Shown here: piece after piece, positions 1 through 64,000 of the stretch
Numbering within the stretch: the first letter of the stretch is position 1
Layout of the letters: each line of letters begins with the position of its first letter
Origin: Planctomycetota bacterium
Lineage (GTDB): Bacteria > Planctomycetota > Phycisphaerae > Phycisphaerales > Phycisphaeraceae
Length of the DNA: 64,000 nucleotides
Assembly (NCBI GenBank): GCA_024279865.1
Contig: JAJRRC010000037.1
Coordinates: forward strand, 1 to 64,000
Reading direction: 5' to 3'
Position numbers and translations under genes: made by a program
Notes under the pieces: model-generated
Databases searched by the model: none
What the model saw: the letters and a program-made list of their open reading frames with translations, nothing else
What the model was told of the DNA's origin: nothing

Positions 1-9
1 GCACAGCGT

Positions 10-82
10 CTGCGGGTTGGGGCGGTCTCCGCTACGGTCTCGGCTGCGCCTCGCCCTCCGCTACGCCCGCCCCAACCCGCAG
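10..82. repeat. Long inverted repeat at window start
   Basis: A perfect 16-bp inverted repeat (10-25 and 67-82, arm CTGCGGGTTGGGGCGG) encloses a 41-nt loop. The loop edges carry a direct repeat CTCCGCTACG (27-36 and 56-65). This looks like a dispersed non-coding element or a strong RNA hairpin. No gene is visible here, and the element may continue left of the window. Confidence 0.6.
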
Positions 83-83
83 C

Positions 84-131
84 GTGACACATGACATTTC
101 TATTGTCATAATAACCGTGACACTTCTATTG
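84..131. repeat. Direct repeats upstream of holB
   Basis: Two near-identical 14-mers, TGACATTTCTATTG at 92-105 and TGACACTTCTATTG at 118-131, lie 26 bp apart. Each is preceded by or overlaps GTGACAC (84-90, 117-123). The first overlaps a palindrome ATGACA/TGTCAT (91-96/104-109). This could be an operator pair or the end of a decayed mobile element; no transposase is visible. Confidence 0.4.
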
Positions 132-195
132 AGCGTTCACATTGGATATTGCAATCACGGGACTTTCTGGCCCATTACAGTTACCATGTGAATGA

Positions 196-1404
196 ATGGA
201 CCAGATTCAAGGACAATCTCGGGCGATTGGCATGCTTCAGGCGGCACTGGCGTCGGAGCGGTTTCACCATGCGTGGCTTTTTGCAGGCCAAAGCGGCGTG
301 GGCAAGTGCCTCACCGCCAAGGCCATGGCAAAAATTTTGCTTTGCCATGATGCCGTCACCGACCTGACAGGCAATCGCGTGGCTTGTGATCAATGTACTT
401 CTTGCCAATTGATCCAACGTGAAGAGGCGATCCATCCGGACTTGCATATCGTTACCAAAGAATTGGCTGCCCACTCGACCATCCGGGAAATGCGTAGCCG
501 CAAACAAATGACCATTCCCGTGGGCTTGCTCCGAGAATTTATCATCGGCGGAGAAACGTCCGATGGCAAGTTCCATGATTCGATTGCCGCGAAGAGTCCA
601 TCGATGGGACATGGCAAAGTTTTTATCATTGACGAAGCCCATCTCATGGCCGCGGTGGGTCAAAACTCACTACTCAAAACACTCGAAGAGCCGCCGCCAC
701 AGACGTGGTTTATTTTGATTACCAGCAGTCTTAATAAACTGTTGCCCACGATTCAAAGTCGTTGCCAGGTCGTGTCGTTCGCGTCGCTGCCTGATGAAAT
801 TATTGAGCAATGGCTCGACGCACAGGACCCCGCCGCCGAGGGTTTTGTGGGTGAATTGCCAGGAGGTGCTGCCGGGGGAACCGGGGGAACCGGGGGAGTT
901 TCCGGGGTTTCGGGGGGGGGAGAGCATGAGCGTGCTTGGTTTGTTCGGTTTTGTGATGGCAGTTTGGGTCGAGCACATTTGGCGGTGACGTATGGGTTGG
1001 TTCAGTGGGCGCGGGATATTTTGCCTCGGATCAATGATCTGGTGGCCGGCCGACCTGCTGCTTGTTTGGGCGAAGACATTGCTGAAAAAATTGATGCGAT
1101 GGCCAAACGCTGGGTCGATGAACACCGTGGGTCTTCCAAGGAGGCAGCCAACAAGATGGCGGCTCAATTGATGTGGCATCTGATTGCTCAGCACGCGCGG
1201 ACCAAAATTCGCAGCTTGGCTCAGGGCGCCAATCCCGCTGACCCGATGACTGCCGAGGCTGCGTTGTATCCATGGTTGGGGGTCATTGATTGCCTCACCG
1301 AAGCTCAACAAGTTCTAGGGTCCAATGTGAATCTAGGTCTGGTGGCAGACCACTTGGTCACCCAAATATCAAGCTGTCAGCGATCCGTTGTCAGCTGTCA
1401 GTAA
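196..1404 (+). CDS. holB: DNA polymerase III delta-prime subunit
   Basis: Clamp-loader AAA+ subunit of DNA polymerase III, 402 residues. Visible motifs are a P-loop-like GQSGVGK at residues 31-37 (followed by Cys instead of Ser/Thr), a zinc-binding Cys set (C50, C64, C67, C70), the Walker B-like segment FIIDEAH (143-149), LEEPP and the SRC motif (188-190). Delta-prime is often ATP-inactive, which fits the altered P-loop. A glycine-rich insert at residues 222-242 is encoded by a CCGGGGGAA tandem repeat between the AAA+ core and the C-terminal collar domain. The last dozen codons run into a CTGTCAG-type repeat, so the natural C-terminus may be remodelled. Start at ATG 196; ATG 192 is out of frame. 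No tmk gene is visible upstream. Confidence 0.9.
   Translation: MDQIQGQSRAIGMLQAALASERFHHAWLFAGQSGVGKCLTAKAMAKILLCHDAVTDLTGNRVACDQCTSCQLIQREEAIHPDLHIVTKELAAHSTIREMRSRKQMTIPVGLLREFIIGGETSDGKFHDSIAAKSPSMGHGKVFIIDEAHLMAAVGQNSLLKTLEEPPPQTWFILITSSLNKLLPTIQSRCQVVSFASLPDEIIEQWLDAQDPAAEGFVGELPGGAAGGTGGTGGVSGVSGGGEHERAWFVRFCDGSLGRAHLAVTYGLVQWARDILPRINDLVAGRPAACLGEDIAEKIDAMAKRWVDEHRGSSKEAANKMAAQLMWHLIAQHARTKIRSLAQGANPADPMTAEAALYPWLGVIDCLTEAQQVLGSNVNLGLVADHLVTQISSCQRSVVSCQ
870..921 (+). repeat. G-tract repeat inside holB
   Basis: Three 9-bp units of the CCGGGGGAA type (872-898) are followed by degenerate copies ending in a run of nine or ten G. The 9-bp unit keeps the reading frame and encodes Gly/Thr/Ser/Val repeats. 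It is a member of the dispersed G-tract family seen throughout the window, with G-quadruplex-compatible spacing. Confidence 0.8.
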
Positions 1405-1506
1405 GAAGGGGGATTTGGACATGATATGGAAGATGGCGATATTTTCAGTGAATTCGCTTTTGGTTCTTTATTCTTGCAGATCACTGATAGCTGGCACCTG
1501 AAAGCT
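1371..1506. repeat. CTGTCAG / ACTGATAGCT repeats around holB end
   Basis: The 3' end of holB and the holB-cls gap carry degenerate units: AGCTGTCAG (1372-1380), TTGTCAGCTGTCAG (1388-1401) and CACTGATAGCTGGCACCTGA (1482-1501). Similar ACTGATAGCTTA strings occur at about 3023, 11316 and 34735, each at a gene boundary. Function unknown. Confidence 0.4.
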
Positions 1507-1511
1507 TGAAC

Positions 1512-2948
1512 ATGAATTGGTTTGGTTGGCTAGTCTGGGTTCAATGGGGGATTCGCTTGGCGATGGTGCCTGTGGTGTTGAAGCAGCGGATTGTGCCGTC
1601 GGCCAAGTTGGCTTGGTTGAGCGTGACCTTTCTGATGCCTGAGGTGGGGCTGCTTCTTTATTTGCTGTTGGGGAAGACCCGGCTGGGCAACCGTCGGGTC
1701 AAGCGGTATCGGATGATGGCAGCCTCGTTGCGGCCGCAATTGCACCGCCAGGCAGAAGATCAAACCGATCCGGCACATCCCAAGCTCGACCCCGCTCAAA
1801 TTCCGATTGTGCGTCAAGCCCAACAAGTCGGTGGCATGGCCATTCACGGCTCCAATGATGTCACGTTTCTTGGAAGTACCGAGCAAACCACCGAAAGCTT
1901 AATCACAGAAATTGCTCGGGCGACGCACCATGTGCATTTGCTGTTTTATATTTTTGAACCCGACGAGGTAGGTCAACGGGTCGCTCAAGCAGTGATGGCC
2001 GCAGCGGGCCGGGGGGTGGCTTGTCGGGTGTTGGCTGATGCGGTGGGTTCTCGTCGTTTGTTTGCTAGGCGAGGGTTAGCTTGGGAGATGCGTCAGCATG
2101 GGGTCGAAGTGTATCCCGCATTGCCTGCGAAATTATGGCGTCAGGGTTTATCCCGGCTCGATCTGCGCAACCATCGCAAAATTGCGGTCGTGGATGGGCG
2201 TGTTGCGTTTACCGGGAGTCGTAATGTGATTGCCGCCTCGCATGGCCATCGTCGCGCGGGGCGATGGGTGGATTTAACAGGTCGATTTACCGGGCCGATT
2301 GTCAACCAATTGCAAGTGGTGTTTTTAGAGGATTGGACCTTTGAAACAGGGCAGATGCTTGAAGGGCCTCAAATTTTACCCCCGCCGGTGGAGGCTGGGG
2401 AGATGTTCGCCCAAGCGATCCCCAGCGGCCCGACGCACGATGCTGAATCTTTTCGCCGCGTCTTGTTGACTGCCATTAACGTAGCCCGTCGCAAGATCAT
2501 CATTACCACGCCTTACCTTGTTCTTGATGAGCCGACGCAGATCGCCATTGCCATGGCAGTGGATCGCGGGGTGGAAGTGCATATTGTCTTGCCTCGCAAA
2601 ACGGACCATCCTTTGGTTTCGTTGGCGGCCAATGCTTGTGTCGGGCATCTTCTCGAAGCAGGCGTGCATCTGTACCACTTTGACCAAGGGATGCTTCACG
2701 CCAAGACCATGACCGTGGATGACACCTTTGCGTTGCTGGGGTCAGCCAATCTGGATATTCGCAGTTTTGACCTGAATTTTGAAGTCAACGTGCTTTTGTA
2801 TGGCAAGCAGATTACCAGTGAACTACGCTTCGTGCAGCAACAATATCTAAGTGAGGCCGTGGCGGTGGACTCCGTGCAATGGAAGAATCGTTCGTGTTTA
2901 CGCCAGTATCTCGAAAGTGCCGCCGCACTGTTTTCGCCGCTGCTCTAG
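1512..2948 (+). CDS. cls: Cardiolipin synthase (phospholipase D family)
   Basis: 478-residue membrane phospholipase-D-family enzyme expected to condense two phosphatidylglycerols into cardiolipin at the inner membrane. The N-terminal ~65 residues form the two-helix PLDc_N membrane anchor (MNWFGWLVWVQWGIRL and VTFLMPEVGLLLYLLLGK segments). Two catalytic HKD motifs are present: HRKIAVVDG and HAKTMTVDD, each followed by the GSxN element (FTGSRN and LLGSAN). The ATG at 1512 is chosen; an in-frame TTG six bases upstream has no better ribosome site. Single gene, convergent with mgtE. Confidence 0.92.
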   Translation: MNWFGWLVWVQWGIRLAMVPVVLKQRIVPSAKLAWLSVTFLMPEVGLLLYLLLGKTRLGNRRVKRYRMMAASLRPQLHRQAEDQTDPAHPKLDPAQIPIVRQAQQVGGMAIHGSNDVTFLGSTEQTTESLITEIARATHHVHLLFYIFEPDEVGQRVAQAVMAAAGRGVACRVLADAVGSRRLFARRGLAWEMRQHGVEVYPALPAKLWRQGLSRLDLRNHRKIAVVDGRVAFTGSRNVIAASHGHRRAGRWVDLTGRFTGPIVNQLQVVFLEDWTFETGQMLEGPQILPPPVEAGEMFAQAIPSGPTHDAESFRRVLLTAINVARRKIIITTPYLVLDEPTQIAIAMAVDRGVEVHIVLPRKTDHPLVSLAANACVGHLLEAGVHLYHFDQGMLHAKTMTVDDTFALLGSANLDIRSFDLNFEVNVLLYGKQITSELRFVQQQYLSEAVAVDSVQWKNRSCLRQYLESAAALFSPLL

Positions 2949-3052
2949 GCTCTGTCGGAAAACTTCTCTTTTCATCCCCGCTGATCCGATATGAATGATG
3001 TCACGGGCAACTGTCTGATTTTTACTGATAGCTTAAAAAAGCCAGCCGTTTC

Positions 3053-4411
3053 TTATAGGTGCAAGACACGGGTGGCGAGCCAGAGGACGGTGAAGAACCC
3101 GCAGAAATCGACGGCCGTGGTCACGATGGGGCCTGAGGCCATGGCCGGGTCCAAATTCATCGCGCTAAGAATCAGTGGAACAGAACCGCCGATGCCGACC
3201 GCGACGACGATGGTCACAGGGATCGCAAGTCCGATGGCAATCGCTACCATCGGGTCCCCGGTCCAACCCCATGCCAGCAAAAAGACCAATAAACCCAATG
3301 CCATTCCGATGACCAGACCGACAGCCAATTCTTTGAATAGCACACGCATGACATCGGCAGGCTTGACAACGCCCAAGGCCAGTTCTCGCATGCTGACCGC
3401 CACGGCTTGGTTACCGCTACAACCACACAAGCCCGCAACCAAAGGCAAAAACGCAGCCAAGGCGGTGATATGTTTAATAGTTTCTTCGTAGGCTCCGATG
3501 ACGCTGACCGCCATGGCAGAGAGGATGAGTGTGGGGATGAGAAAGGCCAATCGTCTTGCTGCTCGCAAGAGGGTTGGCATGGTTCGGAGTTCTTCGCCGG
3601 TGATGATGCCGCCGAACCGCATCATGGTTTTGTCCGCGCGGTCGCCGAGGGCTTCTTCAACGTCCGAGCGTTTGACCACGCCGACGAGTTGGCCTTGGTT
3701 ATCGACTACAGGGGCAGCCGAGAAAGATTCTCGATCAAAGAGATCTTCGAGGGCGTCTAGGTCGTCAGCAACATTGGCTGCGGGCGTTTGTGGATAGAGG
3801 ACCGATGTGAGAAGTGTTTCGCCCGGCGAGAGGACCATGTCTTTGAGTCGCACCGTGCCACAGAATGTGGGGGCTGTTTCATCTGCGATCACATAGACAT
3901 AGCGTACATCGTATTCAGCATAGTCTTGGACATGTTCTCGCAGATCCGCCAAGACATCTGCGACACTGGCTTCACGGGGGAAGCTGAGGTATTCGGTAAT
4001 CATCAGGCCGCCGGCCGTGTCAGGGTCGTACTGGGAGAGCCTGCGAACATCGCTGGCTTCTTGGGGCGCCATTTTTTCGAGGATCGCCTCGGCATCGTCT
4101 TCATCGAGCTGCGACAGCACGTCCACTTGTTCGTCGGAATCGAGTTCATCGACAATGGCGGCCGCCTGTTCAGCGGGCATGTCTTCGAGAATGTCGGCTG
4201 CCTGAATGTCCGGCAACTCATCCACCAGATCTGCCGCATCCTCCGGCGACAGCAACGCCAGCAAGTCCTGCTGCTCATCTTGATCCATCAGACTGACCGC
4301 ATGAACCAGATCACTTGATGGCAAGGTACGCCAAAATTGGCGCAGCTCAGCCTCGTCACGCTGTTGAATGAACGCAAGAAGCTGTTCTGCGGGTTGAATG
4401 TCATCGGCCAT
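3053..4411 (-). CDS. mgtE: MgtE-type magnesium transporter
   Basis: 452-residue Mg2+ channel/transporter of the inner membrane. Domain order is: acidic superhelical MgtE_N domain (about 40-130), the conserved DTAGGLM hinge (131-137), tandem CBS domains (about 138-260), and a C-terminal five-helix membrane domain containing GxCGxxGNQ-like residues (LVAGLCGCSGNQAVAVS) and PLILSAMNLDPA. The start is ATG 4411, preceded by AAAGGG at proper spacing; the frame extends seven codons further to a TTG. In this family cytosolic Mg2+ gates the pore through the N and CBS domains. No Mg2+ riboswitch is obvious in the 165-bp upstream gap. Confidence 0.92.
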   Translation of the reverse strand: MADDIQPAEQLLAFIQQRDEAELRQFWRTLPSSDLVHAVSLMDQDEQQDLLALLSPEDAADLVDELPDIQAADILEDMPAEQAAAIVDELDSDEQVDVLSQLDEDDAEAILEKMAPQEASDVRRLSQYDPDTAGGLMITEYLSFPREASVADVLADLREHVQDYAEYDVRYVYVIADETAPTFCGTVRLKDMVLSPGETLLTSVLYPQTPAANVADDLDALEDLFDRESFSAAPVVDNQGQLVGVVKRSDVEEALGDRADKTMMRFGGIITGEELRTMPTLLRAARRLAFLIPTLILSAMAVSVIGAYEETIKHITALAAFLPLVAGLCGCSGNQAVAVSMRELALGVVKPADVMRVLFKELAVGLVIGMALGLLVFLLAWGWTGDPMVAIAIGLAIPVTIVVAVGIGGSVPLILSAMNLDPAMASGPIVTTAVDFCGFFTVLWLATRVLHL

Positions 4412-4576
4412 GGCAATCCCTTTGCGGTGCAAGTGAGCATTTTAGCTGATCCGAAAAATGTCGCTTGAGAGACCCGAATAATACAAGATTTCAGGGCTGT
4501 GGTATCCGTTGACAATTGCAACTCCGGGCAGCTCCAATTATCCTTGCGGGTTTAAACTTTGCATGGAATCTTTAAT

Positions 4577-5683
4577 ATGGCTGTTCCCATTCTCGATCTT
4601 TCCAAACAACACGCTCCTTTGGCGTCTGCCATGCGGGAAGCTTTTGATCAGATTCTCGACACCAGCCAGTTTGTGCTGGGGAAACCCACTGTGGATTTTG
4701 AAGCTGCCTTGGCCCAGGCTTGTGGCTGTGAGGCAGCGGTGGGCGTTTCCAGTGGGACCGATGCGCTGATTCTGGCAATGATGACCCTGGGCATCGGCGC
4801 TGGCGATGAAGTGATCACCAGCCCATTCACCTTCTTCGCCTCCGGCGGCAGCATTGCCCGCATGGGCGCCAAGCCTGTCTTTGTCGATATCGACCCGGTG
4901 ACCATGAATCTCGACCCAGCCAAAATCGAGCAAGCCATCACCCCGCAACCCAAAGCTATCATGCCCGTGCATCTGTTCGGCCTCGCAGCGGACATGGCCC
5001 GCATCGGCAAGATTGCCTCAGACCACAACCTCAAAGTCATCGAAGACACCGCTCAAGCCATCGGCGCAACCTGTTGCGGCAAACAGGCGGGGACCTTCGG
5101 CGATATCGGCTGTCTGAGCTTTTATCCCACCAAAAATCTGTCCGCCTGTGGCGATGCCGGGGCTTGTCTGGTGAACGACTCTTCGCTTGAAGAACGTTTG
5201 CGAATGCTCCGGCTGCACGGCCAGAGCGCTCAATATCTCCACGAACACGTCGGCGGCAACTTCCGCATTGATGCGCTGCAGGCAGCGTTGCTCCATATTA
5301 AATTGCCTCACCTTGAAACATGGACCGATGCTCGACGAAACAATGCTGCCCGTTATGGTGAATTGTTGGCAGACCTTCCCGTCGAACGCCCCCTTGAGCC
5401 GGTGGGGTACACCCATGTGTATCATCAGTACACCATCCGCGTCGAAGCGGAGGTGCGTGACAAGCTCGCCGCTCATCTGCGAGAAAAACAAATTGGCTTT
5501 GGCGTGTTTTATCCTGTGCCGCTGCATTTGCAGCCTTGCTTTGCAGGACTGGGACAGCAAGAAGGCTCTCTGCCACAGGCTGAAAAAGCCGCCAGGCAAG
5601 TTCTCAGTTTGCCGATTTTCCCCGGTCTAACTGAAGATCAATTGCAAGAAGTGGTCACGGGCATTAGTGAGTTCTTTCATTGA
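4577..5683 (+). CDS. DegT/DnrJ/EryC1/StrS-family aminotransferase
   Basis: 368-residue PLP-dependent sugar aminotransferase family protein, typically transaminating nucleotide-linked keto-sugars for surface glycans. Seen: SSGTDAL (58-64) for phosphate binding, the EDTAQAIG segment (156-163) carrying the PLP-contact Asp, and the Schiff-base Lys186 in FYPTKNLSACGDAG. Start ATG 4577 is used; the frame opens at a TTG six codons upstream. The stop codon overlaps the TTG start of mlaF by four bases (TTGA), suggesting translational coupling although the functions are unrelated. The specific sugar substrate cannot be read from sequence. Confidence 0.88.
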   Translation: MAVPILDLSKQHAPLASAMREAFDQILDTSQFVLGKPTVDFEAALAQACGCEAAVGVSSGTDALILAMMTLGIGAGDEVITSPFTFFASGGSIARMGAKPVFVDIDPVTMNLDPAKIEQAITPQPKAIMPVHLFGLAADMARIGKIASDHNLKVIEDTAQAIGATCCGKQAGTFGDIGCLSFYPTKNLSACGDAGACLVNDSSLEERLRMLRLHGQSAQYLHEHVGGNFRIDALQAALLHIKLPHLETWTDARRNNAARYGELLADLPVERPLEPVGYTHVYHQYTIRVEAEVRDKLAAHLREKQIGFGVFYPVPLHLQPCFAGLGQQEGSLPQAEKAARQVLSLPIFPGLTEDQLQEVVTGISEFFH

Positions 5684-6477
5684 GCAAAATAGCCGAACCA
5701 ACCCGTGGCCCGATTCTCCGATTGGTCGGGCTGCACAAATCTTTTGATTCGCTCAAGGTGCTCTCAGATGTCTCGCTGGACTTTGAGGCAGGCCAAACCA
5801 CCGTGATTCTCGGTCCCAGTGGCACCGGCAAAAGTGTCCTGCTCAAACATATCGTCGGCCTATTGCGTCCGGATCGCGGCGAAGTCTGGTTTGACGGCCA
5901 GCGGATTGACCAAATGTCCGCACCGCAATTGGTTGCCCCCCGCAAAAAAATCGGCTTCCTGTTCCAAATGGGCGCGCTGTTTGATTCCATGAACGTGCGT
6001 GAAAATATTTGCTTCCCCTTGGTGGAACATGCCAACTTGTCTTATCAGGAACAATCCCGTCGCTGTGCCAGTGTGCTCAAAGCAGTGGGACTCGAAGGCA
6101 TCGAAAAAAAAATGCCCATTGATCTGTCCGGAGGCCAGCGAAAACGGGTCGCCCTGGCGCGAGCGATTGTGCTTGAACCCCAGGTCATGCTTTACGATGA
6201 ACCGACAACCGGGCTGGACCCGATCCGGTCAGATGTGATCAATGAGCTGATTTTGAGTTTGTCCAAACGGCTTGGCATTACCAGTATCGTGGTCACACAT
6301 GACATGGTCAGTGCAAAAAAAATTGCTGATCGTATGGTGATGCTTTACGATGGAAAAATTGTGGCAGATGCAAAGCCCGACGTTTTTCTGGCGATTGAAG
6401 ATGATCGGGTGCAGCGTTTTGTCAACGGGCAAGCCGATGCCCAAGACCTTGAACGCATTCAGCATGGATTTGATTAA
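5680..6477 (+). CDS. mlaF: Mla-type ABC transporter ATPase
   Basis: 265-residue ATPase of the Mla/Mce phospholipid transport system that maintains outer-membrane lipid asymmetry. Walker A GPSGTGKS (45-52), signature LSGGQRKR (149-156), Walker B VMLYDEP (169-175) followed by TTGLDP, and the H-loop VVTHD are all present. It starts at TTG 5680, overlapping the preceding stop codon; no in-frame ATG exists before the Walker A motif. The MCE-domain gene follows after two bases. A permease (mlaE) that usually accompanies mlaF is not present in this window. Confidence 0.88.
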   Translation: MSKIAEPTRGPILRLVGLHKSFDSLKVLSDVSLDFEAGQTTVILGPSGTGKSVLLKHIVGLLRPDRGEVWFDGQRIDQMSAPQLVAPRKKIGFLFQMGALFDSMNVRENICFPLVEHANLSYQEQSRRCASVLKAVGLEGIEKKMPIDLSGGQRKRVALARAIVLEPQVMLYDEPTTGLDPIRSDVINELILSLSKRLGITSIVVTHDMVSAKKIADRMVMLYDGKIVADAKPDVFLAIEDDRVQRFVNGQADAQDLERIQHGFD

Positions 6478-6479
6478 GC

Positions 6480-7442
6480 ATGAAACACAAAACCCGTGAC
6501 ATTATCGTCGGCTTCACTGCTTTGATGGGCCTTGGAGGCATTGCGTTTTTGCTTTACATCTTTGGCTATGTGCCTCAAATGCTCGAACCAGGTTATCGCA
6601 TCGGCATCGAATTTCCCCATGCCAGTGGGCTTAATGCCAATAGCCGCGTCTTGCTCGACGGCGTGGATGTGGGACGTCTCACCACATTGACCCTGCAACA
6701 GCCTCCCAAGCGAGGCGTATTGTTGGATGCCCAAATCCGAAGGGAATTTCAGATCCCCGCCCAAGCCCGCGTCACGGTCGATGCGAAAATCCTCGGAGGA
6801 AGTCCCGCACTCGCCTTCTATACCGACCATCTTACCAATGAACAGGTCAAAGTCATGCTCCCCGTTGATGGTTCTGCCGTCGTGCAAGGTGAACTGCAAT
6901 CAATGTTTGGTGACCTCAAAGAACAACTCGAAGAACGACTAAACGAGCCTCTGGAAAAATTCAAACAAATTGCAGATGACTTCAGCAAACTGTCACAACA
7001 ATGGACCGTTGTCGGTAAAAACATCAGTGAACTCACCGCGCCACGAACCCTCCAACAAGTTGATGAAGGCAAAGCTCAAGCGAACCTGACCACGCTCCTC
7101 GCACGCACCGATCAACGGATGGCACAGGTCAAAACCATGGTGGCTCAGATGCAAGCAACTTCTGAACAATGGACTGCTGTTGGTAAAGATGTACGCAACG
7201 CTGTCGATCAGATGACCCAGAAGCTCTACGCCACCGCAGACGATATGAGTAAAACCCTTAATGCCGTTCACACCACCGTCGAACAGGCTCGGGTTGGTGA
7301 GGGAACCATTGGGAAATTGCTCAACGATCCTCAGCTCTATCACAATCTCAATGATGCGTCTGAACGCTTGAATCAAATGCTCGATGAAATCAATCTCCTC
7401 GTGCAAAAAATCAAAGCTGAAGGCGTGAATATCAATCTATAA
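6480..7442 (+). CDS. mlaD: MCE-domain phospholipid transport protein (MlaD-like)
   Basis: 320-residue substrate-binding component of an Mla/Mce lipid transporter. One N-terminal membrane helix (about residues 8-30), one MCE domain (about 38-118, with SGLNANSRVLLDGVDVG), then a long helical/coiled-coil C-terminal tail of about 180 residues rich in Gln, Glu and Lys. The tail is longer than in E. coli MlaD and closer to Mce or PqiB-like tunnel-forming helices. It begins two bases after mlaF stops, so the two are co-transcribed. Confidence 0.85.
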   Translation: MKHKTRDIIVGFTALMGLGGIAFLLYIFGYVPQMLEPGYRIGIEFPHASGLNANSRVLLDGVDVGRLTTLTLQQPPKRGVLLDAQIRREFQIPAQARVTVDAKILGGSPALAFYTDHLTNEQVKVMLPVDGSAVVQGELQSMFGDLKEQLEERLNEPLEKFKQIADDFSKLSQQWTVVGKNISELTAPRTLQQVDEGKAQANLTTLLARTDQRMAQVKTMVAQMQATSEQWTAVGKDVRNAVDQMTQKLYATADDMSKTLNAVHTTVEQARVGEGTIGKLLNDPQLYHNLNDASERLNQMLDEINLLVQKIKAEGVNINL

Positions 7443-7448
7443 AGTAGT

Positions 7449-7525
7449 GGTAAGAAAACTTACCTTGCGTGTCGAATCAACAGCAAAGTATTGTGTGCAA
7501 GTTTGTGTTCGTACAGGCACAATAC
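7449..7525. promoter_or_regulatory. Palindromic sites upstream of the uronate isomerase gene
   Basis: The gap after mlaD holds a perfect palindrome GGTAAG-AAAA-CTTACC (7449-7464) and an 8-bp inverted repeat GTATTGTG/CACAATAC (7488-7495 and 7518-7525). Both lie within 105 bases of the next start and could be repressor operators. The first could instead be a weak terminator for mlaD, but it lacks a T tract. Confidence 0.35.
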
Positions 7526-7553
7526 GGGTGTTTTATAAAAAGGGTTTAAGGTT

Positions 7554-8834
7554 ATGGATCGAGCGACACTTCAAACTTGCGTGGCCCAGGCGATCAATGC
7601 TCAGCCGGTAACGGATTTACATACGCATTGTTACACGCCGAAATTTGGTGCGTCGCCGGATTCTGCGGGTTTGTTGTTATGGGGGATTGATGAGTTGGTG
7701 GTGTACCATTATTTGGTGGCGGAGGTGTATCGGGTGGTCCCTGCGACGGTGTTGCCTTACGAATCTTTTTGGGCGATGTCTAAGGTTGAGCAGGCGGATC
7801 ATATTTGGAAGTATTTGTTTGTTGAGCGTACGCCGTTGAGCGAAGCTTGTCGTGGGATTTTGACTTGCCTGATGAAGTTGGGTTTGGACCCCAATGAGAA
7901 AACGTTGACATCTTATCGTCAGTGGTTCAGTGAGCAGTCGCCGGACGCGTACATTGACAAGGTGATGCAGATCGCCAACGTGGATAGCATCACGATGACC
8001 AATGCGGTTTTTGATGATGCTGAGCGGGCGTTGTGGCTCGATGATCCGACGGTGGGGGAGGACCCACGTTTTGAAGCGGTGCTTCGGATTGATCCGTTGT
8101 TGCGTGATTGGCCTGGTGCGACGGCGAAGCTTCGTGCGTGGGGATATGACGTGAACTCTGATTTTTCGGGGAATACGATTGACGAGACCCAGCGTTTTTT
8201 GTGTGAGTGGTTGGATCGTCAGAAGGCCATTTATGTGGCGATGAGTTTGCCGCCTGAGTTTCTGTATCCGGATGTGGCGAATCCTCAGGCCGACCGGTTT
8301 ATTCGGGAGATCATGTTGCCGGTGTTGGCGGATCGAGGATTACCTTGGGCGATGATGATTGGTGCGCGTATGCGGGACGAGGTGAATCCTGCGTTGGGGG
8401 ATGCCGGGGACATGCTAGGCAAGGCAGATGTATTAAGTGTGGTCAATCTTTGCCGTGAGTTTCCGAATAATAAGTTTATGGTGACGATGTTGAGTCGGGA
8501 GAATCAGCATGAGCTTTGTATTGCAGCCCGTAAGTTTGGCAACTTGATGCTCTTTGGTTGTTGGTGGTTTTTGAACAATCCTTCGATTATTGAGGAGATG
8601 ACCCGAGAGCGTTTGGAGCTATTGGGGACCAGTTTTTGCCCGCAGCATTCGGACGCTCGTGTGTTGGATCAGTTGATTTACAAGTGGGACCATAGCCGTA
8701 AGATTATCGCGAAGGTCTTGACGGACAAGTATGCCGACTTGATTGACAGTGGTTACCGCGTGACGGCCGATCATATCAAGCGAGACGCGGCATTGTTGTT
8801 ACGGGATAATTTCCGGGATTTTATTCGTGCGTAA
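7554..8834 (+). CDS. Uronate isomerase-like amidohydrolase
   Basis: 426-residue protein of the glucuronate/uronate isomerase branch of the amidohydrolase superfamily (the divergent group that includes Bacillus BH0493-like proteins). The N-terminal metal motif is DLHTHCYTP (His23, His25). The C-terminal half carries WWFLNNPSIIEEMTRERLELLG and a QHSDARVLDQLIYKW segment comparable to the DSRS region of UxaC. Expected reaction: interconversion of glucuronate/fructuronate or related uronates. The gene is markedly G/T-rich on the coding strand. AAGG at 7546-7549 serves as ribosome site. Candidate operators lie upstream. Substrate uncertain. Confidence 0.7.
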   Translation: MDRATLQTCVAQAINAQPVTDLHTHCYTPKFGASPDSAGLLLWGIDELVVYHYLVAEVYRVVPATVLPYESFWAMSKVEQADHIWKYLFVERTPLSEACRGILTCLMKLGLDPNEKTLTSYRQWFSEQSPDAYIDKVMQIANVDSITMTNAVFDDAERALWLDDPTVGEDPRFEAVLRIDPLLRDWPGATAKLRAWGYDVNSDFSGNTIDETQRFLCEWLDRQKAIYVAMSLPPEFLYPDVANPQADRFIREIMLPVLADRGLPWAMMIGARMRDEVNPALGDAGDMLGKADVLSVVNLCREFPNNKFMVTMLSRENQHELCIAARKFGNLMLFGCWWFLNNPSIIEEMTRERLELLGTSFCPQHSDARVLDQLIYKWDHSRKIIAKVLTDKYADLIDSGYRVTADHIKRDAALLLRDNFRDFIRA

Positions 8835-8909
8835 TGCACAAGGTGTTCAGAGTTTTGTGCTCCACGCATCATAGACTTGCCCAAAAGCAAAAATAATAGA
8901 CCTGCGATC

Positions 8910-8957
8910 ATCACAACGCCGAGTCCTAAGGCCCTCCGGGGCCGCAGGGCCGGATTC
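8910..8957 (+). repeat. Dispersed hairpin repeat (family 2), copy a
   Basis: Begins ATCACAACGCCGAGTCC and ends GGATTC, with an internal GGCCCT...AGGGCC stem. The same conserved flanks with different stems occur at 16999, 21006 (reverse), 33891 (reverse) and, stem-less, at 46833. Intergenic, about 75 bp after the uronate isomerase gene. Confidence 0.65.
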
Positions 8958-8967
8958 CCCCAGACGC

Positions 8968-8984
8968 GCACGCTGTAAGCGTGC
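8968..8984. repeat. GCACGCT hairpin repeat
   Basis: Perfect 7-bp stem GCACGCT/AGCGTGC with a GTA loop, a short palindrome of a kind often scattered in planctomycete genomes. It lies directly after the family-2 repeat. No T tract follows, so a terminator role is unproven. Confidence 0.5.
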
Positions 8985-9057
8985 GGCTTCTATGAAAACG
9001 TTCCACTTAGTCAAAGGCGGTCAGTGTTGAGGTTCAATGCTTTAACACCACCCACCT

Positions 9058-10488
9058 TCAATTTTTCGAAATTAAATTCGCATCCCACTTGGGCGAGTCC
9101 CGTTCACGATTTCGAAAATCAATAATTAATCCCACGACCACAGGCACATAGACAGCAACGGAAACCCAAAGCGGAACACGCCAAACTTGTGGATGGCCCA
9201 GCACTTCATAACCCAGTACCACGGTCAGGCTAAACATCCACAAGCCGATGCTCGGACACCAAGGCAATAGTGCCAGCGCCCACAAGAGATACCACGGATA
9301 GACGGTGCTTGAGCAGAGCAGCGATCCAAACAAATAGGCCATGCACGTGGGCCATAAGCCAACTTTTCGCCACATGCAGATTAAGAGGATTGAAAGTAAC
9401 ACGCCTGCTGCGGCCCATCGTGCCAGTTGAGCAGAGCCTGTGAGGCTCCAGATGATCCCATGCAGTGAACTGTTAAAAGCCCAATTCTCCACAAAAGTTT
9501 GAGACGTTTCCCAAAGACGGCTCAGCCCGCGGGGCATCATTAAAAATGGAAGATACAACGCGATTCCCATGACCGCGGCACTGGTGATTGCAATGGCGAC
9601 CAAACGCAATTCCTTTCGCCCATGCCACGCCAACACCAACGCCAGTGGAAACACAATCGGCTTCACCGCCACCGCCATCGCAAACGCAGCCCCCGCGAGC
9701 ATCCACCGTACTGCACTGGGTTCATCCCGATCCGCCAACAACAAACATGCCAGCAACATCGCAATGCCAATGACATCTTGATGGCCCGACCCTGCCACTT
9801 CACTTAAAACCAATGGATGCCACGCATACAGCACTGCCCACCACGGACTGAGGCCCGTTCGAACAAGTCCCACCAGAATCAATCCCACAATCGCCAGATC
9901 AAACAAACACAAACCCAGCCGAAACATTTTGTCATTGGTGGAGACCATGGTGATGGCTGCAAAGATCCATTGGCTCGTGGGTTGATAGATCGTCACCAAT
10001 TCCGGGTGATTGACCTGTCGGGTAATACGATCTTGCACAGCCAATTCTGCGGGCGCGTGTTGATAAGGACTCGCCCCTGCTGCAAGCGTGCGGCCGTCAT
10101 GGATGTACCGCCAAATATCATCACTGAGCATCGGCGACGTGAAACAAATAATAAACACCCGACAAATCACTGAAATCGTCAAAATCAAAATCACATTTTG
10201 AGACGTGGTCCGCCGATAGGATCGCATCTGCAGCGCCAAAATTAAAAATCCCAAACAAACCCATGTGATCAAAAACGCAGGCCAGTACCATCGCAACAAC
10301 GTGCCATATCCCATTGGCTCAAAGCTCATCTGTGCAAAGGACAGACAAAACAACGTGCAAACAATCGCGCACGCAAAGACCCGCATTGCCAAGGTTGTTT
10401 TGCTCAGCGACCACGCATGGCCGATGTTTTTGTTTTGAGATTGCTTGTGTGCAGGATTGTTTGTTTTAAGCATGGGGACATCTTTCAT
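9058..10488 (-). CDS. GT-C fold membrane glycosyltransferase
   Basis: 476-residue polytopic membrane protein with about 11-12 hydrophobic segments. The first periplasmic loop contains SDDIWRYIHDGR (from residue 122), the acidic motif typical of polyprenol-phosphate-sugar-dependent GT-C transferases (DUF2029/GT87-like mannosyltransferases). It likely moves a hexose from a lipid carrier to a periplasmic glycan or lipid. ATG 10488 is used; ATG 10473 is equally possible, and neither has a good Shine-Dalgarno site. Next to lipB on the same strand with a 48-bp gap. Substrate unknown. Confidence 0.7.
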   Translation of the reverse strand: MKDVPMLKTNNPAHKQSQNKNIGHAWSLSKTTLAMRVFACAIVCTLFCLSFAQMSFEPMGYGTLLRWYWPAFLITWVCLGFLILALQMRSYRRTTSQNVILILTISVICRVFIICFTSPMLSDDIWRYIHDGRTLAAGASPYQHAPAELAVQDRITRQVNHPELVTIYQPTSQWIFAAITMVSTNDKMFRLGLCLFDLAIVGLILVGLVRTGLSPWWAVLYAWHPLVLSEVAGSGHQDVIGIAMLLACLLLADRDEPSAVRWMLAGAAFAMAVAVKPIVFPLALVLAWHGRKELRLVAIAITSAAVMGIALYLPFLMMPRGLSRLWETSQTFVENWAFNSSLHGIIWSLTGSAQLARWAAAGVLLSILLICMWRKVGLWPTCMAYLFGSLLCSSTVYPWYLLWALALLPWCPSIGLWMFSLTVVLGYEVLGHPQVWRVPLWVSVAVYVPVVVGLIIDFRNRERDSPKWDANLISKN

Positions 10489-10536
10489 TGCGGGCTATTT
10501 TCTGCCCCGCAGGTCTGATACACAACAATAGCAAGA

Positions 10537-11208
10537 TCATGAAAAAGTAATGTTGAGATGGTCTTCAAATTGTTGGATCAGTTGGGTTTTGATTGGGTCC
10601 ATCGACGGAGCTTGATCGCCAAGGCATTGGTGGATGCTGGTGACTTGACGGTCGGCCAGTCCGCAGGGAACAATGGTCTTGAAATGGGACAGGTCCGGGT
10701 TCACGTTCAAGGCCAAGCCGTGCATCGACACCCCACGCCTGATGCGAACGCCCATGGCACAGATTTTTTGATGGTCCACCCATACCCCCGTGTTCCCCGG
10801 TTCACGTACGCCGACGAGACCCAGTGGTTTGAGCAGGTCGATCACAATGGTTTCGAGCAGTCGCATGTAACGGCCGATGTTCATTTGAAAGTCCAGCAAA
10901 CGAAGGATCGGATACGCGACCAGTTGTCCCGGTCCATGATAGGTAATATCCCCGCCCCGGTCGGTGGGTTGGATTTCAATCCCCAGCGATTGCAGGGTCG
11001 TTTCGTTGGCAATGAGATGCTCGGAGGCTGATTTTCGACGGCTGAGAGTGATGACAGGGGGGTGTTCGACGAGCAGAAGATAGCCGCGGCAGTGGCCTTG
11101 CTGAACCTGTTGGTGGGCCTGTTGCTGGCGTGCAAGAGCTTGTGTATAAGCCATTTTGCCAAGGTCCATCACGGTCCAGACATCAGGTTGAGGCGATTTC
11201 TCGGTCAC
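10537..11208 (-). CDS. lipB: Octanoyl-ACP:protein N-octanoyltransferase
   Basis: 223-residue LipB, which transfers octanoate from acyl carrier protein to lipoyl domains in the first step of endogenous lipoic acid assembly. Seen: RGGDITYHGPGQ (84-95), TGVWVDHQKICAMGVRIRRGVSMHGLALNV with catalytic Lys148, and the PCGL motif with catalytic Cys182. GTG start at 11208 preceded by GGAG eight bases upstream. lipA is not in the window. Full length for the family. Confidence 0.93.
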   Translation of the reverse strand: MTEKSPQPDVWTVMDLGKMAYTQALARQQQAHQQVQQGHCRGYLLLVEHPPVITLSRRKSASEHLIANETTLQSLGIEIQPTDRGGDITYHGPGQLVAYPILRLLDFQMNIGRYMRLLETIVIDLLKPLGLVGVREPGNTGVWVDHQKICAMGVRIRRGVSMHGLALNVNPDLSHFKTIVPCGLADRQVTSIHQCLGDQAPSMDPIKTQLIQQFEDHLNITFS

Positions 11209-11330
11209 CGGGGGGACTCCAAATTGGCAGATACAGAGGTAATGTTTATCATAGTCAGTCTTTCGTTTTTTGTTTGCGTATCGTCGTATGCCCGCAGAGC
11301 CCTGCTAGCAGACTGCTGATAGCTTATAAT

Positions 11331-12143
11331 ATGGGTTACGAATTTGATGAGGATTTTGAAGTTTTGGCGAATATTCATTCCAGCAGTGTGATAGATGATC
11401 AGGTTCAATTGGCCGATGGCGTGACGGTGGGACCGTTTTGCGTGATCCAAGGCCCAGTGACCATTGGCGAGGGGACGCGGCTCATTAGCCATGTTACGCT
11501 CAAAGGACCAATAACCATTGGCAAGGACAATACCTTTTATCCGGGTGTGTCTATTGGGTTTAGCCCACAAAGTCGCCGCGTGAGTCCCGATGAGATTAAA
11601 GCGGGTGTGGCCATTGGTGATGCCAATATTTTCCGTGAAGGCGTGACCATTCACCGTGCCTCTTGCGAAACACCCACCACCGTGGGCAACGAGAATTACC
11701 TGATGGTCAATGCCCATTTGGGCCATGACGTTGTGCTGGAAGATCGTTGTACGCTGGCGAATGCTGTTTTGATGAGTGGCCACGTGCATATGGCCTCGGA
11801 CGTGAATATAGGTGGTAACACCGCGTTGCATCAGTTCTGTTGCATTGGACGGCTGGCCATGGTTTCAGGCACTCAGGGCTTGGTTCACGACGTGCCTCCG
11901 TTCTGTACTGTCCATCGGCCAGCTCATGGCGGCGTATCTTTAAATCTCATCGGCCTCCGTCGCGCAGGACTCAATGAGCACATTGAGGCCCTGAAAAAAG
12001 CCTTCCGTATTCTGTATCGTCAGAAGCACACCAACAAAGTGGCCATCGCTCGCATTGAAGAAGAGCTAAGCGATGATCCGTTGGTGATGGAACTGGCAGA
12101 CTTTGTGAAGAACGTCTCCACGCGAGGCATCGTCCAAAGGTGA
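11331..12143 (+). CDS. lpxA: UDP-GlcNAc acyltransferase, LpxA family
   Basis: 270-residue left-handed beta-helix acyltransferase catalysing the first step of lipid A synthesis. Hexapeptide repeats run from about residue 18 to 185 (VIDDQVQLADGVTVGPFCVIQGPVTIGEGT and so on). The catalytic-His region is present as NYLMVNAHLGHDVVLEDRC, followed by the helical C-terminal domain with GLNEHIEALKKAFRILYR. Start ATG 11331 comes right after an ACTGATAGCTTATAAT-like string; the frame is open further upstream but that part overlaps the start of lipB and lacks similarity. Stand-alone, without lpxD or fabZ neighbours. Confidence 0.9.
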   Translation: MGYEFDEDFEVLANIHSSSVIDDQVQLADGVTVGPFCVIQGPVTIGEGTRLISHVTLKGPITIGKDNTFYPGVSIGFSPQSRRVSPDEIKAGVAIGDANIFREGVTIHRASCETPTTVGNENYLMVNAHLGHDVVLEDRCTLANAVLMSGHVHMASDVNIGGNTALHQFCCIGRLAMVSGTQGLVHDVPPFCTVHRPAHGGVSLNLIGLRRAGLNEHIEALKKAFRILYRQKHTNKVAIARIEEELSDDPLVMELADFVKNVSTRGIVQR

Positions 12144-12310
12144 ACGAAGGCAACCTCAGCATCCCTTCGTAAGAGCAAGGCCGATACAATTTTTTTTACA
12201 TCCATGAAGCACGGCACATTCTTAAAGGCTCAAAGCGCGCTTTATATTGTAAAAAAGGTGCCTTGGGCGCAATGATTCTTACCGTTCTTACAACGCCGAA
12301 TGCTGAGGCT

Positions 12311-12349
12311 CGGGGGTGCCGGGGGTGCCGGGGGTGCCGGGGGTGGATT
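12311..12349 (+). repeat. G-tract tandem repeat, lpxA-purB gap
   Basis: Four 9-bp units CGGGGGTGC in tandem, intergenic between the convergent lpxA and purB. Member of the dispersed G-tract family. The rest of this 263-bp gap (12144-12406) shows no gene. Confidence 0.8.
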
Positions 12350-12406
12350 TCTGTCAAACGCGACCGTTGGGTTAATAGCGATTTGACTGGCTGCTCGTCG
12401 CTGCAA

Positions 12407-13843
12407 CTAAACTTTGAGCTGAGGCTGGTACGCCATGGCGTCAGCATAACGTTCGCGGATCGGGTCCACGACCAACGCGACAAAATGATCGACCTGCTCA
12501 GGAGCGCGGCCGATGAAATCCGCAGGGTTGAGAACCGCCTGTAAATCAATGCCTTTAAACACAGCTTCGTCTGCCAACCGATCCAACAAATCATTGGGCT
12601 TGCCCTCGGCCTTGACCTGCTGGGCGGCATCCTGACTGTGCTTGCGAATGACTTCGTGGACTTCTTGACGATCCGCACCACGACCCACCGCAGCCATGAG
12701 CAAATTCTCCGTGGCCATGAACGGCAATTCCGATGCCAAATTTGATTCAATGGTTTTTTCGTAAACCACAAGGCCACTGGTCACATTGATAAGTAAATCC
12801 AACACGCCATCAATCGCTAAGAACGGCTCAGGCAAGGACAGACGGCGGGTGCTTGAATCATCCAGCGTGCGTTCCATCCATTGTTCTGAAGCAGTCGTGA
12901 ACGGCAACTGGGTCATGCCAATCACAAAACGCGATAGCCCACACATCCGCTCTGACCGCATGGGGTTCCGCTTGTACGCCATGGCAGACGAGCCAATCTG
13001 ACTCTTTTCAAACGGTTCTTCGAGTTCTTTGCGATGCGCCAATAGGCGAATGTCCGTGGCAAACTTCATACAACCCGCTGCCACCGCTGCCAGTGAACTG
13101 ATAATCAACCCATCAAGCAAACGTGGATAGGTTTGGCCTGTGACTGTAAAACGCTTGTCGGGGTCCCAGCCCATTTTTTCAGTGACCAGCCGATCCAGTT
13201 CATCGACTTTATCATGATCGCCGTTGAACAACGCCAGGAACGATGCTTGTGTGCCAGTGGTTCCCTTAACCCCGCGGAAACACAGCGTCTCAAGACGATG
13301 CTCAATTTCAGCCAAAGCCAAAGCCAAGTCCTGCGCCCACAGCGTGGCACGCTTGCCGACGGTGGTCGGCTGAGCCGGCTGGAAATGGGTGAAGCCCAGT
13401 GTGGGTAAATCACGGTACTTCGCAGCAAAATCGCCCAACGCCACAATCCCCGCGGCCAATTTCGAAGCAGTGAGTTGCAGCGAATCGCGGAGTTGAAGCA
13501 ATTCGGTATTACAGTTGACAAATTGGCTCGTCGCACCGAGATGAATAATCGGACGCGCATCTGGCGCCACGTCACCCAATGTATGCACATGAGCCATCAC
13601 GTCATGACGCAGTTTTTTTTCATACCGGGCAGCCACCTCATAATCAATGTCTTCAAGATGCTCCGACAATTGCTTGACCTGAGCTTCGGTCACAGGCAAA
13701 CCCAATTCATTTTGAGATTGCGCCAAACTCAGCCACAAACGTCGCCACGTGCTGAATTTACGCTGAGGCGACCAAATGGCAGACATGGCTGCTGAGGCAT
13801 TGCGTGTGGCCAAAGGAGATTCATAACGATCGTAGTTAGACAT
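12407..13843 (-). CDS. purB: Adenylosuccinate lyase
   Basis: 478-residue fumarase-superfamily lyase acting twice in purine synthesis (SAICAR to AICAR; adenylosuccinate to AMP). Seen: [12 protein letters not shown] (103-114), the [10 protein letters not shown] region with the catalytic His (152-161), GTTGTQASF, and the signature [15 protein letters not shown] (285-299). Start ATG 13843 is preceded by AGGA; the frame is open 48 codons upstream but that part shows no family similarity. Divergent from the sigma factor gene across 165 bp. Confidence 0.95.
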
Positions 13844-14008
13844 GGGATCAGGTTCCTGTGGACCCGTCAAAGCGGGCCGGGTGTATGCCAGTGGTGAGTT
13901 GAGTTGACCGCGTTGGTATTCGGAGAGAAACAGTACTGATAAGCAGTTATGTAACATCGCCACGCGACAAAACCAGACGCAACGCATATAGTAACAGGCA
14001 TACGTCAG

Positions 14009-14671
14009 ATGATGAAATCAGATGAAAACCGACAGGCACGCGACGCAGCCACGGGCGACGGCATTGCCCTGGCGAAATTGCTGCAAGCCTTTGAGCATCG
14101 GGTTTACAGCGTGTGCTATCGCATGGTCAATCATCGTGAGGATGCACTGGACCTTGCCCAGCAGACTTTGCTCAAAGTCATCGAACATATCCAATCGTTC
14201 CAAGGCCAAAGCAGTATTTCGACATGGATCATCCGAATAGCGATGAATGTCTCTATTTCACACCTACGCAAACGAAAAATTCGCAAAGCATCCAGCCTCG
14301 ACACAGCCTCCAATGAAACAAATACTTCCTTTGCTGGACGATTGGTCGATCATCGGGAACCAATGCCCGACTCAAACGTCCAACAGCAAGAGGAGATCCA
14401 ACAATTGCACGTGGCCATGGAACAGATCGATGATGATTTTCGCAGTGTGCTGATTCTGCGGGATTTACAGCAAATGGACTATCGCCAAATGGGCGAAGTG
14501 CTCAACTTGCCCCCCGGCACGGTGAAGAGCCGTCTGTTCCGCGCCCGATTGGCCTTAAGACATGAAATGTTAAAACTCGATTCCCCCCCCCCGGAATCGT
14601 CCCCGGAATCTCCCCCAAAATTACCGCCGGAGTCTGCCTCTGCTCCGTCCACTGACAAGGCAACATCATGA
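14009..14671 (+). CDS. ECF-type RNA polymerase sigma factor
   Basis: 220-residue sigma-70-family factor with region 2 (about 25-95: [36 protein letters not shown]) and region 4 (about 140-195: [31 protein letters not shown] helix-turn-helix). The C-terminal ~25 residues are a Ser/Pro/Glu tail encoded by a C-rich copy of the dispersed repeat. Its stop overlaps the start of the next gene by four bases (ATGA), marking a sigma/anti-sigma pair. The target regulon cannot be told from sequence; the ATG at 14012 is an alternative start. Confidence 0.9.
14581..14632 (-). repeat. G-tract repeat encoding sigma-factor tail
   Basis: C-rich on the plus strand (runs of nine C, then CCCCGGAATC units), i.e. 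G-rich on the minus strand. It encodes the Ser-Pro-Glu tail of the sigma factor in frame, adding unstructured residues after region 4. Confidence 0.75.
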
Positions 14672-16212
14672 CACAAGCCAATTATGATGAAAACCTGATT
14701 CTCGGCTACGTCGAACAGACACTCTGTGACGACGAAATGACGACGTTTGAAAAACAACTCGTGGCTGATCCCCGGTTACGCAATCTCGTGGCCCAACTCG
14801 TCGCGGACCGGGAACAATTGCAGGCCATGCCTCAAGTCGTCGCACCCCCGCAATTGATGCAGCACATTGAAGAACACCTCGAACGAAAAATGTTGCTCGC
14901 TCCCCCGGGAATTTTAGAATCTCATGCTGAAGCTGCCGTCTGGAGTCGGGCCGACCCACGCCAATTAAGCCAAATGCGCATGGTCCGCATGATCGGCTAC
15001 GGCAGCCTCGCTGCCATGTTCATGGTGCTCGCTAGTGTGATGTACTTCAGTTCCTCTTATCAAACCCTTGAAGACCGCGCAAAGAACCATGTCGTCGCAT
15101 TGGGGCCGTTGAACGAATTAACCGAATCAATGGAAGCTGCGGACTTGGCTGCGTTGCCCCAAGAAACAAAAGTGGCTAATGACAGCGATGCGTCTTTAGA
15201 GGCCAACGGGCCCGCCGCAGTCTTAGCCCTCGCAGAGACTTCGCCTGAGCGTGAGCTGCTTGGAGCCATGCGGGTGATGAGCAAAAAGACGGCAGAGAAA
15301 GCTGCCGGGGGTAGGCAAGAAAGGCCCGCTCTCGCTGACAACGAACGAATGGTCACGGCCGATGCCATCGAAAAATTTACCATTGATACAACCGCGTCGA
15401 TGCCCGTGGGCCGCATGGCAGATGATCAAGCTCACCCAAGGCTCGCTCTTGTTGAGAACGCAAAGAAAAAGGACTTGGCGGTATCACGTGGTTTGGTGGT
15501 TCCAATTCGCAAGCCTCAAGCAGTGATGGCTGGCTCTGAGCTTTCTGCTCAGGGGACGCTTGCTTCTAAGTCCACGCCCAAAACGAGGCCTCAGTCGTCG
15601 TCAGCTCCCGCCAAGCTGGCATGGGGACAGTCTCTTGCGGAATCGTCATCGGGGCGTAAAGATTTGGAATCCAAAGGGTTGGCTTCCAATGTCCAGGCAT
15701 TGGCCAAGGTTTTGCCGTCAAGGCTTCGCAAGTCCAAGCAGGTTTTGGCCAAGACGGAAAAACAAAAACCTGTGGTGCGCGGACTTGCCATTGGCAACAC
15801 GTCTGAAGTTCTTGCAGATAAAAAAACAGTCCCAAGCAAACCGATTCTCGCTTCCAAGGCCACCCAAGCTCCCAGCCACGCGGACATGCTTTGCGTGATC
15901 AACGCTCAGGACCCCCGTCACGTTCAAGAGCAAGTTCTCGATTGGGCCAAGCGTCACCAAGTTCGTGTGATTTCACCGAAGAAAAATTCGCAGGAAGTGG
16001 TCTTATCCATGGCAGCCCAGCAATTGCCAATTTTGATTCGATCTTTGAATCGTCAGCCCCGTCAGTCGGTTCAGTGGTTCAATCCATCGCCCCGGTTAAC
16101 CACACAAGCTTCACGTTTGAAGCAGGAGTTGCCATTGGCTCCGGTGATTCCGTTGAAGCAGGCTGAGGATCGGTTAACGATTCGGATTCAGATTTTGCAG
16201 CAAAAACCTTGA
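14668..16212 (+). CDS. Membrane anti-sigma factor candidate
   Basis: 514-residue protein. The N-terminal ~90 residues resemble an anti-sigma helical domain (LILGYVEQTLCDDEMTTFEKQLVADPRLRNLVAQL) without a clear zinc HxxxCxxC motif. One membrane helix follows at about 108-130 (IGYGSLAAMFMVLASVMYF). The large extracytoplasmic part is Ala/Lys/Ser-rich and low in complexity (about 150-390), and a conserved-looking C-terminal segment follows (about 400-514: MLCVINAQDPRHVQEQVLDWAKRH...). Translationally coupled to the sigma gene. The role as anti-sigma is inferred from gene order and topology; the C-terminal domain is not recognised. Confidence 0.65.
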   Translation: MTQANYDENLILGYVEQTLCDDEMTTFEKQLVADPRLRNLVAQLVADREQLQAMPQVVAPPQLMQHIEEHLERKMLLAPPGILESHAEAAVWSRADPRQLSQMRMVRMIGYGSLAAMFMVLASVMYFSSSYQTLEDRAKNHVVALGPLNELTESMEAADLAALPQETKVANDSDASLEANGPAAVLALAETSPERELLGAMRVMSKKTAEKAAGGRQERPALADNERMVTADAIEKFTIDTTASMPVGRMADDQAHPRLALVENAKKKDLAVSRGLVVPIRKPQAVMAGSELSAQGTLASKSTPKTRPQSSSAPAKLAWGQSLAESSSGRKDLESKGLASNVQALAKVLPSRLRKSKQVLAKTEKQKPVVRGLAIGNTSEVLADKKTVPSKPILASKATQAPSHADMLCVINAQDPRHVQEQVLDWAKRHQVRVISPKKNSQEVVLSMAAQQLPILIRSLNRQPRQSVQWFNPSPRLTTQASRLKQELPLAPVIPLKQAEDRLTIRIQILQQKP

Positions 16213-16273
16213 GTCTAAGGTTGATTTGTGCGATAATGTATCTAGACAGACTAGACAAAACAAGGAGCCGTCC

Positions 16274-16516
16274 ATGGACTGGCCTATTGCAGAAGCAAAA
16301 AATCGGCTCAGTGAATTGGTCACGCGAGCATCCTCCGAAGGGCCACAAACCATTCGGAGGCGTAAAGAAGCCTTTGTCGTGATCCCTGAACACAAGTACA
16401 AAGAACTCGTCGGTGAACAGCCCACCTTCAAGGATTGGTTGCTGCAAGGCCCACGGATCGATGACCTGAAGATCCCCCCACGCGAAGGCTCGCCCATGCG
16501 TAAGGTTGACCTTTGA
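16274..16516 (+). CDS. Phd/YefM-type antitoxin
   Basis: 80-residue antitoxin. The N-terminal DNA-binding Phd/YefM fold begins MDWPIAEAKNRLSELVTRA and continues PQTIRRRKEAFVVIPEHKYKEL, the hallmark of the family. The C-terminal tail should wrap the toxin. ATG 16274 has a strong AAGGAG site at 16262-16267. The stop overlaps the toxin start by three bases, typical of autoregulated toxin-antitoxin operons. Confidence 0.88.
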   Translation: MDWPIAEAKNRLSELVTRASSEGPQTIRRRKEAFVVIPEHKYKELVGEQPTFKDWLLQGPRIDDLKIPPREGSPMRKVDL

Positions 16517-16935
16517 AACTACTCATCGACACCAACGTTTTGTCTGAAGTTCAACGTCCCAAGGGGAACCCTGCGGTCCGCAAACGGCTCGCTCAAGCCA
16601 ACAGCGACGATCTGTTTATCAGCGTGATCACCATTGGTGAAATCGCTCACGGCATTGCCCGGTTAAAGAGCAGCCGACGCAGGCGAGAACTCGAACAATG
16701 GTTCCTGCAAACCGAAAAGTATTTCACAGATCGTATTTTGCCGATTGATCAAGACGTGGCTCAGATATGGGGAGAACTCACCGCCAAAGCAGCCCGTAAA
16801 GGATGCACACTTTCCACAGCCGATGGGCTCATTGCAGCCACCGCAATACAGCACGGCTTGCATCTGATGACTCGAAATGTCGCGGATTTCAAAACCACCG
16901 AAGTCATGCTCGTAAACCCATGGGAAGACCAGTAG
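16513..16935 (+). CDS. vapC: VapC-type PIN-domain toxin
   Basis: 140-residue PIN-domain ribonuclease. Acidic catalytic residues are seen in LLIDTNVLSE (Asp6), the TIGEIAHGI glutamate, and the TADGLIAATAIQHGLHLMTRN aspartates. TTG start at 16513 overlaps the antitoxin stop, so translation is coupled. Such toxins usually cleave tRNA or rRNA when the antitoxin is degraded; the target here is unknown. Pairing a VapC toxin with a Phd/YefM antitoxin is common. Confidence 0.9.
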   Translation: MKLLIDTNVLSEVQRPKGNPAVRKRLAQANSDDLFISVITIGEIAHGIARLKSSRRRRELEQWFLQTEKYFTDRILPIDQDVAQIWGELTAKAARKGCTLSTADGLIAATAIQHGLHLMTRNVADFKTTEVMLVNPWEDQ

Positions 16936-16998
16936 GTCGATCAATGTCGTTTGCTAGCTTACTTACAAACTTGGGCCAGCTTCGTTTTTGATGACATG

Positions 16999-17036
16999 TT
17001 AACGCCGAGTCCTAAGGTCTGCCGAAGGACCGGATA
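16999..17036 (+). repeat. Dispersed hairpin repeat (family 2), copy b
   Basis: Contains AACGCCGAGTCCTAAGG and ends with GGAC-CGGATA; an internal stem pairs GGTC with GACC across a short loop. Lies between vapC and the minus-strand GT2 gene. The remaining bases of the 138-bp gap show no gene. Confidence 0.6.
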
Positions 17037-17073
17037 TTTGGGTCTTTTTGAGTGGTTTTGTATTTGTTTTTTC

Positions 17074-17763
17074 TCAAAACAAATTATATTTCAGAATACA
17101 CCAGATCGCTCGCACGCCGTCGCGCCAGCCGATCTTCTTGCCTTCTTCATAGGTGCGGCCATTGTAGGAAATACCCACCTCGTAAATGCGACATTGCTTC
17201 TTCGCTATTTTTGCAGTGATCTCAGGCTCCAAACCAAAACGGTTCTCCTTGATGTCGATACTCTGAATAATCTCACGACGAAAGGCTTTGTAACACGTCT
17301 CCATGTCCGTGAGGTTTAAGTCCGTCAACATGTTCGAGAGCAACGTCAGGAACGTGTTGCCTAGGGAATGCCAAAAGTAGAGGACGCGGTGACATTCGCC
17401 GCCAGCGAAGCGAGAGCCATAGACGACGTCTGCTTTGTTCTCAATGATCGGATTGATGAGCTTGGGGTATTCCCGTGGATCGTATTCAAGATCCGCATCC
17501 TGAATGATGACAATGTCACCCGTGGCAGCAGCAAACCCAGTCCGCAAGGCTGCGCCTTTGCCTTGATTGACATCGTGGTAAAACACGCGAATGTTGTCTT
17601 GCTCAGCTAATTTTTTCAGATGAGATTGGGTGTCGTCACTGGAACAGTCATCGACGAGAATTAATTCTTTTTCCAAGTCCAATGGGGCTGCCTGGACATG
17701 CTCGACAAGCGTTTCGATTGTGTCTTGTTCGTTATAGACCGGGATGACAATAGATAGCTTCAT
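17074..17763 (-). CDS. Family 2 glycosyltransferase (polyprenol-phosphate type)
   Basis: 229-residue cytoplasmic GT2 enzyme with the GT-A fold: [35 protein letters not shown] and the DxD motif in [11 protein letters not shown]. The overall pattern ([41 protein letters not shown]) matches dolichol/polyprenol-phosphate mannosyl- or glucosyltransferases, which make lipid-linked sugar donors. No C-terminal membrane helices. The start overlaps the stop of the upstream methyltransferase gene by four bases (ATGA). Confidence 0.88.
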
Positions 17764-19241
17764 AAGATTTCACCATGTGAACAACAAAAGACGTAGCGGG
17801 TGTCTGTGCCATACGGATGCACTTGGCCGATGCACTTTATATTCGGATATGTGGTGGCTTTGTGCAACCATTGATCGACGTGCCAAAGCTCTTCGCCCCG
17901 TGGTGCGGTGAGGCAGGCTTTGCCTTCATTAACCGAAACGTCGAACAAGAGGGTGTGTGATTGTTCAGAAATTTTGTGGAGAATCTCTTCGCCCATGGCC
18001 ATGCCTTGCTGGTCGATGACCCATTGGATCATCGAAAAACAAAGGGTGACATCCACCTTGCCTACTTCGTCAATGAGGTCCGGCGTTAAGGACGTTTGCT
18101 TCCATTGGATCGGCACGTTGTACAGTTTGCTAACCTGTTTGGAAATGTTTTGATAATCCTCACGCAGTTCCACGGCCGTCACGTCTGCGCCGCGTTTGGC
18201 GAGGCTAAAGCTGTAGAATCCCAGATTACAACCAAGGTCCAAAATCCGTTTGCCTTGAACCGGGCTCGCTGCTTTGAGGATCATTTGTAAACGTTGGTAG
18301 GGCGTTTGGGATTGAACTTGTGTGCTGAGGTGGCGAAACTCGTAGAAGGGTAAGGGGTGATAAATATCTGCCCAGGTTTCGAGTTTGGAGGATTTGATTT
18401 TTGCAATGAGTTGGGCAATGGATTCTGCATTGGCATCATTGGGTTGACCGAGCTGGTCCAACGCGTCAAAGCTTTTTTGATAGGCAGAGATGGGCCAAAC
18501 GTGTTTTGAAATTTTTCGAAATTGAGCCCGGATTTCATTGTCAAAACCGAGAAAGACGTCTGCATGGGTGTGGCCCAAGGCCAGCAAGGCTGCCAGGCGG
18601 TGTTTGCCATTGATGACCATGAACTGGCCATCTACCGTATGGACCAAGCTGATCGCGCCGTAGTGGCCAGGGCGGTAGCCTTGTTGATCGATTTGGTTGA
18701 TGAGGTAGATAAATTGCTGGCATCGCATGTGCGCGTCACGCGACCCATGACAGGGGAACGGGAGTCGGCCTTGCAATGCCAATTGAAAATATTCCGTCGT
18801 ACAATAATCAACCCCCCCCCCGGAAATTCCCCCGGCCCCCGGAAGTTCCCCGGAAGTGTTGATGGGTTTATTGCCTATTTCTTCAGACGCGCCCTTGGGC
18901 GCAGGTTTACTTGCGGCTATTTTATCGTTGCTTTTTTTACGACTCCCAAGATACGCTTTGGCGAAAGCGAGGTGGGGGCATTGCGAAAAATCTTTGCCTG
19001 AGAAGCTCCAACGGTCTGGTAGGAAATCCATGGTGTGTTGGATTGGTCTGGCCGTGAGATCGATTTTGGTGAGTGGACTGCGTATGTTTTGATAGCAGAT
19101 GCCTTGGCTGATATCGAGCATGTCATAGCGGCCGCGTCCGAGGTGAACGAGATTGCGTCCACGGCGGATGAGAAGGTTTGTCAAACTTTTGGATCGACGA
19201 ACCCCACGACCGATGATGCGTTTTGGAAAACTTGCGGGCAA
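17760..19241 (-). CDS. Methyltransferase with ParB/Srx-like N-terminal half
   Basis: 493 residues. The middle part (about 185-235) has a ParB/sulfiredoxin-like nucleotide-binding look ([33 protein letters not shown]). The C-terminal ~180 residues are a SAM methyltransferase ([19 protein letters not shown] as motif I, ADVTAVE). A Gly-rich stretch (about residues 129-145) is encoded by the G-tract repeat. TTG start at 19241, three bases after the flippase stop. Placed between a flippase and a GT2, it likely modifies a surface glycan or glycolipid; the substrate is unknown. Confidence 0.65.
18811..18858 (-). repeat. G-tract repeat inside methyltransferase gene
   Basis: C-rich on plus, G-rich on the coding minus strand; TTCCCCGG/CCCCCGG units encode [14 protein letters not shown] in frame. 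Sits between an N-terminal positively charged region and the ParB-like part. Confidence 0.78.
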
Positions 19242-19244
19242 CCT

Positions 19245-20729
19245 TTAGCCTTTCAATTCACGAATCAATCCGATTGATTGAATCAGATGCTGTCTGCCAC
19301 CAGGCAGGATCAGCCAGAATACCAGATACGCTACAGTATAGGCCAAAGCCATCACACCAAATCGCAGAAACAGGGTCAGTTCAAACAGGACAAAATGGTC
19401 AAATAGTCCCACCGCGACTGCGGCACAGATGGCTGCCAAGGCAGGCTTCCAGAGGACCGATCCCAAGTCTTTGGGTCGCAAGGGGGAGCCTTTAAAACAA
19501 TAACACACCGCAGGGTATCGGATCAAGACAAAGTTAATGCTCAAAGACCATGCCACGCCGATGGCTCCCCATTGTGCGCCAATGGCAAAGCCTGTACAGG
19601 TGAGGACCGCTGCGAGGATGCCATACTTGAATTGCCGATGGGTGGTTCCCAGGGACATATAGACCCAGCCGGTGGCGACGTTGAAGGTTCCGATGAAAGC
19701 TGCGGGGACCAATGCCCGGAAAATCGGCACGGCATCAACCCATTGTTCACCAAGGAGGATTCGGATAATCGGGTCCGCGGCAATGGCGGCAAAGGCGATA
19801 ATCGGCATCCCCGCAATGACAAGCAAACCCACCGCGCGTTGGTAATAGCGTCGATAAGTTTCAGGTTCGGATTGCAGGCGACTGAGCGCGGGAATCGCAA
19901 TGGCGGTGATGGGGGTATTGATTTGATGGATCGGGAGCATCAAGAGGCTATAGGCTTTTTGGTACATACCTAGAGGTCCTTTGCCAGCGAATTTACCGAT
20001 GAGGATGTTGTCTAGGTTGCGGGCGAAGTGGTTGGTGATATTGAACCCGGTGAGAAAGCCTCCCATTTTGAGCATGGGTCGCACGCCGCTGCCTCGGACG
20101 GGTTTGCCTGGGAGCCAGCCACTGGCGAACCAGACCATGAGCATGTTCGCCATTTGGGTGCTGAGGGTTTGGCCGACCAGGGACCAGACGCCGAATTCGT
20201 GCCAGGCCATGGCAATGGCGGTTGCGATGCCGACGAGTTGGGAGATGATTTGGATGGCAGCCAGTTTGCCGAACTTCATTTGTCGTCGGAGTAGAGCTTG
20301 GTGTTGGATGACCAGCCCGCCGAGGATTTGGCCCGGCGCGCCCGCCAGGGCGACCCAGAACAAAATGGGTTCATCAAAGAACCATGCAATCAATGGCGCC
20401 AGTGCAGCAGTCAGGACTGCGATGCCAGAGCTGATGACAAGGTTGATCCAAAAGAGGGTGCTGATTTGTTCGTGTGTGATTTTGTCCTGTTGGATGGTGG
20501 CCATGGAGAGGCCCATGTCTTTGAACAGGACGATGAAGCTGACGACGACGGCAACCATGCCGATGAGGCCGAAGTCTTCGGGCTTGAGCAGGCGAGCCAG
20601 TACGGCCGTGGCACCCATGCTGATGACAAAACTTCCCGCACCTGCTGCAAGGGTGATGGCCCCGCTGCGGACGGACCTTCCCTTGAGGTCGTCTTTGAGA
20701 TGCTCGGTGTCAAAATGTTGCTTCGCCAA
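19245..20729 (-). CDS. Wzx-like oligosaccharide flippase
   Basis: 494-residue polytopic protein of the MATE/MVF-like polysaccharide exporter group (WzxC-like, Polysacc_synt_3). Seen: RSVRSGAITLAAGAGSFVISMGATAVLARLLKPEDFGLIGM at the N-terminus, then 12-14 hydrophobic helices and LGxYQKAYSLLMLP in the middle. It flips lipid-linked repeat units across the inner membrane. The TTG at 20729 with TGAGG seven bases upstream is preferred; the open frame continues 20 codons upstream through unrelated sequence. First gene of a three-gene minus-strand glycan operon. Confidence 0.85.
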   Translation of the reverse strand: MAKQHFDTEHLKDDLKGRSVRSGAITLAAGAGSFVISMGATAVLARLLKPEDFGLIGMVAVVVSFIVLFKDMGLSMATIQQDKITHEQISTLFWINLVISSGIAVLTAALAPLIAWFFDEPILFWVALAGAPGQILGGLVIQHQALLRRQMKFGKLAAIQIISQLVGIATAIAMAWHEFGVWSLVGQTLSTQMANMLMVWFASGWLPGKPVRGSGVRPMLKMGGFLTGFNITNHFARNLDNILIGKFAGKGPLGMYQKAYSLLMLPIHQINTPITAIAIPALSRLQSEPETYRRYYQRAVGLLVIAGMPIIAFAAIAADPIIRILLGEQWVDAVPIFRALVPAAFIGTFNVATGWVYMSLGTTHRQFKYGILAAVLTCTGFAIGAQWGAIGVAWSLSINFVLIRYPAVCYCFKGSPLRPKDLGSVLWKPALAAICAAVAVGLFDHFVLFELTLFLRFGVMALAYTVAYLVFWLILPGGRQHLIQSIGLIRELKG

Positions 20730-21200
20730 AACAAACCTCAGAAAACACGAGGGGGAACAGGTCCAAACGCATAATCCCCCGGTGGTCAAACCGGGTCAAT
20801 CAGGAAAAAACCGGGGGTATGATGATTTTATCGGCTATTTAGGCGTGAGTCCTAAGCGAAGAAGCTCGGTGGTTGGGATGATTGAAAGCGTTTTGCGGCC
20901 ATTGGTCGCGGGTCTGTCACTGGGGGAGAGCATGAACGGGGTTGCCAAGGCAATTGCGGATCATACGCTTTAGAACCTCATCGAACCATGCGTCGTGGGT
21001 GAAAAGAATCCGACCCTTCAGAAGACTTCAGGGTTCGGCGTTGTGATAGCTGCAAGCAAACGTATGCCAAGGGCAAGCCCGAAGGATTGACGGGAGAGAG
21101 AAGCGATACCCAAAAAATGGCTGGAAGGTGAAGGTCCGGGAAGAATACCGAAGGCTAAAAGCCAGCCCGAGGGAAAACTTCCGGGGGTCCGGGGGGGGGG
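20730..21200. other. Gene-poor region with repeats
   Basis: About 470 bp with no convincing gene. Contents: a partial family-2 repeat (20839-20868), a 31-codon open frame (20878-20973, MIESVLRPLVAGLSLGES...) that could be a small peptide or the remnant of a lost gene, a full reverse-orientation family-2 repeat (21006-21047), and a G-tract run at 21178-21201. Together these look like a repeat-rich scar. Confidence 0.45.
21006..21047 (-). repeat. Dispersed hairpin repeat (family 2), copy d
   Basis: Reverse orientation: GAATCCGACCCTTCAG... to ...GGCGTTGTGAT. On the minus strand it reads ATCACAACGCCGAACCC with a CTTCAG-type self-complementary centre. Flanks match copy a while the stem sequence differs. 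Confidence 0.65.
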
Positions 21201-21201
21201 T
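21178..21201 (+). repeat. G-tract repeat
   Basis: CTTCCGGGGGTCC followed by a run of ten G, ending at the stop codon of the neighbouring minus-strand gene (21201). Member of the dispersed family. Confidence 0.7.
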
Positions 21202-21731
21202 TAGGATTTGGAACTGCGGAGGGCTAGGATCAGTTCGACTTTGCCGACGTGTTCATCGAGCTGCATGGCAATGGTATGGGCATCGAGCCCGGTATCCGCG
21301 AGGCGATAGACGGATTCTGCGAGTGGGTCTTCAGGCAAGGGCGGGGGTGGCGGGGGTGTTTGGTTTAGAGGCTGCTTTAGATTTTCGGGCCAGTTGTTTT
21401 CAGCGTTTCGTAGTTCTGCGATTCGCTGGTCTGCTTCTGAGAGAAGGTGTTCGAGTCGTCGGGCTTTGGCATCGAGTTGTAGGCTGAAGCGTTTGGTGAG
21501 ATCTTCGACTTCGATCATGAGGTCTTCGAGTTGTCCTTGGAGGCCTCGGGCTTGGTGGTGGCGTTCGAGAATCTCTTTTGGGCTTGCGGTGGTGGGGCGG
21601 TTGCGTTGTTTGCTGCGGAGGCGGAACATCATCCATGCGATGATGAGTGCGATGCCTCCGACGAGCAGAAAATCTTTCATCGGCAGGAATGCCACGACAG
21701 TAAGCGAAGTTGAGGCTAGGATGGTGTTCAT
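21201..21731 (-). CDS. Membrane-anchored coiled-coil protein, unknown function
   Basis: 176 residues from ATG 21731 (GAG precedes it; ATG 21680 is an alternative). One N-terminal membrane helix (FLLVGGIALIIAWMMF), a basic patch, a coiled coil (about 50-110, LQGQLEDLMIEVEDLTKRFSLQLDAKARRLEHLLSEADQRI), a polyproline linker (PPPPPPLP) and a C-terminal helix-turn-helix-like segment (SVYRLADTGLDAHTIAMQLDEHVGKVELILALR). This layout resembles DUF6115-type proteins of unclear role. Divergent from tilS, with overlapping starts. Confidence 0.6.
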   Translation of the reverse strand: MNTILASTSLTVVAFLPMKDFLLVGGIALIIAWMMFRLRSKQRNRPTTASPKEILERHHQARGLQGQLEDLMIEVEDLTKRFSLQLDAKARRLEHLLSEADQRIAELRNAENNWPENLKQPLNQTPPPPPPLPEDPLAESVYRLADTGLDAHTIAMQLDEHVGKVELILALRSSKS

Positions 21732-22761
21732 GGACAGTGACTCTATGATCCCGCCCCGGCACCGGTTCGTCAAAGCGGTGGTTCAAACCCTGGCGGCACG
21801 TTGTGGTATTTCGCCTGGCAATCGGCTGGTTTTGGCGGTGAGTGGCGGGGTGGATTCGGTGGCTTTGTTGGAGGTGATGGCCCATCTGGGCGCCCGTCGT
21901 AAATGGCGTTTAACTCTGGCGGTCGGTCATGTGCAGCACCATTTGCGTGACGACGCTGAGGCAGACGCGGTGTTTGTGGAGCAATTGGCGGGGCGATTGG
22001 GCTTGCCTTACTTTCGGGAAGATGTGCATATTGAAAAAAGTGGGAATATTGAAGCAGCAGCCAGACATGCTCGTTATGGCGCTTTGGAAACGATGGCCCG
22101 GAAGTTTGACGCTTCTGCGGTGGTGACGGCCCATCATGGTGACGATCAGCTTGAAACCCTGCTCATGCGATTGATGCGTGGATCTGGACTCACGGGTCTG
22201 AACTGTATGTCTTGGCGAAGGCGGTTGTCGCCTGAATCTTCGGTTTGGTTGTTGCGGCCGATGTTGGGGGTGGACCGGGCGATGGCGTGCGCGTTTTTGA
22301 ATGAGATTGGCCAGGATTGGCGTGAAGACCACACCAATGAAGATACGACTCGTCTTCGGGCGTTGGTTCGCAAGCAGGTGATGCCTGCCTTGAAGCAAGC
22401 TGGGCCGGCCGTGGTCGAGCGGGCAGCCGATACGATTGAACAATTACAACAGGTTCACCGCTTTTTGGATCAGACAGCCGATGAAGCGTTGAGGCGATGC
22501 ATTTTCTCGTCGGGGTCTTCTTTGATTTTGGATCGCAAGGAGGTTGGGGCCTTGCCTGCGGCAGTGGCTTGTGAAGTTTTGCGCAAGGCCTTGTTCTCTT
22601 GCGGAGCCTCGGCAGACGGGGTTCGAGCCAGACAAATCCAATCTTTACGCAAGATAGCCTCCGATGGTCGGGGCCATTGCCGTCAGCTCTCATTTGGAGA
22701 TGGGGTTAGGGTCAAGGTAACATGCTCGCAGTTCATTTTTTCTCATGCTACTGAAAGTTGA
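21721..22761 (+). CDS. tilS: tRNA(Ile)-lysidine synthase
   Basis: 346-residue N-type PP-loop ATPase that converts C34 of the CAU-anticodon tRNA-Ile to lysidine. The PP-loop SGGVDS is present, plus HVQHHLRDDAEADAVFV, AHHGDDQLETLLMRLMRGSGLTGL and the DxTNED segment (WREDHTNEDTTRLRALVR). It lacks a clear long C-terminal TilS_C domain, so it is on the short side. ATG 21721 has GAGG upstream; ATG 21745 is an alternative. The start region overlaps that of the divergent coiled-coil gene by about 11 bp. Confidence 0.92.
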   Translation: MVFMDSDSMIPPRHRFVKAVVQTLAARCGISPGNRLVLAVSGGVDSVALLEVMAHLGARRKWRLTLAVGHVQHHLRDDAEADAVFVEQLAGRLGLPYFREDVHIEKSGNIEAAARHARYGALETMARKFDASAVVTAHHGDDQLETLLMRLMRGSGLTGLNCMSWRRRLSPESSVWLLRPMLGVDRAMACAFLNEIGQDWREDHTNEDTTRLRALVRKQVMPALKQAGPAVVERAADTIEQLQQVHRFLDQTADEALRRCIFSSGSSLILDRKEVGALPAAVACEVLRKALFSCGASADGVRARQIQSLRKIASDGRGHCRQLSFGDGVRVKVTCSQFIFSHATES

Positions 22762-22770
22762 TAGGCCTTG

Positions 22771-24561
22771 ATGAGTCGTTTAGCTCCGCCTTTGCGATTG
22801 AAAGATGCCATTGCCCCTACTTGCCGTCGTTCGACGTGGCTGCTTGGGGTTGGGGTGTTGGTGTTGTGTGCGATTCCTTTGTTGATTGACTTGGGGGTTC
22901 GTGACTCGTGGCATACGATGGAAAACATCACGCTGGCCTCGTCGCAGGAAGTTTTTCTGGCGATGAATGGTTGGCATGAGATACCTCAAAACCCCGATGC
23001 GTGGATTGTGCCGACGTGGCGTGGGAATCCGAGGCTCAACAAGCCTCCTTTGGCGGTGTGGCTGAATTTGCTGGCCTGGAGTGATTTAACGCCTGCGACA
23101 TCGACCACGCGTCAATTGACGTGGCGAGCGAGGTTGGCCTCGGTGGGAGTGGGTCTGGTCATGCTTGTGGGGGTATTCTGGTTAGGTCTGAGTGTGGGGA
23201 ATATTCATACTGCTTGTTTGGCGACATTGGCGGTGGGGACGACGTTGCTATTTGAGCGTCAGGCCCGCTTGGCATCGTATGACATTCACTTGGCAGCGTT
23301 TGTGACGTTGGCGGTGGCGGGCGCGTGGTGGGCGATGGGGCCGTTGCGGGCGTTGGGCCAGCCGTCGACGCGTCGGTGGTTGTTTGGCTGGCTTGTTTGT
23401 GGCCTAGGCTGGGGAGCTGCGGTGCTGTCTAAGGGTCCATTGGCGTTGGCGTTGGTGATTTTGCCGATTTTTTTGGCGATGGTCATCGGGCGACCTTGCT
23501 TCAAACGCAGTCTGCTGGGCTTGGTTCTAGGCATCGCGGTGATGCTGGCGACGGCAGGGCCTTGGTATCTGTATATTTTCCAAAATTATGAAATTGCCGG
23601 CGGCTTGGCAAAAGAATACCGTGCGGCCCGTCCGGAGTATCAACCGCTTTATTATTACCTGGGATTGCTGGGATTGGTGTGGCCTTGGACGGTGTATCTC
23701 ATCGGCGGCTTATCGCATCCGTTTGGCCTCGTACGAGGCGAGCGGAAGCGTCAATTATTATTGGCGTGGAGTTGGTTTTGCCTGACGTTTATTCTCTTTA
23801 CCATTCCCGAAGCCAAGCAACAACGTTATATCCTGCCTATTCTTCCGGCCGTGGGCCTGATGGTGGCTGCGTTGTGGCAGGACCATCAACGCTTGAGCGA
23901 TCAAGGTCAATCAGATCCGGGTTTGAACTTGGTTCGCGTTCCCCATTGGATTGTGTTGATGGGAACGTCGCTGCTGATCGTTCCTTTTTTGATGTGGCAG
24001 GATTGGCTTATTGCGAAGGGTTGGGAAGATATCGCCCGTTTTGGAGATATTTCGGGGGCTGTTTTGTTGCCTTGGGCGTTGGTCTTGATCGGGATTAGCT
24101 ATGTGGGCATCAAGGCCCACTGGACAAACAAATCCCTCAAAGCAGGCTATTGCACCGCGGTCTGGGCCTTGGTTTTTACCACGGGGATTTTGCATGCGTA
24201 CGCGTATGGCCCCAAGCAACAGCACCCCGTTCATGACGAGGCTGCCCGGGTGGTGCATCAGGTCAACGGCGCACCCTTGCGATACCTGCGAGCGGGGACC
24301 CATCACACCGAACTCAACGAAGAATTTGTGTTTTACGTGCGTCGGATCATCCCAACGATTGAGCCCAAAGATTTGGAAGCCTATCTGGCCGAAACAGCGT
24401 CACAATCCGTTTGCTATATCCTGACGCTTGAAGCGGATCAGGCCAGTGACGTTTTATTGAAATCAGGGTTTGAACGTGTACTCACGGCCAACCAGGATTA
24501 CCATTCCAATAAAATGCCCACTGAACTGTGGCAGTATCGGACGGCATTGAAAAGCGAGTGA
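22771..24561 (+). CDS. ArnT-like GT-C glycosyltransferase
   Basis: 596-residue polytopic enzyme of the PMT/ArnT (GT39/GT83) superfamily. The first large loop has WRGNPRLNKPPLAVWL, the NKPP signature of ArnT-like proteins, and about 11-13 membrane helices follow, then a soluble C-terminal domain (about 470-596). It probably transfers a sugar from an undecaprenyl-phosphate donor to lipid A or another glycan in the periplasm. It starts 10 bp after tilS. Confidence 0.82.
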   Translation: MSRLAPPLRLKDAIAPTCRRSTWLLGVGVLVLCAIPLLIDLGVRDSWHTMENITLASSQEVFLAMNGWHEIPQNPDAWIVPTWRGNPRLNKPPLAVWLNLLAWSDLTPATSTTRQLTWRARLASVGVGLVMLVGVFWLGLSVGNIHTACLATLAVGTTLLFERQARLASYDIHLAAFVTLAVAGAWWAMGPLRALGQPSTRRWLFGWLVCGLGWGAAVLSKGPLALALVILPIFLAMVIGRPCFKRSLLGLVLGIAVMLATAGPWYLYIFQNYEIAGGLAKEYRAARPEYQPLYYYLGLLGLVWPWTVYLIGGLSHPFGLVRGERKRQLLLAWSWFCLTFILFTIPEAKQQRYILPILPAVGLMVAALWQDHQRLSDQGQSDPGLNLVRVPHWIVLMGTSLLIVPFLMWQDWLIAKGWEDIARFGDISGAVLLPWALVLIGISYVGIKAHWTNKSLKAGYCTAVWALVFTTGILHAYAYGPKQQHPVHDEAARVVHQVNGAPLRYLRAGTHHTELNEEFVFYVRRIIPTIEPKDLEAYLAETASQSVCYILTLEADQASDVLLKSGFERVLTANQDYHSNKMPTELWQYRTALKSE

Positions 24562-24684
24562 GATGTCAAAATATCACCTTGCCAAGAGGTGGCGTTCAGC
24601 ATTTGAGAGCCTCACGCATTCAATCGTTGTATCTAGAAAAAACTGGGATCGTTCAAGAGAGGGTGTTCTAGATTCAAGTCTTTC

Positions 24685-24784
24685 TGGGGGGAGTTGCCGG
24701 GGGTTGCCTTGAGGGCGGGGGTACTGCCGGGGGTTGCCGGGGGTTACCGGGGGTTGCCGGGGGTTACCGGGGGTGTTGGCCGGG
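24685..24784 (+). repeat. G-tract tandem array downstream of rsfS
   Basis: The largest array in the window: five consecutive 10-bp units of CCGGGGGTTG/CCGGGGGTTA (24728-24777) plus degenerate copies to the left. The rsfS stop codon (24764-24766 on the minus strand) lies inside it, so the last RsfS residues are repeat-encoded. Unit length is 10 bp here versus 9 bp in coding copies. Confidence 0.85.
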
Positions 24785-25213
24785 GACTTTGACTCTTGGG
24801 GCATCGTTCCAGAGCATTTCCAGATCATAATGGGCCCGGGTGGGTGGGTCGAACAGATGAACCACCACGTCCACAAAATCGACGACCAGCCAGGCTGCAT
24901 CAGCATCGACATCAATGCCCAGGCGATCTAGGTCATGGGTCTGAGCGACTTCCTTAAGTTCATCAGCGACCGCTTTGATCTGGCGGTTACTGGTGCCTGA
25001 GGCAATCAAAATGTAATCGGTGATCTGGCAGATATTTCGCACATCAAAAAGAACAATGTCTTCGCAATGACGGTCTTGAAGCAGTTTGGCTGCTTCAATT
25101 GAAAAGGCCAAAAGTGTTTGCTGGTACGGGGAATCATCCTTGCGATTCTGGACTTCCAGAATGCGTGATTCAGAACTCGGTACGTTGCCCAATGCGGAGG
25201 TGTCTCGATCCAT
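24764..25213 (-). CDS. rsfS: Ribosome silencing factor RsfS
   Basis: 149-residue RsfS/Iojap protein, which binds L14 and blocks subunit joining under nutrient limitation. The fold-defining segments are seen: AAKLLQDRHCEDIVLFDVRNICQITDYILIASGTSNRQIKAVADEL and DADAAWLVVDFVDVVVHLFDPPTRAHYDLEMLW. Start ATG 25213; the frame is open 57 codons upstream but runs through a G-tract repeat encoding Gly-rich sequence, so that part is unlikely to be native. Flanked by G-tract arrays on both sides, in opposite orientations. Confidence 0.92.
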   Translation of the reverse strand: MDRDTSALGNVPSSESRILEVQNRKDDSPYQQTLLAFSIEAAKLLQDRHCEDIVLFDVRNICQITDYILIASGTSNRQIKAVADELKEVAQTHDLDRLGIDVDADAAWLVVDFVDVVVHLFDPPTRAHYDLEMLWNDAPRVKVPGQHPR

Positions 25214-25249
25214 GATGCCAAGGATAGCGAATGTGCCGAGAAATTGGAA

Positions 25250-25320
25250 ACGCCCCCCGGAAACGCCCCCCGGAAGCCCCCCGGAAGTACCCCCGGTAAT
25301 CTCCCCGGAAAACCCTCTGG
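25250..25320 (-). repeat. G-tract array upstream of rsfS
   Basis: Six or so C-rich units (CGCCCCCCGGAAA, GCCCCCCGGAAGT and similar) on plus, hence G-rich in the rsfS transcript leader. Inverted relative to the array at 24685-24784, so the two could pair across the rsfS message. Confidence 0.8.
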
Positions 25321-25522
25321 AAATGGATTTCAAACAATAGCCACAAAAAATACAAAAAGACACAAAAACAAAGGGTTGAACCAATTTTAATCGGAGGGTT
25401 GTGTCTGAAATTCAGGGATGACAAGCGGAGGATGTTTTCTCGTCTGTCTCGCTTCTGACTCTTGCGTTTGTCTTTTTTGGTGGCGATTCTTTTTCTGTCT
25501 TGGACGGTTGTTTGTGCGCATC

Positions 25523-25557
25523 AAAAAGGAAGGCTGGGGATGAACCCAGCCTTCCTT
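25523..25557 (-). terminator. Rho-independent terminator of hppA
   Basis: Perfect 13-bp stem AAGGAAGGCTGGG/CCCAGCCTTCCTT (25526-25538 and 25545-25557) with a six-base loop. On the minus strand it is followed by TTTTT. It lies 28 bp after the hppA stop. The rest of 25321-25525 shows no gene. Confidence 0.88.
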
Positions 25558-25585
25558 AGTAAAGACTATTTTAGAGCTATATCGC

Positions 25586-27961
25586 TTATTCAGCGAGGCC
25601 GACGACAGCCGCGATGGCAGGAGAGAACTTCACGATCAAGCCTGCAAAGACGACTGAGACGATGCTGACCAGTTTGATCAGGATGTTCAGCGATGGGCCA
25701 GAGGTATCTTTGAACGGATCGCCGACGGTATCGCCGACCACGCCGGCTTTGTGAGCGTCCGAACCTTTGCCGCCGAATTGGCCGGTTTCGATCCATTTCT
25801 TAGCGTTGTCCCATGCACCACCTGCGTTGGCCATGAAGATCGCCATGGCAAAACCGCAGACCAAGGTGCCGCAGAGAAGTCCCATGACGCCAGCGACACC
25901 GAGGATCAGTCCCACCACGATGGGGACTAGGACTGCCATGATCGAAGGGATGATCATTTCTTTGAGTGCGCCCGTGGTGGAGATAGCGACACAGTTGGCG
26001 TAGTCGGGATAGTGTTTGCCATCGACTTCGATTTCCATGGGCCATTTCATTGGGTCCGCCACATCTTCTTCGCTCATGCCAGATTTTTTGAAGCCTTCTT
26101 TCATGATGGCGAACTGTCGGCGACATTCGTCGATCATGGCAAAAGCTGCACGTCCGACGGCGTTCATGGTCATCGCACAGAAGACGAAGACCAGCATCAC
26201 GCCGATGAACAGGCCGCAAAGGACCTTGGGGTTGAGCAGAGTGACGTTGTAGTAAGCCATGATGTCCGGGATGGTCATCGTGGCGGTGATGACTTCGTGG
26301 CCTCGGATGAGGACCGTATCGTGCATACCGATGAGATGTACCTTGACGGTGGCGACATAAGCAGCGAGCAGTGCCAGAGCAGTCAGAGCCGCTGAGCCGA
26401 TGGCAAAGCCTTTGCCGGTGGCTGCGGTGGTGTTGCCCAGGGAGTCGAGCATGTCAGTGCGTTCACGGACATAAGGAGGTTGTTGGGTCATTTCAGCGTT
26501 GCCACCTGCGTTGTCGGCAATGGGGCCATACGCATCGGTGGCGAGGGTGATGCCCAGTGTGCTGAGCATGCCGACGGCAGCAATGCCGACGCCGAAGGCA
26601 CCCATGAGGAATTCATGTTTACCGCCTGCAAAGTTGAAGGCGAACAGGATCGCAAAGACCACGGTGATCAGTGGAATCCAAGTGGAGATCATGCCCTCGG
26701 CAATGCCTGAGATGATGACCGTGGCAGGACCCATTTTGGCCTGTTCACAGATTCGTTGGGTGGGTTTGTGTTCATAGGAAGTGTAGTATTCAGTTCCCCA
26801 AGCGATGATCAGGCCAGCGAGTATGCCGGTGACGATTGAACCCCAGATGCCGAGGTAGCTGATCCCTGCGATATCGCCGAGGAGGTATTTGAGGATAAAG
26901 AATGAGCCAATGATGATCAACGCTGAGCTGAGCCAAACACCTGCGTGGAGGCTTTTGAGCAGTTGAGCGAAGCTGGCGTTTTCCTTGGCTCGCACGGAGA
27001 AAATCGACAGGATTGAAGCAAGAATGCCCAGTCCCGCGAGTACAGGTGCGGTGATGAGCAGTTTGATGGCATCATCAGTGGGAATATGCATTTGCATGGC
27101 AGCTGCCGCGGCAAGTGCCATGGCTGCGAGAATCGAGCCATAATAAGATTCGTAGAGGTCTGCACCCATGCCTGCGACATCGCCGACGTTATCGCCGACG
27201 TTATCTGCAATCGTGGCAGGGTTGCGAGCGTCGTCTTCGGGGATACCCGCTTCGACTTTACCCACAAGGTCCGCACCCACGTCAGCAGCCTTGGTGTAGA
27301 TGCCACCACCCACGCGAGCGAACAATGCTTGCAGTGAAGCACCCATCGCAAAGCTCAAGGTCAGGGTCGTGATGCTCACCAAGTCAGTCGTGGCGTTGAT
27401 GCCTTTGGTTTTGGCCAAGATGATAAACCAGACAGAAACGTCCAGCAACGCAAAGCCCGTGACGCACAGCCCCATGACCGCACCGGCGCGGAAGGCCACT
27501 TTAAGACCATCATTGAGGGAGTTTTTGGCTGCATGAGCGGTTCGTGCCGAAGCATTGGTCGCGGTTTTCATGCCTAGGAAACCACACAAGCCCGAAAGCA
27601 AGGAGGCAATGATCACGCCCAAGAATGTCATCTCTTCCTGCAGGCCAGCTAAGCCCATCAGGAAAAGAATCACCGCTAACACCGCGACGACGGCATAAAC
27701 CATCTTTGCTTGGCGTGCGAGGTAAGCATACGCACCATCACGGACCGCTTGGGCGATTCGGATCATGCTTTCGTCACCTTCGCTGGTGCTCATAAAGCCT
27801 TTATAAAAGACCATGGCCATCAAAAGTGCCGCTACCGCACCGATGGGTGCGAGCCAGAACAATGGAGGCAATGCGGTGACTGAATCAGTGGCGGCCGCCC
27901 AGGCTGGTGAAGCCATGAAAAATGCCGCTGCACCTGCCGTTAAAGTCAAGTTCCGTTTCAT
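25586..27961 (-). CDS. hppA: Membrane-bound ion-pumping pyrophosphatase
   Basis: 791-residue integral membrane pyrophosphatase coupling PPi hydrolysis to cation export. Seen: DVGADLVGKVEAGIPEDDARNPATIADNVGDNVGDVAGMGADLYES, the TDAYGPIADNAGGNAEM motif and the C-terminal KAGVVGDTVGDPFKDTSGPSLNIL. The K+-dependence site reads GNTTAATGKGFAIGSA with Ala where K+-independent enzymes have Lys, so it is predicted to be K+-stimulated; whether H+ or Na+ is pumped is not decided. The N-terminus has a cleavable-looking signal (MKRNLTLTAGAAAFFMASPAWAA). ATG 27961 is used, with AGGAG 12 bp upstream. Followed by a strong terminator. Confidence 0.94.
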   Translation of the reverse strand: MKRNLTLTAGAAAFFMASPAWAAATDSVTALPPLFWLAPIGAVAALLMAMVFYKGFMSTSEGDESMIRIAQAVRDGAYAYLARQAKMVYAVVAVLAVILFLMGLAGLQEEMTFLGVIIASLLSGLCGFLGMKTATNASARTAHAAKNSLNDGLKVAFRAGAVMGLCVTGFALLDVSVWFIILAKTKGINATTDLVSITTLTLSFAMGASLQALFARVGGGIYTKAADVGADLVGKVEAGIPEDDARNPATIADNVGDNVGDVAGMGADLYESYYGSILAAMALAAAAAMQMHIPTDDAIKLLITAPVLAGLGILASILSIFSVRAKENASFAQLLKSLHAGVWLSSALIIIGSFFILKYLLGDIAGISYLGIWGSIVTGILAGLIIAWGTEYYTSYEHKPTQRICEQAKMGPATVIISGIAEGMISTWIPLITVVFAILFAFNFAGGKHEFLMGAFGVGIAAVGMLSTLGITLATDAYGPIADNAGGNAEMTQQPPYVRERTDMLDSLGNTTAATGKGFAIGSAALTALALLAAYVATVKVHLIGMHDTVLIRGHEVITATMTIPDIMAYYNVTLLNPKVLCGLFIGVMLVFVFCAMTMNAVGRAAFAMIDECRRQFAIMKEGFKKSGMSEEDVADPMKWPMEIEVDGKHYPDYANCVAISTTGALKEMIIPSIMAVLVPIVVGLILGVAGVMGLLCGTLVCGFAMAIFMANAGGAWDNAKKWIETGQFGGKGSDAHKAGVVGDTVGDPFKDTSGPSLNILIKLVSIVSVVFAGLIVKFSPAIAAVVGLAE

Positions 27962-28165
27962 AATAAACCAAGCTCCTGCTGGGCATGAAAAAAACCGCGC
28001 AGCACGAAGACCTTCTTCGCACAAGCGACGGAAAAACAGTTTGAAAGTATATTGCAAAAAGACAGGCGAGGCATATGCCCAGGCTCAGTATCGAGCCTGA
28101 AGCGGGAGCGACACATTGCTGATGCCGTTGGGGGCATCTGTGGTCTCCTGTGGCAAGGCCAGTTG

Positions 28166-28375
28166 TTATCGTTGGGTGGTGGCTGACGGACGACCGGGGA
28201 CTTCAACACGCTTGACGGACTTGCGTCGGGCACGTTGCTTGCGTTCAGAAGGCTTTTCATAATATGCCTTACGCTTGATATCCTTGGTCAGACCCTCTTT
28301 TTCACACAGCTTTTTAAAGCGACGCATGAGTTGCTGGGCAGATTCACCTGGACGAGCTTTAATCCGAATAGCCAT
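28166..28375 (-). CDS. rpsU: Ribosomal protein S21
   Basis: 69-residue basic protein: MAIRIKARPGESAQQLMRRFKKLCEKEGL and KRKAYYEKPSERKQRARRKS match bS21 of the small subunit, which helps in translation initiation near the anti-Shine-Dalgarno end of 16S rRNA. The C-terminal tail is slightly extended. Single gene upstream of hppA on the same strand, gap 204 bp. Confidence 0.95.
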   Translation of the reverse strand: MAIRIKARPGESAQQLMRRFKKLCEKEGLTKDIKRKAYYEKPSERKQRARRKSVKRVEVPGRPSATTQR

Positions 28376-28599
28376 AATGGATTCAATCCTTCTTCCTGAG
28401 CTTCAAATCAAGTCGGGCAGTATGGCATAGATTGCTCGCCAATGCAACAAGCCCTTTTTAAGTGATTGATTCGCGACAACCCCACTATCCGTCAAATAGA
28501 GACAAGTGACGATCAAGCCGTAGTCAATGGGCAGTTTCGTATCGCGGTATCATTGGCGGATTGAAGCGTGTGGCTGGGGTTGAAAAATATGAAAAAAGA

Positions 28600-28627
28600 T
28601 TGATTAAGTGGTGGTTTTTTGTATAGA
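28600..28627 (+). promoter_or_regulatory. Candidate sigma-70 promoter for the ABC-secretin gene
   Basis: TTGATT (28600-28605) and TATAGA (28622-28627) with a 16-bp spacer. A transcription start near 28634 would leave a leader of about 45 bases with GGAGG (28666-28670) eight bases before GTG 28679. The rest of 28376-28599 shows no gene. Confidence 0.5.
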
Positions 28628-28678
28628 TACGTTTTTTTCGGTTAAAATATCTCGCTGTACTTTGTGGAGGCTGGATCT

Positions 28679-31600
28679 GTGGGTGTTCGCTTGTGGCGAA
28701 CGGTAGTCATGACTAAACCGCAAACATCACAATCCACTTCCTCAGGAAACGAAGCAACTTCCACGACCCAGCGGGTGGCAGTGCTTTTCAAACCTTATTC
28801 AGCAACGCTTGTTGGCGTGGTCCTGTTCATGTTGGTTTTGACCGGCGTGAATATGCTGCGGCCGTTCTTTATCAAACTGCTTTTTGATGAAGTTTTTCCC
28901 GGTCAAGGCAACCCACTGGGCAATCTAGGCTTGCTGATGTTCATCCTCTTGGGGGTGATGATCGTCTATGTGGCTCGCAATATTCTGTTTTACTATTCCA
29001 AGTCGGCAGCGGTCACGGTGGGTGAAAATTTCTGTTTCACCATTCGCAAACGCTTGTTTGAGTATCTACAGCAATTGAACATGCGTTTTTTTCGTCAGAA
29101 CAATGCCGGGGAAGTCTCCAGCCGTCTGATGAATGATAGTTTTGTGATTCAGCAGTTTATTGCAGATGATTTGCCGAAGCTTCTTCAGGCTATTTTTACG
29201 TTTGTGGGTGTGTTGGCGATTATTTATGCGGTGAATTGGCCGTTGGCGTTGGTGAGCACGATTGTGTTGCCGTTGCATTTGTTGACGCATCATTATTTTA
29301 AGAGGCCGATCAAAGAGGCCAGTCGTGAAGCATCGTCACAGCTTTCTTTGGTCCATGGCGATTTGATCGAAAAATTTCTCGGCGCAGAAGTCGTCAAAGG
29401 TTTTGCGGGTGAACAGCGAGAAAGTGAAGCCTTCGGGCGAGCCATTGACCGTTCACGCAAAAGCCAGCTGAAAAGTAAAAGCTATCACATTGTTCAAAAA
29501 GTCATTGCCGACTTGCTCGTGGGTGTGGGGACCGTGGGACTGCTGGGGTTTGGTGCTTATCAAGTCCTCAAACCCGTCGATCCCATGAGAGCGGGAACCT
29601 TTATTATGTTCTTTGCCTACGTGGGGATGCTCTATCCCACCGTGATTGACCTGATGAGTGGCCTCGCCAAATTTACACGAACCACCGCCAGTGTGGACCG
29701 TATTTTTGACATGCTTCAAACCGGGCAGCAGGAACAGCAACTTGACCATGAAGGCCCCAAGCCGCCGATTCGGGGCGAACTGGTCTTTCGCAATGTGGAC
29801 TTTGGCTATGTACAGGGCATCCCTGTTTTGAAAAAAGTTTCATTTACCGTTTCGCCCGGCCAAGTGTGCGCTATCGTCGGTCCCTCCGGGGCAGGCAAAA
29901 GCACCCTTGTCAGCCTCTTGCCACTTTTTAATGAAGCTACGCGAGGCAGCGTTGAGCTAGATGGCCTCGATGTGAAAGACATCGACCTCACTTACCTACG
30001 TCAAAACATCGGCGTCGCTTTTCAAGAATGCTTCCTCTTTAATAGCTCCATTGAAGAAAATTTGCGTTATGCCAACCCCAATGCCACCACCCGGCAAATT
30101 ATGGACGTGGCCAAGCGGACCGGGGCGGATGACTTTATTCAAAAATTGCCTGATGGCTACGAGACCCTCGTCGGAGAAAATGGGGTCAACCTTTCGCGAG
30201 GTGAAAAACAAAGAATTACGTTGATGCGAGCGATGTTGAAAAAACCTAAAATTTTAATTCTCGATGAAGCAACCGCTTCGCTTGATGCAGCTAGTGAATC
30301 GCAGGTCATCCCGGCGATTCTCGAATTTATGCACGGAAAGACTACTTTGATGATCACACATCGTCCACAACTACTTGAACATGCTGACCAAGTGATCCAA
30401 TTGCAGGAAGGACGTGTGGTGTACCAAGGTTCCTCCAAAACGTTTGATCACGAAGCCTTTGCAGGTAACTTGGTGTCACCCTCGCCAGTTCAACGAGATA
30501 CCAAAGAAGGCTCGGACCGTTGGCCCGTTTTGCGTAATTTGGCCATGCTCCTCTCGATGGGTCTTGTGGGAACATCCCTCATCATGACCACGCCCGCCAT
30601 GGCTGCAACTGCTGCTGAAAAGGTGACTGCTAAAAAAACAGCCCCCAAAATATCTCCCAAAGTCACCAAAAAAACGATTCAAAAGTCCACCATTCCCCAT
30701 GCTATTTTTGAACCGATGGTCGGCCTCAATGATCTGCAAGTGGCTGAACTGCTTGATGTCATTGCTGCGAAGCTCAAAGCCCAAGGCTATTCCAATCGCA
30801 ACCAAGCAGACCATCGCAAACAAATGCCACAACTCGAGGACTATCGCAATGTGCAGCTATTATCCAAAACCCAAGGGGCTGCCGTCCACTTGGTTCAACT
30901 GGGATTGAAAACCTTTCGAAGCCAACCCGTGCATCTATGGATCGCTGGCACCATCGTGCAAGGGAACACCCAAAAACCGATGGACCTCGAACCCCTCAAG
31001 GCCAGTCTGGCTCAAGCCCGCAAGTCGCTCCAGACCCATCAAGAAACACTCAAAGTCGGTGATCTCGCGATTGAAACCTTACGCCTAAGCTACATCGAAC
31101 CAGACCGCTGCTTGGCAGTGTTGAAAACCTTGGGCTATCAGGTCATTGAATACAAAGCCGGTGCCAAAGGCCCCGGCCGTCACCAGATGATCAACCCGGA
31201 CAAAAAAGTTGATCCTAAAAATCTCCCCGTGGTCGTTGCCGTACCAGGAACCGATGCGACCCAACTCGTCGGCGGCATCAAAGTCGCCAAAGGCGCTTTC
31301 GGGCTGACCATGACGCCAAGCATTCCTTCACCCTTGCCCGATCACACAGCCGCCGCACCCTTGATGGAACTGCTCATCTTGCATGACCCGGCGAGACCTC
31401 AACAGCACGCCAAATTACTGGACTTGATCCATCACACCATTGACGTGCCAGCTCGGCAAATTCTGGTGGAAGCCATGGTGCTGGAAATTTCTAAAAGTGC
31501 CCTAGACCAATTGGGCGTTCAATGGGAATTGCAAACCGCCAAGGCCAATTTGACAAGTCTTCAAATTGGGCGTTTGCCTGACTTGGCTGCGGGCGAAACG

Positions 31601-33172
31601 CCTGCGATGGATATTGGATTGGGCAATATCTTCGGCGAATTCAAAATACAACTGCAAGCGTTGGTTTCTGCGGGCAAAGCAAAAATTCTCTCAAGGCCAA
31701 GCGTATTAACGCTTGATAACCGTCAAGCATCCATTCGCGTGGGCGAGGAAATTCCCGTGGCGACCAGTACCGCGGGTGCGATTACAGGCGACAAAATCAG
31801 CTTTAAGTTTCAATACATCCCCATTGGCATTTTACTCAACGTCAGGCCACGGGTCAGCCGCAACGGCGATTATGTCAGTATGCAAATTGATGGGATTGTT
31901 TCCGCCAAAGTACCCGGCGAAGACTTGGAACTGCGTGATACCAAAACCAATGAGATCCTCGCAAGCGCGCCGCAGATTAGTACCCGTCGCGTGCAAACGT
32001 ATAGTCGCGTCGCCAACAACACGCCGTTTATTATTGGTGGGTTGATTGCAGAGGATGATGTGGATTTAGAGAAAAAAGTTACGTTGCTAGGCGATATTCC
32101 CTTGATCGGAAAACTTTTTACTTCCTCAGCCAAGGCCAAGCTCAAACGTGAGGTGATTATTGTGATTACGCCTTATGTGTTGCCGACCAATCAGCTTGCC
32201 GGCCGGAATATGCCCAAGGATGAAGATTCGTTTGATAGCTTTGGCAACGAACTGTTTCGTGATGCGTATCGTATTCGAGCTGCGGATGTTTTTGATTTAA
32301 CTTTTTTGCGTGAACATCTGGGCTTGCAACGTCTCACCGATCTAACCAATCAAGTCGTGTCCCGCAATGCCTCCTTGGCTCAAACCTATCCGTTTGATCG
32401 GTTCGTGGAGAATCGCATCCCAGGCGAACGGATTTTGGTCTATCGTCAAATGTATGGCGTGATTAAACGCCACCACCTTGACGAGCAAATCCGCTTACGC
32501 AAATTGATTTTCTTTGAACCTCAAAAAGAGACGGAAAACAAAGGGGCCGCGACTGGGTTTGAAGTGCGGTTCCTCTTGGCATCATTGGAAAAACAGTTGG
32601 GTTTGGGGGTGGCTTCCTCGACAGACGAGCCAGATTTAGAGCGTTTGTTTGGCGCGTTAAAAGGCAAGGCCGTGGCTTTAACCTGGACCCGTCAGCGGTA
32701 TACGCAAAAGAGTCGAGACCTGCTCGCGCAGCCTGTGCCGCAGGTGAGTATTGTCGATTGTGCGGATCGCCAAGCATGGTCCAATGAACTTTGGACACGC
32801 AATCAGATCGATAAAAATGGCAATCAGCGTTATACCATTTTGCTTCACAGTGCCAAGGATTTGGATCGGCTCAAACGGGCGATTATTCTCAAGCAGACGG
32901 TGGCGATGAATGCGCGAGAAAACGCGATTACATTGGCGAACTTTGCCGTGGGCCGTCAGTTGTTGATGCCGACGGTGAAGCGTGACAAAGTTTATTTGGT
33001 GGACGATCAGGTTGCCAAATACTTTTTCTATACCGAGCTATACTATCCGGCTGTGCGAGAAGAATTGCAGCGTGATGCGGAGGCTTTGAAAAACATGCTC
33101 AAGGCCAGTAGCATGAGGCGATTGCTCGATGATCCCAATGGGGCCGACCGGCCGGCTCAATGGAAGCCTTGA
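28679..33172 (+). CDS. ABC exporter-secretin fusion protein
   Basis: One uninterrupted frame of about 1497 codons. The first ~590 residues are an MsbA-like ABC exporter half-transporter: six membrane helices (DNA about 28800-29650), Walker A GPSGAGKS (29880-29903), signature written LSRGE (30190-30204), Walker B ILILDEAT. Then comes a signal-peptide-like hydrophobic segment ending TTPAMAATAAEK (DNA about 30520-30615), an N-domain region, and a secretin core: LVSAGKAKILSRPSVLTLDNRQASIRVGEEIPV (31660-31760), GGLIAEDD and LLGDIPLIGKLF, ending ITPYVLPTN (about 32190). A further ~325 residues are not recognised. GTG 28679 has GGAGG; ATG 28709 is an alternative. An internal GTG at 30473 with GCAGG seven bases upstream could yield a separate 899-residue secretin. 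Genuine fusion versus lost stop codon cannot be decided here. Confidence 0.85.
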   Translation: MGVRLWRTVVMTKPQTSQSTSSGNEATSTTQRVAVLFKPYSATLVGVVLFMLVLTGVNMLRPFFIKLLFDEVFPGQGNPLGNLGLLMFILLGVMIVYVARNILFYYSKSAAVTVGENFCFTIRKRLFEYLQQLNMRFFRQNNAGEVSSRLMNDSFVIQQFIADDLPKLLQAIFTFVGVLAIIYAVNWPLALVSTIVLPLHLLTHHYFKRPIKEASREASSQLSLVHGDLIEKFLGAEVVKGFAGEQRESEAFGRAIDRSRKSQLKSKSYHIVQKVIADLLVGVGTVGLLGFGAYQVLKPVDPMRAGTFIMFFAYVGMLYPTVIDLMSGLAKFTRTTASVDRIFDMLQTGQQEQQLDHEGPKPPIRGELVFRNVDFGYVQGIPVLKKVSFTVSPGQVCAIVGPSGAGKSTLVSLLPLFNEATRGSVELDGLDVKDIDLTYLRQNIGVAFQECFLFNSSIEENLRYANPNATTRQIMDVAKRTGADDFIQKLPDGYETLVGENGVNLSRGEKQRITLMRAMLKKPKILILDEATASLDAASESQVIPAILEFMHGKTTLMITHRPQLLEHADQVIQLQEGRVVYQGSSKTFDHEAFAGNLVSPSPVQRDTKEGSDRWPVLRNLAMLLSMGLVGTSLIMTTPAMAATAAEKVTAKKTAPKISPKVTKKTIQKSTIPHAIFEPMVGLNDLQVAELLDVIAAKLKAQGYSNRNQADHRKQMPQLEDYRNVQLLSKTQGAAVHLVQLGLKTFRSQPVHLWIAGTIVQGNTQKPMDLEPLKASLAQARKSLQTHQETLKVGDLAIETLRLSYIEPDRCLAVLKTLGYQVIEYKAGAKGPGRHQMINPDKKVDPKNLPVVVAVPGTDATQLVGGIKVAKGAFGLTMTPSIPSPLPDHTAAAPLMELLILHDPARPQQHAKLLDLIHHTIDVPARQILVEAMVLEISKSALDQLGVQWELQTAKANLTSLQIGRLPDLAAGETPAMDIGLGNIFGEFKIQLQALVSAGKAKILSRPSVLTLDNRQASIRVGEEIPVATSTAGAITGDKISFKFQYIPIGILLNVRPRVSRNGDYVSMQIDGIVSAKVPGEDLELRDTKTNEILASAPQISTRRVQTYSRVANNTPFIIGGLIAEDDVDLEKKVTLLGDIPLIGKLFTSSAKAKLKREVIIVITPYVLPTNQLAGRNMPKDEDSFDSFGNELFRDAYRIRAADVFDLTFLREHLGLQRLTDLTNQVVSRNASLAQTYPFDRFVENRIPGERILVYRQMYGVIKRHHLDEQIRLRKLIFFEPQKETENKGAATGFEVRFLLASLEKQLGLGVASSTDEPDLERLFGALKGKAVALTWTRQRYTQKSRDLLAQPVPQVSIVDCADRQAWSNELWTRNQIDKNGNQRYTILLHSAKDLDRLKRAIILKQTVAMNARENAITLANFAVGRQLLMPTVKRDKVYLVDDQVAKYFFYTELYYPAVREELQRDAEALKNMLKASSMRRLLDDPNGADRPAQWKP

Positions 33173-33198
33173 TTTTTAATTGGTACGAAAGAGATTTG

Positions 33199-33858
33199 AT
33201 GCAGTATGACATCCATCAAGTGTTGACGAATCCTGATTTTTCGCAGCCTTGGGATAGCCCCGCTTGGGACAAGGCTGCGGTGGTGCAGATCGATCAATTT
33301 CGCCCTGAAAGTGGCGAGCATCATCCAACCACCCACGCCAAAGTTCTCTACGATGACAAAGGACTTTATGTTTACTTTCAAGTGCAGGACCAATTTGTTC
33401 ATAGCACGGTGACGGATTTGCAAGGGTCGGTTTGCAAGGATAGCTGTGTTGAATTTTTTGTGGAACCCATCGCGGGCAAAAACTATTTTAACTTTGAAAT
33501 TAACTGTGGTGGCACCATGTTGCTTTACTACATTGAAGATATACAAATAACCCCCAAACGTTACAAAGAAGTTTCTGCTGAAGATTGTCAGATGGTTGAA
33601 ATCCATGCGATGATGCCCAAGGTGGTCGATCCGGAAATCGTTGAGCCGACGACTTGGACGATGGGATTTTTTATTCCGTTTGCACTGTTTGAAAAGTATC
33701 TGGGGCAGACCGTCGAGCCGGGACAGTGGCGTGGCAACTTTTATAAATGTGGCAGTCTCAAACCCCATTGGGCCAGTTGGGCTCCGATGGCCGGCAAGCA
33801 ACTACAGTTTCATCAACCCCAGTTGTTTGGCTCTTTGCGATTTGTCCCAGCTCCGTAG
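33199..33858 (+). CDS. CBM9-like carbohydrate-binding domain protein
   Basis: 219 residues resembling the family 9 carbohydrate-binding-like fold seen in many planctomycete proteins (WDKAAVVQIDQF, AKVLYDDKGLYVYFQVQD, DSCVEFFVEPI, YFNFEINCGGTMLLYYIED). No signal peptide is seen, so it may be cytoplasmic or moonlighting. ATG 33199 is chosen for AAAGAGA just upstream; ATG 33160, overlapping the secretin end by 13 bp, is also possible. Ligand unknown. Confidence 0.7.
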   Translation: MQYDIHQVLTNPDFSQPWDSPAWDKAAVVQIDQFRPESGEHHPTTHAKVLYDDKGLYVYFQVQDQFVHSTVTDLQGSVCKDSCVEFFVEPIAGKNYFNFEINCGGTMLLYYIEDIQITPKRYKEVSAEDCQMVEIHAMMPKVVDPEIVEPTTWTMGFFIPFALFEKYLGQTVEPGQWRGNFYKCGSLKPHWASWAPMAGKQLQFHQPQLFGSLRFVPAP

Positions 33859-33890
33859 AGTGTGATTGAATCACGGACCACGTTTGGTAA

Positions 33891-33939
33891 GAATCCGAAT
33901 CTTCGGCCCCGCAAGGGCCTCAGAGTTCGGCTTTGTGAT
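33891..33939 (-). repeat. Dispersed hairpin repeat (family 2), copy e
   Basis: Reverse orientation: GAATCCGAATCTTCGGCC... to ...CGGCTTTGTGAT, with stem GGCCC/GGGCC on the minus strand. Followed at 33950-33972 by a short G-tract (TCCGGGGGTGGGGTGGGG). Confidence 0.65.
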
Positions 33940-33949
33940 CGTTGGGATT

Positions 33950-33972
33950 TTCCGGGGGTGGGGTGGGGAATT
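33950..33972 (+). repeat. G-tract repeat
   Basis: TTCCGGGGGTGGGGTGGGG, four G runs in close spacing, intergenic between the CBM9-like gene and the DUF2726 gene, adjoining the family-2 repeat. Confidence 0.65.
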
Positions 33973-34010
33973 TTGGTGTGGAGTTCCTTGTTGTGCCGAC
34001 GACATAGGGT

Positions 34011-34589
34011 ATGCCTACGATTTTAATAGCCTTGGGCGCTGTGAGTGGCGTGGTGATGGTCATCTCGCTGGCGTGGCCTCTGTTGATGCACTTTAAATTG
34101 CTGCGTCACAAATTGCATCGGATCGGCCGGATGCGTGCGCAGCCTCGGTATCGCAAAGCAGACGCATTTCTAGATGAATCACAACGCCATACCCTTGAGT
34201 CGTTGCAAGCGATGATGGGCGAGCAATTGGCGGTTTTTCCACGTATCCGCTTGGCGGAATTGTTGACGCTTGCCAAGGGGGATCTGGCTCACAACCCAAA
34301 ACTAGGCCAGTTTGTACAGACGCAGACGGTGGACTTTGCGGTGTGTGATCGCAGTAGCCATCAGATTATGTTGGTGGTGGAGCTTCGCAATGCAGAGGAT
34401 CAAACACCTGCGACCCTCGCGCGTCGCGCTCAACTGGATGACGTGTTGGAAATGGCAGGGATTCCGCTGTTGCCGATCACGCACCAAGTTCCCAAGTCGA
34501 CCCATCAGTTGGCCAAGAGTGTGCAGGAATCCTTGGTAAGTTTTTTAGACTCCGCCCACACTTCAAAGAAGTCTATCCAAGCTGCTTGA
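34011..34589 (+). CDS. DUF2726-like protein with membrane anchor
   Basis: 192 residues. One N-terminal membrane helix (ILIALGAVSGVVMVISLAWPLLM) is followed by a DUF2726-type domain (about 65-165): LLTLAKGDLAHNPKLGQFVQTQTVDFAVCDRSSHQIMLVVELRNAED. This fold is related to restriction-endonuclease-like nuclease domains (DFxxCD... VELD pattern). Catalytic activity is not established. Ends before a bidirectional terminator. Unknown role. Confidence 0.65.
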   Translation: MPTILIALGAVSGVVMVISLAWPLLMHFKLLRHKLHRIGRMRAQPRYRKADAFLDESQRHTLESLQAMMGEQLAVFPRIRLAELLTLAKGDLAHNPKLGQFVQTQTVDFAVCDRSSHQIMLVVELRNAEDQTPATLARRAQLDDVLEMAGIPLLPITHQVPKSTHQLAKSVQESLVSFLDSAHTSKKSIQAA

Positions 34590-34753
34590 ATCCGTGCGGT
34601 CACGCTCCCCAATAGTGGGGAAGCCCACAAGAATCATATCTTGCGATTTTTCGTCGTTGTGTTGCGTTTATGGGTCGTCTGTTGCGGTGAGGCGAGGCGT
34701 TGCCTGCATGGTTGTTTGCGAATCTTCCCCTTCTTACTGATAACTAATAGCTT

Positions 34754-34793
34754 AAAAATGATGGCTGTCCCAGTTGGAACAGCCATCATTTTT
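34754..34793. terminator. Bidirectional terminator
   Basis: Stem AAAAATGATGGCTGT/ACAGCCATCATTTTT, 15 bp, with a ten-base loop, and A/T runs on both sides. It serves the plus-strand DUF2726 gene and the minus-strand pseudopilin. A smaller stem AGCC-CAAA-GGCT followed by eight T lies at 34799-34818. No gene in 34590-34837. Confidence 0.82.
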
Positions 34794-34837
34794 AGATCAA
34801 GCCCAAAGGCTTTTTTTTATGTTTGCGTGGGAAACCC

Positions 34838-35674
34838 TCAGTCGATTTCCACGGTGGCCTGCCAACCATTGCCGAGCATGACCGCGGCATGTTTGTCTTG
34901 GAAGGACCTAAAAAGATTGTCGTCGATCTGTCTAAAAGATCCGTATCTGGTGTCCAGCTTATTGTGCGTGGCTTCAAAAGAGACATGGTTGTCGTTAAAC
35001 CCAACGCTGCCACGCCATTCATTGGTGCCTAAAGTGGGGTTGGTGTGGACCGATTTAATCTTGAAGGCACCCTCGCCAATCGTAGCGCCCAGATTGTTTC
35101 CAGCAACCGTCCCATCATTATCTTTTGCACGATCAGAGATCACGACAGCTTCGCTGTTGGAAGTATCACGCCATTCATTGGGTCGCTGAAAGCTATTGGT
35201 TCCGGCATTTTTCATTTTCAGCAACGCATAGGAGAAATTAGCCGAAGAGATCGTGCCCGTGGTCCAAGGGTCCTTGGTTTCTGCAGGGCTGACTGCATAA
35301 GCACCGGTAAAGTAGTTGTCGTCGAGCAACTCTTGGTAACGAGCTTCGACCATGCAGCCACTGCCGATACCAACAGCAGGGTCGGCATATCCCGCGACGG
35401 TGACCAACTGCCCTGTGGTGCTACGGCCGGGATAGTAGGTGTTGTTGCCTTGGGAGAACAGAACCAAGCCGGTCTGGATGCCTCGAACCTGTGTGGAGTT
35501 CTGCATTTGACGGGCGGTCCGACGAGCTGCTCCCAACGCGGGCAACAGGATTCCGATCAACAAGGCGATGATCGAAATCACGACTAAAAGCTCAATTAGA
35601 GTAAACGCAAAAGATTGTTTTTGTGCAGAGCAACGTGTTGTATGGCTGCCTGTCTGTTTTGAAAAAATGACCAT
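34838..35674 (-). CDS. Type II secretion-like pseudopilin
   Basis: 278 residues. Basic leader of about 22 residues, then the prepilin peptidase site and helix FAFTLIELLVVISIIALLIGILLPALGAARRTARQ with Glu5 of the mature helix. The C-terminal globular domain ends with an (N)DNHVSFEATH segment as in planctomycete H-X9-DG proteins. It is probably processed by a prepilin peptidase and assembled in a type II secretion-like pseudopilus or kept as a surface protein. AAAGGA upstream of ATG 35674. Located 1.7 kb from the secretin fusion, which may be functional context. Confidence 0.88.
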   Translation of the reverse strand: MVIFSKQTGSHTTRCSAQKQSFAFTLIELLVVISIIALLIGILLPALGAARRTARQMQNSTQVRGIQTGLVLFSQGNNTYYPGRSTTGQLVTVAGYADPAVGIGSGCMVEARYQELLDDNYFTGAYAVSPAETKDPWTTGTISSANFSYALLKMKNAGTNSFQRPNEWRDTSNSEAVVISDRAKDNDGTVAGNNLGATIGEGAFKIKSVHTNPTLGTNEWRGSVGFNDNHVSFEATHNKLDTRYGSFRQIDDNLFRSFQDKHAAVMLGNGWQATVEID

Positions 35675-35812
35675 GATGCGATTTCCTTTAAATAAAGAGA
35701 TAGAAAAATTGCAAAGGCTTCCGCCTGAGATGTAATAATAGTAGTTCGTGGGGGGAGGCTTTCAATGGTAAAATATCGCGATTTTGGGTGTTTTCTTGCG
35801 AATTGGCATGAA

Positions 35813-35835
35813 ACGACCTGTTTGGAACAGGTCGT
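35813..35835 (-). terminator. Terminator after fhcA
   Basis: Perfect 10-bp stem ACGACCTGTT/AACAGGTCGT with a three-base loop just after the fhcA stop. On the minus strand only TTT follows, so the efficiency is uncertain. Confidence 0.6.
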
Positions 35836-35840
35836 AATGA

Positions 35841-37331
35841 TCAAGGACTCAGCCGTTGTCCACAAAAGGGCAAGGCCAAGCTGCCTCGGTCGAGGATTAT
35901 TTTGCCTGCTTTGATGACATAGCGGGGGGACTCGAACATCACTTGAGCATTGGTTGGCAAGTTCGCGTAGACCGCGACATCGGCATCGGCATTGGGGCCG
36001 AGGTGACCTTTGTTTTTTAATCCCAAAGCTTTGGCGGGGGCCGCGCGGGTGATGATCGCAATTTCGTAGAGAGTCATTTCTCGTTGGATTTGCTTGAGGC
36101 CGGTCTGTTCAGTCGCTGCTCGGTGACAGCGGGCGAGTTGTTCATCCCGAAAGGGTTTGTTCATCAGCAGGGCAATGAGTTGGGGGTAGTGCATAAAGCT
36201 TCCGCCGTTGGGATGGTCTACGGTTAATGCATACCGCCAGGGGTCATCCCAAAGCAGAGCCAGTTCCAGCCCGATGGCCCATTGCAATGCGTGGGCTGCT
36301 TTGTGGGGTTGATGGGTTAAGGGCATGACCCCAAAGCAATCCTCATTAAACGTTTCACTGAAGAAGGCAGGTCGGGTTGGCGAAGACGTTTGTTGATAGA
36401 GCTTGTATTCCAAAGGCAAGTCGGCGGTGGCGGTCATGGCGGGGCCGAAGCTGACAAGGCCGAGGTCCGCGGTGATGCGGGGGGATTGGGCGAGTTGGTT
36501 TAAGAGGTCGGGGACCGCACTTTTTACGCCTGTGTTTTTCGTTTTGCCGTAACAGTAGTATTGCAAGTGCGCGAGGTGGGCTCGCTGGCCATCAAGGCTT
36601 TGAATCATCTCGCGGGTAATGGTGACGTTGCCCGCTTCGCCGAGTTGTGGGCCATGCACATGCACCGGATGGGAGAGTTCCAGTTCGTCGGCCGTTTGAG
36701 CAAGCAACGTTAATACCGTCCGGGGTGTGACAGGCGTATGACCCACCGTGTCGTCCAAGCTCTCAATGCGATGTTGCGTTGGGTTCTGTCGCCAACGGCT
36801 CACCCCTGCGGGGTTCACGGCTTTGATTCCAAAACTGCGACTTGTTTTGAGAATTTGAGCGATCAATGCTTTGGCCTTCGCTTTATCTCCTTTGGCAAGA
36901 TGGGCGATGATTGCTTCGTGGTTTCCCATGAGCGTCAGAAGCCCGGTATCGAGGTAAGGGATCGCGTCGAGTTGCAGATGGGCATAGTCCGAACTCACGG
37001 GTGGGACCGCTGCTTCAATGGCGGTGGTGTAGCCAAGCGAAGCATAGCGTTGTCCGGTTTGCAGGGCTGTGGGAACGACCGGGGCATAGGCGGCCGTGGA
37101 TTGGATCATCCGAGCGGCTGTGGTGGCGGGCGAGGCAATGTGGGTGTGCATTTCAATGCCGCCTGGCATGACGACGTTGCCAGTGATGTCCAGAACTTTC
37201 ACCGGTTGATTCGTGGGCAACGAGTTCGTCATTTTGCCATTGACAATAAAAAGGTCTTGGATCTGGCCATCGATGCCATTGGCAGGGTCGTAGAGCAGAC
37301 CTCCTTTAAGATGCAGTGCGGTGGTCATCAT
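35841..37331 (-). CDS. fhcA: Formylmethanofuran dehydrogenase subunit A homologue
   Basis: 496-residue amidohydrolase-superfamily subunit of the formyltransferase/hydrolase complex (or formylmethanofuran dehydrogenase). In tetrahydromethanopterin-linked C1 metabolism it hydrolyses formylmethanofuran to formate. Seen: GGIEMHTH (57-64, metal His62/64), VHVHGPQLGEAGN, HLAHLQYYCYGK and the HPNGGSFMHYPQLIALLM motif typical of FmdA/FhcA. Start at ATG 37331 (or 37328), inside the C-rich repeat and overlapping the fhcB end by 26 bp. Partners fhcC and fhcD are not in the window. Confidence 0.88.
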   Translation of the reverse strand: MMTTALHLKGGLLYDPANGIDGQIQDLFIVNGKMTNSLPTNQPVKVLDITGNVVMPGGIEMHTHIASPATTAARMIQSTAAYAPVVPTALQTGQRYASLGYTTAIEAAVPPVSSDYAHLQLDAIPYLDTGLLTLMGNHEAIIAHLAKGDKAKAKALIAQILKTSRSFGIKAVNPAGVSRWRQNPTQHRIESLDDTVGHTPVTPRTVLTLLAQTADELELSHPVHVHGPQLGEAGNVTITREMIQSLDGQRAHLAHLQYYCYGKTKNTGVKSAVPDLLNQLAQSPRITADLGLVSFGPAMTATADLPLEYKLYQQTSSPTRPAFFSETFNEDCFGVMPLTHQPHKAAHALQWAIGLELALLWDDPWRYALTVDHPNGGSFMHYPQLIALLMNKPFRDEQLARCHRAATEQTGLKQIQREMTLYEIAIITRAAPAKALGLKNKGHLGPNADADVAVYANLPTNAQVMFESPRYVIKAGKIILDRGSLALPFCGQRLSP

Positions 37332-38346
37332 GCCCCCCCCGGAACTTCCCCCGCCCCCGGAAGTCCCCGCCGGTTTCCCCCAATTTTTTAAAGAGGGCGA
37401 TCATTGGATCTGCCGGGGCGGTGGTGGGGTCATCACATTGCCATTGAAGCGTGGTGTCCGCGAGCATGATGCGAGCTGCTACTTTCATCGGTGACAAAGA
37501 AAAACTGACAGCAGCTTGTGGGTCGGGTTGTTCATCAATGGCAATGCGTTGACAGATGGAGGGAGCTTGAAGTTTTCCCACATGAATGAGTAGATCAACC
37601 GCTTGCCGAGCGAGAAGGGTTTGCAAAGGTGGGCAAGATGTTGGCGTCGCTTTGGCAAAATCAATGCCGCCGAGCTGAGGGTTGATGCCAGTGATCCAGA
37701 GCAGTTGGTCGATCAAGCCTCGGAAGTTCCCCCGGAAGTTCCGGGGGAACTTTGGTTTGGCTTTGTCGGGTTGTTCCCAGACGGCCACGCGATGCTGGGT
37801 TTGCATGGCCCCTGCATAACGATGGGCTGCACTTAGAGCTTGAGGCGTGGTTTGTGCATCGCATTCAAGAATCAAATATAAATTAAAGGGGTCTGACCCC
37901 TTTTTAATATCTGACCCCGCATGACGGTGTGCCGCACTGAGGGTTTGAGGAGTCGTTTGTGTATTGCATTCAAGGATTAGATAATCCGAATTTAAGGTGT
38001 CGGGTATTTTTTCGAGGTTTTGCACGTCACCGAGTGTTTGGATTTTTTGAACGCAAGGGGATTCCTTTGGAAGCTTCAGGGGGGAGGCTTGGTGCCAAAC
38101 TTTTTGACCTCGGGTGATGCAGAGGTCTGTTGGCAAGGCAATGCGAGCCTTGCAAAGTTGGGCTGCGGTGATGGCAGCTTGTTGAGCTTCAAGGGTTAAA
38201 TGGTCGAGGCCCACAAAGGTGGGAGCAATCGATTGGGCCAGTAGATTGCAGGCTTGGGTGAGTGCGTCGTTGACGGACGCTGATTTGCCGTGAATCATCG
38301 CGGCAAAGGGTAAGTCTGATTGTTGATTTGCAGCTTCTATAGCCAT
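37306..38346 (-). CDS. fhcB: Formylmethanofuran dehydrogenase subunit B homologue
   Basis: 346-residue FhcB-like subunit, shorter than catalytic FmdB/FwdB and without visible Fe-S or molybdopterin-ligand Cys motifs, as in bacterial hydrolase complexes. Seen: LTLEAQQAAITAAQLCKARIALP, QLLWITGINPQLGGIDFAKATP, DLLIHVGKLQAPSI. It carries an internal duplication (residues 122-144 and 157-179, 19 of 23 identical) separated by a palindromic REP-like insertion, and two G-tract inserts (about 199-211 and the C-terminal tail). Its function may be affected by these insertions. Confidence 0.75.
   Translation of the reverse strand: MAIEAANQQSDLPFAAMIHGKSASVNDALTQACNLLAQSIAPTFVGLDHLTLEAQQAAITAAQLCKARIALPTDLCITRGQKVWHQASPLKLPKESPCVQKIQTLGDVQNLEKIPDTLNSDYLILECNTQTTPQTLSAAHRHAGSDIKKGSDPFNLYLILECDAQTTPQALSAAHRYAGAMQTQHRVAVWEQPDKAKPKFPRNFRGNFRGLIDQLLWITGINPQLGGIDFAKATPTSCPPLQTLLARQAVDLLIHVGKLQAPSICQRIAIDEQPDPQAAVSFSLSPMKVAARIMLADTTLQWQCDDPTTAPADPMIALFKKLGETGGDFRGRGKFRGGHDDHRTAS
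37333..37380 (-). repeat. G-tract repeat at fhcB/fhcA junction
   Basis: C-rich on plus (eight C, GGAACTTCCCCCGCCCCCGG, GGAAGTCCCC). It encodes the Gly/Arg-rich end of FhcB and provides the G-rich leader directly before the fhcA ATG, where a Shine-Dalgarno site would be expected. Confidence 0.8.
37721..37754. repeat. Palindromic G-tract repeat inside fhcB
   Basis: CGGAAGTTCCCCCGGAAGTT followed by CCGGGGGAACTTT: the two arms (AAGTTCCCCCGG and CCGGGGGAACTT) are a perfect inverted repeat. It encodes FPRNFRGNFRG in frame. This is the only clear palindromic form of the family. Confidence 0.75.
37810..37983 (-). repeat. Imperfect tandem duplication in fhcB with central REP
   Basis: Two copies of a 69-bp segment (37915-37983 and 37810-37878), about 75-80% identical by eye. 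They are separated by a palindrome AAAGGGGTC-T-GACCCCTTT (37885-37903). The REP-like palindrome is of the widespread GGGGTCTGACCCC type and encodes IKKGSDPFN in frame. Confidence 0.75.
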
Positions 38347-38376
38347 GATAGAAACGCAGGCTGGGGTTGAGTTTGT

Positions 38377-39378
38377 TTACGATTCAGTGAGGATGGCATT
38401 AAGCTTGGTCAATTCATCTTCAGAAAACTGAGGGTTCTCCAGAACCTTGACGTTTTGTTTGATCTGATCGACCTTGCTGGCTCCGATGAGTACGCTGGTG
38501 ACTCGCTTATCATTGAGGGCCCAGGCCAACGCCATTTCCGCGAGGGTTTGTCCGCGTTGGCGTGCATGATCGTTGAGCTGATGGATTTTGCGTCGCAGGT
38601 CGGTGGTGACTTGGTCGGGTTTGAGAAAGCCCTTCGGGTCCGCTGCGCGTGAATCTTTGGGTAGAGGCTCTGAGAGATAGCGATCTGTTAAGAGTCCCTG
38701 TGCCAAGGGACAAAAGCAGATAACGCCCATGCCTGCATCTTCGGTGTGTGGGAACAGGTCTGTTTGCGGCCCTTGGCTGAGCATGTTGTAGCAAACTTGG
38801 TGAATCAACAGGCGGGTATAGTCTTTGTTTTCCACCGCTTGGACAGCTTGCTGGGTTTGCTCGCCTGTATAGTTACTGATGCCTGCGTACAAAGCTTTAC
38901 CTTGTTTGACTGCGGTATCGAGCGCGCCGAGTGTTTCATCGAGCGGTGTTTGGGGGTCGGGTCGATGGTGGTAGAAGATATCGACGTAGTCGACCTTCAT
39001 GCGTTTGAGGGAAGCGTCGAGACTTGAGAGCAGATACTTTCGTGATCCCCAGTCGGCATAGGGGCCCGGTCCCATGCCGTAGCCTGCCTTAGTCGAGATG
39101 ATCAGTTCATCGCGTGGCAGTTGCTTGAGGATTTTACGAAAGCGTTTTTCTGCGGACCCTGGCGGTGGGCCGTAGTTATTCGCCAGGTCAAAATGGGTAA
39201 TACCAAGATCAAACGCAGTGAAGCAGAGTTGTTCTGCCTCGCTGTCATCGGCATGGTTGCCGAAGTTATGCCAAAGTCCGAAGCTGACTGCTGGTAGGAG
39301 CAGTCCGCTTTTTCCGCAACGTCGAAACCAGTTGCGAGGGACGCGGTTATACCGATTGATCGCAGGTGTGTAAGCCAT
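38377..39378 (-). CDS. Aldo/keto reductase
   Basis: 333-residue NADPH-dependent oxidoreductase of the YghZ/KCAB-like AKR group. Seen: RCGKSGLLLPAVSFGLWHNFG, the catalytic Asp/Tyr region THFDLANNYGPPPGSAE, Lys in STKAGYG, and DIFYHHRPDPQTPLDETLGAL. The close match of LPAVSFGLWHNFG and DWGSRKYLLSSLDASLKRM suggests L-glyceraldehyde-3-phosphate reductase-type enzymes. 30 bp upstream of fhcB on the same strand; no functional link to C1 metabolism is evident. Confidence 0.88.
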   Translation of the reverse strand: MAYTPAINRYNRVPRNWFRRCGKSGLLLPAVSFGLWHNFGNHADDSEAEQLCFTAFDLGITHFDLANNYGPPPGSAEKRFRKILKQLPRDELIISTKAGYGMGPGPYADWGSRKYLLSSLDASLKRMKVDYVDIFYHHRPDPQTPLDETLGALDTAVKQGKALYAGISNYTGEQTQQAVQAVENKDYTRLLIHQVCYNMLSQGPQTDLFPHTEDAGMGVICFCPLAQGLLTDRYLSEPLPKDSRAADPKGFLKPDQVTTDLRRKIHQLNDHARQRGQTLAEMALAWALNDKRVTSVLIGASKVDQIKQNVKVLENPQFSEDELTKLNAILTES

Positions 39379-39398
39379 GTTTGTGATCCATTTATATC

Positions 39399-40073
39399 TT
39401 AGTCGTCGATGGAGATTAGTTCTACTTCAAAGACGAGGGTTGCGTTTGCTGGGATGCCTGGGCGACCTTGTGGGCCGTAGGCAAGATCCGCTGGGATGAC
39501 GAATAGGTATTTGTCACCTGTGACCATGAGTTGGACACCTTCGGTCCAGCCTTTGATGACGCCGTTGAGTGGGAAGGTTGCTGGCTCACCACGTTTGTAG
39601 GAGCTGTCAAAGACGGTTCCGTCGATGAGTGTTCCGTTGTAGTGGACGGTGACTTTGTCGGTTGCTTTGGGATGGACGGTGCCGGTGCCTTTGGTGATGA
39701 CGTTGTACTGTAGGCCTGACTTGGTGGTGGTGACACCTTTTTTCTTGGCATTTTCTTGTGCGAAGGCTTTGCCTTCAGCAAGATTTTGCGTGGAGTCGCC
39801 GGCTTGTTTGGCTTGCATGGTTTGTTGCAATTTCATCATTGCTTCTTGCATTTGCGCTGGGGTCATTTTAGCTTCATTTTTCTTGACCGCATCGGTGAGG
39901 CCGTTGATGACTGCTTGGAGGTCGATTTCGAGTCCTTGAGCTCCAAAGCTTTGGCCGATGTTCATACCGATGGTATAGCTAAATTTCTGTTGATCAGTCA
40001 TGGCTGGTTGGGTGGTGCTTTCAGCAAGGGCCGGGACAGTGAGAAGGGCCAGAAGGGCAATGATTCGTAACAT
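39399..40073 (-). CDS. FKBP-type peptidyl-prolyl isomerase, exported
   Basis: 224 residues from ATG 40073 with AAGGA just upstream. Signal peptide MLRIIALLALLTVPALA. The N-terminal FkpA/Mip-like dimerisation helix domain (about 35-105: QQKFSYTIGMNIGQSF...) precedes an FKBP domain (about 125-224: VTVHYNGTLIDGTVFDSSYKRGEPATFPLNGVIKGWTEGVQLM, PADLAYGPQGRPGIPANATLVFEVEL). A periplasmic folding catalyst for prolyl bonds. Confidence 0.93.
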   Translation of the reverse strand: MLRIIALLALLTVPALAESTTQPAMTDQQKFSYTIGMNIGQSFGAQGLEIDLQAVINGLTDAVKKNEAKMTPAQMQEAMMKLQQTMQAKQAGDSTQNLAEGKAFAQENAKKKGVTTTKSGLQYNVITKGTGTVHPKATDKVTVHYNGTLIDGTVFDSSYKRGEPATFPLNGVIKGWTEGVQLMVTGDKYLFVIPADLAYGPQGRPGIPANATLVFEVELISIDD

Positions 40074-40139
40074 TTTTTTTTCCTTTATTGAGGGTTCGAT
40101 TTGAAACAACGATATTCTAGTAAATTTTGAACTGAGAGC

Positions 40140-41753
40140 CTACTTGGCGTATTCGATGGTTCTCATTTCGCGTAGGACGGTGATTCGGATTTCGCCTGGG
40201 AAGGTCATTTCATCACTGACTCGTTTGGCGATGTCGCGTGCGATGTAGACGCAGTTTGAATCGTCCACATTGTCTGGGTCGACAATCACGCGGACTTCGC
40301 GGCCGGCCTGGATGGCGTAGGCCTGGCGAACGCCTTCGTGTTCGGTTGCGATGTCTTCGAGTTGCCGGAGTCGACGGATATATTTTTCGAGTGTTTCACG
40401 TCTGGCTCCTGGCCTAGCACCACTGATGGCATCTGCCGCCATGACGATGGGGGTGTAAGGGCTCGTGGAGGGGATGTCATTGTGATGGCCGCCAATGGCG
40501 TTGAGGACTTCATCGCGTTCGCCGAATTTCTTGCAGAATTCCATACCGATTTGGGGGTGTCCGCCTTCGACTTCGTGGTCCATGGCCTTGCCGATGTCAT
40601 GGAGATAGCCACAACGCCTGGCCAGTGTGCCGTCGAGTCCGAGTTCGTCGGCGATGACTTGGCAGAGGAAGGCAACTTCCATGGAGTGCCGCAAGATATT
40701 TTGGCCGTAACTGGTTCGGTAGTACAGTCGTCCCATGGCTTCGGAGATGCGAGGGTGTAGGCCTTGGATATTGGCTTCGATGTTCGCTTCTTTTCCGAAC
40801 TTGACGATGCGTTGTTGCATTTCGCCTTGGACTTGTTCGACGACTTCTTCGATGCGTGAAGGGTGGATGCGTCCATCGTCGAGCAGCTTGGTGAGCGCTT
40901 CGGTGGCAATGGCGCGTCGGACGGGATCAAAGCAGGAGACGACGACAACACCTGGGGTGTCATCGACGATGACATCGACGCCTGAGGCTTTTTCAAATGC
41001 TCGGATGTTGCGTCCTTCGCGGCCGATGATGCGGCCCTTCATGTCGTCCGAGGGGACAGGGATCGTATTCACCGTGGAATCCGCAGTATGCTCCGAGGCA
41101 TAGCGTTGGATGGCCTGAAGGGTGATTTTCAGGGCGATATCTTTGGCTTCTTCCTCAGCCCGCAGAGTGGATTGTTGAATAAGCTGGGCAGCTTCATGCT
41201 GAACTTCATGCTCGACGAGCTGAAGGGTTTGCTTGCGAGCTTCTTCTTCATTCATGTTGCTGATGCGAAGGAGAATTTGCTTTTGTTCGTCGCGTGATTT
41301 GTCCAGCAATTCCTTGCGTTCAACAAGAATGGTGCTGATTTGAGCGTCCTTGGCCGCCACGGATTTTTCACGGGCCTTGATCTTGTTGTCTTGGTCGTCA
41401 AGGTACTTTTCTTTGGTGCTTAGGACATCGAGCTTGCGGTCGAGATTGTCTTCTCGTTTTTGCAGGCGGCGTTCGGTTTCTTTGAGCTCATTGCGGGCGG
41501 AATCCATGTCCCGGTCAAAGTTTTCGCGACGTTTGGCCAGCTCATTGCGGGAATCCAGCTCGATTTGTTTTTTGTAGGTTTGAGCCTCGGCCTGGGCTCG
41601 GTTGGTGATATCTTTGGCTTCGCGTTGGGCATTGCCCATCACTTGCTTGCCGATGACTTTGCCGATGATGACGGTGGTGGCAATACCGACTGCGACACCC
41701 ACGAGGGTGTAAATCAGTACGGACGTTTCAATCGCGGAGAGTAGAAGAATCAA
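40140..41753 (-). CDS. rny: Ribonuclease Y
   Basis: 537-residue membrane-anchored endoribonuclease that initiates mRNA decay. N-terminal helix (about 8-30), long coiled coil (about 40-215), KH domain with [12 protein letters not shown] (240-251), and HD domain with His356 (ILRHSMEV) and the HD pair at 385-386 ([12 protein letters not shown]). The start is TTG 41753, preceded by AAAGGG; no ATG lies before the membrane helix. FKBP follows 66 bp downstream. Confidence 0.95.
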
Positions 41754-42231
41754 TTTCTAGGCCCTTTCCCTTTAGAACAACGGGGCAGTCACAGCATAAA
41801 TGGATGCTGTGATCCAACCATTACAACGCCACCATCAAAGTGGGTCCGGGGAAGGCCATCAAGTTTGATCAATTCGTGAATAAATTTAGAGGAGTCCGAG
41901 CCGGGTGCTTTCAAGGGAAACAGAAAGACCTGTTTCCCTTCCATTGGAGAGGAATATGCCATGGCGCGGTTCTTGGGGAGCAAGGTGCCGTGCTGTGATG
42001 TCATGTCGAAAGCTATTCAAAAGGCTCGAAATCTTCATTAATCTATTCCATCCCACTTTTGGGACAGCCAAATTGCCTGAATTTAGGCAGTTCGGATTGA
42101 TCGGCTTGATGCCTTTAGGACACATTTATCCAAGGCGCGTGCCGGTTGTCTCAGACGTTACAACCATCCTTGTTTGTATTTAATAGAAGGAATGGTCGAC
42201 GCTTCAGTGTACCGTGGTGAGGTCTTTCCCG
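41754..42231. other. Long leader or gene-poor stretch before rny
   Basis: 478 bp between a GT2 gene and rny. Contains a perfect 11-bp hairpin AAGGGAAACAG/CTGTTTCCCTT (41913-41940) and one possible small minus-strand gene (41789-41962). The remainder shows no recognised feature; it could serve as a long rny leader. Confidence 0.5.
41789..41962 (-). CDS. Possible small protein, 57 residues
   Basis: Open frame starting MAYSSPMEGKQVFLFPLKAP and ending GGVVMVGSQHPFML. No Shine-Dalgarno site and no recognised family. Its composition is protein-like (balanced hydrophobic and charged residues), and the hairpin at 41913-41940 lies within it. Lies between GT2 and rny on the same strand. Could be chance. 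Confidence 0.3.
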   Translation of the reverse strand: MAYSSPMEGKQVFLFPLKAPGSDSSKFIHELIKLDGLPRTHFDGGVVMVGSQHPFML

Positions 42232-43107
42232 TCAACTAAACTTTTTAGGGGGGATTTTTTGATCAGCTTGGTCTTGAAGTGCTCGTTGGAGTTTTTCGCG
42301 GTAGAGCAGGCTGATCATGTATTCATAGTTGGCCATCAAACTTGCCAGGGACCACCCCGGGCGGCCGTCAAGAATGCCCAAACGCACAAGGTACATGTAC
42401 AAAAACCGCAACGCAGGCCGGCAAGGAACCCGAGGCCAAACGTGACGACGTAGCCATTGGCGGTATCGGAGCATGTCCCGGAATAGTTCGTTGGATTGGG
42501 CGACGCGGCTTTCTCCGAGCCGTTGTTTGACCCATTCATCGCTTTCAAGGTCGGCATAGCGGATGTGCTTGGCGATGTATTGGGACATGGTTTCGCTACG
42601 AATGTGGAGCATCTGATGTCTTAAATAGTCCGTTGCTCCTTGGCATATCATGTGTTCGTGAACGCTTCGGTCTTCATATCGGGCCATGCCTCGGCGGAAA
42701 AGACGTAGGTTCCAAGAGGGATACAGTCCGCCGTGGCGGATGGGTTGGCCCATGAAGATCATCAGTCGATTGACGTAATAGCCTGTTGCGGGGTTACTTG
42801 AACCGACGGTTCGGATTAGTTCTTGTTGTAGTTTGGGTGTGAAGCGTTCATCTGCATCGAGAATGAAAATCCATTCGCCGGTCCAGGGGAGGTTGTCGAG
42901 TCCCCAGTTTTTTTGGCGTGCGTAGCCTTCCCATGGGTGGTTGACGACGATGGCGCCCGCTTGCTGGGCGAGTTCGCGTGTGCCGTCGGTACTTTCAGAG
43001 TCTAAAACAAAGACTTGGCCGACTTGTTTGGCATTGGTGATGGCCTCGACAATGTGGCGTGATTCATTGAACGTGGGGATTAAAATATTAATTTGGGGAT
43101 GGGTCAT
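42232..43107 (-). CDS. Family 2 glycosyltransferase (WaaE/KdtX-like)
   Basis: 291-residue GT-A enzyme: NILIPTFNESRHIVEAI, VFVLDSESTDGT, the GYARQKNWGLDN segment, and FILDADERF containing the DxD. It resembles beta-1,4-glucosyltransferases acting on the lipopolysaccharide core. Paralogous to the adjacent upstream gene, whose stop overlaps its start by four bases. Confidence 0.88.
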   Translation of the reverse strand: MTHPQINILIPTFNESRHIVEAITNAKQVGQVFVLDSESTDGTRELAQQAGAIVVNHPWEGYARQKNWGLDNLPWTGEWIFILDADERFTPKLQQELIRTVGSSNPATGYYVNRLMIFMGQPIRHGGLYPSWNLRLFRRGMARYEDRSVHEHMICQGATDYLRHQMLHIRSETMSQYIAKHIRYADLESDEWVKQRLGESRVAQSNELFRDMLRYRQWLRRHVWPRVPCRPALRFLYMYLVRLGILDGRPGWSLASLMANYEYMISLLYREKLQRALQDQADQKIPPKKFS

Positions 43108-44009
43108 ACGTTGTCATCCTTCCCCATTTCGCGGGCGGTTGCTTCGGTGCGTTCGGACCATTGGGCTTCATGTTCTCGGATTTTGAGTTCGATCCAATAT
43201 TCGTACGTTGAGATCATGGCGCAGTAATGAAACCCTGCCATGCCGTCCATCCAGCCGTTGCGTAAGAAATATTGGTACAAAAAGCGCCACAGCCCTCGGC
43301 CTCGCAGGAAGAAGCTCAAGTTTTTGATCGCTCGCCGTCGCTGCATCGGCTCTGGATGCCGCAGCTCTTCAATGGAGGGAAGCCCCTTGCGCCGGACAAC
43401 CAAGCCTTCGATGGATTCTTCATTGCTGTAAAAATTGTGCTTTTCAAACCAGTGGCATAGTCCATTGTTGAAGCTGTAATGGGTGAAATGTGACTGTAAT
43501 TGACCTGTTTCCCCCTCAACAAGGGGGTGGACATTGGTGGCTCGTTTTTCATAGACCACTTTTTGGGGTTGTACCAAGCGAATGATCGAGACGGGGTAAC
43601 TCGTGGCATGTTTGATCCACTTGCCCAGATACATGTTTTTGTACCGCAAACGATAGGCTGCATAGGCAGGGTTCGGATCGCTGACAATCTCCCGCAATTC
43701 AGCAATCAAATCTTTGGGAATCCGCTCGTCGGCATCACAGATATAGACCCACGGATAACGGTATTCAATGTCATGAAGACCAAAATTGCGTTGTTTGTAT
43801 TCCGTGTCGAAATGTCGCTGAAAAACACGCGTGTTGGCGGTGTCACGGGCGATCTGGACCGTTTGGTCCGTAGAATAGCTGTCCAGCACGACAATGTCAT
43901 CGCTGAAGGATAAATTGCCCAGGCAGTCGGCAATATTGACCTCTTCATTGCGGGTCAATACCAGACAACTCACAGGCACCACCGAAGGGTCATGGCTTTG
44001 TGAATCCAT
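43104..44009 (-). CDS. Family 2 glycosyltransferase (WaaE/KdtX-like), paralogue
   Basis: 301-residue GT2 protein: VSCLVLTRNEEVNIADCLGNL, DIVVLDSYSTDQT, TEYKQRNFGL, YICDADERIP. The C-terminal part (FLYQYFLRNGWMDGMAGFHYCAMISTYEYWIELK) is shared with the downstream paralogue, indicating a tandem duplication. Probably adds sugars to an LPS-core-like or surface glycan. A family-3 repeat lies directly upstream of its ATG. Confidence 0.88.
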   Translation of the reverse strand: MDSQSHDPSVVPVSCLVLTRNEEVNIADCLGNLSFSDDIVVLDSYSTDQTVQIARDTANTRVFQRHFDTEYKQRNFGLHDIEYRYPWVYICDADERIPKDLIAELREIVSDPNPAYAAYRLRYKNMYLGKWIKHATSYPVSIIRLVQPQKVVYEKRATNVHPLVEGETGQLQSHFTHYSFNNGLCHWFEKHNFYSNEESIEGLVVRRKGLPSIEELRHPEPMQRRRAIKNLSFFLRGRGLWRFLYQYFLRNGWMDGMAGFHYCAMISTYEYWIELKIREHEAQWSERTEATAREMGKDDNV

Positions 44010-44010
44010 C

Positions 44011-44123
44011 TATGAGTATACCCATCATGATTGAGTTTTCCCGTTGGCTTGCGTACGCGGCATCTTGCTTCAAGCATCCAAACAGCTTTCAACGCGGGAA
44101 TTCTCATACGCGATGCGTGTATA
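44011..44123 (-). repeat. Dispersed 110-130 bp repeat (family 3), copy 1
   Basis: Shares with 58710-58842 the strings CATGATTGAGTTTTCCCG, TTGCGTACGCGGCATCTTG, CAAGCATC, CATCCAAACA, GCGGGAATT and TCATACGCGATGCG in the same order. Internal CTTG-CTTC-AAG hairpin and TACGC/GCGT palindrome. It sits immediately before the start of the minus-strand GT2 gene, in its expected leader. Confidence 0.7.
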
Positions 44124-44172
44124 TTTTATCGGCCAAAACCAGATTGTCATTAACCTACAAAAATGACATGCT

Positions 44173-44688
44173 TTAGCGTGCCATACTTGCGGATTGCTTG
44201 ACCTTGGCCAGGCATTTATCGAACCACGCCAGCAGCTTATCTTCAGGAAGAGCGCCAACGACCCGGTCAATCTCATTCATTTGACTGTCAAAGATAATCA
44301 TGGTGGGGATGCCTTGGACACCCAGTTCATCGGATTTGCGTGTGGCCACGCTGTCAGGCTCCGTCACATCCAGTTTCAACGGCACAAATTGAGTTTGAAT
44401 CTGTTGAGAGACCCTCGGCTGAACCAAAACCTCTTTTTTAAGGTGTTGACATGGCGGACACCAATCTGCTGTCGCCAGCAACAAGACTGGCTGATTTGAT
44501 TCACTCGCAGCTTGCGAGGCGGTTTGAAAGTCATGCTTCCAGGTGATATCCACCGCATTGACAAGTGTTTGCTGTGTGCTTGAGGTTCGAGAAGCTGCTT
44601 GCCAAAGAGCAAATAAAAGCACCACGGTGATGCCAATTGCACCGAGGAGAACCCGTGGAGAACGATGTTTTGGAGGAGTCTGTGTCAT
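44173..44688 (-). CDS. Membrane-anchored thioredoxin-like protein
   Basis: 171 residues. N-terminal membrane helix (about 13-31) and a periplasmic thioredoxin fold with WCPPC (Cys77, Cys80) and the cis-Pro loop GIPTMIIFD. Resembles the C-terminal domain of DsbD or a DsbE/TlpA-type reductase. Probably keeps periplasmic thiols reduced. 28 bp after the GAF-SpoIIE phosphatase gene on the same strand. Confidence 0.85.
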   Translation of the reverse strand: MTQTPPKHRSPRVLLGAIGITVVLLFALWQAASRTSSTQQTLVNAVDITWKHDFQTASQAASESNQPVLLLATADWCPPCQHLKKEVLVQPRVSQQIQTQFVPLKLDVTEPDSVATRKSDELGVQGIPTMIIFDSQMNEIDRVVGALPEDKLLAWFDKCLAKVKQSASMAR

Positions 44689-44716
44689 AATGAAGTAAAC
44701 CCCGCTAGAGGGTGAT

Positions 44717-45988
44717 TTATTCGCTGTTTGTTGAAATTCTTTTCACAATGATAGCTGTCCAGTCATCAGCCTGCGGGCAACCGGGTGCAAATGTGTGTAG
44801 CGCATTAATGAGTGCTTTGATAATTTGTTTGGCTGATTGGTTGTGATGTTCGCGGATGACTTGCTGAACGCCGAGGGTGCCGAACTGTTCATCATCTTCA
44901 CGTTGGCATTCGTAAAAACCATCGGTCAGGAGAATAAAAATGTCTTCTTGGTCCATTTCAAACGGCTCAGTGATATCGCCTATTGCCAAGGGCATGACCC
45001 CCAGTGGCACGCTTGAGGCATCGCGTGATTCGAATTGATCTGTTTGGGCGTGATAGCAGAGCAGGGGCGCTTGGCCTGGGGCTTCGTAATGGATTTGATG
45101 GGTTTGTGGATCTAGTAGGCCGAAGAAGGCTGTGATGAATCGGCTGCCATCGAGATCATCTTCGAGTTGCTCATCAATGTGTTGGACCAAGGGGTTGAGG
45201 TCCGCCCCCAATCGCAAACCCATGCGGAACATGGCCCGCATCTGGGTCACGCTCAAAGCTGGCCCAATGCCATGCCCGGTTGCGTCGGCAAGAACGAGGA
45301 TAATTTTTTCATCCTGTTCAATCACGTCATAAATATCGCCCCCTGTTTCGTCGGCAGGCTGACTGAAAACCGCCAAGTCGTAGCCCTCAATGTGGGGCAG
45401 GGTTTTGGGGAGGACGCCTTGTTGAATATCTTTGGCCAAAGCCAAATCTTGCTGCATGCGAATTTTGACCTGCTGCTCTTCAAGGAGCTGGGCTCGCTGG
45501 ATCGCCACCGCGGCCTGTCCCGCTAGGGCCAGTGCAATATGTTCGTCGTCCTGATCAAAGGTTCCCTTGTCTGCGTTGAGCAATTGCATCACGCCGACGA
45601 GCTTGTCCTCAAGGCCGATCAATGGAATCGTCATCATGCAATGGGTGCGGTAGCCGGTCTGCTTGTCAATGTCCTGATTGAACCGGGGGTCTGCATAGCA
45701 GTCAGGAATATTCAAAATGGTTCGGGTGGTGGCGCATTGGCCTGCCAAACCTTGCTTGGCGGAAAATCGCAACGAGGCCAGCCCTGTCCCCGTGGTCATG
45801 TAGAGTTCATCGTTGGGTGGGTCGTAGAGAAAGACCGAACCACGATCTGCTTTGAGAACATCACGGCCCGCATCAATCACCTGCGTGAGCAACTGAGGCA
45901 GATCACAGACCACCGCCAAGGTGCGAGCCACCTCTAGCACGCGAAGCAGGTCTTTCTGGCTCTCAGGATGGTCAGGCTTATGTGTCAT
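44717..45988 (-). CDS. GAF-domain PP2C (SpoIIE/RsbU-type) phosphatase
   Basis: 423 residues: N-terminal GAF sensor domain (about 25-175; GSVFLYDPPNDELYMTTGTGLASLRF, GLAGQC), a short linker helix with AKDIQQGVLPKTLP, and a SpoIIE PP2C-type Ser/Thr phosphatase domain (about 205-420; FSQPADETGGDIYDV, LVLADATGHGIGPAL, LLTDGFYE, DDWTAIIVKR). Such proteins control anti-sigma factor antagonists in partner-switching pathways; the partners are not in the window. Confidence 0.9.
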   Translation of the reverse strand: MTHKPDHPESQKDLLRVLEVARTLAVVCDLPQLLTQVIDAGRDVLKADRGSVFLYDPPNDELYMTTGTGLASLRFSAKQGLAGQCATTRTILNIPDCYADPRFNQDIDKQTGYRTHCMMTIPLIGLEDKLVGVMQLLNADKGTFDQDDEHIALALAGQAAVAIQRAQLLEEQQVKIRMQQDLALAKDIQQGVLPKTLPHIEGYDLAVFSQPADETGGDIYDVIEQDEKIILVLADATGHGIGPALSVTQMRAMFRMGLRLGADLNPLVQHIDEQLEDDLDGSRFITAFFGLLDPQTHQIHYEAPGQAPLLCYHAQTDQFESRDASSVPLGVMPLAIGDITEPFEMDQEDIFILLTDGFYECQREDDEQFGTLGVQQVIREHHNQSAKQIIKALINALHTFAPGCPQADDWTAIIVKRISTNSE

Positions 45989-46073
45989 GATTCAATAAAC
46001 GGTATTCTACACGTACAAACAAGATTGCGTCAGGTTCATGTGGAATTTTTAGGGGTTCAGGGAGCATTTTATT

Positions 46074-46796
46074 TTGATCGATCAGACAACCATGTTGGCC
46101 AGCGCTCAGACGTTGGTGGATGATTTTCGTCAGAAATTGGGAAAGATAGAGATGTTGCCGCGAGGCATTCTCATCAGTGAGTTCTTTTTTCTGTACGCGA
46201 CTCTAGGCAATAATCCGCCCCAGCGAATCATCGAGTCAGGCAGAGCCTTGGGGCAAAGTACCGAACTGCTCGCCCGGTTTTTTCCTGAGACCCAGATTAT
46301 CAGTATTGAACTCGAAGCAGGCCATCCCGATGCCGACAAAGCACTCGCAAGGCTCAAGCCTTATGACAATGTGACGTGCTTGTTTGGCGATGCGAGACAA
46401 TTGATGCTCGAACATACTCAGCCTCAAGACATTTGCATTATTGATGGGCCCAAAGATTTTCGTGCTTTGCAATTGGCGTTCAGGACGTTGCAAGCTCACA
46501 AGCCCGCTGCCTGTTTTGTACATGACTGCTATCCGACGTCGGTGATCCGTCCGTTTTTAAATCGCTATTATCCCGCTGCTTTTTTCAGCGATCATGCAGC
46601 CTTTACCGAGGGGTATTGGAAGCTCAATGAAAATTTTGAAACAAAGATTGCTCTTGAAGATGCCGGTGTGTTAGCCTGTTTGCCCAATGCAGAGGATATT
46701 GTTTGGGGTTGTCTCAACGCCCGTCGAACATGGGGGCGTTGTAAAGCAAATATCGCCCGATCCATCCGAAAACGCATGGGCAGCACCCAAAGCTAA
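46074..46796 (+). CDS. Putative SAM-dependent methyltransferase-fold protein
   Basis: 240 residues with a class I methyltransferase-like core: IESGRALGQSTELLARFF in place of motif I, IISIELEAG, VTCLFGDARQLM and ICIIDGPKDFRALQLAF. The glycine-rich motif I is weak (no GxGxG), and the overall pattern resembles cephalosporin-hydroxylase or glycan-associated methyltransferases. TTG 46074 has GGAG nine bases upstream; ATG 46092 is an alternative. Single plus-strand gene between divergent blocks. Confidence 0.6.
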   Translation: MIDQTTMLASAQTLVDDFRQKLGKIEMLPRGILISEFFFLYATLGNNPPQRIIESGRALGQSTELLARFFPETQIISIELEAGHPDADKALARLKPYDNVTCLFGDARQLMLEHTQPQDICIIDGPKDFRALQLAFRTLQAHKPAACFVHDCYPTSVIRPFLNRYYPAAFFSDHAAFTEGYWKLNENFETKIALEDAGVLACLPNAEDIVWGCLNARRTWGRCKANIARSIRKRMGSTQS

Positions 46797-46832
46797 CGCA
46801 TCGTGGCGTACCGCCATGGTTCATCAAACGTC

Positions 46833-46854
46833 ATCACAACGTAGAGTCGGATTC
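46833..46854 (+). repeat. Dispersed hairpin repeat (family 2), stem-less copy f
   Basis: ATCACAACG-TAGAGTC-GGATTC: both conserved flanks are present but the central stem is missing. It reads like a deletion derivative of copies a, d and e. Lies between the methyltransferase gene and clpB. Confidence 0.5.
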
Positions 46855-46888
46855 CCCTCTCAAGGAACGTCACGCTTCACTGCACGCT

Positions 46889-49489
46889 TTACTTCTGTAC
46901 CGTGAGCTTGAGTTCCCCGTTTTTATCTTCACTCACCGTGACGGTGCTACCATCGGTAATCGTTCCCTCAATGATCTCGCGGCCAAGACGGGTTTCGAGT
47001 TCATGTTGCAAGTATCGTTTTAGAGGCCTTGCCCCATAAGCAGGGTCATACGCACCGGCGACGATCAGATTGGCAGCCTCGTCCGTGAGGTTGATCGAAA
47101 TTTGTCGATCCGCCAAACGATGACGCACATCCTCAAGCAGCAAATCGACAATTTGTCTTAGTTCAGCCATGGTGAGTGGTTTAAACAAAATGGTGTCATC
47201 CACCCGGTTTAAAAACTCAGGCCGAAAGTGAGATTGCAAATCCGCAAAAACAGAATTACGTGTGTGTTCGCTGATCTCGCCACTGGTCGTGGCGGTGACT
47301 GCTTCATCGAGTAGATACTGTGAACCGATATTGCTGGTCATGATGATGACGGTGTTTTTGAAGTCCACGGTGCGGCCTTGTGAATCGGTCACGCGGCCGT
47401 CATCGAGAATCTGAAGCAAAACATTGAAGACATCAGGATGCGCTTTTTCAATTTCATCAAACAAAATCACGCTATAAGGCTTGCGGCGAACCGCTTCGGT
47501 CAATTGACCTCCCTGTTCAAAACCAATGTATCCCGGAGGCGCGCCGATGAGCCGACTCACCGCGTGTTTCTCCATGTATTCACTCATATCAATCCGCACG
47601 ATATTGTCTTCGGTATCAAACAACGTACGGGCGAGTGTGCGGGCGAGTTCTGTTTTGCCCACGCCTGTGGGGCCGAGGAAGATAAACGAACCAATCGGCC
47701 GTTTGGGGTCTTTGATTCCCGCGCGAGCGCGGATGATCGCGTCCGCCACGAGGGTGACCGCATGGTCTTGGCCGATGACTTGTTCGTGAAGGGTTTTGTC
47801 AAGTTTGAGTAATTTTTCTCGTTCGCCTTCGACGAGTCGGGTGACGGGGATGCCTGTCCATTTCGAAACGATTTGAGAGATTTCTTCTTCGGTGACTTCT
47901 TCGCGAAGCAAACCGGTTTGTTCATGTGGAACATCCGTATCTTTGAGTTTTTGTTCAAGAGCGGGCAATTGGCCGTATTTAATTTGAGCTGCTTTTTCGA
48001 GGTCATGGTCCCGCTGGGCTTGGTCCATTTCCAAGCGTAGTGCTTCAATTTGCTCACGCAATTGACGGCCGCCATCAATGGCGTTTTTCTCTTGATCCCA
48101 TTGGGCTTGCATGGTCTGAGATTGATCTTGGAGATTGGCGAGTTCTTTTTGTAAATGGGACAAACGTTGTCGTGAAGGCTCGTCGGTTTCTTTTTTCAAG
48201 GCAGCTTCTTCAATCTCAAGCTGCATCACCCGGCGGGTCATTTCATCAAGCTCCGCTGGCATCGAATCCATCTCTGTGCGGATCATCGCGCACGCTTCAT
48301 CAATCAAGTCGATGGCCTTGTCAGGCAAAAACCGATCACTGATATAGCGATCTGATTGCACGGCCGCCGCCACAATCGCGCTGTCGGCAATACGAACGCC
48401 ATGATGAATTTCAAACCGTTCCTTCAGCCCACGCAAAATAGAAATGGCATCTTCCACCGAAGGCGGTTCCACAAGAATCGGCTGAAAACGTCGTTCCAAC
48501 GCAGCGTCTTTTTCCAAGTGCTGACGGTATTCATCCAGTGTCGTCGCACCAATGCAATGCAGTTCGCCCCGCGCGAGCATCGGCTTGAGCAGATTGCCCG
48601 CGTCCATGGCACCTTCAGATTTACCTGCCCCGACAATGGTGTGCAATTCATCAATGAATAAAATCACTTGGCCATCAGATTGTTTGACTTCATTGAGGAC
48701 GGCCTTGAAGCGTTCTTCAAACTCGCCGCGGTACTTGGCGCCTGCAATGAGGCTGCCCATGTCCAACGCGAAAAGTGTTTTGTTTTTCAATCCCTCAGGC
48801 ACATCGCCCCGAACAACCCGCTGGGCGAGTCCTTCGACAATGGCCGTCTTACCCACGCCTGGCTCACCGATGAGGACGGGATTATTCTTGGTTTTGCGAG
48901 ATAAAATTCGAATGGTGCGACGGATTTCTTCGTCACGACCAATGACTGGGTCCATCTTGCCGGTGGAAGCTTCTTTGACCAAGTCAATGCCATATCGAGA
49001 CAGAGCTTCATAGGTCCCCTCAGGGGTCGCACTTTGGACACGCTGATGACCTCGCACTTGGGTCAACACTTCTAGGAATGCGTTGCGGTCAATGCCCAAC
49101 GTCGATAAAACGGGATGAGGTTTTTGCGGATCAAGCATGGCCAAAACCAGATGTTCGACGGAGAGATATTCATCTTTGAGACGGTCGGCTTCTTGTTGAG
49201 CGAGAATAAAAAGTTCATTGAGCGATTGGGTCAGATAGATTTTTCCAGGCTCGGTCCCCGGCCCACTGACGCTGGGAATCTTGTCCAGTTCATGGGTGAC
49301 AGCAGCAATCACCACATCGGCAGGGCGTTTGAGCTTTTCTAAAAGACGCGGGGTCAAGCCGTCGGTCTGTTGGCACAACGCAAGCAGGAGATGGTTGACA
49401 TCGACTGCCTGGTGGCCACGGCTGGTGGCTAGGTTTTGCGCTTCATGAAGCGCTTCTTGGGCTTTCTGTGTGCATTGGTTCATGTCCAT
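46889..49489 (-). CDS. clpB: ATP-dependent chaperone ClpB
   Basis: 866-residue disaggregase with the full ClpB layout: N-domain repeats (residues 1-150), first AAA+ with GEPGVGKT, coiled-coil M-domain (about 400-530), second AAA+ with GPTGVGKT, and a C-terminal D2-small domain. It works with DnaK/DnaJ to resolubilise aggregates. GGAG precedes ATG 49489. A short G-tract (49497-49516) lies in the 38-bp gap to the dnaJ-like gene upstream. Confidence 0.96.
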
Positions 49490-49496
49490 GTTGGGT

Positions 49497-49516
49497 CTCC
49501 GGGGGCAGGGGGGCTT
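49497..49516 (+). repeat. G-tract repeat, dnaJ-clpB gap
   Basis: CTCCGGGGGCAGGGGGG, in the short gap between the dnaJ-like stop and clpB start. On the clpB mRNA it reads as a C-rich leader. Confidence 0.6.
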
Positions 49517-49527
49517 CGCAAGTGAAA

Positions 49528-50532
49528 TTAGGCGCGCGGATCAAACGTCGAAACTTCGCGTAGTTGTTCTAAAAGCGTTCGTTGTTCGTCGGTGAGTTCT
49601 TTGGGTACGACGATCTTTGTGCGAATCACGAGATGGCCTCGTGAGGGGGCTGGATCGTCGCAGCCGTCGTCTTTGCATTTTTGGCTGCCACAGTTTTTGG
49701 CTTTGAGCTTGGTGGTGAGGCCTTTGTTTTTGAGTCGAAGTTTGCTGCCGCTGGAAGTGCCCGGCGGGATGGTGATGGTGACCTCGCCGTCGAGGGTTTG
49801 CACAGGGATTTTGGCTCCCAAGGCCGCCTCGGTCACGGTCAAAGGCAATTCGAGTGTGAGGTTTACGCCATCGACTTCAAAGCGGCTATGTGGTGCGATG
49901 GTAATTTTAAGGATGATATCTGCGCCGTGGTTGCCTTGTCCTTTGATTCGAATTTTTGAGCTGTCGGTGGTTCCTGCTGGGATTTTGACATCAATTTGTC
50001 TGTTTCCTGTGGGGCCTTGCACGGTGAGCTGACGGCTGCCGCCGTGGAAGATTTCTTCTAAGGTCAGCGTGAGATCCACTTCAGAATTGGCTGGTCTGCG
50101 AGGCTGTTGGTGTTGTCCGGGGGTTCCGGGGGTTCCGGGGTGGCCGTTTGCTTGATTGGCAAAGAGGTTTTCAAAGAAGTCGCTGAATTGACCGCCGCCG
50201 TCCATTCGGAAGCCACCTTGCTGGCCGTCCATGCCGTTGAATGAAAAGTTCGATCCGCCAAAGCCGTTGCCGCCAAAACCTGGCGGTGGGGTGAAGTCTT
50301 GGCCTGCTTGCCAGTTTTCGCCGAGTTGGTCGTAGCGTTGTCGTTTTTTGGGGTCTTTGAGGACTTCGTAGGCTTCATTGATTTGTTTGAACTTATCTAC
50401 AGCCGCTGCGTCTTTATTCACATCGGGGTGGTATTTGCGAGCCCGGAGACGAAACGCATTTTGAATTTTCTTGGCGGACGCATCACGCCCGACGCCAAGG
50501 GTTTTGTAATAATCTTCAAATTTAACAGCCAT
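49528..50532 (-). CDS. DnaJ-like co-chaperone (CbpA type)
   Basis: 334 residues: J domain with HPD at 35-37, Gly/Phe-rich linker (about 80-130), and two C-terminal substrate-binding domains (from about 150). The classical DnaJ zinc-finger domain is absent; instead a short Cys cluster (Cys281, 286, 291) is inserted late in the second C-terminal domain. The linker contains PGTPGTPG from a G-tract repeat. ATG 50532; co-transcribed with clpB. Confidence 0.9.
50116..50144 (+). repeat. G-tract repeat inside dnaJ-like gene
   Basis: Three 9-bp CCGGGGGTT-type units (50117-50143). In the coding (minus) direction C-rich, encoding the Pro-Gly-Thr-Pro-Gly segment at the J-domain/C-terminal-domain boundary. 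Confidence 0.78.
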
Positions 50533-50618
50533 GTAGATACCAACAAGCAAGCCTCATGCCACTCAGATACAGTTAAAACAAGGGTTTAGCATCACAAAAT
50601 CTGACAAAATCGGCATTG

Positions 50619-50636
50619 ACTCCCCCGGAAGTTGCC
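50619..50636. repeat. G-tract repeat, dnaJ-lactonase gap
   Basis: ACTCCCCCGGAAGTTGCC, a single-unit copy in the intergenic region upstream of both divergent genes. No gene in 50533-50742. Confidence 0.55.
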
Positions 50637-50742
50637 GACTTGGCAGGTGGGGTGCTTTGTTTTCTTCTTGGCATGCAATATTTTGTATTTCAGTGCGTTT
50701 TAATTTAGGTGTTTTTAATCTGGGAATCACAAGGGGTTTTTG

Positions 50743-51912
50743 TTGATAAAAAAAACAAGCATGATTGTGGTGGCATTTGTTGTGTTATTCGCTCTGTTGA
50801 CCAGTACCAATGCAGAAGTGGTTGATTCGGCTGATATGAGGCAATGTCGTGTCTACTTCGGCACAGGTATGACGGGTGATCGGGCAGGCATTTATACCAG
50901 CATTTTAGACCTACGCACTGGCCAGCTTGGCAAAGCTTCACTGGCGGGAAAAGCAATTCGCCCTGGATTTATTGCACTGCATCCTGATGGAACCCGCCTC
51001 TACACCATCGGCAAGCCCGCAGGCTATCGTGGGCCTCGCAGCGGCTCGGTCTGTGCTTTTAAAATCAATCCCAAAACAGGATCGCTCACATTGATCAACT
51101 CACAGCCAAGCAAAGGCAATGGGCCTTGTTATCTTTTTGTCGATCCCCAAGGACGTAACGTTCTTGTGGGGCATTATCGAACGGGAAATTGTTCAGTCTT
51201 GCCACTAGCCAAAGATGGTTCGCTCAAACCGGTTTCCTCGGTTCAGCAGCACAAGGGATCAAGCTCGCATCCCCGACGGCAAACATCGCCCCATCCCCAT
51301 AGCATCGTCCTTGACTCGGCAGGAAAGTACGCTTTTGTGGCTGATCTGGGTCTTGACCAGATACGAAGCTATCGATTTGATTCAGTGGCCGGGACCCTGA
51401 CTCCCAATAGTCCACCGTTTATTGCTGTGGCACCTGGCAGTGGGCCTCGTCATTTTATATTTGGGCCTTTGGAAAAGTTTGCGTATGGCAATCTGGAACT
51501 CACTTCAGAAGTTGCTGTTTTTAGCTATGACCCGACGAAGGGTCGCTTAAAGATTTTGCAGACGATCTCTACATTGCCAAATGATTTTTCAGGAAACAAT
51601 GCCAATGCGGGGATCTGTATTACGCCCGAGGGCAGTTTTCTCTATGTTTCGAATCGTGGGCACAATAGCATTGCGATGTTTTCGGTGGACCGTGATACGG
51701 GGAAATTGACTTCGTTGGGAAGTGAATCGACCCGAGGCGATGTTCCTCAGGCAATCAGCATCGATCCAACGGGCCGTTATCTCATTGTGACCGATAAAAG
51801 GGCTGGGCATGTACGCGTATTTGAAATCAACAAAAAAACAGGCAAGCTCGCCTACACCGGCAGCAGTCTGAACATCCCCAAAGTCGGCCGCGTGGTATTT
51901 TTGCCGAGATAA
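50743..51912 (+). CDS. Exported lactonase-like beta-propeller (Pgl family)
   Basis: 389 residues. Signal peptide (KKTSMIVVAFVVLFALLTSTNA) then a seven-bladed propeller of the YbhE/6-phosphogluconolactonase-like family: TRLYTIGKPAGY, HPHSIVLDSAGKYAFVADLGLDQI, GPRHFIFGPLEKFAYG, PEGSFLYVSNRGHNSIAMF, QAISIDPTGRYLIVTDK. TTG 50743 has AAGGGG six bases upstream; TTG 50740 and ATG 50761 are alternatives. Being exported, it is unlikely to serve the cytosolic pentose-phosphate pathway. Confidence 0.75.
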   Translation: MIKKTSMIVVAFVVLFALLTSTNAEVVDSADMRQCRVYFGTGMTGDRAGIYTSILDLRTGQLGKASLAGKAIRPGFIALHPDGTRLYTIGKPAGYRGPRSGSVCAFKINPKTGSLTLINSQPSKGNGPCYLFVDPQGRNVLVGHYRTGNCSVLPLAKDGSLKPVSSVQQHKGSSSHPRRQTSPHPHSIVLDSAGKYAFVADLGLDQIRSYRFDSVAGTLTPNSPPFIAVAPGSGPRHFIFGPLEKFAYGNLELTSEVAVFSYDPTKGRLKILQTISTLPNDFSGNNANAGICITPEGSFLYVSNRGHNSIAMFSVDRDTGKLTSLGSESTRGDVPQAISIDPTGRYLIVTDKRAGHVRVFEINKKTGKLAYTGSSLNIPKVGRVVFLPR

Positions 51913-51948
51913 TTGAATCCGCCAAACAACTTGATATTATAAGTTTCT

Positions 51949-53802
51949 ATGCATAAACGAACATTGCTTGTTGCCTTGCTTTTGGTTTTTTTGATGCCAG
52001 TTGCCGGTTACGGTGCGCACGCAACGCCACAACAAATACGCCAATTGGCGACGAAACTTGACCCTTGGCTTGCTTGTATCAACGGCAATGCAAAATCATT
52101 TGCCATTGAAATAGAAATTGATGCCAAAGTGAAGGGCCAAGCCATGGCGGGCACGGTGCGATTGGTTCGTTTTAACGATGATGCGTGGCGGTTGGTGATG
52201 ACCCATCCATCATTCTCATTAAGCCTTGACCGGACAGCCGAACGCACAAGGCTTGTTTTGCCCGCTCACAAGACAGCGATCCTAGGAGAAGGGGAACTTG
52301 CAGCAGGAGAGACGCTTGATCCCGTTGGCCTATTTATTCGCTTGCTTAGTATGGATTCGATGGCGAGTACTGTTTTCTTGATGGCGGGGAGTTGCGATGG
52401 ACAGATGGCTGCGATTTCATTGACCTCGCTTGCCGAATTAGAGCCAGCGGACGAGAAAGCCTTGCGATGGATCATCCCTAAGATCGACAATGCTTCCCTC
52501 GAATTTAGCCCAGACGGCAGGACGCTGAAGATCATGTTTCCCAGTGGGTCTGCCATATTAAGACGGATTGCAGTTAGTCAAGTTTCACCACAACAAGATA
52601 TGCCAGAAGGGTTTGACGTTCGCCAAGTGAATCGAACGGAAATGGAGCGATTGTTTGTGCGTGGTGTGAGGCGAAGCACCGAAGTGTTATGGCCTGGGCC
52701 GAGCTTGATTCATCCTTCGCAAAATTCTCGCTTCGTTGAGCATGGCGAACTGCAATGGAAGCAGGGACAGCGGCTGGTTCTTCTCAAAGGAACTCCCTTG
52801 CAGGTTGGTTTGGCGCATGGCGAATTGTTGCAAAATGAAATACGCCGACTTTGTGATTCTGTTTTGTATCTCGTAGGTATTGCAAAGACGGTTCAAACGG
52901 GCCGCTGGTTCCTCGACGATCTACGCGATGCTTACAAGCGTTTGGAAACATATATTCCCCAGGCTCATAAGATAGAAATGGATGCGATGGCCAAGTCTTC
53001 GGGTGTCCGTGCTGAAGAAGTCCGTCTTGCAAATGTTTTTCCCGAATTGTTTCACTGTTCAGGTTTCGCTGTTTTCGGCAGCGCCACGCAAGAAGGCAAA
53101 CTCTACCACGGTCGTGTGTTGGACTATATGACCGTGATTGGTTTGCAGGATTCAGCAGCCTTGTTTGTGATTAACACAGAGGGCAAAATTCCGTTTGCCA
53201 ATGTCGGGTTCGCTGGGTTTACCGGCAGCGTTTCGGGTATGAATGCAAAGAAAATTTCACTCGGCGAAATGGGTGGGGGTGGTGAAGGTGATTGGGATGG
53301 CGTTCCGATGGCGACACTGATGCGTCGTGCTTTAGAAGAGTGTTCGACGTTGGACGAAGTGAAAGCACTTTGGCAAAATTCCCCCCGAACCTGCGAGTAT
53401 TACTATGTGTTCGCTGATGGGAAAATCCCCGATGCCGTTGGTGTTGCTGCGACGCCGGAACATCTTGAATTTATCAATCCCAGCCAAGCCCATGCTCGTC
53501 TTGGTGAAGGGATCAAAGATACAGTTTTGATGTCTGGCGGTGACCGTTTAAAAGTGTTACGCCAACGCATCACAGAAAGTCACGGCCAAATTGATGTTGA
53601 CAAAGCCATTTGGCTGATGAGTCGTCCCGTGGCAACAGGTAGTAATCTGCACAATGTTTTGTTTGTGCCACAAGATTTGAAGTTATACGTTGCGCATGCC
53701 AGTCGTCGTCAAGTTGCCGCTGAGCGTCCTTATGTATTGTTTGATCTTGGCGTACTGCTCAAAACAAGCTCGTTGTTTTTAGTTCCGAAGAAGGTGCGAT
53801 GA
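51949..53802 (+). CDS. Exported C45 family acyltransferase/peptidase-like protein
   Basis: 617 residues. Signal peptide (1-23); an N-terminal ~240-residue domain of unknown fold (lipoprotein-localisation-like beta segments, MTHPSFSLSLDRTAERTRLVLP); then a C45 (acyl-CoA:6-aminopenicillanate acyltransferase-like) domain: GLAHGELL and the nucleophile Cys370 in ELFHCSGFAVFG, then GRVLDYMTVIG. The Cys could become N-terminal by autoproteolysis as in Ntn hydrolases. Overlaps the next gene by four bases. Substrate unknown, likely an amide or peptide in the periplasm. Confidence 0.75.
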   Translation: MHKRTLLVALLLVFLMPVAGYGAHATPQQIRQLATKLDPWLACINGNAKSFAIEIEIDAKVKGQAMAGTVRLVRFNDDAWRLVMTHPSFSLSLDRTAERTRLVLPAHKTAILGEGELAAGETLDPVGLFIRLLSMDSMASTVFLMAGSCDGQMAAISLTSLAELEPADEKALRWIIPKIDNASLEFSPDGRTLKIMFPSGSAILRRIAVSQVSPQQDMPEGFDVRQVNRTEMERLFVRGVRRSTEVLWPGPSLIHPSQNSRFVEHGELQWKQGQRLVLLKGTPLQVGLAHGELLQNEIRRLCDSVLYLVGIAKTVQTGRWFLDDLRDAYKRLETYIPQAHKIEMDAMAKSSGVRAEEVRLANVFPELFHCSGFAVFGSATQEGKLYHGRVLDYMTVIGLQDSAALFVINTEGKIPFANVGFAGFTGSVSGMNAKKISLGEMGGGGEGDWDGVPMATLMRRALEECSTLDEVKALWQNSPRTCEYYYVFADGKIPDAVGVAATPEHLEFINPSQAHARLGEGIKDTVLMSGGDRLKVLRQRITESHGQIDVDKAIWLMSRPVATGSNLHNVLFVPQDLKLYVAHASRRQVAAERPYVLFDLGVLLKTSSLFLVPKKVR

Positions 53803-54896
53803 ATAATCATCTGATGCGAATTTTGGCGGTGGTGTTGGCGGTGTGTTATGTGGTGCCGGGGGTTGGGGCTGCGTCGGAGATTAAACCGGTGGTACGTCCG
53901 GGGGCACTTTCAGGGGCGGGGGAAACTTCCCCTGTGTTGTTTGGTACGTTTAAGGCCAATGACAGCTTTCAAGTTCAGATGAATCTCTCTGCGGAGAGTC
54001 AAGAGATGCTTTCGAATATCACGTGGCTTCCTCGTTCATTTGAAGTTGTCAGTGTGGAGGATGATCGTGCTGCGGAGGCCTTGGTGACGTTTGATTCACC
54101 TCGTCCCAGTGGCAATCCGATTAATGATCGGGTGGTCATGGAGTGGTATGCAGCTCGTAATCACGAAGGGAAAATCATTGAAGCGCCTGCGATGTTGGTG
54201 TTGCATATTCTTGATGGAAAGATGCGTGTGGCAAGGTTGATTGCTCGGTCCTTTTCATTTCAGGGGATTCATGCTTTTGTGATGCATTTGCCTTATTACG
54301 GGTTGCGTCGTTCTGGCAAGCAGGGGAAGGATCCTGAGAATGTTTTGAATCGTATCCAGCAAGGGATTTCTGATGCGAGGCGTGGGCGTGATGCGATTGC
54401 CTCGTTGCCGTATGTCCAGCATGGTTCTATTGGGATTCAGGGGACGAGCCTTGGCAGCTTTGTGACCTCCGTTGCCGCGGGCATGGATCGTGCGTTTGAC
54501 CCGGTGTTTATGATTTTGGGGGGAGCGGACATTCATGGCATTTTGCGGTCTGCCATGGGCGAAGCTCAAGACATACGCGAGGCCCTCGAAAAAAACGGGT
54601 ATACCAATGAGAAGATCAAGCGGTTGGCATGGAAGATTGAACCTTCACGGTTGGCACATCGCTTGAACCCAAATCGCACATGGCTGTTTTCGGCAAAGGA
54701 CGATCAGGTTGTCCCTGCTGCCAATGCTCGTGTTTTGGCGAAGGCAGCCCACTTAACGCCCGCTCATCATATTTGGTTGTCAGGGAATCATTACACTTGT
54801 GCCATTCATTTGCCCCGGCTGATTACGCAGATGGTGCAAATTATCAAAGCTCCACTTCCGGGATCGACAGCCGTTGGAAGTACCGTTTCGGATTGA
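53799..54896 (+). CDS. Exported alpha/beta hydrolase
   Basis: 365 residues. Signal peptide (VLAVCYVVPGVGAAS), then a Gly/Ser patch encoded by a G-tract, then an alpha/beta hydrolase fold: Ser217 in the GTSLGS elbow, acid candidates Asp301/Asp302 in AKDDQVVP, and His331 in GNHYT. Similar to S9/dienelactone-hydrolase-like enzymes. Coupled to the preceding acyltransferase gene (ATGA overlap), suggesting joint action on one substrate. Confidence 0.78.
   Translation: MNNHLMRILAVVLAVCYVVPGVGAASEIKPVVRPGALSGAGETSPVLFGTFKANDSFQVQMNLSAESQEMLSNITWLPRSFEVVSVEDDRAAEALVTFDSPRPSGNPINDRVVMEWYAARNHEGKIIEAPAMLVLHILDGKMRVARLIARSFSFQGIHAFVMHLPYYGLRRSGKQGKDPENVLNRIQQGISDARRGRDAIASLPYVQHGSIGIQGTSLGSFVTSVAAGMDRAFDPVFMILGGADIHGILRSAMGEAQDIREALEKNGYTNEKIKRLAWKIEPSRLAHRLNPNRTWLFSAKDDQVVPAANARVLAKAAHLTPAHHIWLSGNHYTCAIHLPRLITQMVQIIKAPLPGSTAVGSTVSD
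53897..53933 (+). repeat. G-tract repeat after signal peptide of hydrolase
   Basis: GTCCGGGGGCACTTTCAGGG followed by GCGGGGGAAACTTCCCC, encoding PGALSGAGETS directly after the predicted signal peptide cleavage region. Confidence 0.65.
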
Positions 54897-54926
54897 ATTT
54901 TTTAGAGGTTGTTTGAAAGACGTCGT

Positions 54927-55193
54927 ATGCTTCGAATTGTTGCCATTTTATTTTTTGTAATCGTGGCGGTGCGTCATATTGGTTTGGCTGTGGGCTATTT
55001 CGTCAAAGTGCCGGTGACGTATAGCCGTTTGGAACGGTTTGGCTGGGCCTTTATTTGTGGCATTATTCCGATTGCAATCGGATTGAGCCGAGGCGGTTCA
55101 CGCGGGGGTTTCTTTTTATTGTTGGGCGTGGTGATTGCCGTTGTCGTCTACCTCAGGCCCGCGTACCGGGTTCGTCGTCGCGGGGCAAAGTAG
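54927..55193 (+). CDS. Small membrane protein
   Basis: 88 residues with two or three hydrophobic helices (IVAILFFVIVAVRHIGLAVGYF, FGWAFICGIIPIAIGL, FFLLLGVVIAVVVYLRPAYRVRR) and a basic C-terminus. No family recognised. Start ATG 54927; an in-frame TTG at 54909 is an alternative. Last gene of the exported-enzyme run. Confidence 0.55.
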   Translation: MLRIVAILFFVIVAVRHIGLAVGYFVKVPVTYSRLERFGWAFICGIIPIAIGLSRGGSRGGFFLLLGVVIAVVVYLRPAYRVRRRGAK

Positions 55194-55203
55194 ATTGGGC
55201 ACC

Positions 55204-56157
55204 CTACGCCTTAGAGCGTGTGATGGTTTTGACGGCCACTTTCTTTTGAAGGTTTCGGGCGAGTTTTTTGTCGAAGGTGGCGCTGGCTTGGTGGGCGGCA
55301 CTGGCGGTGGCGAGGGCAGTTGCTTTGGCTAATGCGTCTGCGGGTGATGCGTTGAGAAGGGTGCCGATAAAAACGGCCAGTAGCGTGTCGCCGCAGCCGA
55401 CGGTGTTGACGAGGGGTTGACCTAGTTCGACGTGGGCGTGAAGGGTTTGTTTTTGGGTGACGAGGTAAACGCCGTCGGGGCCGCAGCTCATCAGGACATG
55501 TTCCACGTCGGAGGCCATTTGGCGTGCTGCTTCTAATTGTTCATTGCGTGAGGGTAGAGGCTTGCCCACAAAATCGACTAGCTCTTTGATGTTGGGTTTG
55601 GTGAGCCAGAGTTTTTTGCCCGCCATTTTTCGCAGGGCTTTACCTGAGGTGTCCACAGCCACTTTGGCACCGGTTGCGATGCAGTCATCGATGAGCGAGG
55701 TAAAGAATTGTATTTTAACACCTGGCGGCAGTGATCCGCTGAAGATGACGATGGTTTGTCGGTTCACATGTTTGTGAATTTTTTTACGCAGCAAGTTTAA
55801 CCCATCGCCATCGACGGCCAGTCCGCGGTCGCAGATATGTGTATCTAAGCCGGTGGCAGCATCGGTGAGGGTGATATTTTCACGGGTGCTGCCTGGCAGG
55901 GTGATAAAGGCATTGGTGATGCGGCTATCGAACAGGGAGGCGAAGGTCGAAAAATTATCTTCCCCCAAAAAACCGGTGGCGGTGGAGGTGAGTCCGATTT
56001 GTGTGAGGACCCGTGAGATGTTCACACCCTTGCCGCCTGGGGTGCGGCCGGTGGTGATGCCTGTTTCATGTTGTCCGGGGATCAATTGATTGACCTCAAT
56101 CACACGGTCGATGGCGGGGTTGAGTGTGACGGTCAAAATGTCTGCGGTTTGTTTCAT
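55204..56157 (-). CDS. fruK: PfkB-family sugar kinase (1-phosphofructokinase type)
   Basis: 317-residue ribokinase-like enzyme: TLNPAIDRVIEVNQLIPGQ, RTPGGKGVNISRVL, FSGSLPPGV, and the anion-hole NTVGCGDTLLAVFIG with catalytic Asp. The TLNPAID and SLPPG patterns match 1-phosphofructokinase (FruK) or tagatose-6-phosphate kinase; no phosphotransferase fructose system is in the window, so the exact substrate is uncertain. Convergent with the small membrane protein gene. Confidence 0.85.
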   Translation of the reverse strand: MKQTADILTVTLNPAIDRVIEVNQLIPGQHETGITTGRTPGGKGVNISRVLTQIGLTSTATGFLGEDNFSTFASLFDSRITNAFITLPGSTRENITLTDAATGLDTHICDRGLAVDGDGLNLLRKKIHKHVNRQTIVIFSGSLPPGVKIQFFTSLIDDCIATGAKVAVDTSGKALRKMAGKKLWLTKPNIKELVDFVGKPLPSRNEQLEAARQMASDVEHVLMSCGPDGVYLVTQKQTLHAHVELGQPLVNTVGCGDTLLAVFIGTLLNASPADALAKATALATASAAHQASATFDKKLARNLQKKVAVKTITRSKA

Positions 56158-56189
56158 GGCATCGTATTATACGCATTGCAGATCAAATT

Positions 56190-58709
56190 TTAATCCATGG
56201 TGTCATTCTGGGAATTTTGATGACGACCTAGCAGCCATCGCCACTCGGGCGCTTTGAATAGCCACGCGCTGAAGAGATAAACCACCATGCCGACCATGAC
56301 CAAAACCGCCAACAAAATAGCACTGTGAATGCGTGACAGGTCTGCCATGTCATACCGATTGAGAATCGGGAGCAAGGCCAGCGTCATGATCAGCGTGAGC
56401 AAGATAGAGCGTCCCCAAGACCAGAGAACTTTGTCATCAAGGGGCAGAGCAAGATGCCGGCGCATGGCCCGGATCAATAAGAACGCGCCCCAGATGGCGC
56501 ACAACGCGGTGGACCAAGCGAGTCCCGCCACGCCCATGTACCAGATCATGATGCAGTTTAAGGTAAGGTTCAAAAAGACATTGGTGACGGTGATTTTGAG
56601 AGGTGTGCGGACATCATCCAACGCATAAAACGCGCGTGTGAGCACATGGGTCATGGAATAGGCCCAGATGGCGATGGCGTAGCCGATGAGAATGGTTGAA
56701 ACACGTTGAGCGTCTTGGAGATCAAAGCGGCCGTATTGGTAGATCAGCCGGGTTAGTGGCAAGCGGACAAGGATGAGGCCGACGCTTGCGGGGAGGCCGA
56801 CGAAGACGGTGAGACGCAGGCCGTGATGAAGGATGGTGGCAAAATGTTTTCGATGTCCTGCGGCCGCATGGGCCAGGGCCGGGAAGATGGCCGTTGCAAT
56901 GGCGATGCCGAACACGCCCAGGGGGAATTGATAGAGGCGTTGGGACCAGTTCAGTGCCGCCACCGCACCGGGTTCGATTGGGTAGAGAAGTTCTTTTCCT
57001 GCGATGACTGCCAGAACGGTTTCCCCTTCTTTGGGGCTGAGGCTGTAGCTGATGATCGAGTCCATGGCCGCATTGAGTTGAAAGACTGCCAAGCCGATGA
57101 GCATGGGGAGCATGGTTTTTGCCACTGCCCACAAGTTGGGACCTGTTCCTTGAAAGTTCCGTGTGAAAGGTTGTTGTCTGGCGGCAGCGATCCATTGCCA
57201 TGCCAATTGACCGGCGCCTGCCACGAGGACCGCCAAGCCGATGAAGTAAACCCCTTGCTCGGGTGTGTATTGCCACAATGCAAGGGAGGCTGCTGAGATG
57301 ATGGCCAGGTTCAGAAGGATCGGTGCTGCTGCTGGTGGCCCGAAATGGTGGTGAACTTGAAGCACGCCGCCGAGCAGTGCAACCGCACAGATCAAAGGCA
57401 TGTAAGGCAGCATCAGCATCATCAGTTTGATCGCGGTGACGGTGGTATCCGACCATGTGCCGTAGTGTTGGACGGCCAGGAGAATCCCTTCGCCGATCAG
57501 GACGACCATGCCCAGCCCCACCAATAAAAGCGAGATACAAGCCCATGCCAATCGTTGAGCCGCCACGGGGTCAGTTTTGCGAAGTTGACTGTATTTGGGG
57601 ATAAACGCAGCGGAGAGTGCGCCTTCGCCAAAGAGTCTGCGAAATAGATGGGGAATGAGAAAGCCCATGTGAAACGCATCGGCAAGGTGGCCGAGCCCCA
57701 GGGTGGCCGCTAGGACCGCGTCGCGTACCAGGCCAGTCATGCGTGAGAGCAACGTCAGTCCGCCGACGGTACGAGCATGGCGAACGAAGGATACGGGTGC
57801 TTGGAGGGGGGCGTTTTTTGGGGATGCCGGGGGGGATGCCGGGGGAACTTCCGGGGGCGAGGTTTTTTTGGAAACTTTCGGCGTATGTGCGATTGCCAAG
57901 AGGTATCCGATGCCTGTAAGCAGGGCGAGTAAAACGCCGATCTCGTGGGCAATGAGATCGCTCCATTCAAAGCCTCGTCCGATTTTTTGTTGAACGAGTT
58001 CAAGGATCGGGGCGGCTGCAATTTGTAAAACAATCGCTAGCGCAATGCCCATTTTCGGTCGAGAGCGACCCAATAAACGCATGGCTGCGAAGAGCCAGAC
58101 CGCGCTAAAAGCAGCGAACAAATGTAGCAAATGATCCCCACGCATTTCCACACGGTCAGCAAATGTCGGTCCCATCGGCAGGCCAATCGGGACATCAAAT
58201 GAAAGGCTCGGCATCAAGGCCATCAACAAGCCCATCGGCAAAAATAAAATAAAGATAAGCCTCGCCAACAGCACATTGTCACAACGCTCGGTCTGGTGAT
58301 CGCGTACGCGGGCCGCCATCAACCACATGGCGATACAGATGCCGATCATGCTGCACAATAGATTTGTGGTAGAGAAGGGTTGGTCAAATAAGATTTGTGC
58401 GTACTCGCTGCAATAAGCATAGGCAGCAGCAACCCAGACACTGGCGATTAAGTTCAACCGAAATTGCCCCGCACGTCCCAACGGCAACGACCAGAAAAGC
58501 AGGCCTTGTAAGATGCCTAAGGCCAGTACGTAAAACGGCTTGGTCAGATACCACTCACCGAGGCCATGGGCTTGGAGTTGAACATGAAGGCCTTGCCAAT
58601 GGGTGCAAATCATCAGGGCCGGCCAATAGATGAGTAACGCCAAACGCGCCCCAAGCGGATCGTGGCGATCATATGCCTGGCATTGGGTTAAGTCGCGTTG
58701 AGACGTCAT
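56190..58709 (-). CDS. murJ: VanZ-like domain fused to MurJ lipid II flippase
   Basis: 839 residues. Residues 1-275 are membrane segments with VanZ-like halves (SEYAQILFDQPFSTTNLLCSMIG and GDHLLHLFAAFSAVWL ... ELVQQKIGRGFEWSDLIAHEIGVLLAL). A Pro-rich linker (279-304) is encoded by a G-tract repeat. Residues 305-839 are MurJ (ARTVGGLTLLSRMTGLVRDAVLAATLG..., IWAYSMTHVLTRAFYALDDVRTPLKI), the lipid II flippase. Start ATG 58709 directly after a family-3 repeat. The VanZ-MurJ join is unusual and may be mediated by the repeat. Confidence 0.88.
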   Translation of the reverse strand: MTSQRDLTQCQAYDRHDPLGARLALLIYWPALMICTHWQGLHVQLQAHGLGEWYLTKPFYVLALGILQGLLFWSLPLGRAGQFRLNLIASVWVAAAYAYCSEYAQILFDQPFSTTNLLCSMIGICIAMWLMAARVRDHQTERCDNVLLARLIFILFLPMGLLMALMPSLSFDVPIGLPMGPTFADRVEMRGDHLLHLFAAFSAVWLFAAMRLLGRSRPKMGIALAIVLQIAAAPILELVQQKIGRGFEWSDLIAHEIGVLLALLTGIGYLLAIAHTPKVSKKTSPPEVPPASPPASPKNAPLQAPVSFVRHARTVGGLTLLSRMTGLVRDAVLAATLGLGHLADAFHMGFLIPHLFRRLFGEGALSAAFIPKYSQLRKTDPVAAQRLAWACISLLLVGLGMVVLIGEGILLAVQHYGTWSDTTVTAIKLMMLMLPYMPLICAVALLGGVLQVHHHFGPPAAAPILLNLAIISAASLALWQYTPEQGVYFIGLAVLVAGAGQLAWQWIAAARQQPFTRNFQGTGPNLWAVAKTMLPMLIGLAVFQLNAAMDSIISYSLSPKEGETVLAVIAGKELLYPIEPGAVAALNWSQRLYQFPLGVFGIAIATAIFPALAHAAAGHRKHFATILHHGLRLTVFVGLPASVGLILVRLPLTRLIYQYGRFDLQDAQRVSTILIGYAIAIWAYSMTHVLTRAFYALDDVRTPLKITVTNVFLNLTLNCIMIWYMGVAGLAWSTALCAIWGAFLLIRAMRRHLALPLDDKVLWSWGRSILLTLIMTLALLPILNRYDMADLSRIHSAILLAVLVMVGMVVYLFSAWLFKAPEWRWLLGRHQNSQNDTMD
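57803..57870 (+). repeat. G-tract repeat encoding VanZ-MurJ linker
   Basis: GGAGGGGGGCG, GGGGATGCC, GGGGGGGATGCC, GGGGGAACTTCCGGGGGCGA in series. In the coding direction C-rich, encoding KKTSPPEVPPASPPASPKNAPL, the interdomain linker. Confidence 0.82.
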
Positions 58710-58842
58710 AGATAAACATACCCCTCATGATTGAGTTTTCCCGCCCCCGGTTTGCTTGCGTACGCGGCATCTTGTTTTTTTTCAAGCATCGCATCCAAAC
58801 AACTTTCATTGCGGGAATTTTCATACGCGATGCGTATACTTG
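58710..58842 (-). repeat. Dispersed 110-130 bp repeat (family 3), copy 2
   Basis: Same ordered blocks as 44011-44123, with a CCCCCGG insertion after TTTTCCCG and a longer CTTG-T8-CAAG hairpin. Located directly upstream of the murJ ATG (58709). No gene in 58710-58900. Confidence 0.7.
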
Positions 58843-58900
58843 TCCGTTCCATAGGCAAAGAACGACCCGGATCATGCTGTTCTGCAATCGGCATTCGACT

Positions 58901-59926
58901 TTACGAGGCAGATGCCGTGGGCGTTGACAGGATCGACTTCGCGAGCCGTTCGTAATCTCGAGCGCCCGCACAATGGGGAGCATATTCAAAAATTGTTTTG
59001 CCAAAGCTAGGCGACTCGGCGAGCTTAATATTGCGGCGAATGGGCGGCTCATAAATCACCGCGTCAGCCCAAGGCACATCTTGACCGCGGCCAGCTTCTA
59101 AAAAATTCATCAGATCCGCCACCACTTCACTGGCGAGAATCGTATTGGCTTCGTGCATACAAAGAACCACGCCTCCCACACGCAGCTTGGGATTGAATCC
59201 CTGCTGAATCAGTTGGATCGTTTCAAAGAGCTTGGATAATCCCTGCAATGCTAAAAAATGTGCCTGCAAAGGAACCACAACTTCCCGAGCCAATGTCAGA
59301 GCATTGATCGCGAGCAATCCCAAGCTAGGTGGACAGTCGATAATAATATAGTCCGGCCGATCCGGGGTCTGGAGCAAGGCTTCAACTTTGTCCGCCAACA
59401 CCCGCTGGGCTTGGCCGGTGATGACCTTGGGAGCCAATTCTGCTTCCACCCCCGCAAGATTCACTTGGGCTGGGATGATCGAAAGGTTCGAGCCAACTTC
59501 GCGGATGACCTCTTGCACGGTGACCTCATCCTCAGCAAGCAATTGATACAAATTTAAATCCGTGGATGCTAGTTCAAGCCCGAAATGTAAACTCAGATGG
59601 GCTTGAGGGTCCATGTCAATGACAAGCACTTTTTGATCGAGATAGGTCAGCCCCGCGGCAAGATTGGCCGTGGTGGTGGTTTTACCCACGCCACCTTTTT
59701 GATTCATGACCGCCAAAATACGTGGAGACGCTGCTGCAACATTTGTTTGCACAGGCATTCGCTCAGAAATTTGAGGGGGGATGGCTGGCGAGACTTCGGG
59801 AACTGCGTTTTGTGTGACTTGCGGGGCTACTTGCGGGGTTACTTCCTGGGTGCTTCCGGGGGCCGGGGGGGAATCCGGGGGGGCGGGGGTGTTTGGAGAG
59901 TTTGGGTGCATGGGCAATTCATTCAT
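58901..59926 (-). CDS. parA: ParA family chromosome partitioning ATPase
   Basis: 341 residues. An unusual ~65-residue Pro/Gln/Val-rich N-terminal extension (partly G-tract encoded) precedes the ParA core: deviant Walker A KGGVGKT (77-83), DMDPQAHLSL, and IIIDCPPSLGLLAINAL. ParA ATPases position the origin region together with ParB-parS. ATG 59926 is chosen; ATG 59911 would shorten the extension. No parB gene follows here, but a parS-like site lies about 0.77 kb upstream. Confidence 0.9.
   Translation of the reverse strand: MNELPMHPNSPNTPAPPDSPPAPGSTQEVTPQVAPQVTQNAVPEVSPAIPPQISERMPVQTNVAAASPRILAVMNQKGGVGKTTTTANLAAGLTYLDQKVLVIDMDPQAHLSLHFGLELASTDLNLYQLLAEDEVTVQEVIREVGSNLSIIPAQVNLAGVEAELAPKVITGQAQRVLADKVEALLQTPDRPDYIIIDCPPSLGLLAINALTLAREVVVPLQAHFLALQGLSKLFETIQLIQQGFNPKLRVGGVVLCMHEANTILASEVVADLMNFLEAGRGQDVPWADAVIYEPPIRRNIKLAESPSFGKTIFEYAPHCAGARDYERLAKSILSTPTASAS
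59855..59890 (+). repeat. G-tract repeat encoding ParA N-terminal extension
   Basis: CTTCCGGGGGCCGGGGGGGA, ATCCGGGGGGGCGGGGGTG. In the coding direction C-rich, encoding TPAPPDSPPAPGS. Confidence 0.78.
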
Positions 59927-59990
59927 GATAGACGTAGTATACCGTTCACTTGGGCGATGCAACTTGAACCCGGTGGGTTCGGACAAGCTC

Positions 59991-60662
59991 TCAAGGGCTT
60001 ACTTCAAACGCTTCAATCGATTTTTGAGGCAAAATGCCGAGGATGGTCAGATTTTTTTCCGTTCGCTGAGCGATGAGGCCCAAGCCTTCTTTGAAGACAT
60101 AATCAAGCGTGACGCGTCCTTGGGCGAATCGCAGTTGAAGTTCACGGGTCATGCGGATCACCACGCCACGATCATCGCGCCCGAGGACTTGAACTTGGTA
60201 GCGGCAATGACCTTGATCGCGGACCATTTTTCCATTGAGCGTGGTGACGGTCATTTTGACGGTTGTCCATTTCGGGACATGCGTTGCCAAATAGGCAGGT
60301 AGCATGACCATCGGCGGATCGTAGACCACCTGGGCGGCGGATTCAAAATCATCTTCCTGTTCAATGACGATATTGCCATCGGAAGTTAAGCGGTAATAAA
60401 TCACAAACTGCCCCGTCATGAGAGACTGCCACGCGTGGTCTTTTGGGGTCGAGTCTTGCAAATGCCAAGTTTGTCCTTGGTGTGATCCTTCGGTGACGGT
60501 GAAGATTCGTTTGCCTTCGATGGGTGTAAACAGATTCGCTGCTTGCAGTGTCGATTTCACCGGATGCAAGGGTTTTGCTTGGTCGTTGACAATGGGCTGG
60601 CCATGACAACCGGAGAGAAAACCCGCCAGCAGCAATAAAATTCCATAACAGAGATGTTTCAT
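59991..60662 (-). CDS. Putative lipoprotein, unknown function
   Basis: 223 residues from ATG 60662. Lipoprotein signal MKHLCYGILLLLAGFLSGC with acylation Cys19. The mature part is beta-rich with no recognised domain (RIFTVTEGSHQGQTWHLQDSTPK, VVIRMTRELQLRFAQGRVTLDYVFKEGLGLIAQ). Gene order next to parA is probably incidental. Confidence 0.7.
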   Translation of the reverse strand: MKHLCYGILLLLAGFLSGCHGQPIVNDQAKPLHPVKSTLQAANLFTPIEGKRIFTVTEGSHQGQTWHLQDSTPKDHAWQSLMTGQFVIYYRLTSDGNIVIEQEDDFESAAQVVYDPPMVMLPAYLATHVPKWTTVKMTVTTLNGKMVRDQGHCRYQVQVLGRDDRGVVIRMTRELQLRFAQGRVTLDYVFKEGLGLIAQRTEKNLTILGILPQKSIEAFEVSP

Positions 60663-60690
60663 GTCAACAGGGACCCTTTGGGCATAAAAA

Positions 60691-60706
60691 TGTTTCACGT
60701 TAAAAA
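60691..60706. promoter_or_regulatory. parS-like site
   Basis: TGTTTCACGTTAAAAA matches the ParB-binding consensus TGTTTCACGTGAAACA at 14 of 16 positions (mismatches at 11 and 15), with the left half-site perfect. It lies between the lipoprotein gene and the SLC13 gene, near parA. Confidence 0.45.
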
Positions 60707-60720
60707 CAATTTAGTTACTT

Positions 60721-60731
60721 TTGCATAATAT
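60721..60731 (+). promoter_or_regulatory. Candidate extended -10 element before SLC13 gene
   Basis: TTGCATAATAT contains TG-N-ATAAT-like spacing (extended -10). No clear -35 element; a start site would be near 60736, giving a leader of about 75 bases. Confidence 0.35.
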
Positions 60732-60810
60732 AGTTCTGCGTATCAATTGTGAGGGCAATGTGGTCGTGATTGGTATAAGATAACGCGCTTGTAAGGATGG
60801 AGCTCGTCAG

Positions 60811-62622
60811 ATGATATGGGAAGCTTGGTTTACATTGGGAGTCATTGGCTTGGTCATGTTGGCCTTGGTCCGTAATTGGGCTGGTCCCGATGCGGTGATG
60901 CTAGGCGGTTTGACGTTGCTGATGACGGGGGGGCTGTTTTCTGATGGCCGCCTGCCTGGACCTGCCGAGGCAATCATGGGCTTTAGCAATGAAGGCTTAA
61001 TCACCATTGGGGTTTTGTTTGTGGTGGCTTTGGGGATGTCTCAAACCGGCGCGATGGATTTACTTGCCAGTCCGCTCTTGGGGAAGCCCAAGAAGCTGAC
61101 CAGTGCGCAATTTCGGATGATGTTGCCGGTGGCGGGTTTGAGTGCGTTTTTGAATAACACGCCGATTGTGGCGATGTTCATGCCTGTGGTGAGTGACTGG
61201 TGTAAGAAGACATCGCTTCCTGCGGGCAAATTGTTTATTCCTTTGAGCTATGCAGCCTTGTTGGGCGGGACTTGTACGCTCATTGGGACCAGTACCAATA
61301 TCGTCGTGGCGGGACTGGTGAGTGATGCTCAGAGTCAGGGTCTTTTTGCAGATGTTCACATCGGCATGTTCACGATTGCTGCGGTGGGGTTGCCTGCTGC
61401 GGTGTTGGGGATGGTTTATATTCTGGCTTGTTCGGGTTTTTTGTTGCCTTCAAACAAGCGGACCGTGGCGACCCTTGAAACAGACGCTCGTCAATACGTG
61501 GCAGAGATGATGGTGCAGGCTGGCAGTGTGATTGATGGCAAGAGCATTGAAGATGCAGGCTTGCGACATTTGCCTGGCATGTTCCTGGCGGAAATTGAAC
61601 GCGGCGGCGAGCGATTGGTGGCTGTCGGCCCTGAGCAAAAAATCCATGGCAATGACCGTCTGTTTTTCGTCGGGCTGGTTGAATCGGTGGTCGATCTACA
61701 AAAAATCCGTGGCCTGGTTCCCGCTGGGACCGATGTCTTTAAGCTCAATGACCCAAGACCCAACCGTTGCCTAGTTGAGGCAGTGGTGAGCCATGAATGC
61801 CCGATCCAAGGGATGACCATTCGTGATGGCCATTTTCGTACACGCTATGACGCGGTGGTCATCGCTGTCCACCGTGGCGGCGAACGGATCATGCAGAAAA
61901 TCGGCGATATTATCCTCAAGCCCGGCGACACACTCTTATTAGAAACCCATCCCCGCTTTGTAGAGAGGCATCGCAACCGTCGTGACTTTTTTCTCGCCTC
62001 AGCCATCGAAGATTCCAAACCTCCTAGACATGATCGGGCATGGCTTGCGATTGCCCTGCTGGGCATGATGATCCTGGCGGTCACGTTGACTTCGGTTTCT
62101 CTGTTGCATGCGGCCTTGGTGGTTTGTGGGTTGATGGCGTTGGGCGGTTGTTTCACCATGCACGAAGCTCGCGAGTCGGTGGACTTTCGGGTGCTGTTGG
62201 CTTTGGGCGGGGCCATTGGCATCGGTTCTGCTTTTGAACAGAGCGGTGCTTCGACGGTCATTGCTCAGAACCTGGTGGGCTTTGCCAAGCCGTTTGGTCC
62301 TTACGCTATTTTGAGCGCCATTTATTTGGCCGCCATGTTGTTTAACATGATGATTGGCAACATTGGGGCTGCCGTGTTGATTTTTCCTCTCGCCAAAGCC
62401 ATTGCGTTGACTGAGCAGTTGAATTTTATGCCGTTGGCGATTGTGGTCATGATGGGGGCCAGTGCCAGTTACGCGACGCCGATTAGTTATCCCACCAATT
62501 TAATGGTGTATGGTCCGGGTGGTTACAGAGTCAGCGATTATTTTAAAATTGGTTTGCCGTTGAATTTTTTAATTATGGCTGTGGTGATTTTTTTGGCTCC
62601 TCGCATCTGGCCATTGACCTGA
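60811..62622 (+). CDS. SLC13/DASS-type anion symporter with RCK (TrkA-C) domains
   Basis: 603 residues. Membrane halves (about 5-215 and 405-603) show the CitMHS/DASS pattern (LSAFLNNTPIVAMFMPVV, GTCTLIGTSTNIVVAG, ASASYATPISYPTNLMVYGPGGYRVSDYFK). Between them lie two TrkA-C-like domains (about 225-385: EIERGGERLVAVGPEQKIHGNDRLFFVG, VVIAVHRGGERIMQKIGDIILKPGDTLLLE). Likely a Na+-coupled sulfate or dicarboxylate transporter. Confidence 0.88.
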   Translation: MIWEAWFTLGVIGLVMLALVRNWAGPDAVMLGGLTLLMTGGLFSDGRLPGPAEAIMGFSNEGLITIGVLFVVALGMSQTGAMDLLASPLLGKPKKLTSAQFRMMLPVAGLSAFLNNTPIVAMFMPVVSDWCKKTSLPAGKLFIPLSYAALLGGTCTLIGTSTNIVVAGLVSDAQSQGLFADVHIGMFTIAAVGLPAAVLGMVYILACSGFLLPSNKRTVATLETDARQYVAEMMVQAGSVIDGKSIEDAGLRHLPGMFLAEIERGGERLVAVGPEQKIHGNDRLFFVGLVESVVDLQKIRGLVPAGTDVFKLNDPRPNRCLVEAVVSHECPIQGMTIRDGHFRTRYDAVVIAVHRGGERIMQKIGDIILKPGDTLLLETHPRFVERHRNRRDFFLASAIEDSKPPRHDRAWLAIALLGMMILAVTLTSVSLLHAALVVCGLMALGGCFTMHEARESVDFRVLLALGGAIGIGSAFEQSGASTVIAQNLVGFAKPFGPYAILSAIYLAAMLFNMMIGNIGAAVLIFPLAKAIALTEQLNFMPLAIVVMMGASASYATPISYPTNLMVYGPGGYRVSDYFKIGLPLNFLIMAVVIFLAPRIWPLT

Positions 62623-62691
62623 CTCCCCTGTTTTTCTTTGTTCGAGAAAAAACTTTGATCTTATTTTGCGGTATGGGGTGGTTGGGGGAGG

Positions 62692-62711
62692 GATCAGATT
62701 ATTTTCTGATC
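62692..62711. repeat. Short inverted repeat
   Basis: GATCAGA/TCTGATC with a six-base loop, downstream of the SLC13 gene. May act as a weak terminator; no strong T tract. The remaining 62623-62850 shows nothing else. Confidence 0.3.
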
Positions 62712-62828
62712 TAATACCAATGATGATAAAAACTCGTGCGGGTTGTGAGTCGCGGAGACTGAATGGACAAGATTTTATAAAATTCTCAACGTGTACATAA
62801 GATATGCGATGCATGTAAAGAAGCCGAT

Positions 62829-62856
62829 GTGACAAATCCGTGGCGATGGGTATAAT
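62829..62856 (+). promoter_or_regulatory. Promoter of tRNA-Ala
   Basis: GTGACA (62829-62834, five of six to TTGACA), 16-bp spacer, then perfect TATAAT (62851-62856) followed by a GC-rich discriminator (ACCGCCC) typical of stable-RNA promoters. Start site expected near 62863. Confidence 0.72.
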
Positions 62857-62872
62857 ACCGCCCTTGCTTCAC

Positions 62873-62945
62873 GGGGCGGTAGCTCAGTTGGGAGAGCATC
62901 GCGTTTGCAACGCGAGGGTCAGGGGTTCGAGTCCCCTCCGCTCCA
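62873..62945 (+). tRNA. tRNA-Ala (anticodon TGC)
   Basis: Cloverleaf: acceptor GGGGCGG pairing with CCGCTCC, with the G3-U70 pair that identifies alanine tRNAs; D-arm AGCTCAGTTGGGAGAGC; anticodon stem TCGCG/CGCGA with loop TTTGCAA (anticodon TGC at 62906-62908); T-loop GGTTCGAGTCC. The discriminator is A. CCA is not encoded (ATT follows), so it must be added post-transcriptionally. Confidence 0.96.
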
Positions 62946-62979
62946 TTGCATGGATGACCTAGGTTATCTGCGAATTTTA

Positions 62980-63013
62980 AAAAGCTCACCGTCATTTGGC
63001 GGTGAGCTTTTTT
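62980..63013 (+). terminator. Rho-independent terminator after tRNA-Ala
   Basis: 12-bp stem AAAAGCTCACCG/CGGTGAGCTTTT with an eight-base loop and a T run. Its A run on the other side could also stop minus-strand transcription of the CPBP gene. Confidence 0.85.
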
Positions 63014-63076
63014 CGTAGATTAAGCAAGAAGGTGGGCTGCCGCAGCATGATTGGTATAGACGGTGTTTGGGCTGAG

Positions 63077-64000
63077 TTATTCTGTTGCCTGTGCCCCCGA
63101 CGCGGGCTTGCGGGCGAGCCATAGGCCTAGGGCCAGGATGGCCAGCCCGCCGAGGATGACCGTGGCGGGGAGGTGGGTTGCTTCCATGTCGATGTTCAAC
63201 ATCTCATTGACCTGCGGCGTGCGAGATCGTATGACCGCAAGGGCGTTGTTGAGGAAGTGAGCCAAAACCGCAGGCCAAATGCTGCGAGATTGCCAGCAGA
63301 GCCAGACCAACGCCATTCCTAAAATGAACGTGATGGCAAAGCGATAAACCAAAAAGTGAAACAGTGCAAAAATGCCTGCCACGAGAATCATCGCCACCCA
63401 TGGTCGACAGTTTTGACGTAGACTGCTCAACAGAAATCCACGGAATAATAATTCTTCCGTCACCGCGGGAATCACCGCGATAAAGAGCAGGATAAGCCAC
63501 AACGGCTGCTCGGCCAGCGTTTTTTCAAGCGGGGCTTGCGAGTCGATCAAAGCCTGGGGAATGGGCAAAAACATTTCCTGAAAAGCAAAAACCTCTGCCC
63601 CGACAACCCACATGCTCGACCCAATCAAGACGGCTGCAAACCAATAACGCGGGCTCGGCAACGACAGTGCCAGGGTCTTGGGAATGTTAATCTTCCAGTA
63701 CCACAACAACACCCCGGGAATCAAAACAAATGCCAACGGCATCGCAATGGCGGTCAGCTTCAAAATATGAACCATCTGGCCGTCGGCTTGTTTCTGCATG
63801 ATGTTCTGAAGGTAAAACCATGCTGGAAACAGACAGGCTACGTAAAGAGAGGCCAAGGCGACCGAGGGAAAGTCACGTTTGCGAAAGAGGTTTCGTCTGA
63901 GCAAGGATCGCATCGAAGCGGTGTCGGAAAAGAGGACCACCTCGCGGCCATAGGTTTGCGTTGCCAACGCCACCGCACCGCCTGCATACAGACAGGTTGA
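63077..64000 (-). CDS. ABC-2 permease/CPBP protease fusion, C-terminal part
   Basis: Partial: the frame stays open to the window edge and lacks a convincing start, since the GTG at 63973 lies inside STCLYAGGAVALATQTYGREVVLF, the typical end of a NatB-like ABC-2 permease. The visible part has eight or so membrane helices and CPBP/CAAX motifs EELLFRG, FHFLVYRFA, HFLNNAL. Known planctomycete homologues join an ABC permease half to a CPBP intramembrane protease; the full gene should continue beyond 64000. Confidence 0.78.
   Translation of the reverse strand, partial: STCLYAGGAVALATQTYGREVVLFSDTASMRSLLRRNLFRKRDFPSVALASLYVACLFPAWFYLQNIMQKQADGQMVHILKLTAIAMPLAFVLIPGVLLWYWKINIPKTLALSLPSPRYWFAAVLIGSSMWVVGAEVFAFQEMFLPIPQALIDSQAPLEKTLAEQPLWLILLFIAVIPAVTEELLFRGFLLSSLRQNCRPWVAMILVAGIFALFHFLVYRFAITFILGMALVWLCWQSRSIWPAVLAHFLNNALAVIRSRTPQVNEMLNIDMEATHLPATVILGGLAILALGLWLARKPASGAQATE

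Follow-up and report, generated by a model that had tools for sequence, protein, structure and literature searches.

In the textbook systems a TolC-type channel serves the ABC exporter and a pilus-type motor serves the secretin, and we know of no secretion system that pairs an ABC exporter with a secretin. Lipidated secretins are known, HxcQ being such a liposecretin, and in Bradyrhizobium the single gene of FbcH encodes a cytochrome b/c1 polyprotein which is cut by signal peptidase at an internal signal peptide. Type I secretion has a three-part definition (PMC8277102). In the titles and abstracts of open-licence PMC papers, nothing relevant was found on ABC-secretin fusions, on secretins of the Phycisphaerae or on internal signals in polyproteins.

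The DNA analysed here, which we call the window, is a stretch of 64,000 nucleotides from a Planctomycetota bacterium, and in it an uninterrupted frame of 1502 codons encodes, as one protein, an ABC exporter and a secretin joined by a linker that contains a hydrophobic segment, and after these a C-terminal domain of 317 amino acids. Its parts are as follows:

28664-33172, plus strand: whole fused gene, with the GTG start as listed and ATG 28709 as a plausible other start; the frame is shared with 27 relatives.
28817-29623, plus strand: transmembrane domain (TMD) of the ABC exporter (PF00664, ABC_membrane, residues 52-320, E 2e-37), with six hydrophobic segments by hydropathy.
29828-30277, plus strand: nucleotide-binding domain (NBD) of the ABC exporter (PF00005, ABC_tran, residues 389-538, E 3.6e-32), with Walker A GPSGAGKS, signature LSRGEKQR and Walker B LDEATASLD all intact.
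30518-30604, plus strand: putative internal signal peptide, read from the sequence as RWPVLRN / LAMLLSMGLVGTSLI / MTTPAMA, with an AxA-type site.
30605-30703, plus strand: low-complexity linker, the N-terminus of the predicted mature secretin (ATAAEKVTAKKTAPK...), read from the sequence and under coding constraint in close fused pairs.
30704-31054, plus strand: N-terminal domain of the secretin half (AF2 model residues 1-117, pLDDT 81-92), BamC-like in arrangement by a weak structural match only (Z 5.8-6.5).
31058-31441, plus strand: secretin N-domain region, of ring-building type and before the barrel (AF2 residues 119-246), aligned with the secretin N-domain regions of the structural matches.
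31658-32182, plus strand: secretin core with LLGDIPLIGKLF (PF00263, Secretin, residues 999-1173, E 7.9e-40); GspD structures match at Foldseek E 1e-16 and VIA Z about 12.
32219-33169, plus strand: conserved C-terminal domain of 317 amino acids that marks this secretin family (AF2 pLDDT 91; no PDB fold match).

The initial annotation had described an exporter and a secretin in one frame without a stop codon, and this is confirmed by the Pfam domains of the single product and by the same architecture in 27 further genomes; the position from which it counted, 28679, is a GTG internal to the longer frame from 28664. The signal-peptide-like junction that it had pointed out, a hydrophobic core followed by TTPAMA, is present at about 30539-30604 (LAMLLSMGLVGTSLIMTTPAMA, then ATAAE), and the cut by signal peptidase I is predicted between 30604 and 30605 (AMA|AT). 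Downstream, a CBM9-type gene (33160-33858), which is not kept beside the fused gene in relatives, may begin inside the last codons of the latter, with an overlap of 13 bases if its start is ATG 33160, and a prepilin-like protein with an N-terminal methylation motif (PF07963) is encoded on the minus strand at 34838-35674.

A search with the secretin half covered 121 genomes from the family and order of the window, and about 40 of them hold a relative at 40-65% identity, mostly in frames of 1450-1730 codons. When the loci were read one by one, leaving fragments at contig ends that lack the exporter side out of the whole-protein count, exporter and secretin were found in one frame in 28 genomes, belonging to 17 genera (the window included in both counts) and to six families of the order (f1 to f6); the joined architecture is real and conserved. 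The linkers at the junctions of close fused pairs differ by gaps of whole codons and have a dN/dS of about 0.28-0.35, therefore the junction is translated and under selection, less tightly than the flanking domains. At one locus (L075, G066:C1:2478289-2483002) the exporter frame is broken between the TMD and the NBD, with the NBD joined to the secretin in 1310 codons, by error or as a real split.

In the AF2 model, the secretin half consists of an N-terminal domain, the secretin N-domain region, the barrel and the C-terminal domain (mean pLDDT 75.8, pTM 0.55), and its nearest solved structures, by Foldseek and VIA, are GspD and then other secretins. The C-terminal 317 residues, which fold confidently in the model, have no sequence match in Pfam, PHROG or PDB, and no match to a solved fold at E <= 0.001, the best VIA Z of 2.9 being no proof of a new fold. 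In the sampled genomes this domain occurs only in the secretins of the family or in fragments of them, and it may be the periplasmic link to the exporter that is otherwise missing. A second, partial copy of it (a 104-codon frame, G072:C20:319917-320177) lies near the fused gene of that genome.

Beyond the computed fusion, conservation, junction motifs, linkage and co-evolution, we infer cleavage, ring assembly, physical coupling and export, in a route whose steps could have been: (i) the N-terminal ABC exporter would enter the inner membrane and leave its ATPase domain on the cytosolic side; (ii) the hydrophobic segment that follows would act as an internal signal peptide and carry the remainder into the periplasm; (iii) signal peptidase I, in the clade of the window, would cut at the junction and free the secretin, while in the sister clade the lipoprotein signal peptidase II would free a lipid-anchored one; (iv) the freed secretin would assemble as an outer-membrane ring; (v) and finally, exporter and secretin would act jointly as a two-component export route across the envelope, in which the N-terminal and C-terminal domains of the secretin would likely bridge the periplasm and replace a separate adaptor. 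From the sequence comparisons, we consider it probable, with about two chances in three, that the fused product is a polyprotein from which signal peptidase I or II releases an inner-membrane exporter and a cooperating outer-membrane secretin. Against this proposal counts the synthesis of both parts at 1:1, since the exporter would be a dimer but the ring would need 12-15 subunits. The lineages that have the secretin but no close copy of this exporter, the lack of a conserved third or cargo gene and the atypical lipobox of f5 and G072, all described below, also count against it.

The main alternative is that the polyprotein is indeed cut but that the functions of its products are unrelated, or linked by co-regulation at most (such as lipid flipping and an independent pore), the fusion just setting the ratio of synthesis. 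Unfused adjacent pairs occur with the exporter first in g9, in part of f2 and in f10, and with the secretin first in G068 and in f113, which is of another class, therefore the link between exporter and secretin is wider than the fusion; in f123 the exporter is followed by the secretin about 1 kb away by match ends. The distance matrices of the two halves correlate with r 0.93 (Mantel p 0.001, 39 genomes), which shows co-inheritance rather than contact, shared genome ancestry adding to the correlation. The pair is patchily distributed, the secretin being present in 31 of 397 genomes drawn evenly from the class and in 11 of 392 drawn from the phylum, and in several lineages (f20 and f23, G020 and G039) the secretin is kept without a close copy of this exporter, so that the pairing is not obligatory everywhere. 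In f20 and f23 the secretin is accompanied by an MscS-type channel and by a binding-protein (NMT1_3)/ion-channel/RCK protein (L087:5853-6998 and 7002-9212, with the same clusters in L085 and L086), which in f20 follow it; it looks as though one inner-membrane partner had been exchanged for another. Among the genes next to the pair, none besides exporter and secretin recurs widely, and no conserved third or cargo gene was found, therefore no cargo can be named. The secretins without this exporter, the channel neighbors in f20 and the lack of a cargo gene at the locus speak for unrelated jobs; however, a pairing that extends across two classes, in both gene orders and in fusions, with halves that diverge together, speaks against them, and we regard this alternative as unlikely, at roughly one chance in six.

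The tree of the secretin contains an AxA clade and a lipoprotein-type clade, each with fused and unfused members. Under parsimony with equal costs, five changes are required both by one fusion with later splits and by several fusions, and a single fusion is favored only if fusion is rarer than fission.

Within this family, the motifs at the junction bear on whether the proposed cut occurs. The calls of cleavage motifs are based on sequence patterns, and by these all 17 fused proteins in the window's clade (families f1 and f6) have an AxA-type signal peptidase I motif immediately behind the hydrophobic segment, with examples such as AFA|QN, ALA|QD, AWA|DD and AHA|QD. In the sister clade (f2 to f5), a cysteine comes right after the hydrophobic segment in all 11 fused proteins, followed by a sequence rich in Ser/Thr; the lipobox around it is classical in only some of them (LGGC, FFGC, LGAC) and atypical in others, at -3 in f5 and G072 (GCVSES preceded by NP/YP; TTSC), and the strict lipobox pattern matches 7 of the 28 fused proteins, two of these inside the core and not at the conserved cysteine. 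As a control, among 153 TMD helices of the exporter domains, the AxA type was found in 11 and the lipobox in one. The secretins of the separate-gene relatives carry the same kinds of signal (AxA type or lipobox) at their N-terminus. A cleavage motif is thus conserved across the fused relatives, and its distribution is what a functional internal signal peptide should show; LspA is also present, which counts in favor of a cut polyprotein. That one exporter-secretin polypeptide would carry an internal signal that signal peptidase could cut, as first suggested from the sequence of the window, is therefore strongly supported by comparison, through the AxA site or cysteine that is kept and the same signal in the unfused relatives.

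The hydrophobic segment alone could also be a membrane anchor, in which case the fusion would remain uncut and a seventh transmembrane helix would tether the secretin to the exporter; nor is the stoichiometry explained by a 1:1 cut product either. Nevertheless, an AxA site or a cysteine is kept at the end of the segment in every fused junction, the secretin of the split relatives is a separate chain that bears its own signal, and a tethered barrel would have to reach the outer membrane via a linker, the junctions varying from about 70 to 265 residues. An uncut fusion is, in consequence, improbable, and we would give it about one chance in ten.

A free secretin might also arise by internal initiation of translation, with the fused product as a minor one, and the initial annotation had proposed for this the GTG at 30473 with a GCAGG site. 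The GTG exists, but it has just a weak AGGT-like site and lacks a counterpart in relatives. No conserved internal start was found at the junction in the other fused genera, save for an in-frame Met in genus g69, and within 35 codons upstream of the hydrophobic segment G047, G022 and G072 have no ATG, GTG or TTG; thus in these three a secretin that retains its signal could be freed by processing alone. Since a start codon is lacking in some fused genes at the point from which a free secretin would be translated, internal initiation cannot be the general route, and the GTG start is ruled out as such. In g69 a conserved in-frame MKHP before the lipoprotein-like signal resembles a normal start, but no ribosome-binding site precedes its ATG, whereas the split relatives have a start codon for the secretin and, in most of them, an obvious ribosome-binding site; in G045, G041, G035 and G117 this start, with a ribosome-binding-like site (for example CGGAG or GGAAGAGG), is at the stop of the exporter. 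Judging from these junctions, g69 might use both processing and an internal start, and the fused genes most likely depend on proteolysis to free the secretin; free secretin made chiefly by internal initiation is a quite improbable alternative, at some one chance in seventeen. Finally, the window comes from an assembly of 122 contigs, but a missing stop or frameshift through sequencing or assembly error is practically excluded, because 27 other genomes have the joined frame too, several of them assembled as a single contig and one of them being the complete chromosome CP087563.1.

If the reading as a cut and cooperating pair is true, it would represent a new way to build a two-membrane exporter, and the fused, split, reversed and exporter-free relatives form a natural set that makes its manufacture and use directly testable. 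An internal lipoprotein signal in a fused polyprotein would extend what is known of bacterial lipoprotein processing, the split by signal peptidase II being the most unusual part. On the comparisons made here, it is slightly better than an even chance that this is a new class of envelope-spanning export machine, that is, a dedicated pair of ABC exporter and secretin without a separate adaptor, produced in the Phycisphaerales as a polyprotein that the host signal peptidase I or II would split, so that synthesis and delivery would be locked together.

As in type I secretion and tripartite ABC efflux of the HlyB-HlyD-TolC kind, an outer-membrane channel goes together with an ATP-driven exporter, which is of the ABC superfamily in both cases and here has its TMD and NBD intact; in contrast, the outer-membrane part of the fused gene is a secretin (PF00263) instead of a TolC-type factor, and exporter and channel are one chain. 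Membership of type I secretion fails because the linked channel is no TolC and no periplasmic adaptor (membrane fusion protein) recurs at the locus. The exporter shares domain order and motifs with MsbA, Sav1866 and TM287-288 (TM288, Sav1866 and MsbA are among its PDB matches), but it is tied to a secretin, and it scores below the MsbA equivalogs (TIGR02203, 354 of 602 bits; NF008381, 292 of 867).

With the type II secretin GspD, its closest match, the secretin half shares the core and the N-domain region, but it has its own C-terminal domain of 317 amino acids and the fusion to an exporter, at a locus without GspE or a pseudopilin operon. Membership of type II secretion fails because the score for the GspD equivalog (TIGR02517) is 178 bits against a cut-off of 351 and GspE is absent from the locus, the T2SSE-family matches over cut-off being all on other contigs, one of them (C120) with another secretin. 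The genome of the window has three other secretins, one on a contig with a T2SS/T4P-type ATPase; the fused one is therefore a distinct fourth, and that it is the only T2SS or pilus secretin of the organism is ruled out. The lipoprotein-type signal in part of the fused family resembles that of HxcQ-type secretins. Like FbcH, finally, the fused gene is one bacterial gene for two envelope proteins, but FbcH gives an electron-transfer complex of one membrane, whereas the ABC-secretin product would concern two membranes, with a lipoprotein-type signal in part of its family.

Follow-up and report, generated by a model that had tools for sequence, protein, structure and literature searches.

The gene investigated here raises the question of how two VanZ-like membrane units came to be joined to the lipid II flippase MurJ within a single protein, whether a dispersed G-tract repeat made this connection, and what VanZ might do next to a flippase. 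It is located in the window, i.e., the whole analyzed stretch of 64,000 nucleotides from a contig of a planctomycetal Phycisphaeraceae genome, and encodes from N- to C-terminus a first VanZ unit (VanZ-A), a second one (VanZ-B), a disordered Pro-rich linker and a complete MurJ. The features are listed in Table 1. The AlphaFold2 model of the 839-residue protein (mean pLDDT 84.7) contains two separate four-helix units in front of MurJ, and within the linker the pLDDT falls below 50 at residues 277–297 and 299–301. A sequence-only reading of this DNA had described two VanZ-like halves N-terminal to MurJ and a Pro-rich linker encoded by the G-tract repeat. The halves were borne out by orthologues, by Hidden Markov Models (HMMs) built for this family and by the two four-helix units of the model, and a repeat cluster does sit in the linker. 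The observation of a VanZ-MurJ fusion with a repeat-encoded linker is confirmed.

Table 1. Coordinates of the fusion gene, its parts, the upstream gene and the G-tract clusters in the window.
Feature	Position	Strand	Remarks
VanZ-VanZ-MurJ fusion gene	56190..58709	-	839 aa + stop; ORF, family matches, AlphaFold2 model
VanZ-A	58305..58658	-	residues 18–135, four TM helices
VanZ-B	57888..58277	-	residues 145–274, four TM helices
Pro-rich linker	57795..57887	-	residues 275–305; predicted cytoplasmic
MurJ lipid II flippase domain	56220..57794	-	residues 306–830
ParA-type ATPase gene	58901..59986	-	directly upstream of fusion, same strand
G-tract cluster in linker, TTCCGGGGG-type dispersed repeat	57806..57857	+	antisense in linker; encodes residues 285–302
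TTCCGGGGG-type clusters in window, part 1	874–920, 12312–12343, 14583–14616, 18812–18851, 21183–21200, 24717–24785		
TTCCGGGGG-type clusters in window, part 2	25253–25306, 37333–37381, 50119–50140, 53900–53922, 57806–57857, 59858–59889		

Judged by family, fold and matching arginines, the MurJ part is a complete lipid II flippase domain. Residues 333–781 match Pfam PF03023 with 309.9 bits (cut-off 27.4), residues 309–824 match the NCBIfam equivalog TIGR01695 with 336.2 bits (cut-off 235.55), and the best solved fold match of the domain is 7waw (Foldseek E 4.4e-18). R323, R329, D330, R357 and R591 of the fusion align with R18, R24, D25, R52 and R270 of Escherichia coli MurJ, whose four arginines are, in the numbering assumed here, presumably of functional importance. 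While the full domain above the curated cut-offs, the fold and the arginines are shared with the MurJ/MviN proteins, the fusion differs from them by 305 additional N-terminal residues, which comprise eight predicted TM helices and the linker. It carries the sole MurJ detected in this genome, which is 95.7% complete.

For the N-terminal part, the Pfam model of VanZ (PF04892) yielded 18.5 bits in two stretches of the window protein, which is below the cut-off of 30.1. Five of the eight scanned orthologues exceeded this cut-off (G030 51.9, G015 46.6, G008 33.0, G034 32.4, and G037 30.7 bits) and the remaining three were slightly below it (28.8–28.9 bits). HMMs built from the N-terminal parts of the family, with the window sequence itself among the training rows, matched the window with 4.4e-35 for VanZ-A and 3.6e-43 for VanZ-B. 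Because orthologues pass the cut-off, the family HMMs match and the model shows two four-helix units, the N-terminus can be assigned to VanZ, by descent only. The N-terminal part modelled alone was of middling quality (pLDDT 71.2); Foldseek found no match in the PDB with E < 0.001 for it, and comparisons with human PSS1 (9b4e, Z 6.6, rmsd 3.7 over 79 residues) and SAA3 (6pxz, Z 5.0, rmsd 4.2 over 86 residues) by VIA-align 2 gave Z values similar to those of unrelated rows. GlpG was considered as a solved relative of VanZ by sequence and rejected, as its E of 0.29 or worse is at chance level; nothing else matched.

With the VanZ family of the lipocone superfamily (PF04892; PMC12419801) the units have in common the arrangement of four helices and the polar motifs in the second, third and fourth helix. 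Measured against the motifs published there, DKxxH on helix 2 resembles VanZ-2, and ExxQ and DxxxN resemble VanZ-1. The difference is that here two tandem copies precede MurJ and that the first copy is degenerate in the window. In the duplicated VanZ described in the covered part of that paper, from a different operon of betaproteobacteria, it is the C-terminal copy which is inactive, whereas in the window the N-terminal copy is degenerate.

Six of the eight motif positions of the window's VanZ-A have been changed and are now occupied by T56, Y60, S101, Q110, N116, and S120; only E102 and Q105 are retained. VanZ-B retains H196, E237, Q240, R245, and D251. The VanZ-A motif residues H60, E102, Q105, R110, and D116 are kept in all 44 other aligned proteins (the alignment holds 45 of 47 proteins, L075 and G016 being left out, the latter as it gave no HMM match). 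Relative-rate counts for VanZ-A, window-only against relative-only changes, were 17:5, 16:4, 16:8, and 20:4, with uncorrected p-values of 0.017, 0.012, 0.15, and 0.0015, so that an excess of change in the window lineage with p < 0.05 was obtained in three of four overlapping comparisons. The same comparisons gave no excess for VanZ-B or MurJ. VanZ-A has decayed in the window lineage and is now probably a scaffold, and VanZ-B alone retains the motif.

This decay bears on the alternative that the VanZ modules altogether are non-catalytic and act on MurJ by stabilizing, positioning or gating it in the membrane, without modifying any lipid. The gene has stayed intact while most motif residues of its VanZ-A were lost, this unit evolves faster than VanZ-B or MurJ in the four overlapping comparisons, and G016 likewise has a degenerate VanZ, all of which would suit such a role. 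Against it, none of the 44 other aligned proteins has lost the five polar residues of VanZ-A, and the E and Q of VanZ-B are kept in 18 of 19 two-copy proteins, whereas a pure scaffold would have no need of these residues. We consider the purely structural role unlikely, but VanZ-B could be non-catalytic.

The distribution of the fusion was determined by a search in the genome of the window and 60 relatives, which gave a match in 58 of the 61. Sorting by HMM resulted in 30 genomes with a fusion, 14 with VanZ adjacent to MurJ, two with VanZ within about 2 kb, ten without VanZ and two loci cut by a contig end. Of the 30 fused genomes, 17 carry one VanZ copy and 13 carry two. Of the 34 genomes of the family to which the window belongs, 25 were fused, seven had adjacent genes, one had VanZ at about 1 kb and one was cut. 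An overlap of one base between the stop codon of vanZ and the start of murJ, taken as the first in-frame start codon, occurs in G008, G022, G029, G042, G046, and G054.

A search of named genomes with the window N-terminus alone found no match. With the alignment of the family N-terminal parts 80 loci were found, which are assigned to Phycisphaerales, Phycisphaeraceae and other Planctomycetota (one or two are labelled only as bacterium) and some of which are records of genomes already among the 61. VanZ was fused in 17 of them, adjacent in 24, near in 21 and absent in 11, and seven loci were cut. Two of the named loci, L074 (UBA7800) and L075 (NORP295), are about 60% identical to the window in the best segment and keep the order VanZ-VanZ-MurJ. 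Outside Phycisphaerales, 50 loci were examined in 46 genomes, and VanZ stood beside MurJ in none of them; the 46 come from a sample of 148 genomes of the phylum, 140 of which gave a MurJ match, and for 26 of the 46 a flank of only 1.5 kb was covered. Among the 62 named loci in which VanZ is fused to MurJ, adjacent to it or near it, 51 have a ParA gene upstream, compared with one of the 11 without VanZ. The corresponding numbers for the window's genome and its relatives were 23 of 46 and one of 10; 15 of these 46 loci have little room upstream. A murJ without neighboring VanZ usually also lacks ParA.

For the history of the gene a MurJ tree of 65 rows was calculated by a quick method with SH-aLRT support only, from which rows below 420 residues and L075, whose MurJ frame lies in two pieces, were excluded; ten of the 80 named loci are included. 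The window clusters with L074, L076, and G030 on a starred branch with a support of 100, and all of these are two-copy fusions. Mapped on this tree, the fused state requires at least nine changes (at least five of them forced by starred branches), the number of VanZ copies nine (three forced) and the linkage of VanZ and MurJ four, and these counts do not distinguish gains from losses. The simplest reading is that vanZ stood beside murJ and that the two were joined and split several times, the VanZ part with its one or two four-helix modules presumably being fused to MurJ and separated from it repeatedly. As the unfused order parA-vanZ-murJ is common in the order, the fusion needs only the loss of the stop/start between overlapping genes. 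Very probably, vanZ and murJ were neighbors in an ancestral order parA-vanZ-murJ of Phycisphaerales and became fused there long ago.

The sequence-only reading had suggested another origin, namely that expansion or recombination of the G-tract repeats joined vanZ to murJ. The repeat is indeed abundant. In the window 12 clusters were counted, compared with a mean of 0.28 and a maximum of 2 in 50 first-order Markov shuffles, and the pattern TTCCGGGGGN{2,8}CCGGGGG occurs 312 times in the genome against one occurrence of the reversed control. Nine of the 12 clusters are located wholly within predicted ORFs of at least 200 amino acids, mostly with a Gly-rich or Pro-rich reading. The cluster of the fusion gene, which reads PPEVPPASPPASPKNAP and places its C-tracts on the sense strand, falls exactly within the linker, which speaks for an origin from the repeat. 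Against this origin, L074 and L075 share the VanZ-VanZ-MurJ fusion, and their linkers, when examined, were free of the repeat. A G/C-tract cluster is absent from 27 of the 30 fused linkers, being present in those of the window, G030 and G026; eight of the 30 fused genomes (G003, G017, G024, G027, G031, G032, G034, and G053) have no copy of the pattern at all; and relatives have separate vanZ genes which already adjoin murJ. Among the relatives the pattern is patchy, with 433 copies in G015 and none in many. The orientation also speaks against it: the cluster is antisense in the window, with a Pro-rich product, and sense in G030 (SGGGASGGG) and in G026 (Gly-rich), which is why the insertions look independent. 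The proposed creation of the fusion by the repeat is refuted by these data, and we regard it as extremely improbable. The sequence-only reading had itself named such a finding, the fusion in species lacking the repeat, as its refutation. That the repeat entered the linker after the fusion, in the lineage of the window, is well supported.

In L076, with a MurJ that matches the one of G030 at 513 of 523 residues (98% identity), the linker contains a single repeat unit at the place where G030 has an expanded cluster. Both linkers additionally contain a palindrome, in G030 GCACCGGATNNNNATCCGGTGC, which is unrelated to the G-tract repeat. With up to two mismatches it gave 125 matches on each strand of G030, corresponding to about 125 places since a palindrome matches both strands, and none in the genome of the window. 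Different kinds of repeats are hence found in the linker across the relatives, so that it takes up repeats of various kinds. As a disordered tether, predicted to be cytoplasmic, it would tolerate small dispersed repeats provided that the frame is kept. The Rickettsia palindromic elements are known as small dispersed repeats which lie in frame within protein genes. The present case is alike in that respect; it differs in that the inserts, a G-tract repeat and also an unrelated palindrome in the case of G030, lie in a disordered linker in Planctomycetota. Dispersed repeats can, accordingly, come to occupy the linker of a fusion protein although they had no part in making the fusion.

What the VanZ units might contribute depends on the side of the membrane which they face. 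The predicted topology places eight helices before MurJ. The short loops predicted to be inside, three in number, contain 23.5, 19.5, and 30.3 Lys and Arg per 100 residues; for the predicted outer loops the values are 5.6, 20.0, 9.8, and 14.7. As there are eight helices, the inner loops are rich in Lys/Arg and the motifs are located at the opposite helix ends, the prediction is that the active sites lie on the outer side, to which MurJ delivers lipid II. Two features count against this topology: the predicted inner linker shows no enrichment in Lys/Arg (10.3 per 100 residues, with a net value of −0.15 per sequence), and such residues abound in the outer loop of VanZ-A that connects helix 3 to helix 4 and contains the conserved motif Arg. 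In the lipocone paper, 14 of 17 membrane lipocone families are described as open to the outer face (PMC12419801).

MurJ would carry lipid II across the membrane, from its inner leaflet to the outer one, where the VanZ active site, predicted to be open to the outer face, would adjoin the exit of the flippase. There, VanZ may perform head-group chemistry on the delivered lipid and cleave either lipid II or the spent undecaprenyl-pyrophosphate carrier, and such cleavage would set the amount of exposed lipid II; in the window species this would leave the chemistry to VanZ-B. This chemistry, whether it acts on lipid II after flipping or on the carrier, is put forward tentatively, at slightly less than even confidence. 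A cleavage of flipped lipid II by VanZ is also proposed in the lipocone paper (PMC12419801), and no VanZ activity on lipid II was found in the portion of the VanZ and lipocone literature covered. Cells with VanZ bind less labelled teicoplanin (PMC7146870), which in our interpretation of the covered part of that work fits less exposed lipid II. MurJ does not need VanZ everywhere, as ten of the 58 matched relatives have no VanZ beside MurJ, and its own role may be relaxed in this phylum, since a murJ deletion mutant could be obtained in Planctopirus limnophila (PMC10632474). The functional hint of the sequence-only reading, that a cell-wall context makes sense of the fusion, is plausible. The old fusion and the head-group chemistry combined form the best explanation of the locus, which as a whole we hold to be somewhat more probable than its opposite.

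The lowered teicoplanin binding in the tested species (PMC7146870) could also mean that the fusion chiefly defends the cell against environmental lipoglycopeptides or other compounds binding lipid II. VanZ is, however, linked across the order to a housekeeping flippase and to parA, and according to the covered part of PMC12419801 resistance contexts account for no more than a small share of the VanZ-1 genes, which makes defence as the main purpose very unlikely.

An MviN/MATE flippase is named among the chief neighbors and fusion partners of VanZ (PMC12419801); VanZ-flippase fusions as a class are thus already published. No description of the two-copy VanZ-MurJ fusion, of the decay of one copy or of its repeat-tolerant linker was present among the matches listed for the VanZ, MurJ and planctomycete literature, supplementary tables aside. 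The present analysis adds the variant with two copies, the decay on one side of it, the course of its history and a linker that tolerates repeats. The role of VanZ in the resistance operon is so far unknown according to the lipocone paper (PMC12419801). A flippase fusion kept through repeated joining and splitting, with one copy decayed, would tie VanZ to lipid II of the outer leaflet, and the fusion offers one protein in which this idea can be tested. It is conceivable, if somewhat less likely than not in its entirety, that the VanZ of Phycisphaerales is a dedicated partner of the flippase at outer-leaflet lipid II, repeatedly fused to it, with one of two VanZ active sites being lost within an intact gene in the window lineage and with a linker that is a hotspot for in-frame insertion of unrelated repeats. 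If so, a core cell-wall protein keeps having its linker rewritten by repeats of the genome.

Two further observations concern VanZ genes of other make-up. The genome of the window contains a second, standalone VanZ gene (L001, G000:C49:21930-22178) above the Pfam cut-off. Upstream of murJ, VanZ with further TM helices and CxxC pairs was found in L085 (1632-2771), L103 (1288-2412), L099, and L081. Such a unit is joined to MurJ in L090, where the whole unit is fused, and in L108 and L115, which are known by length and HMM match only; the CxxC pairs of L085, L103, L099, L081, and L090 resemble zinc ribbons as judged by eye.
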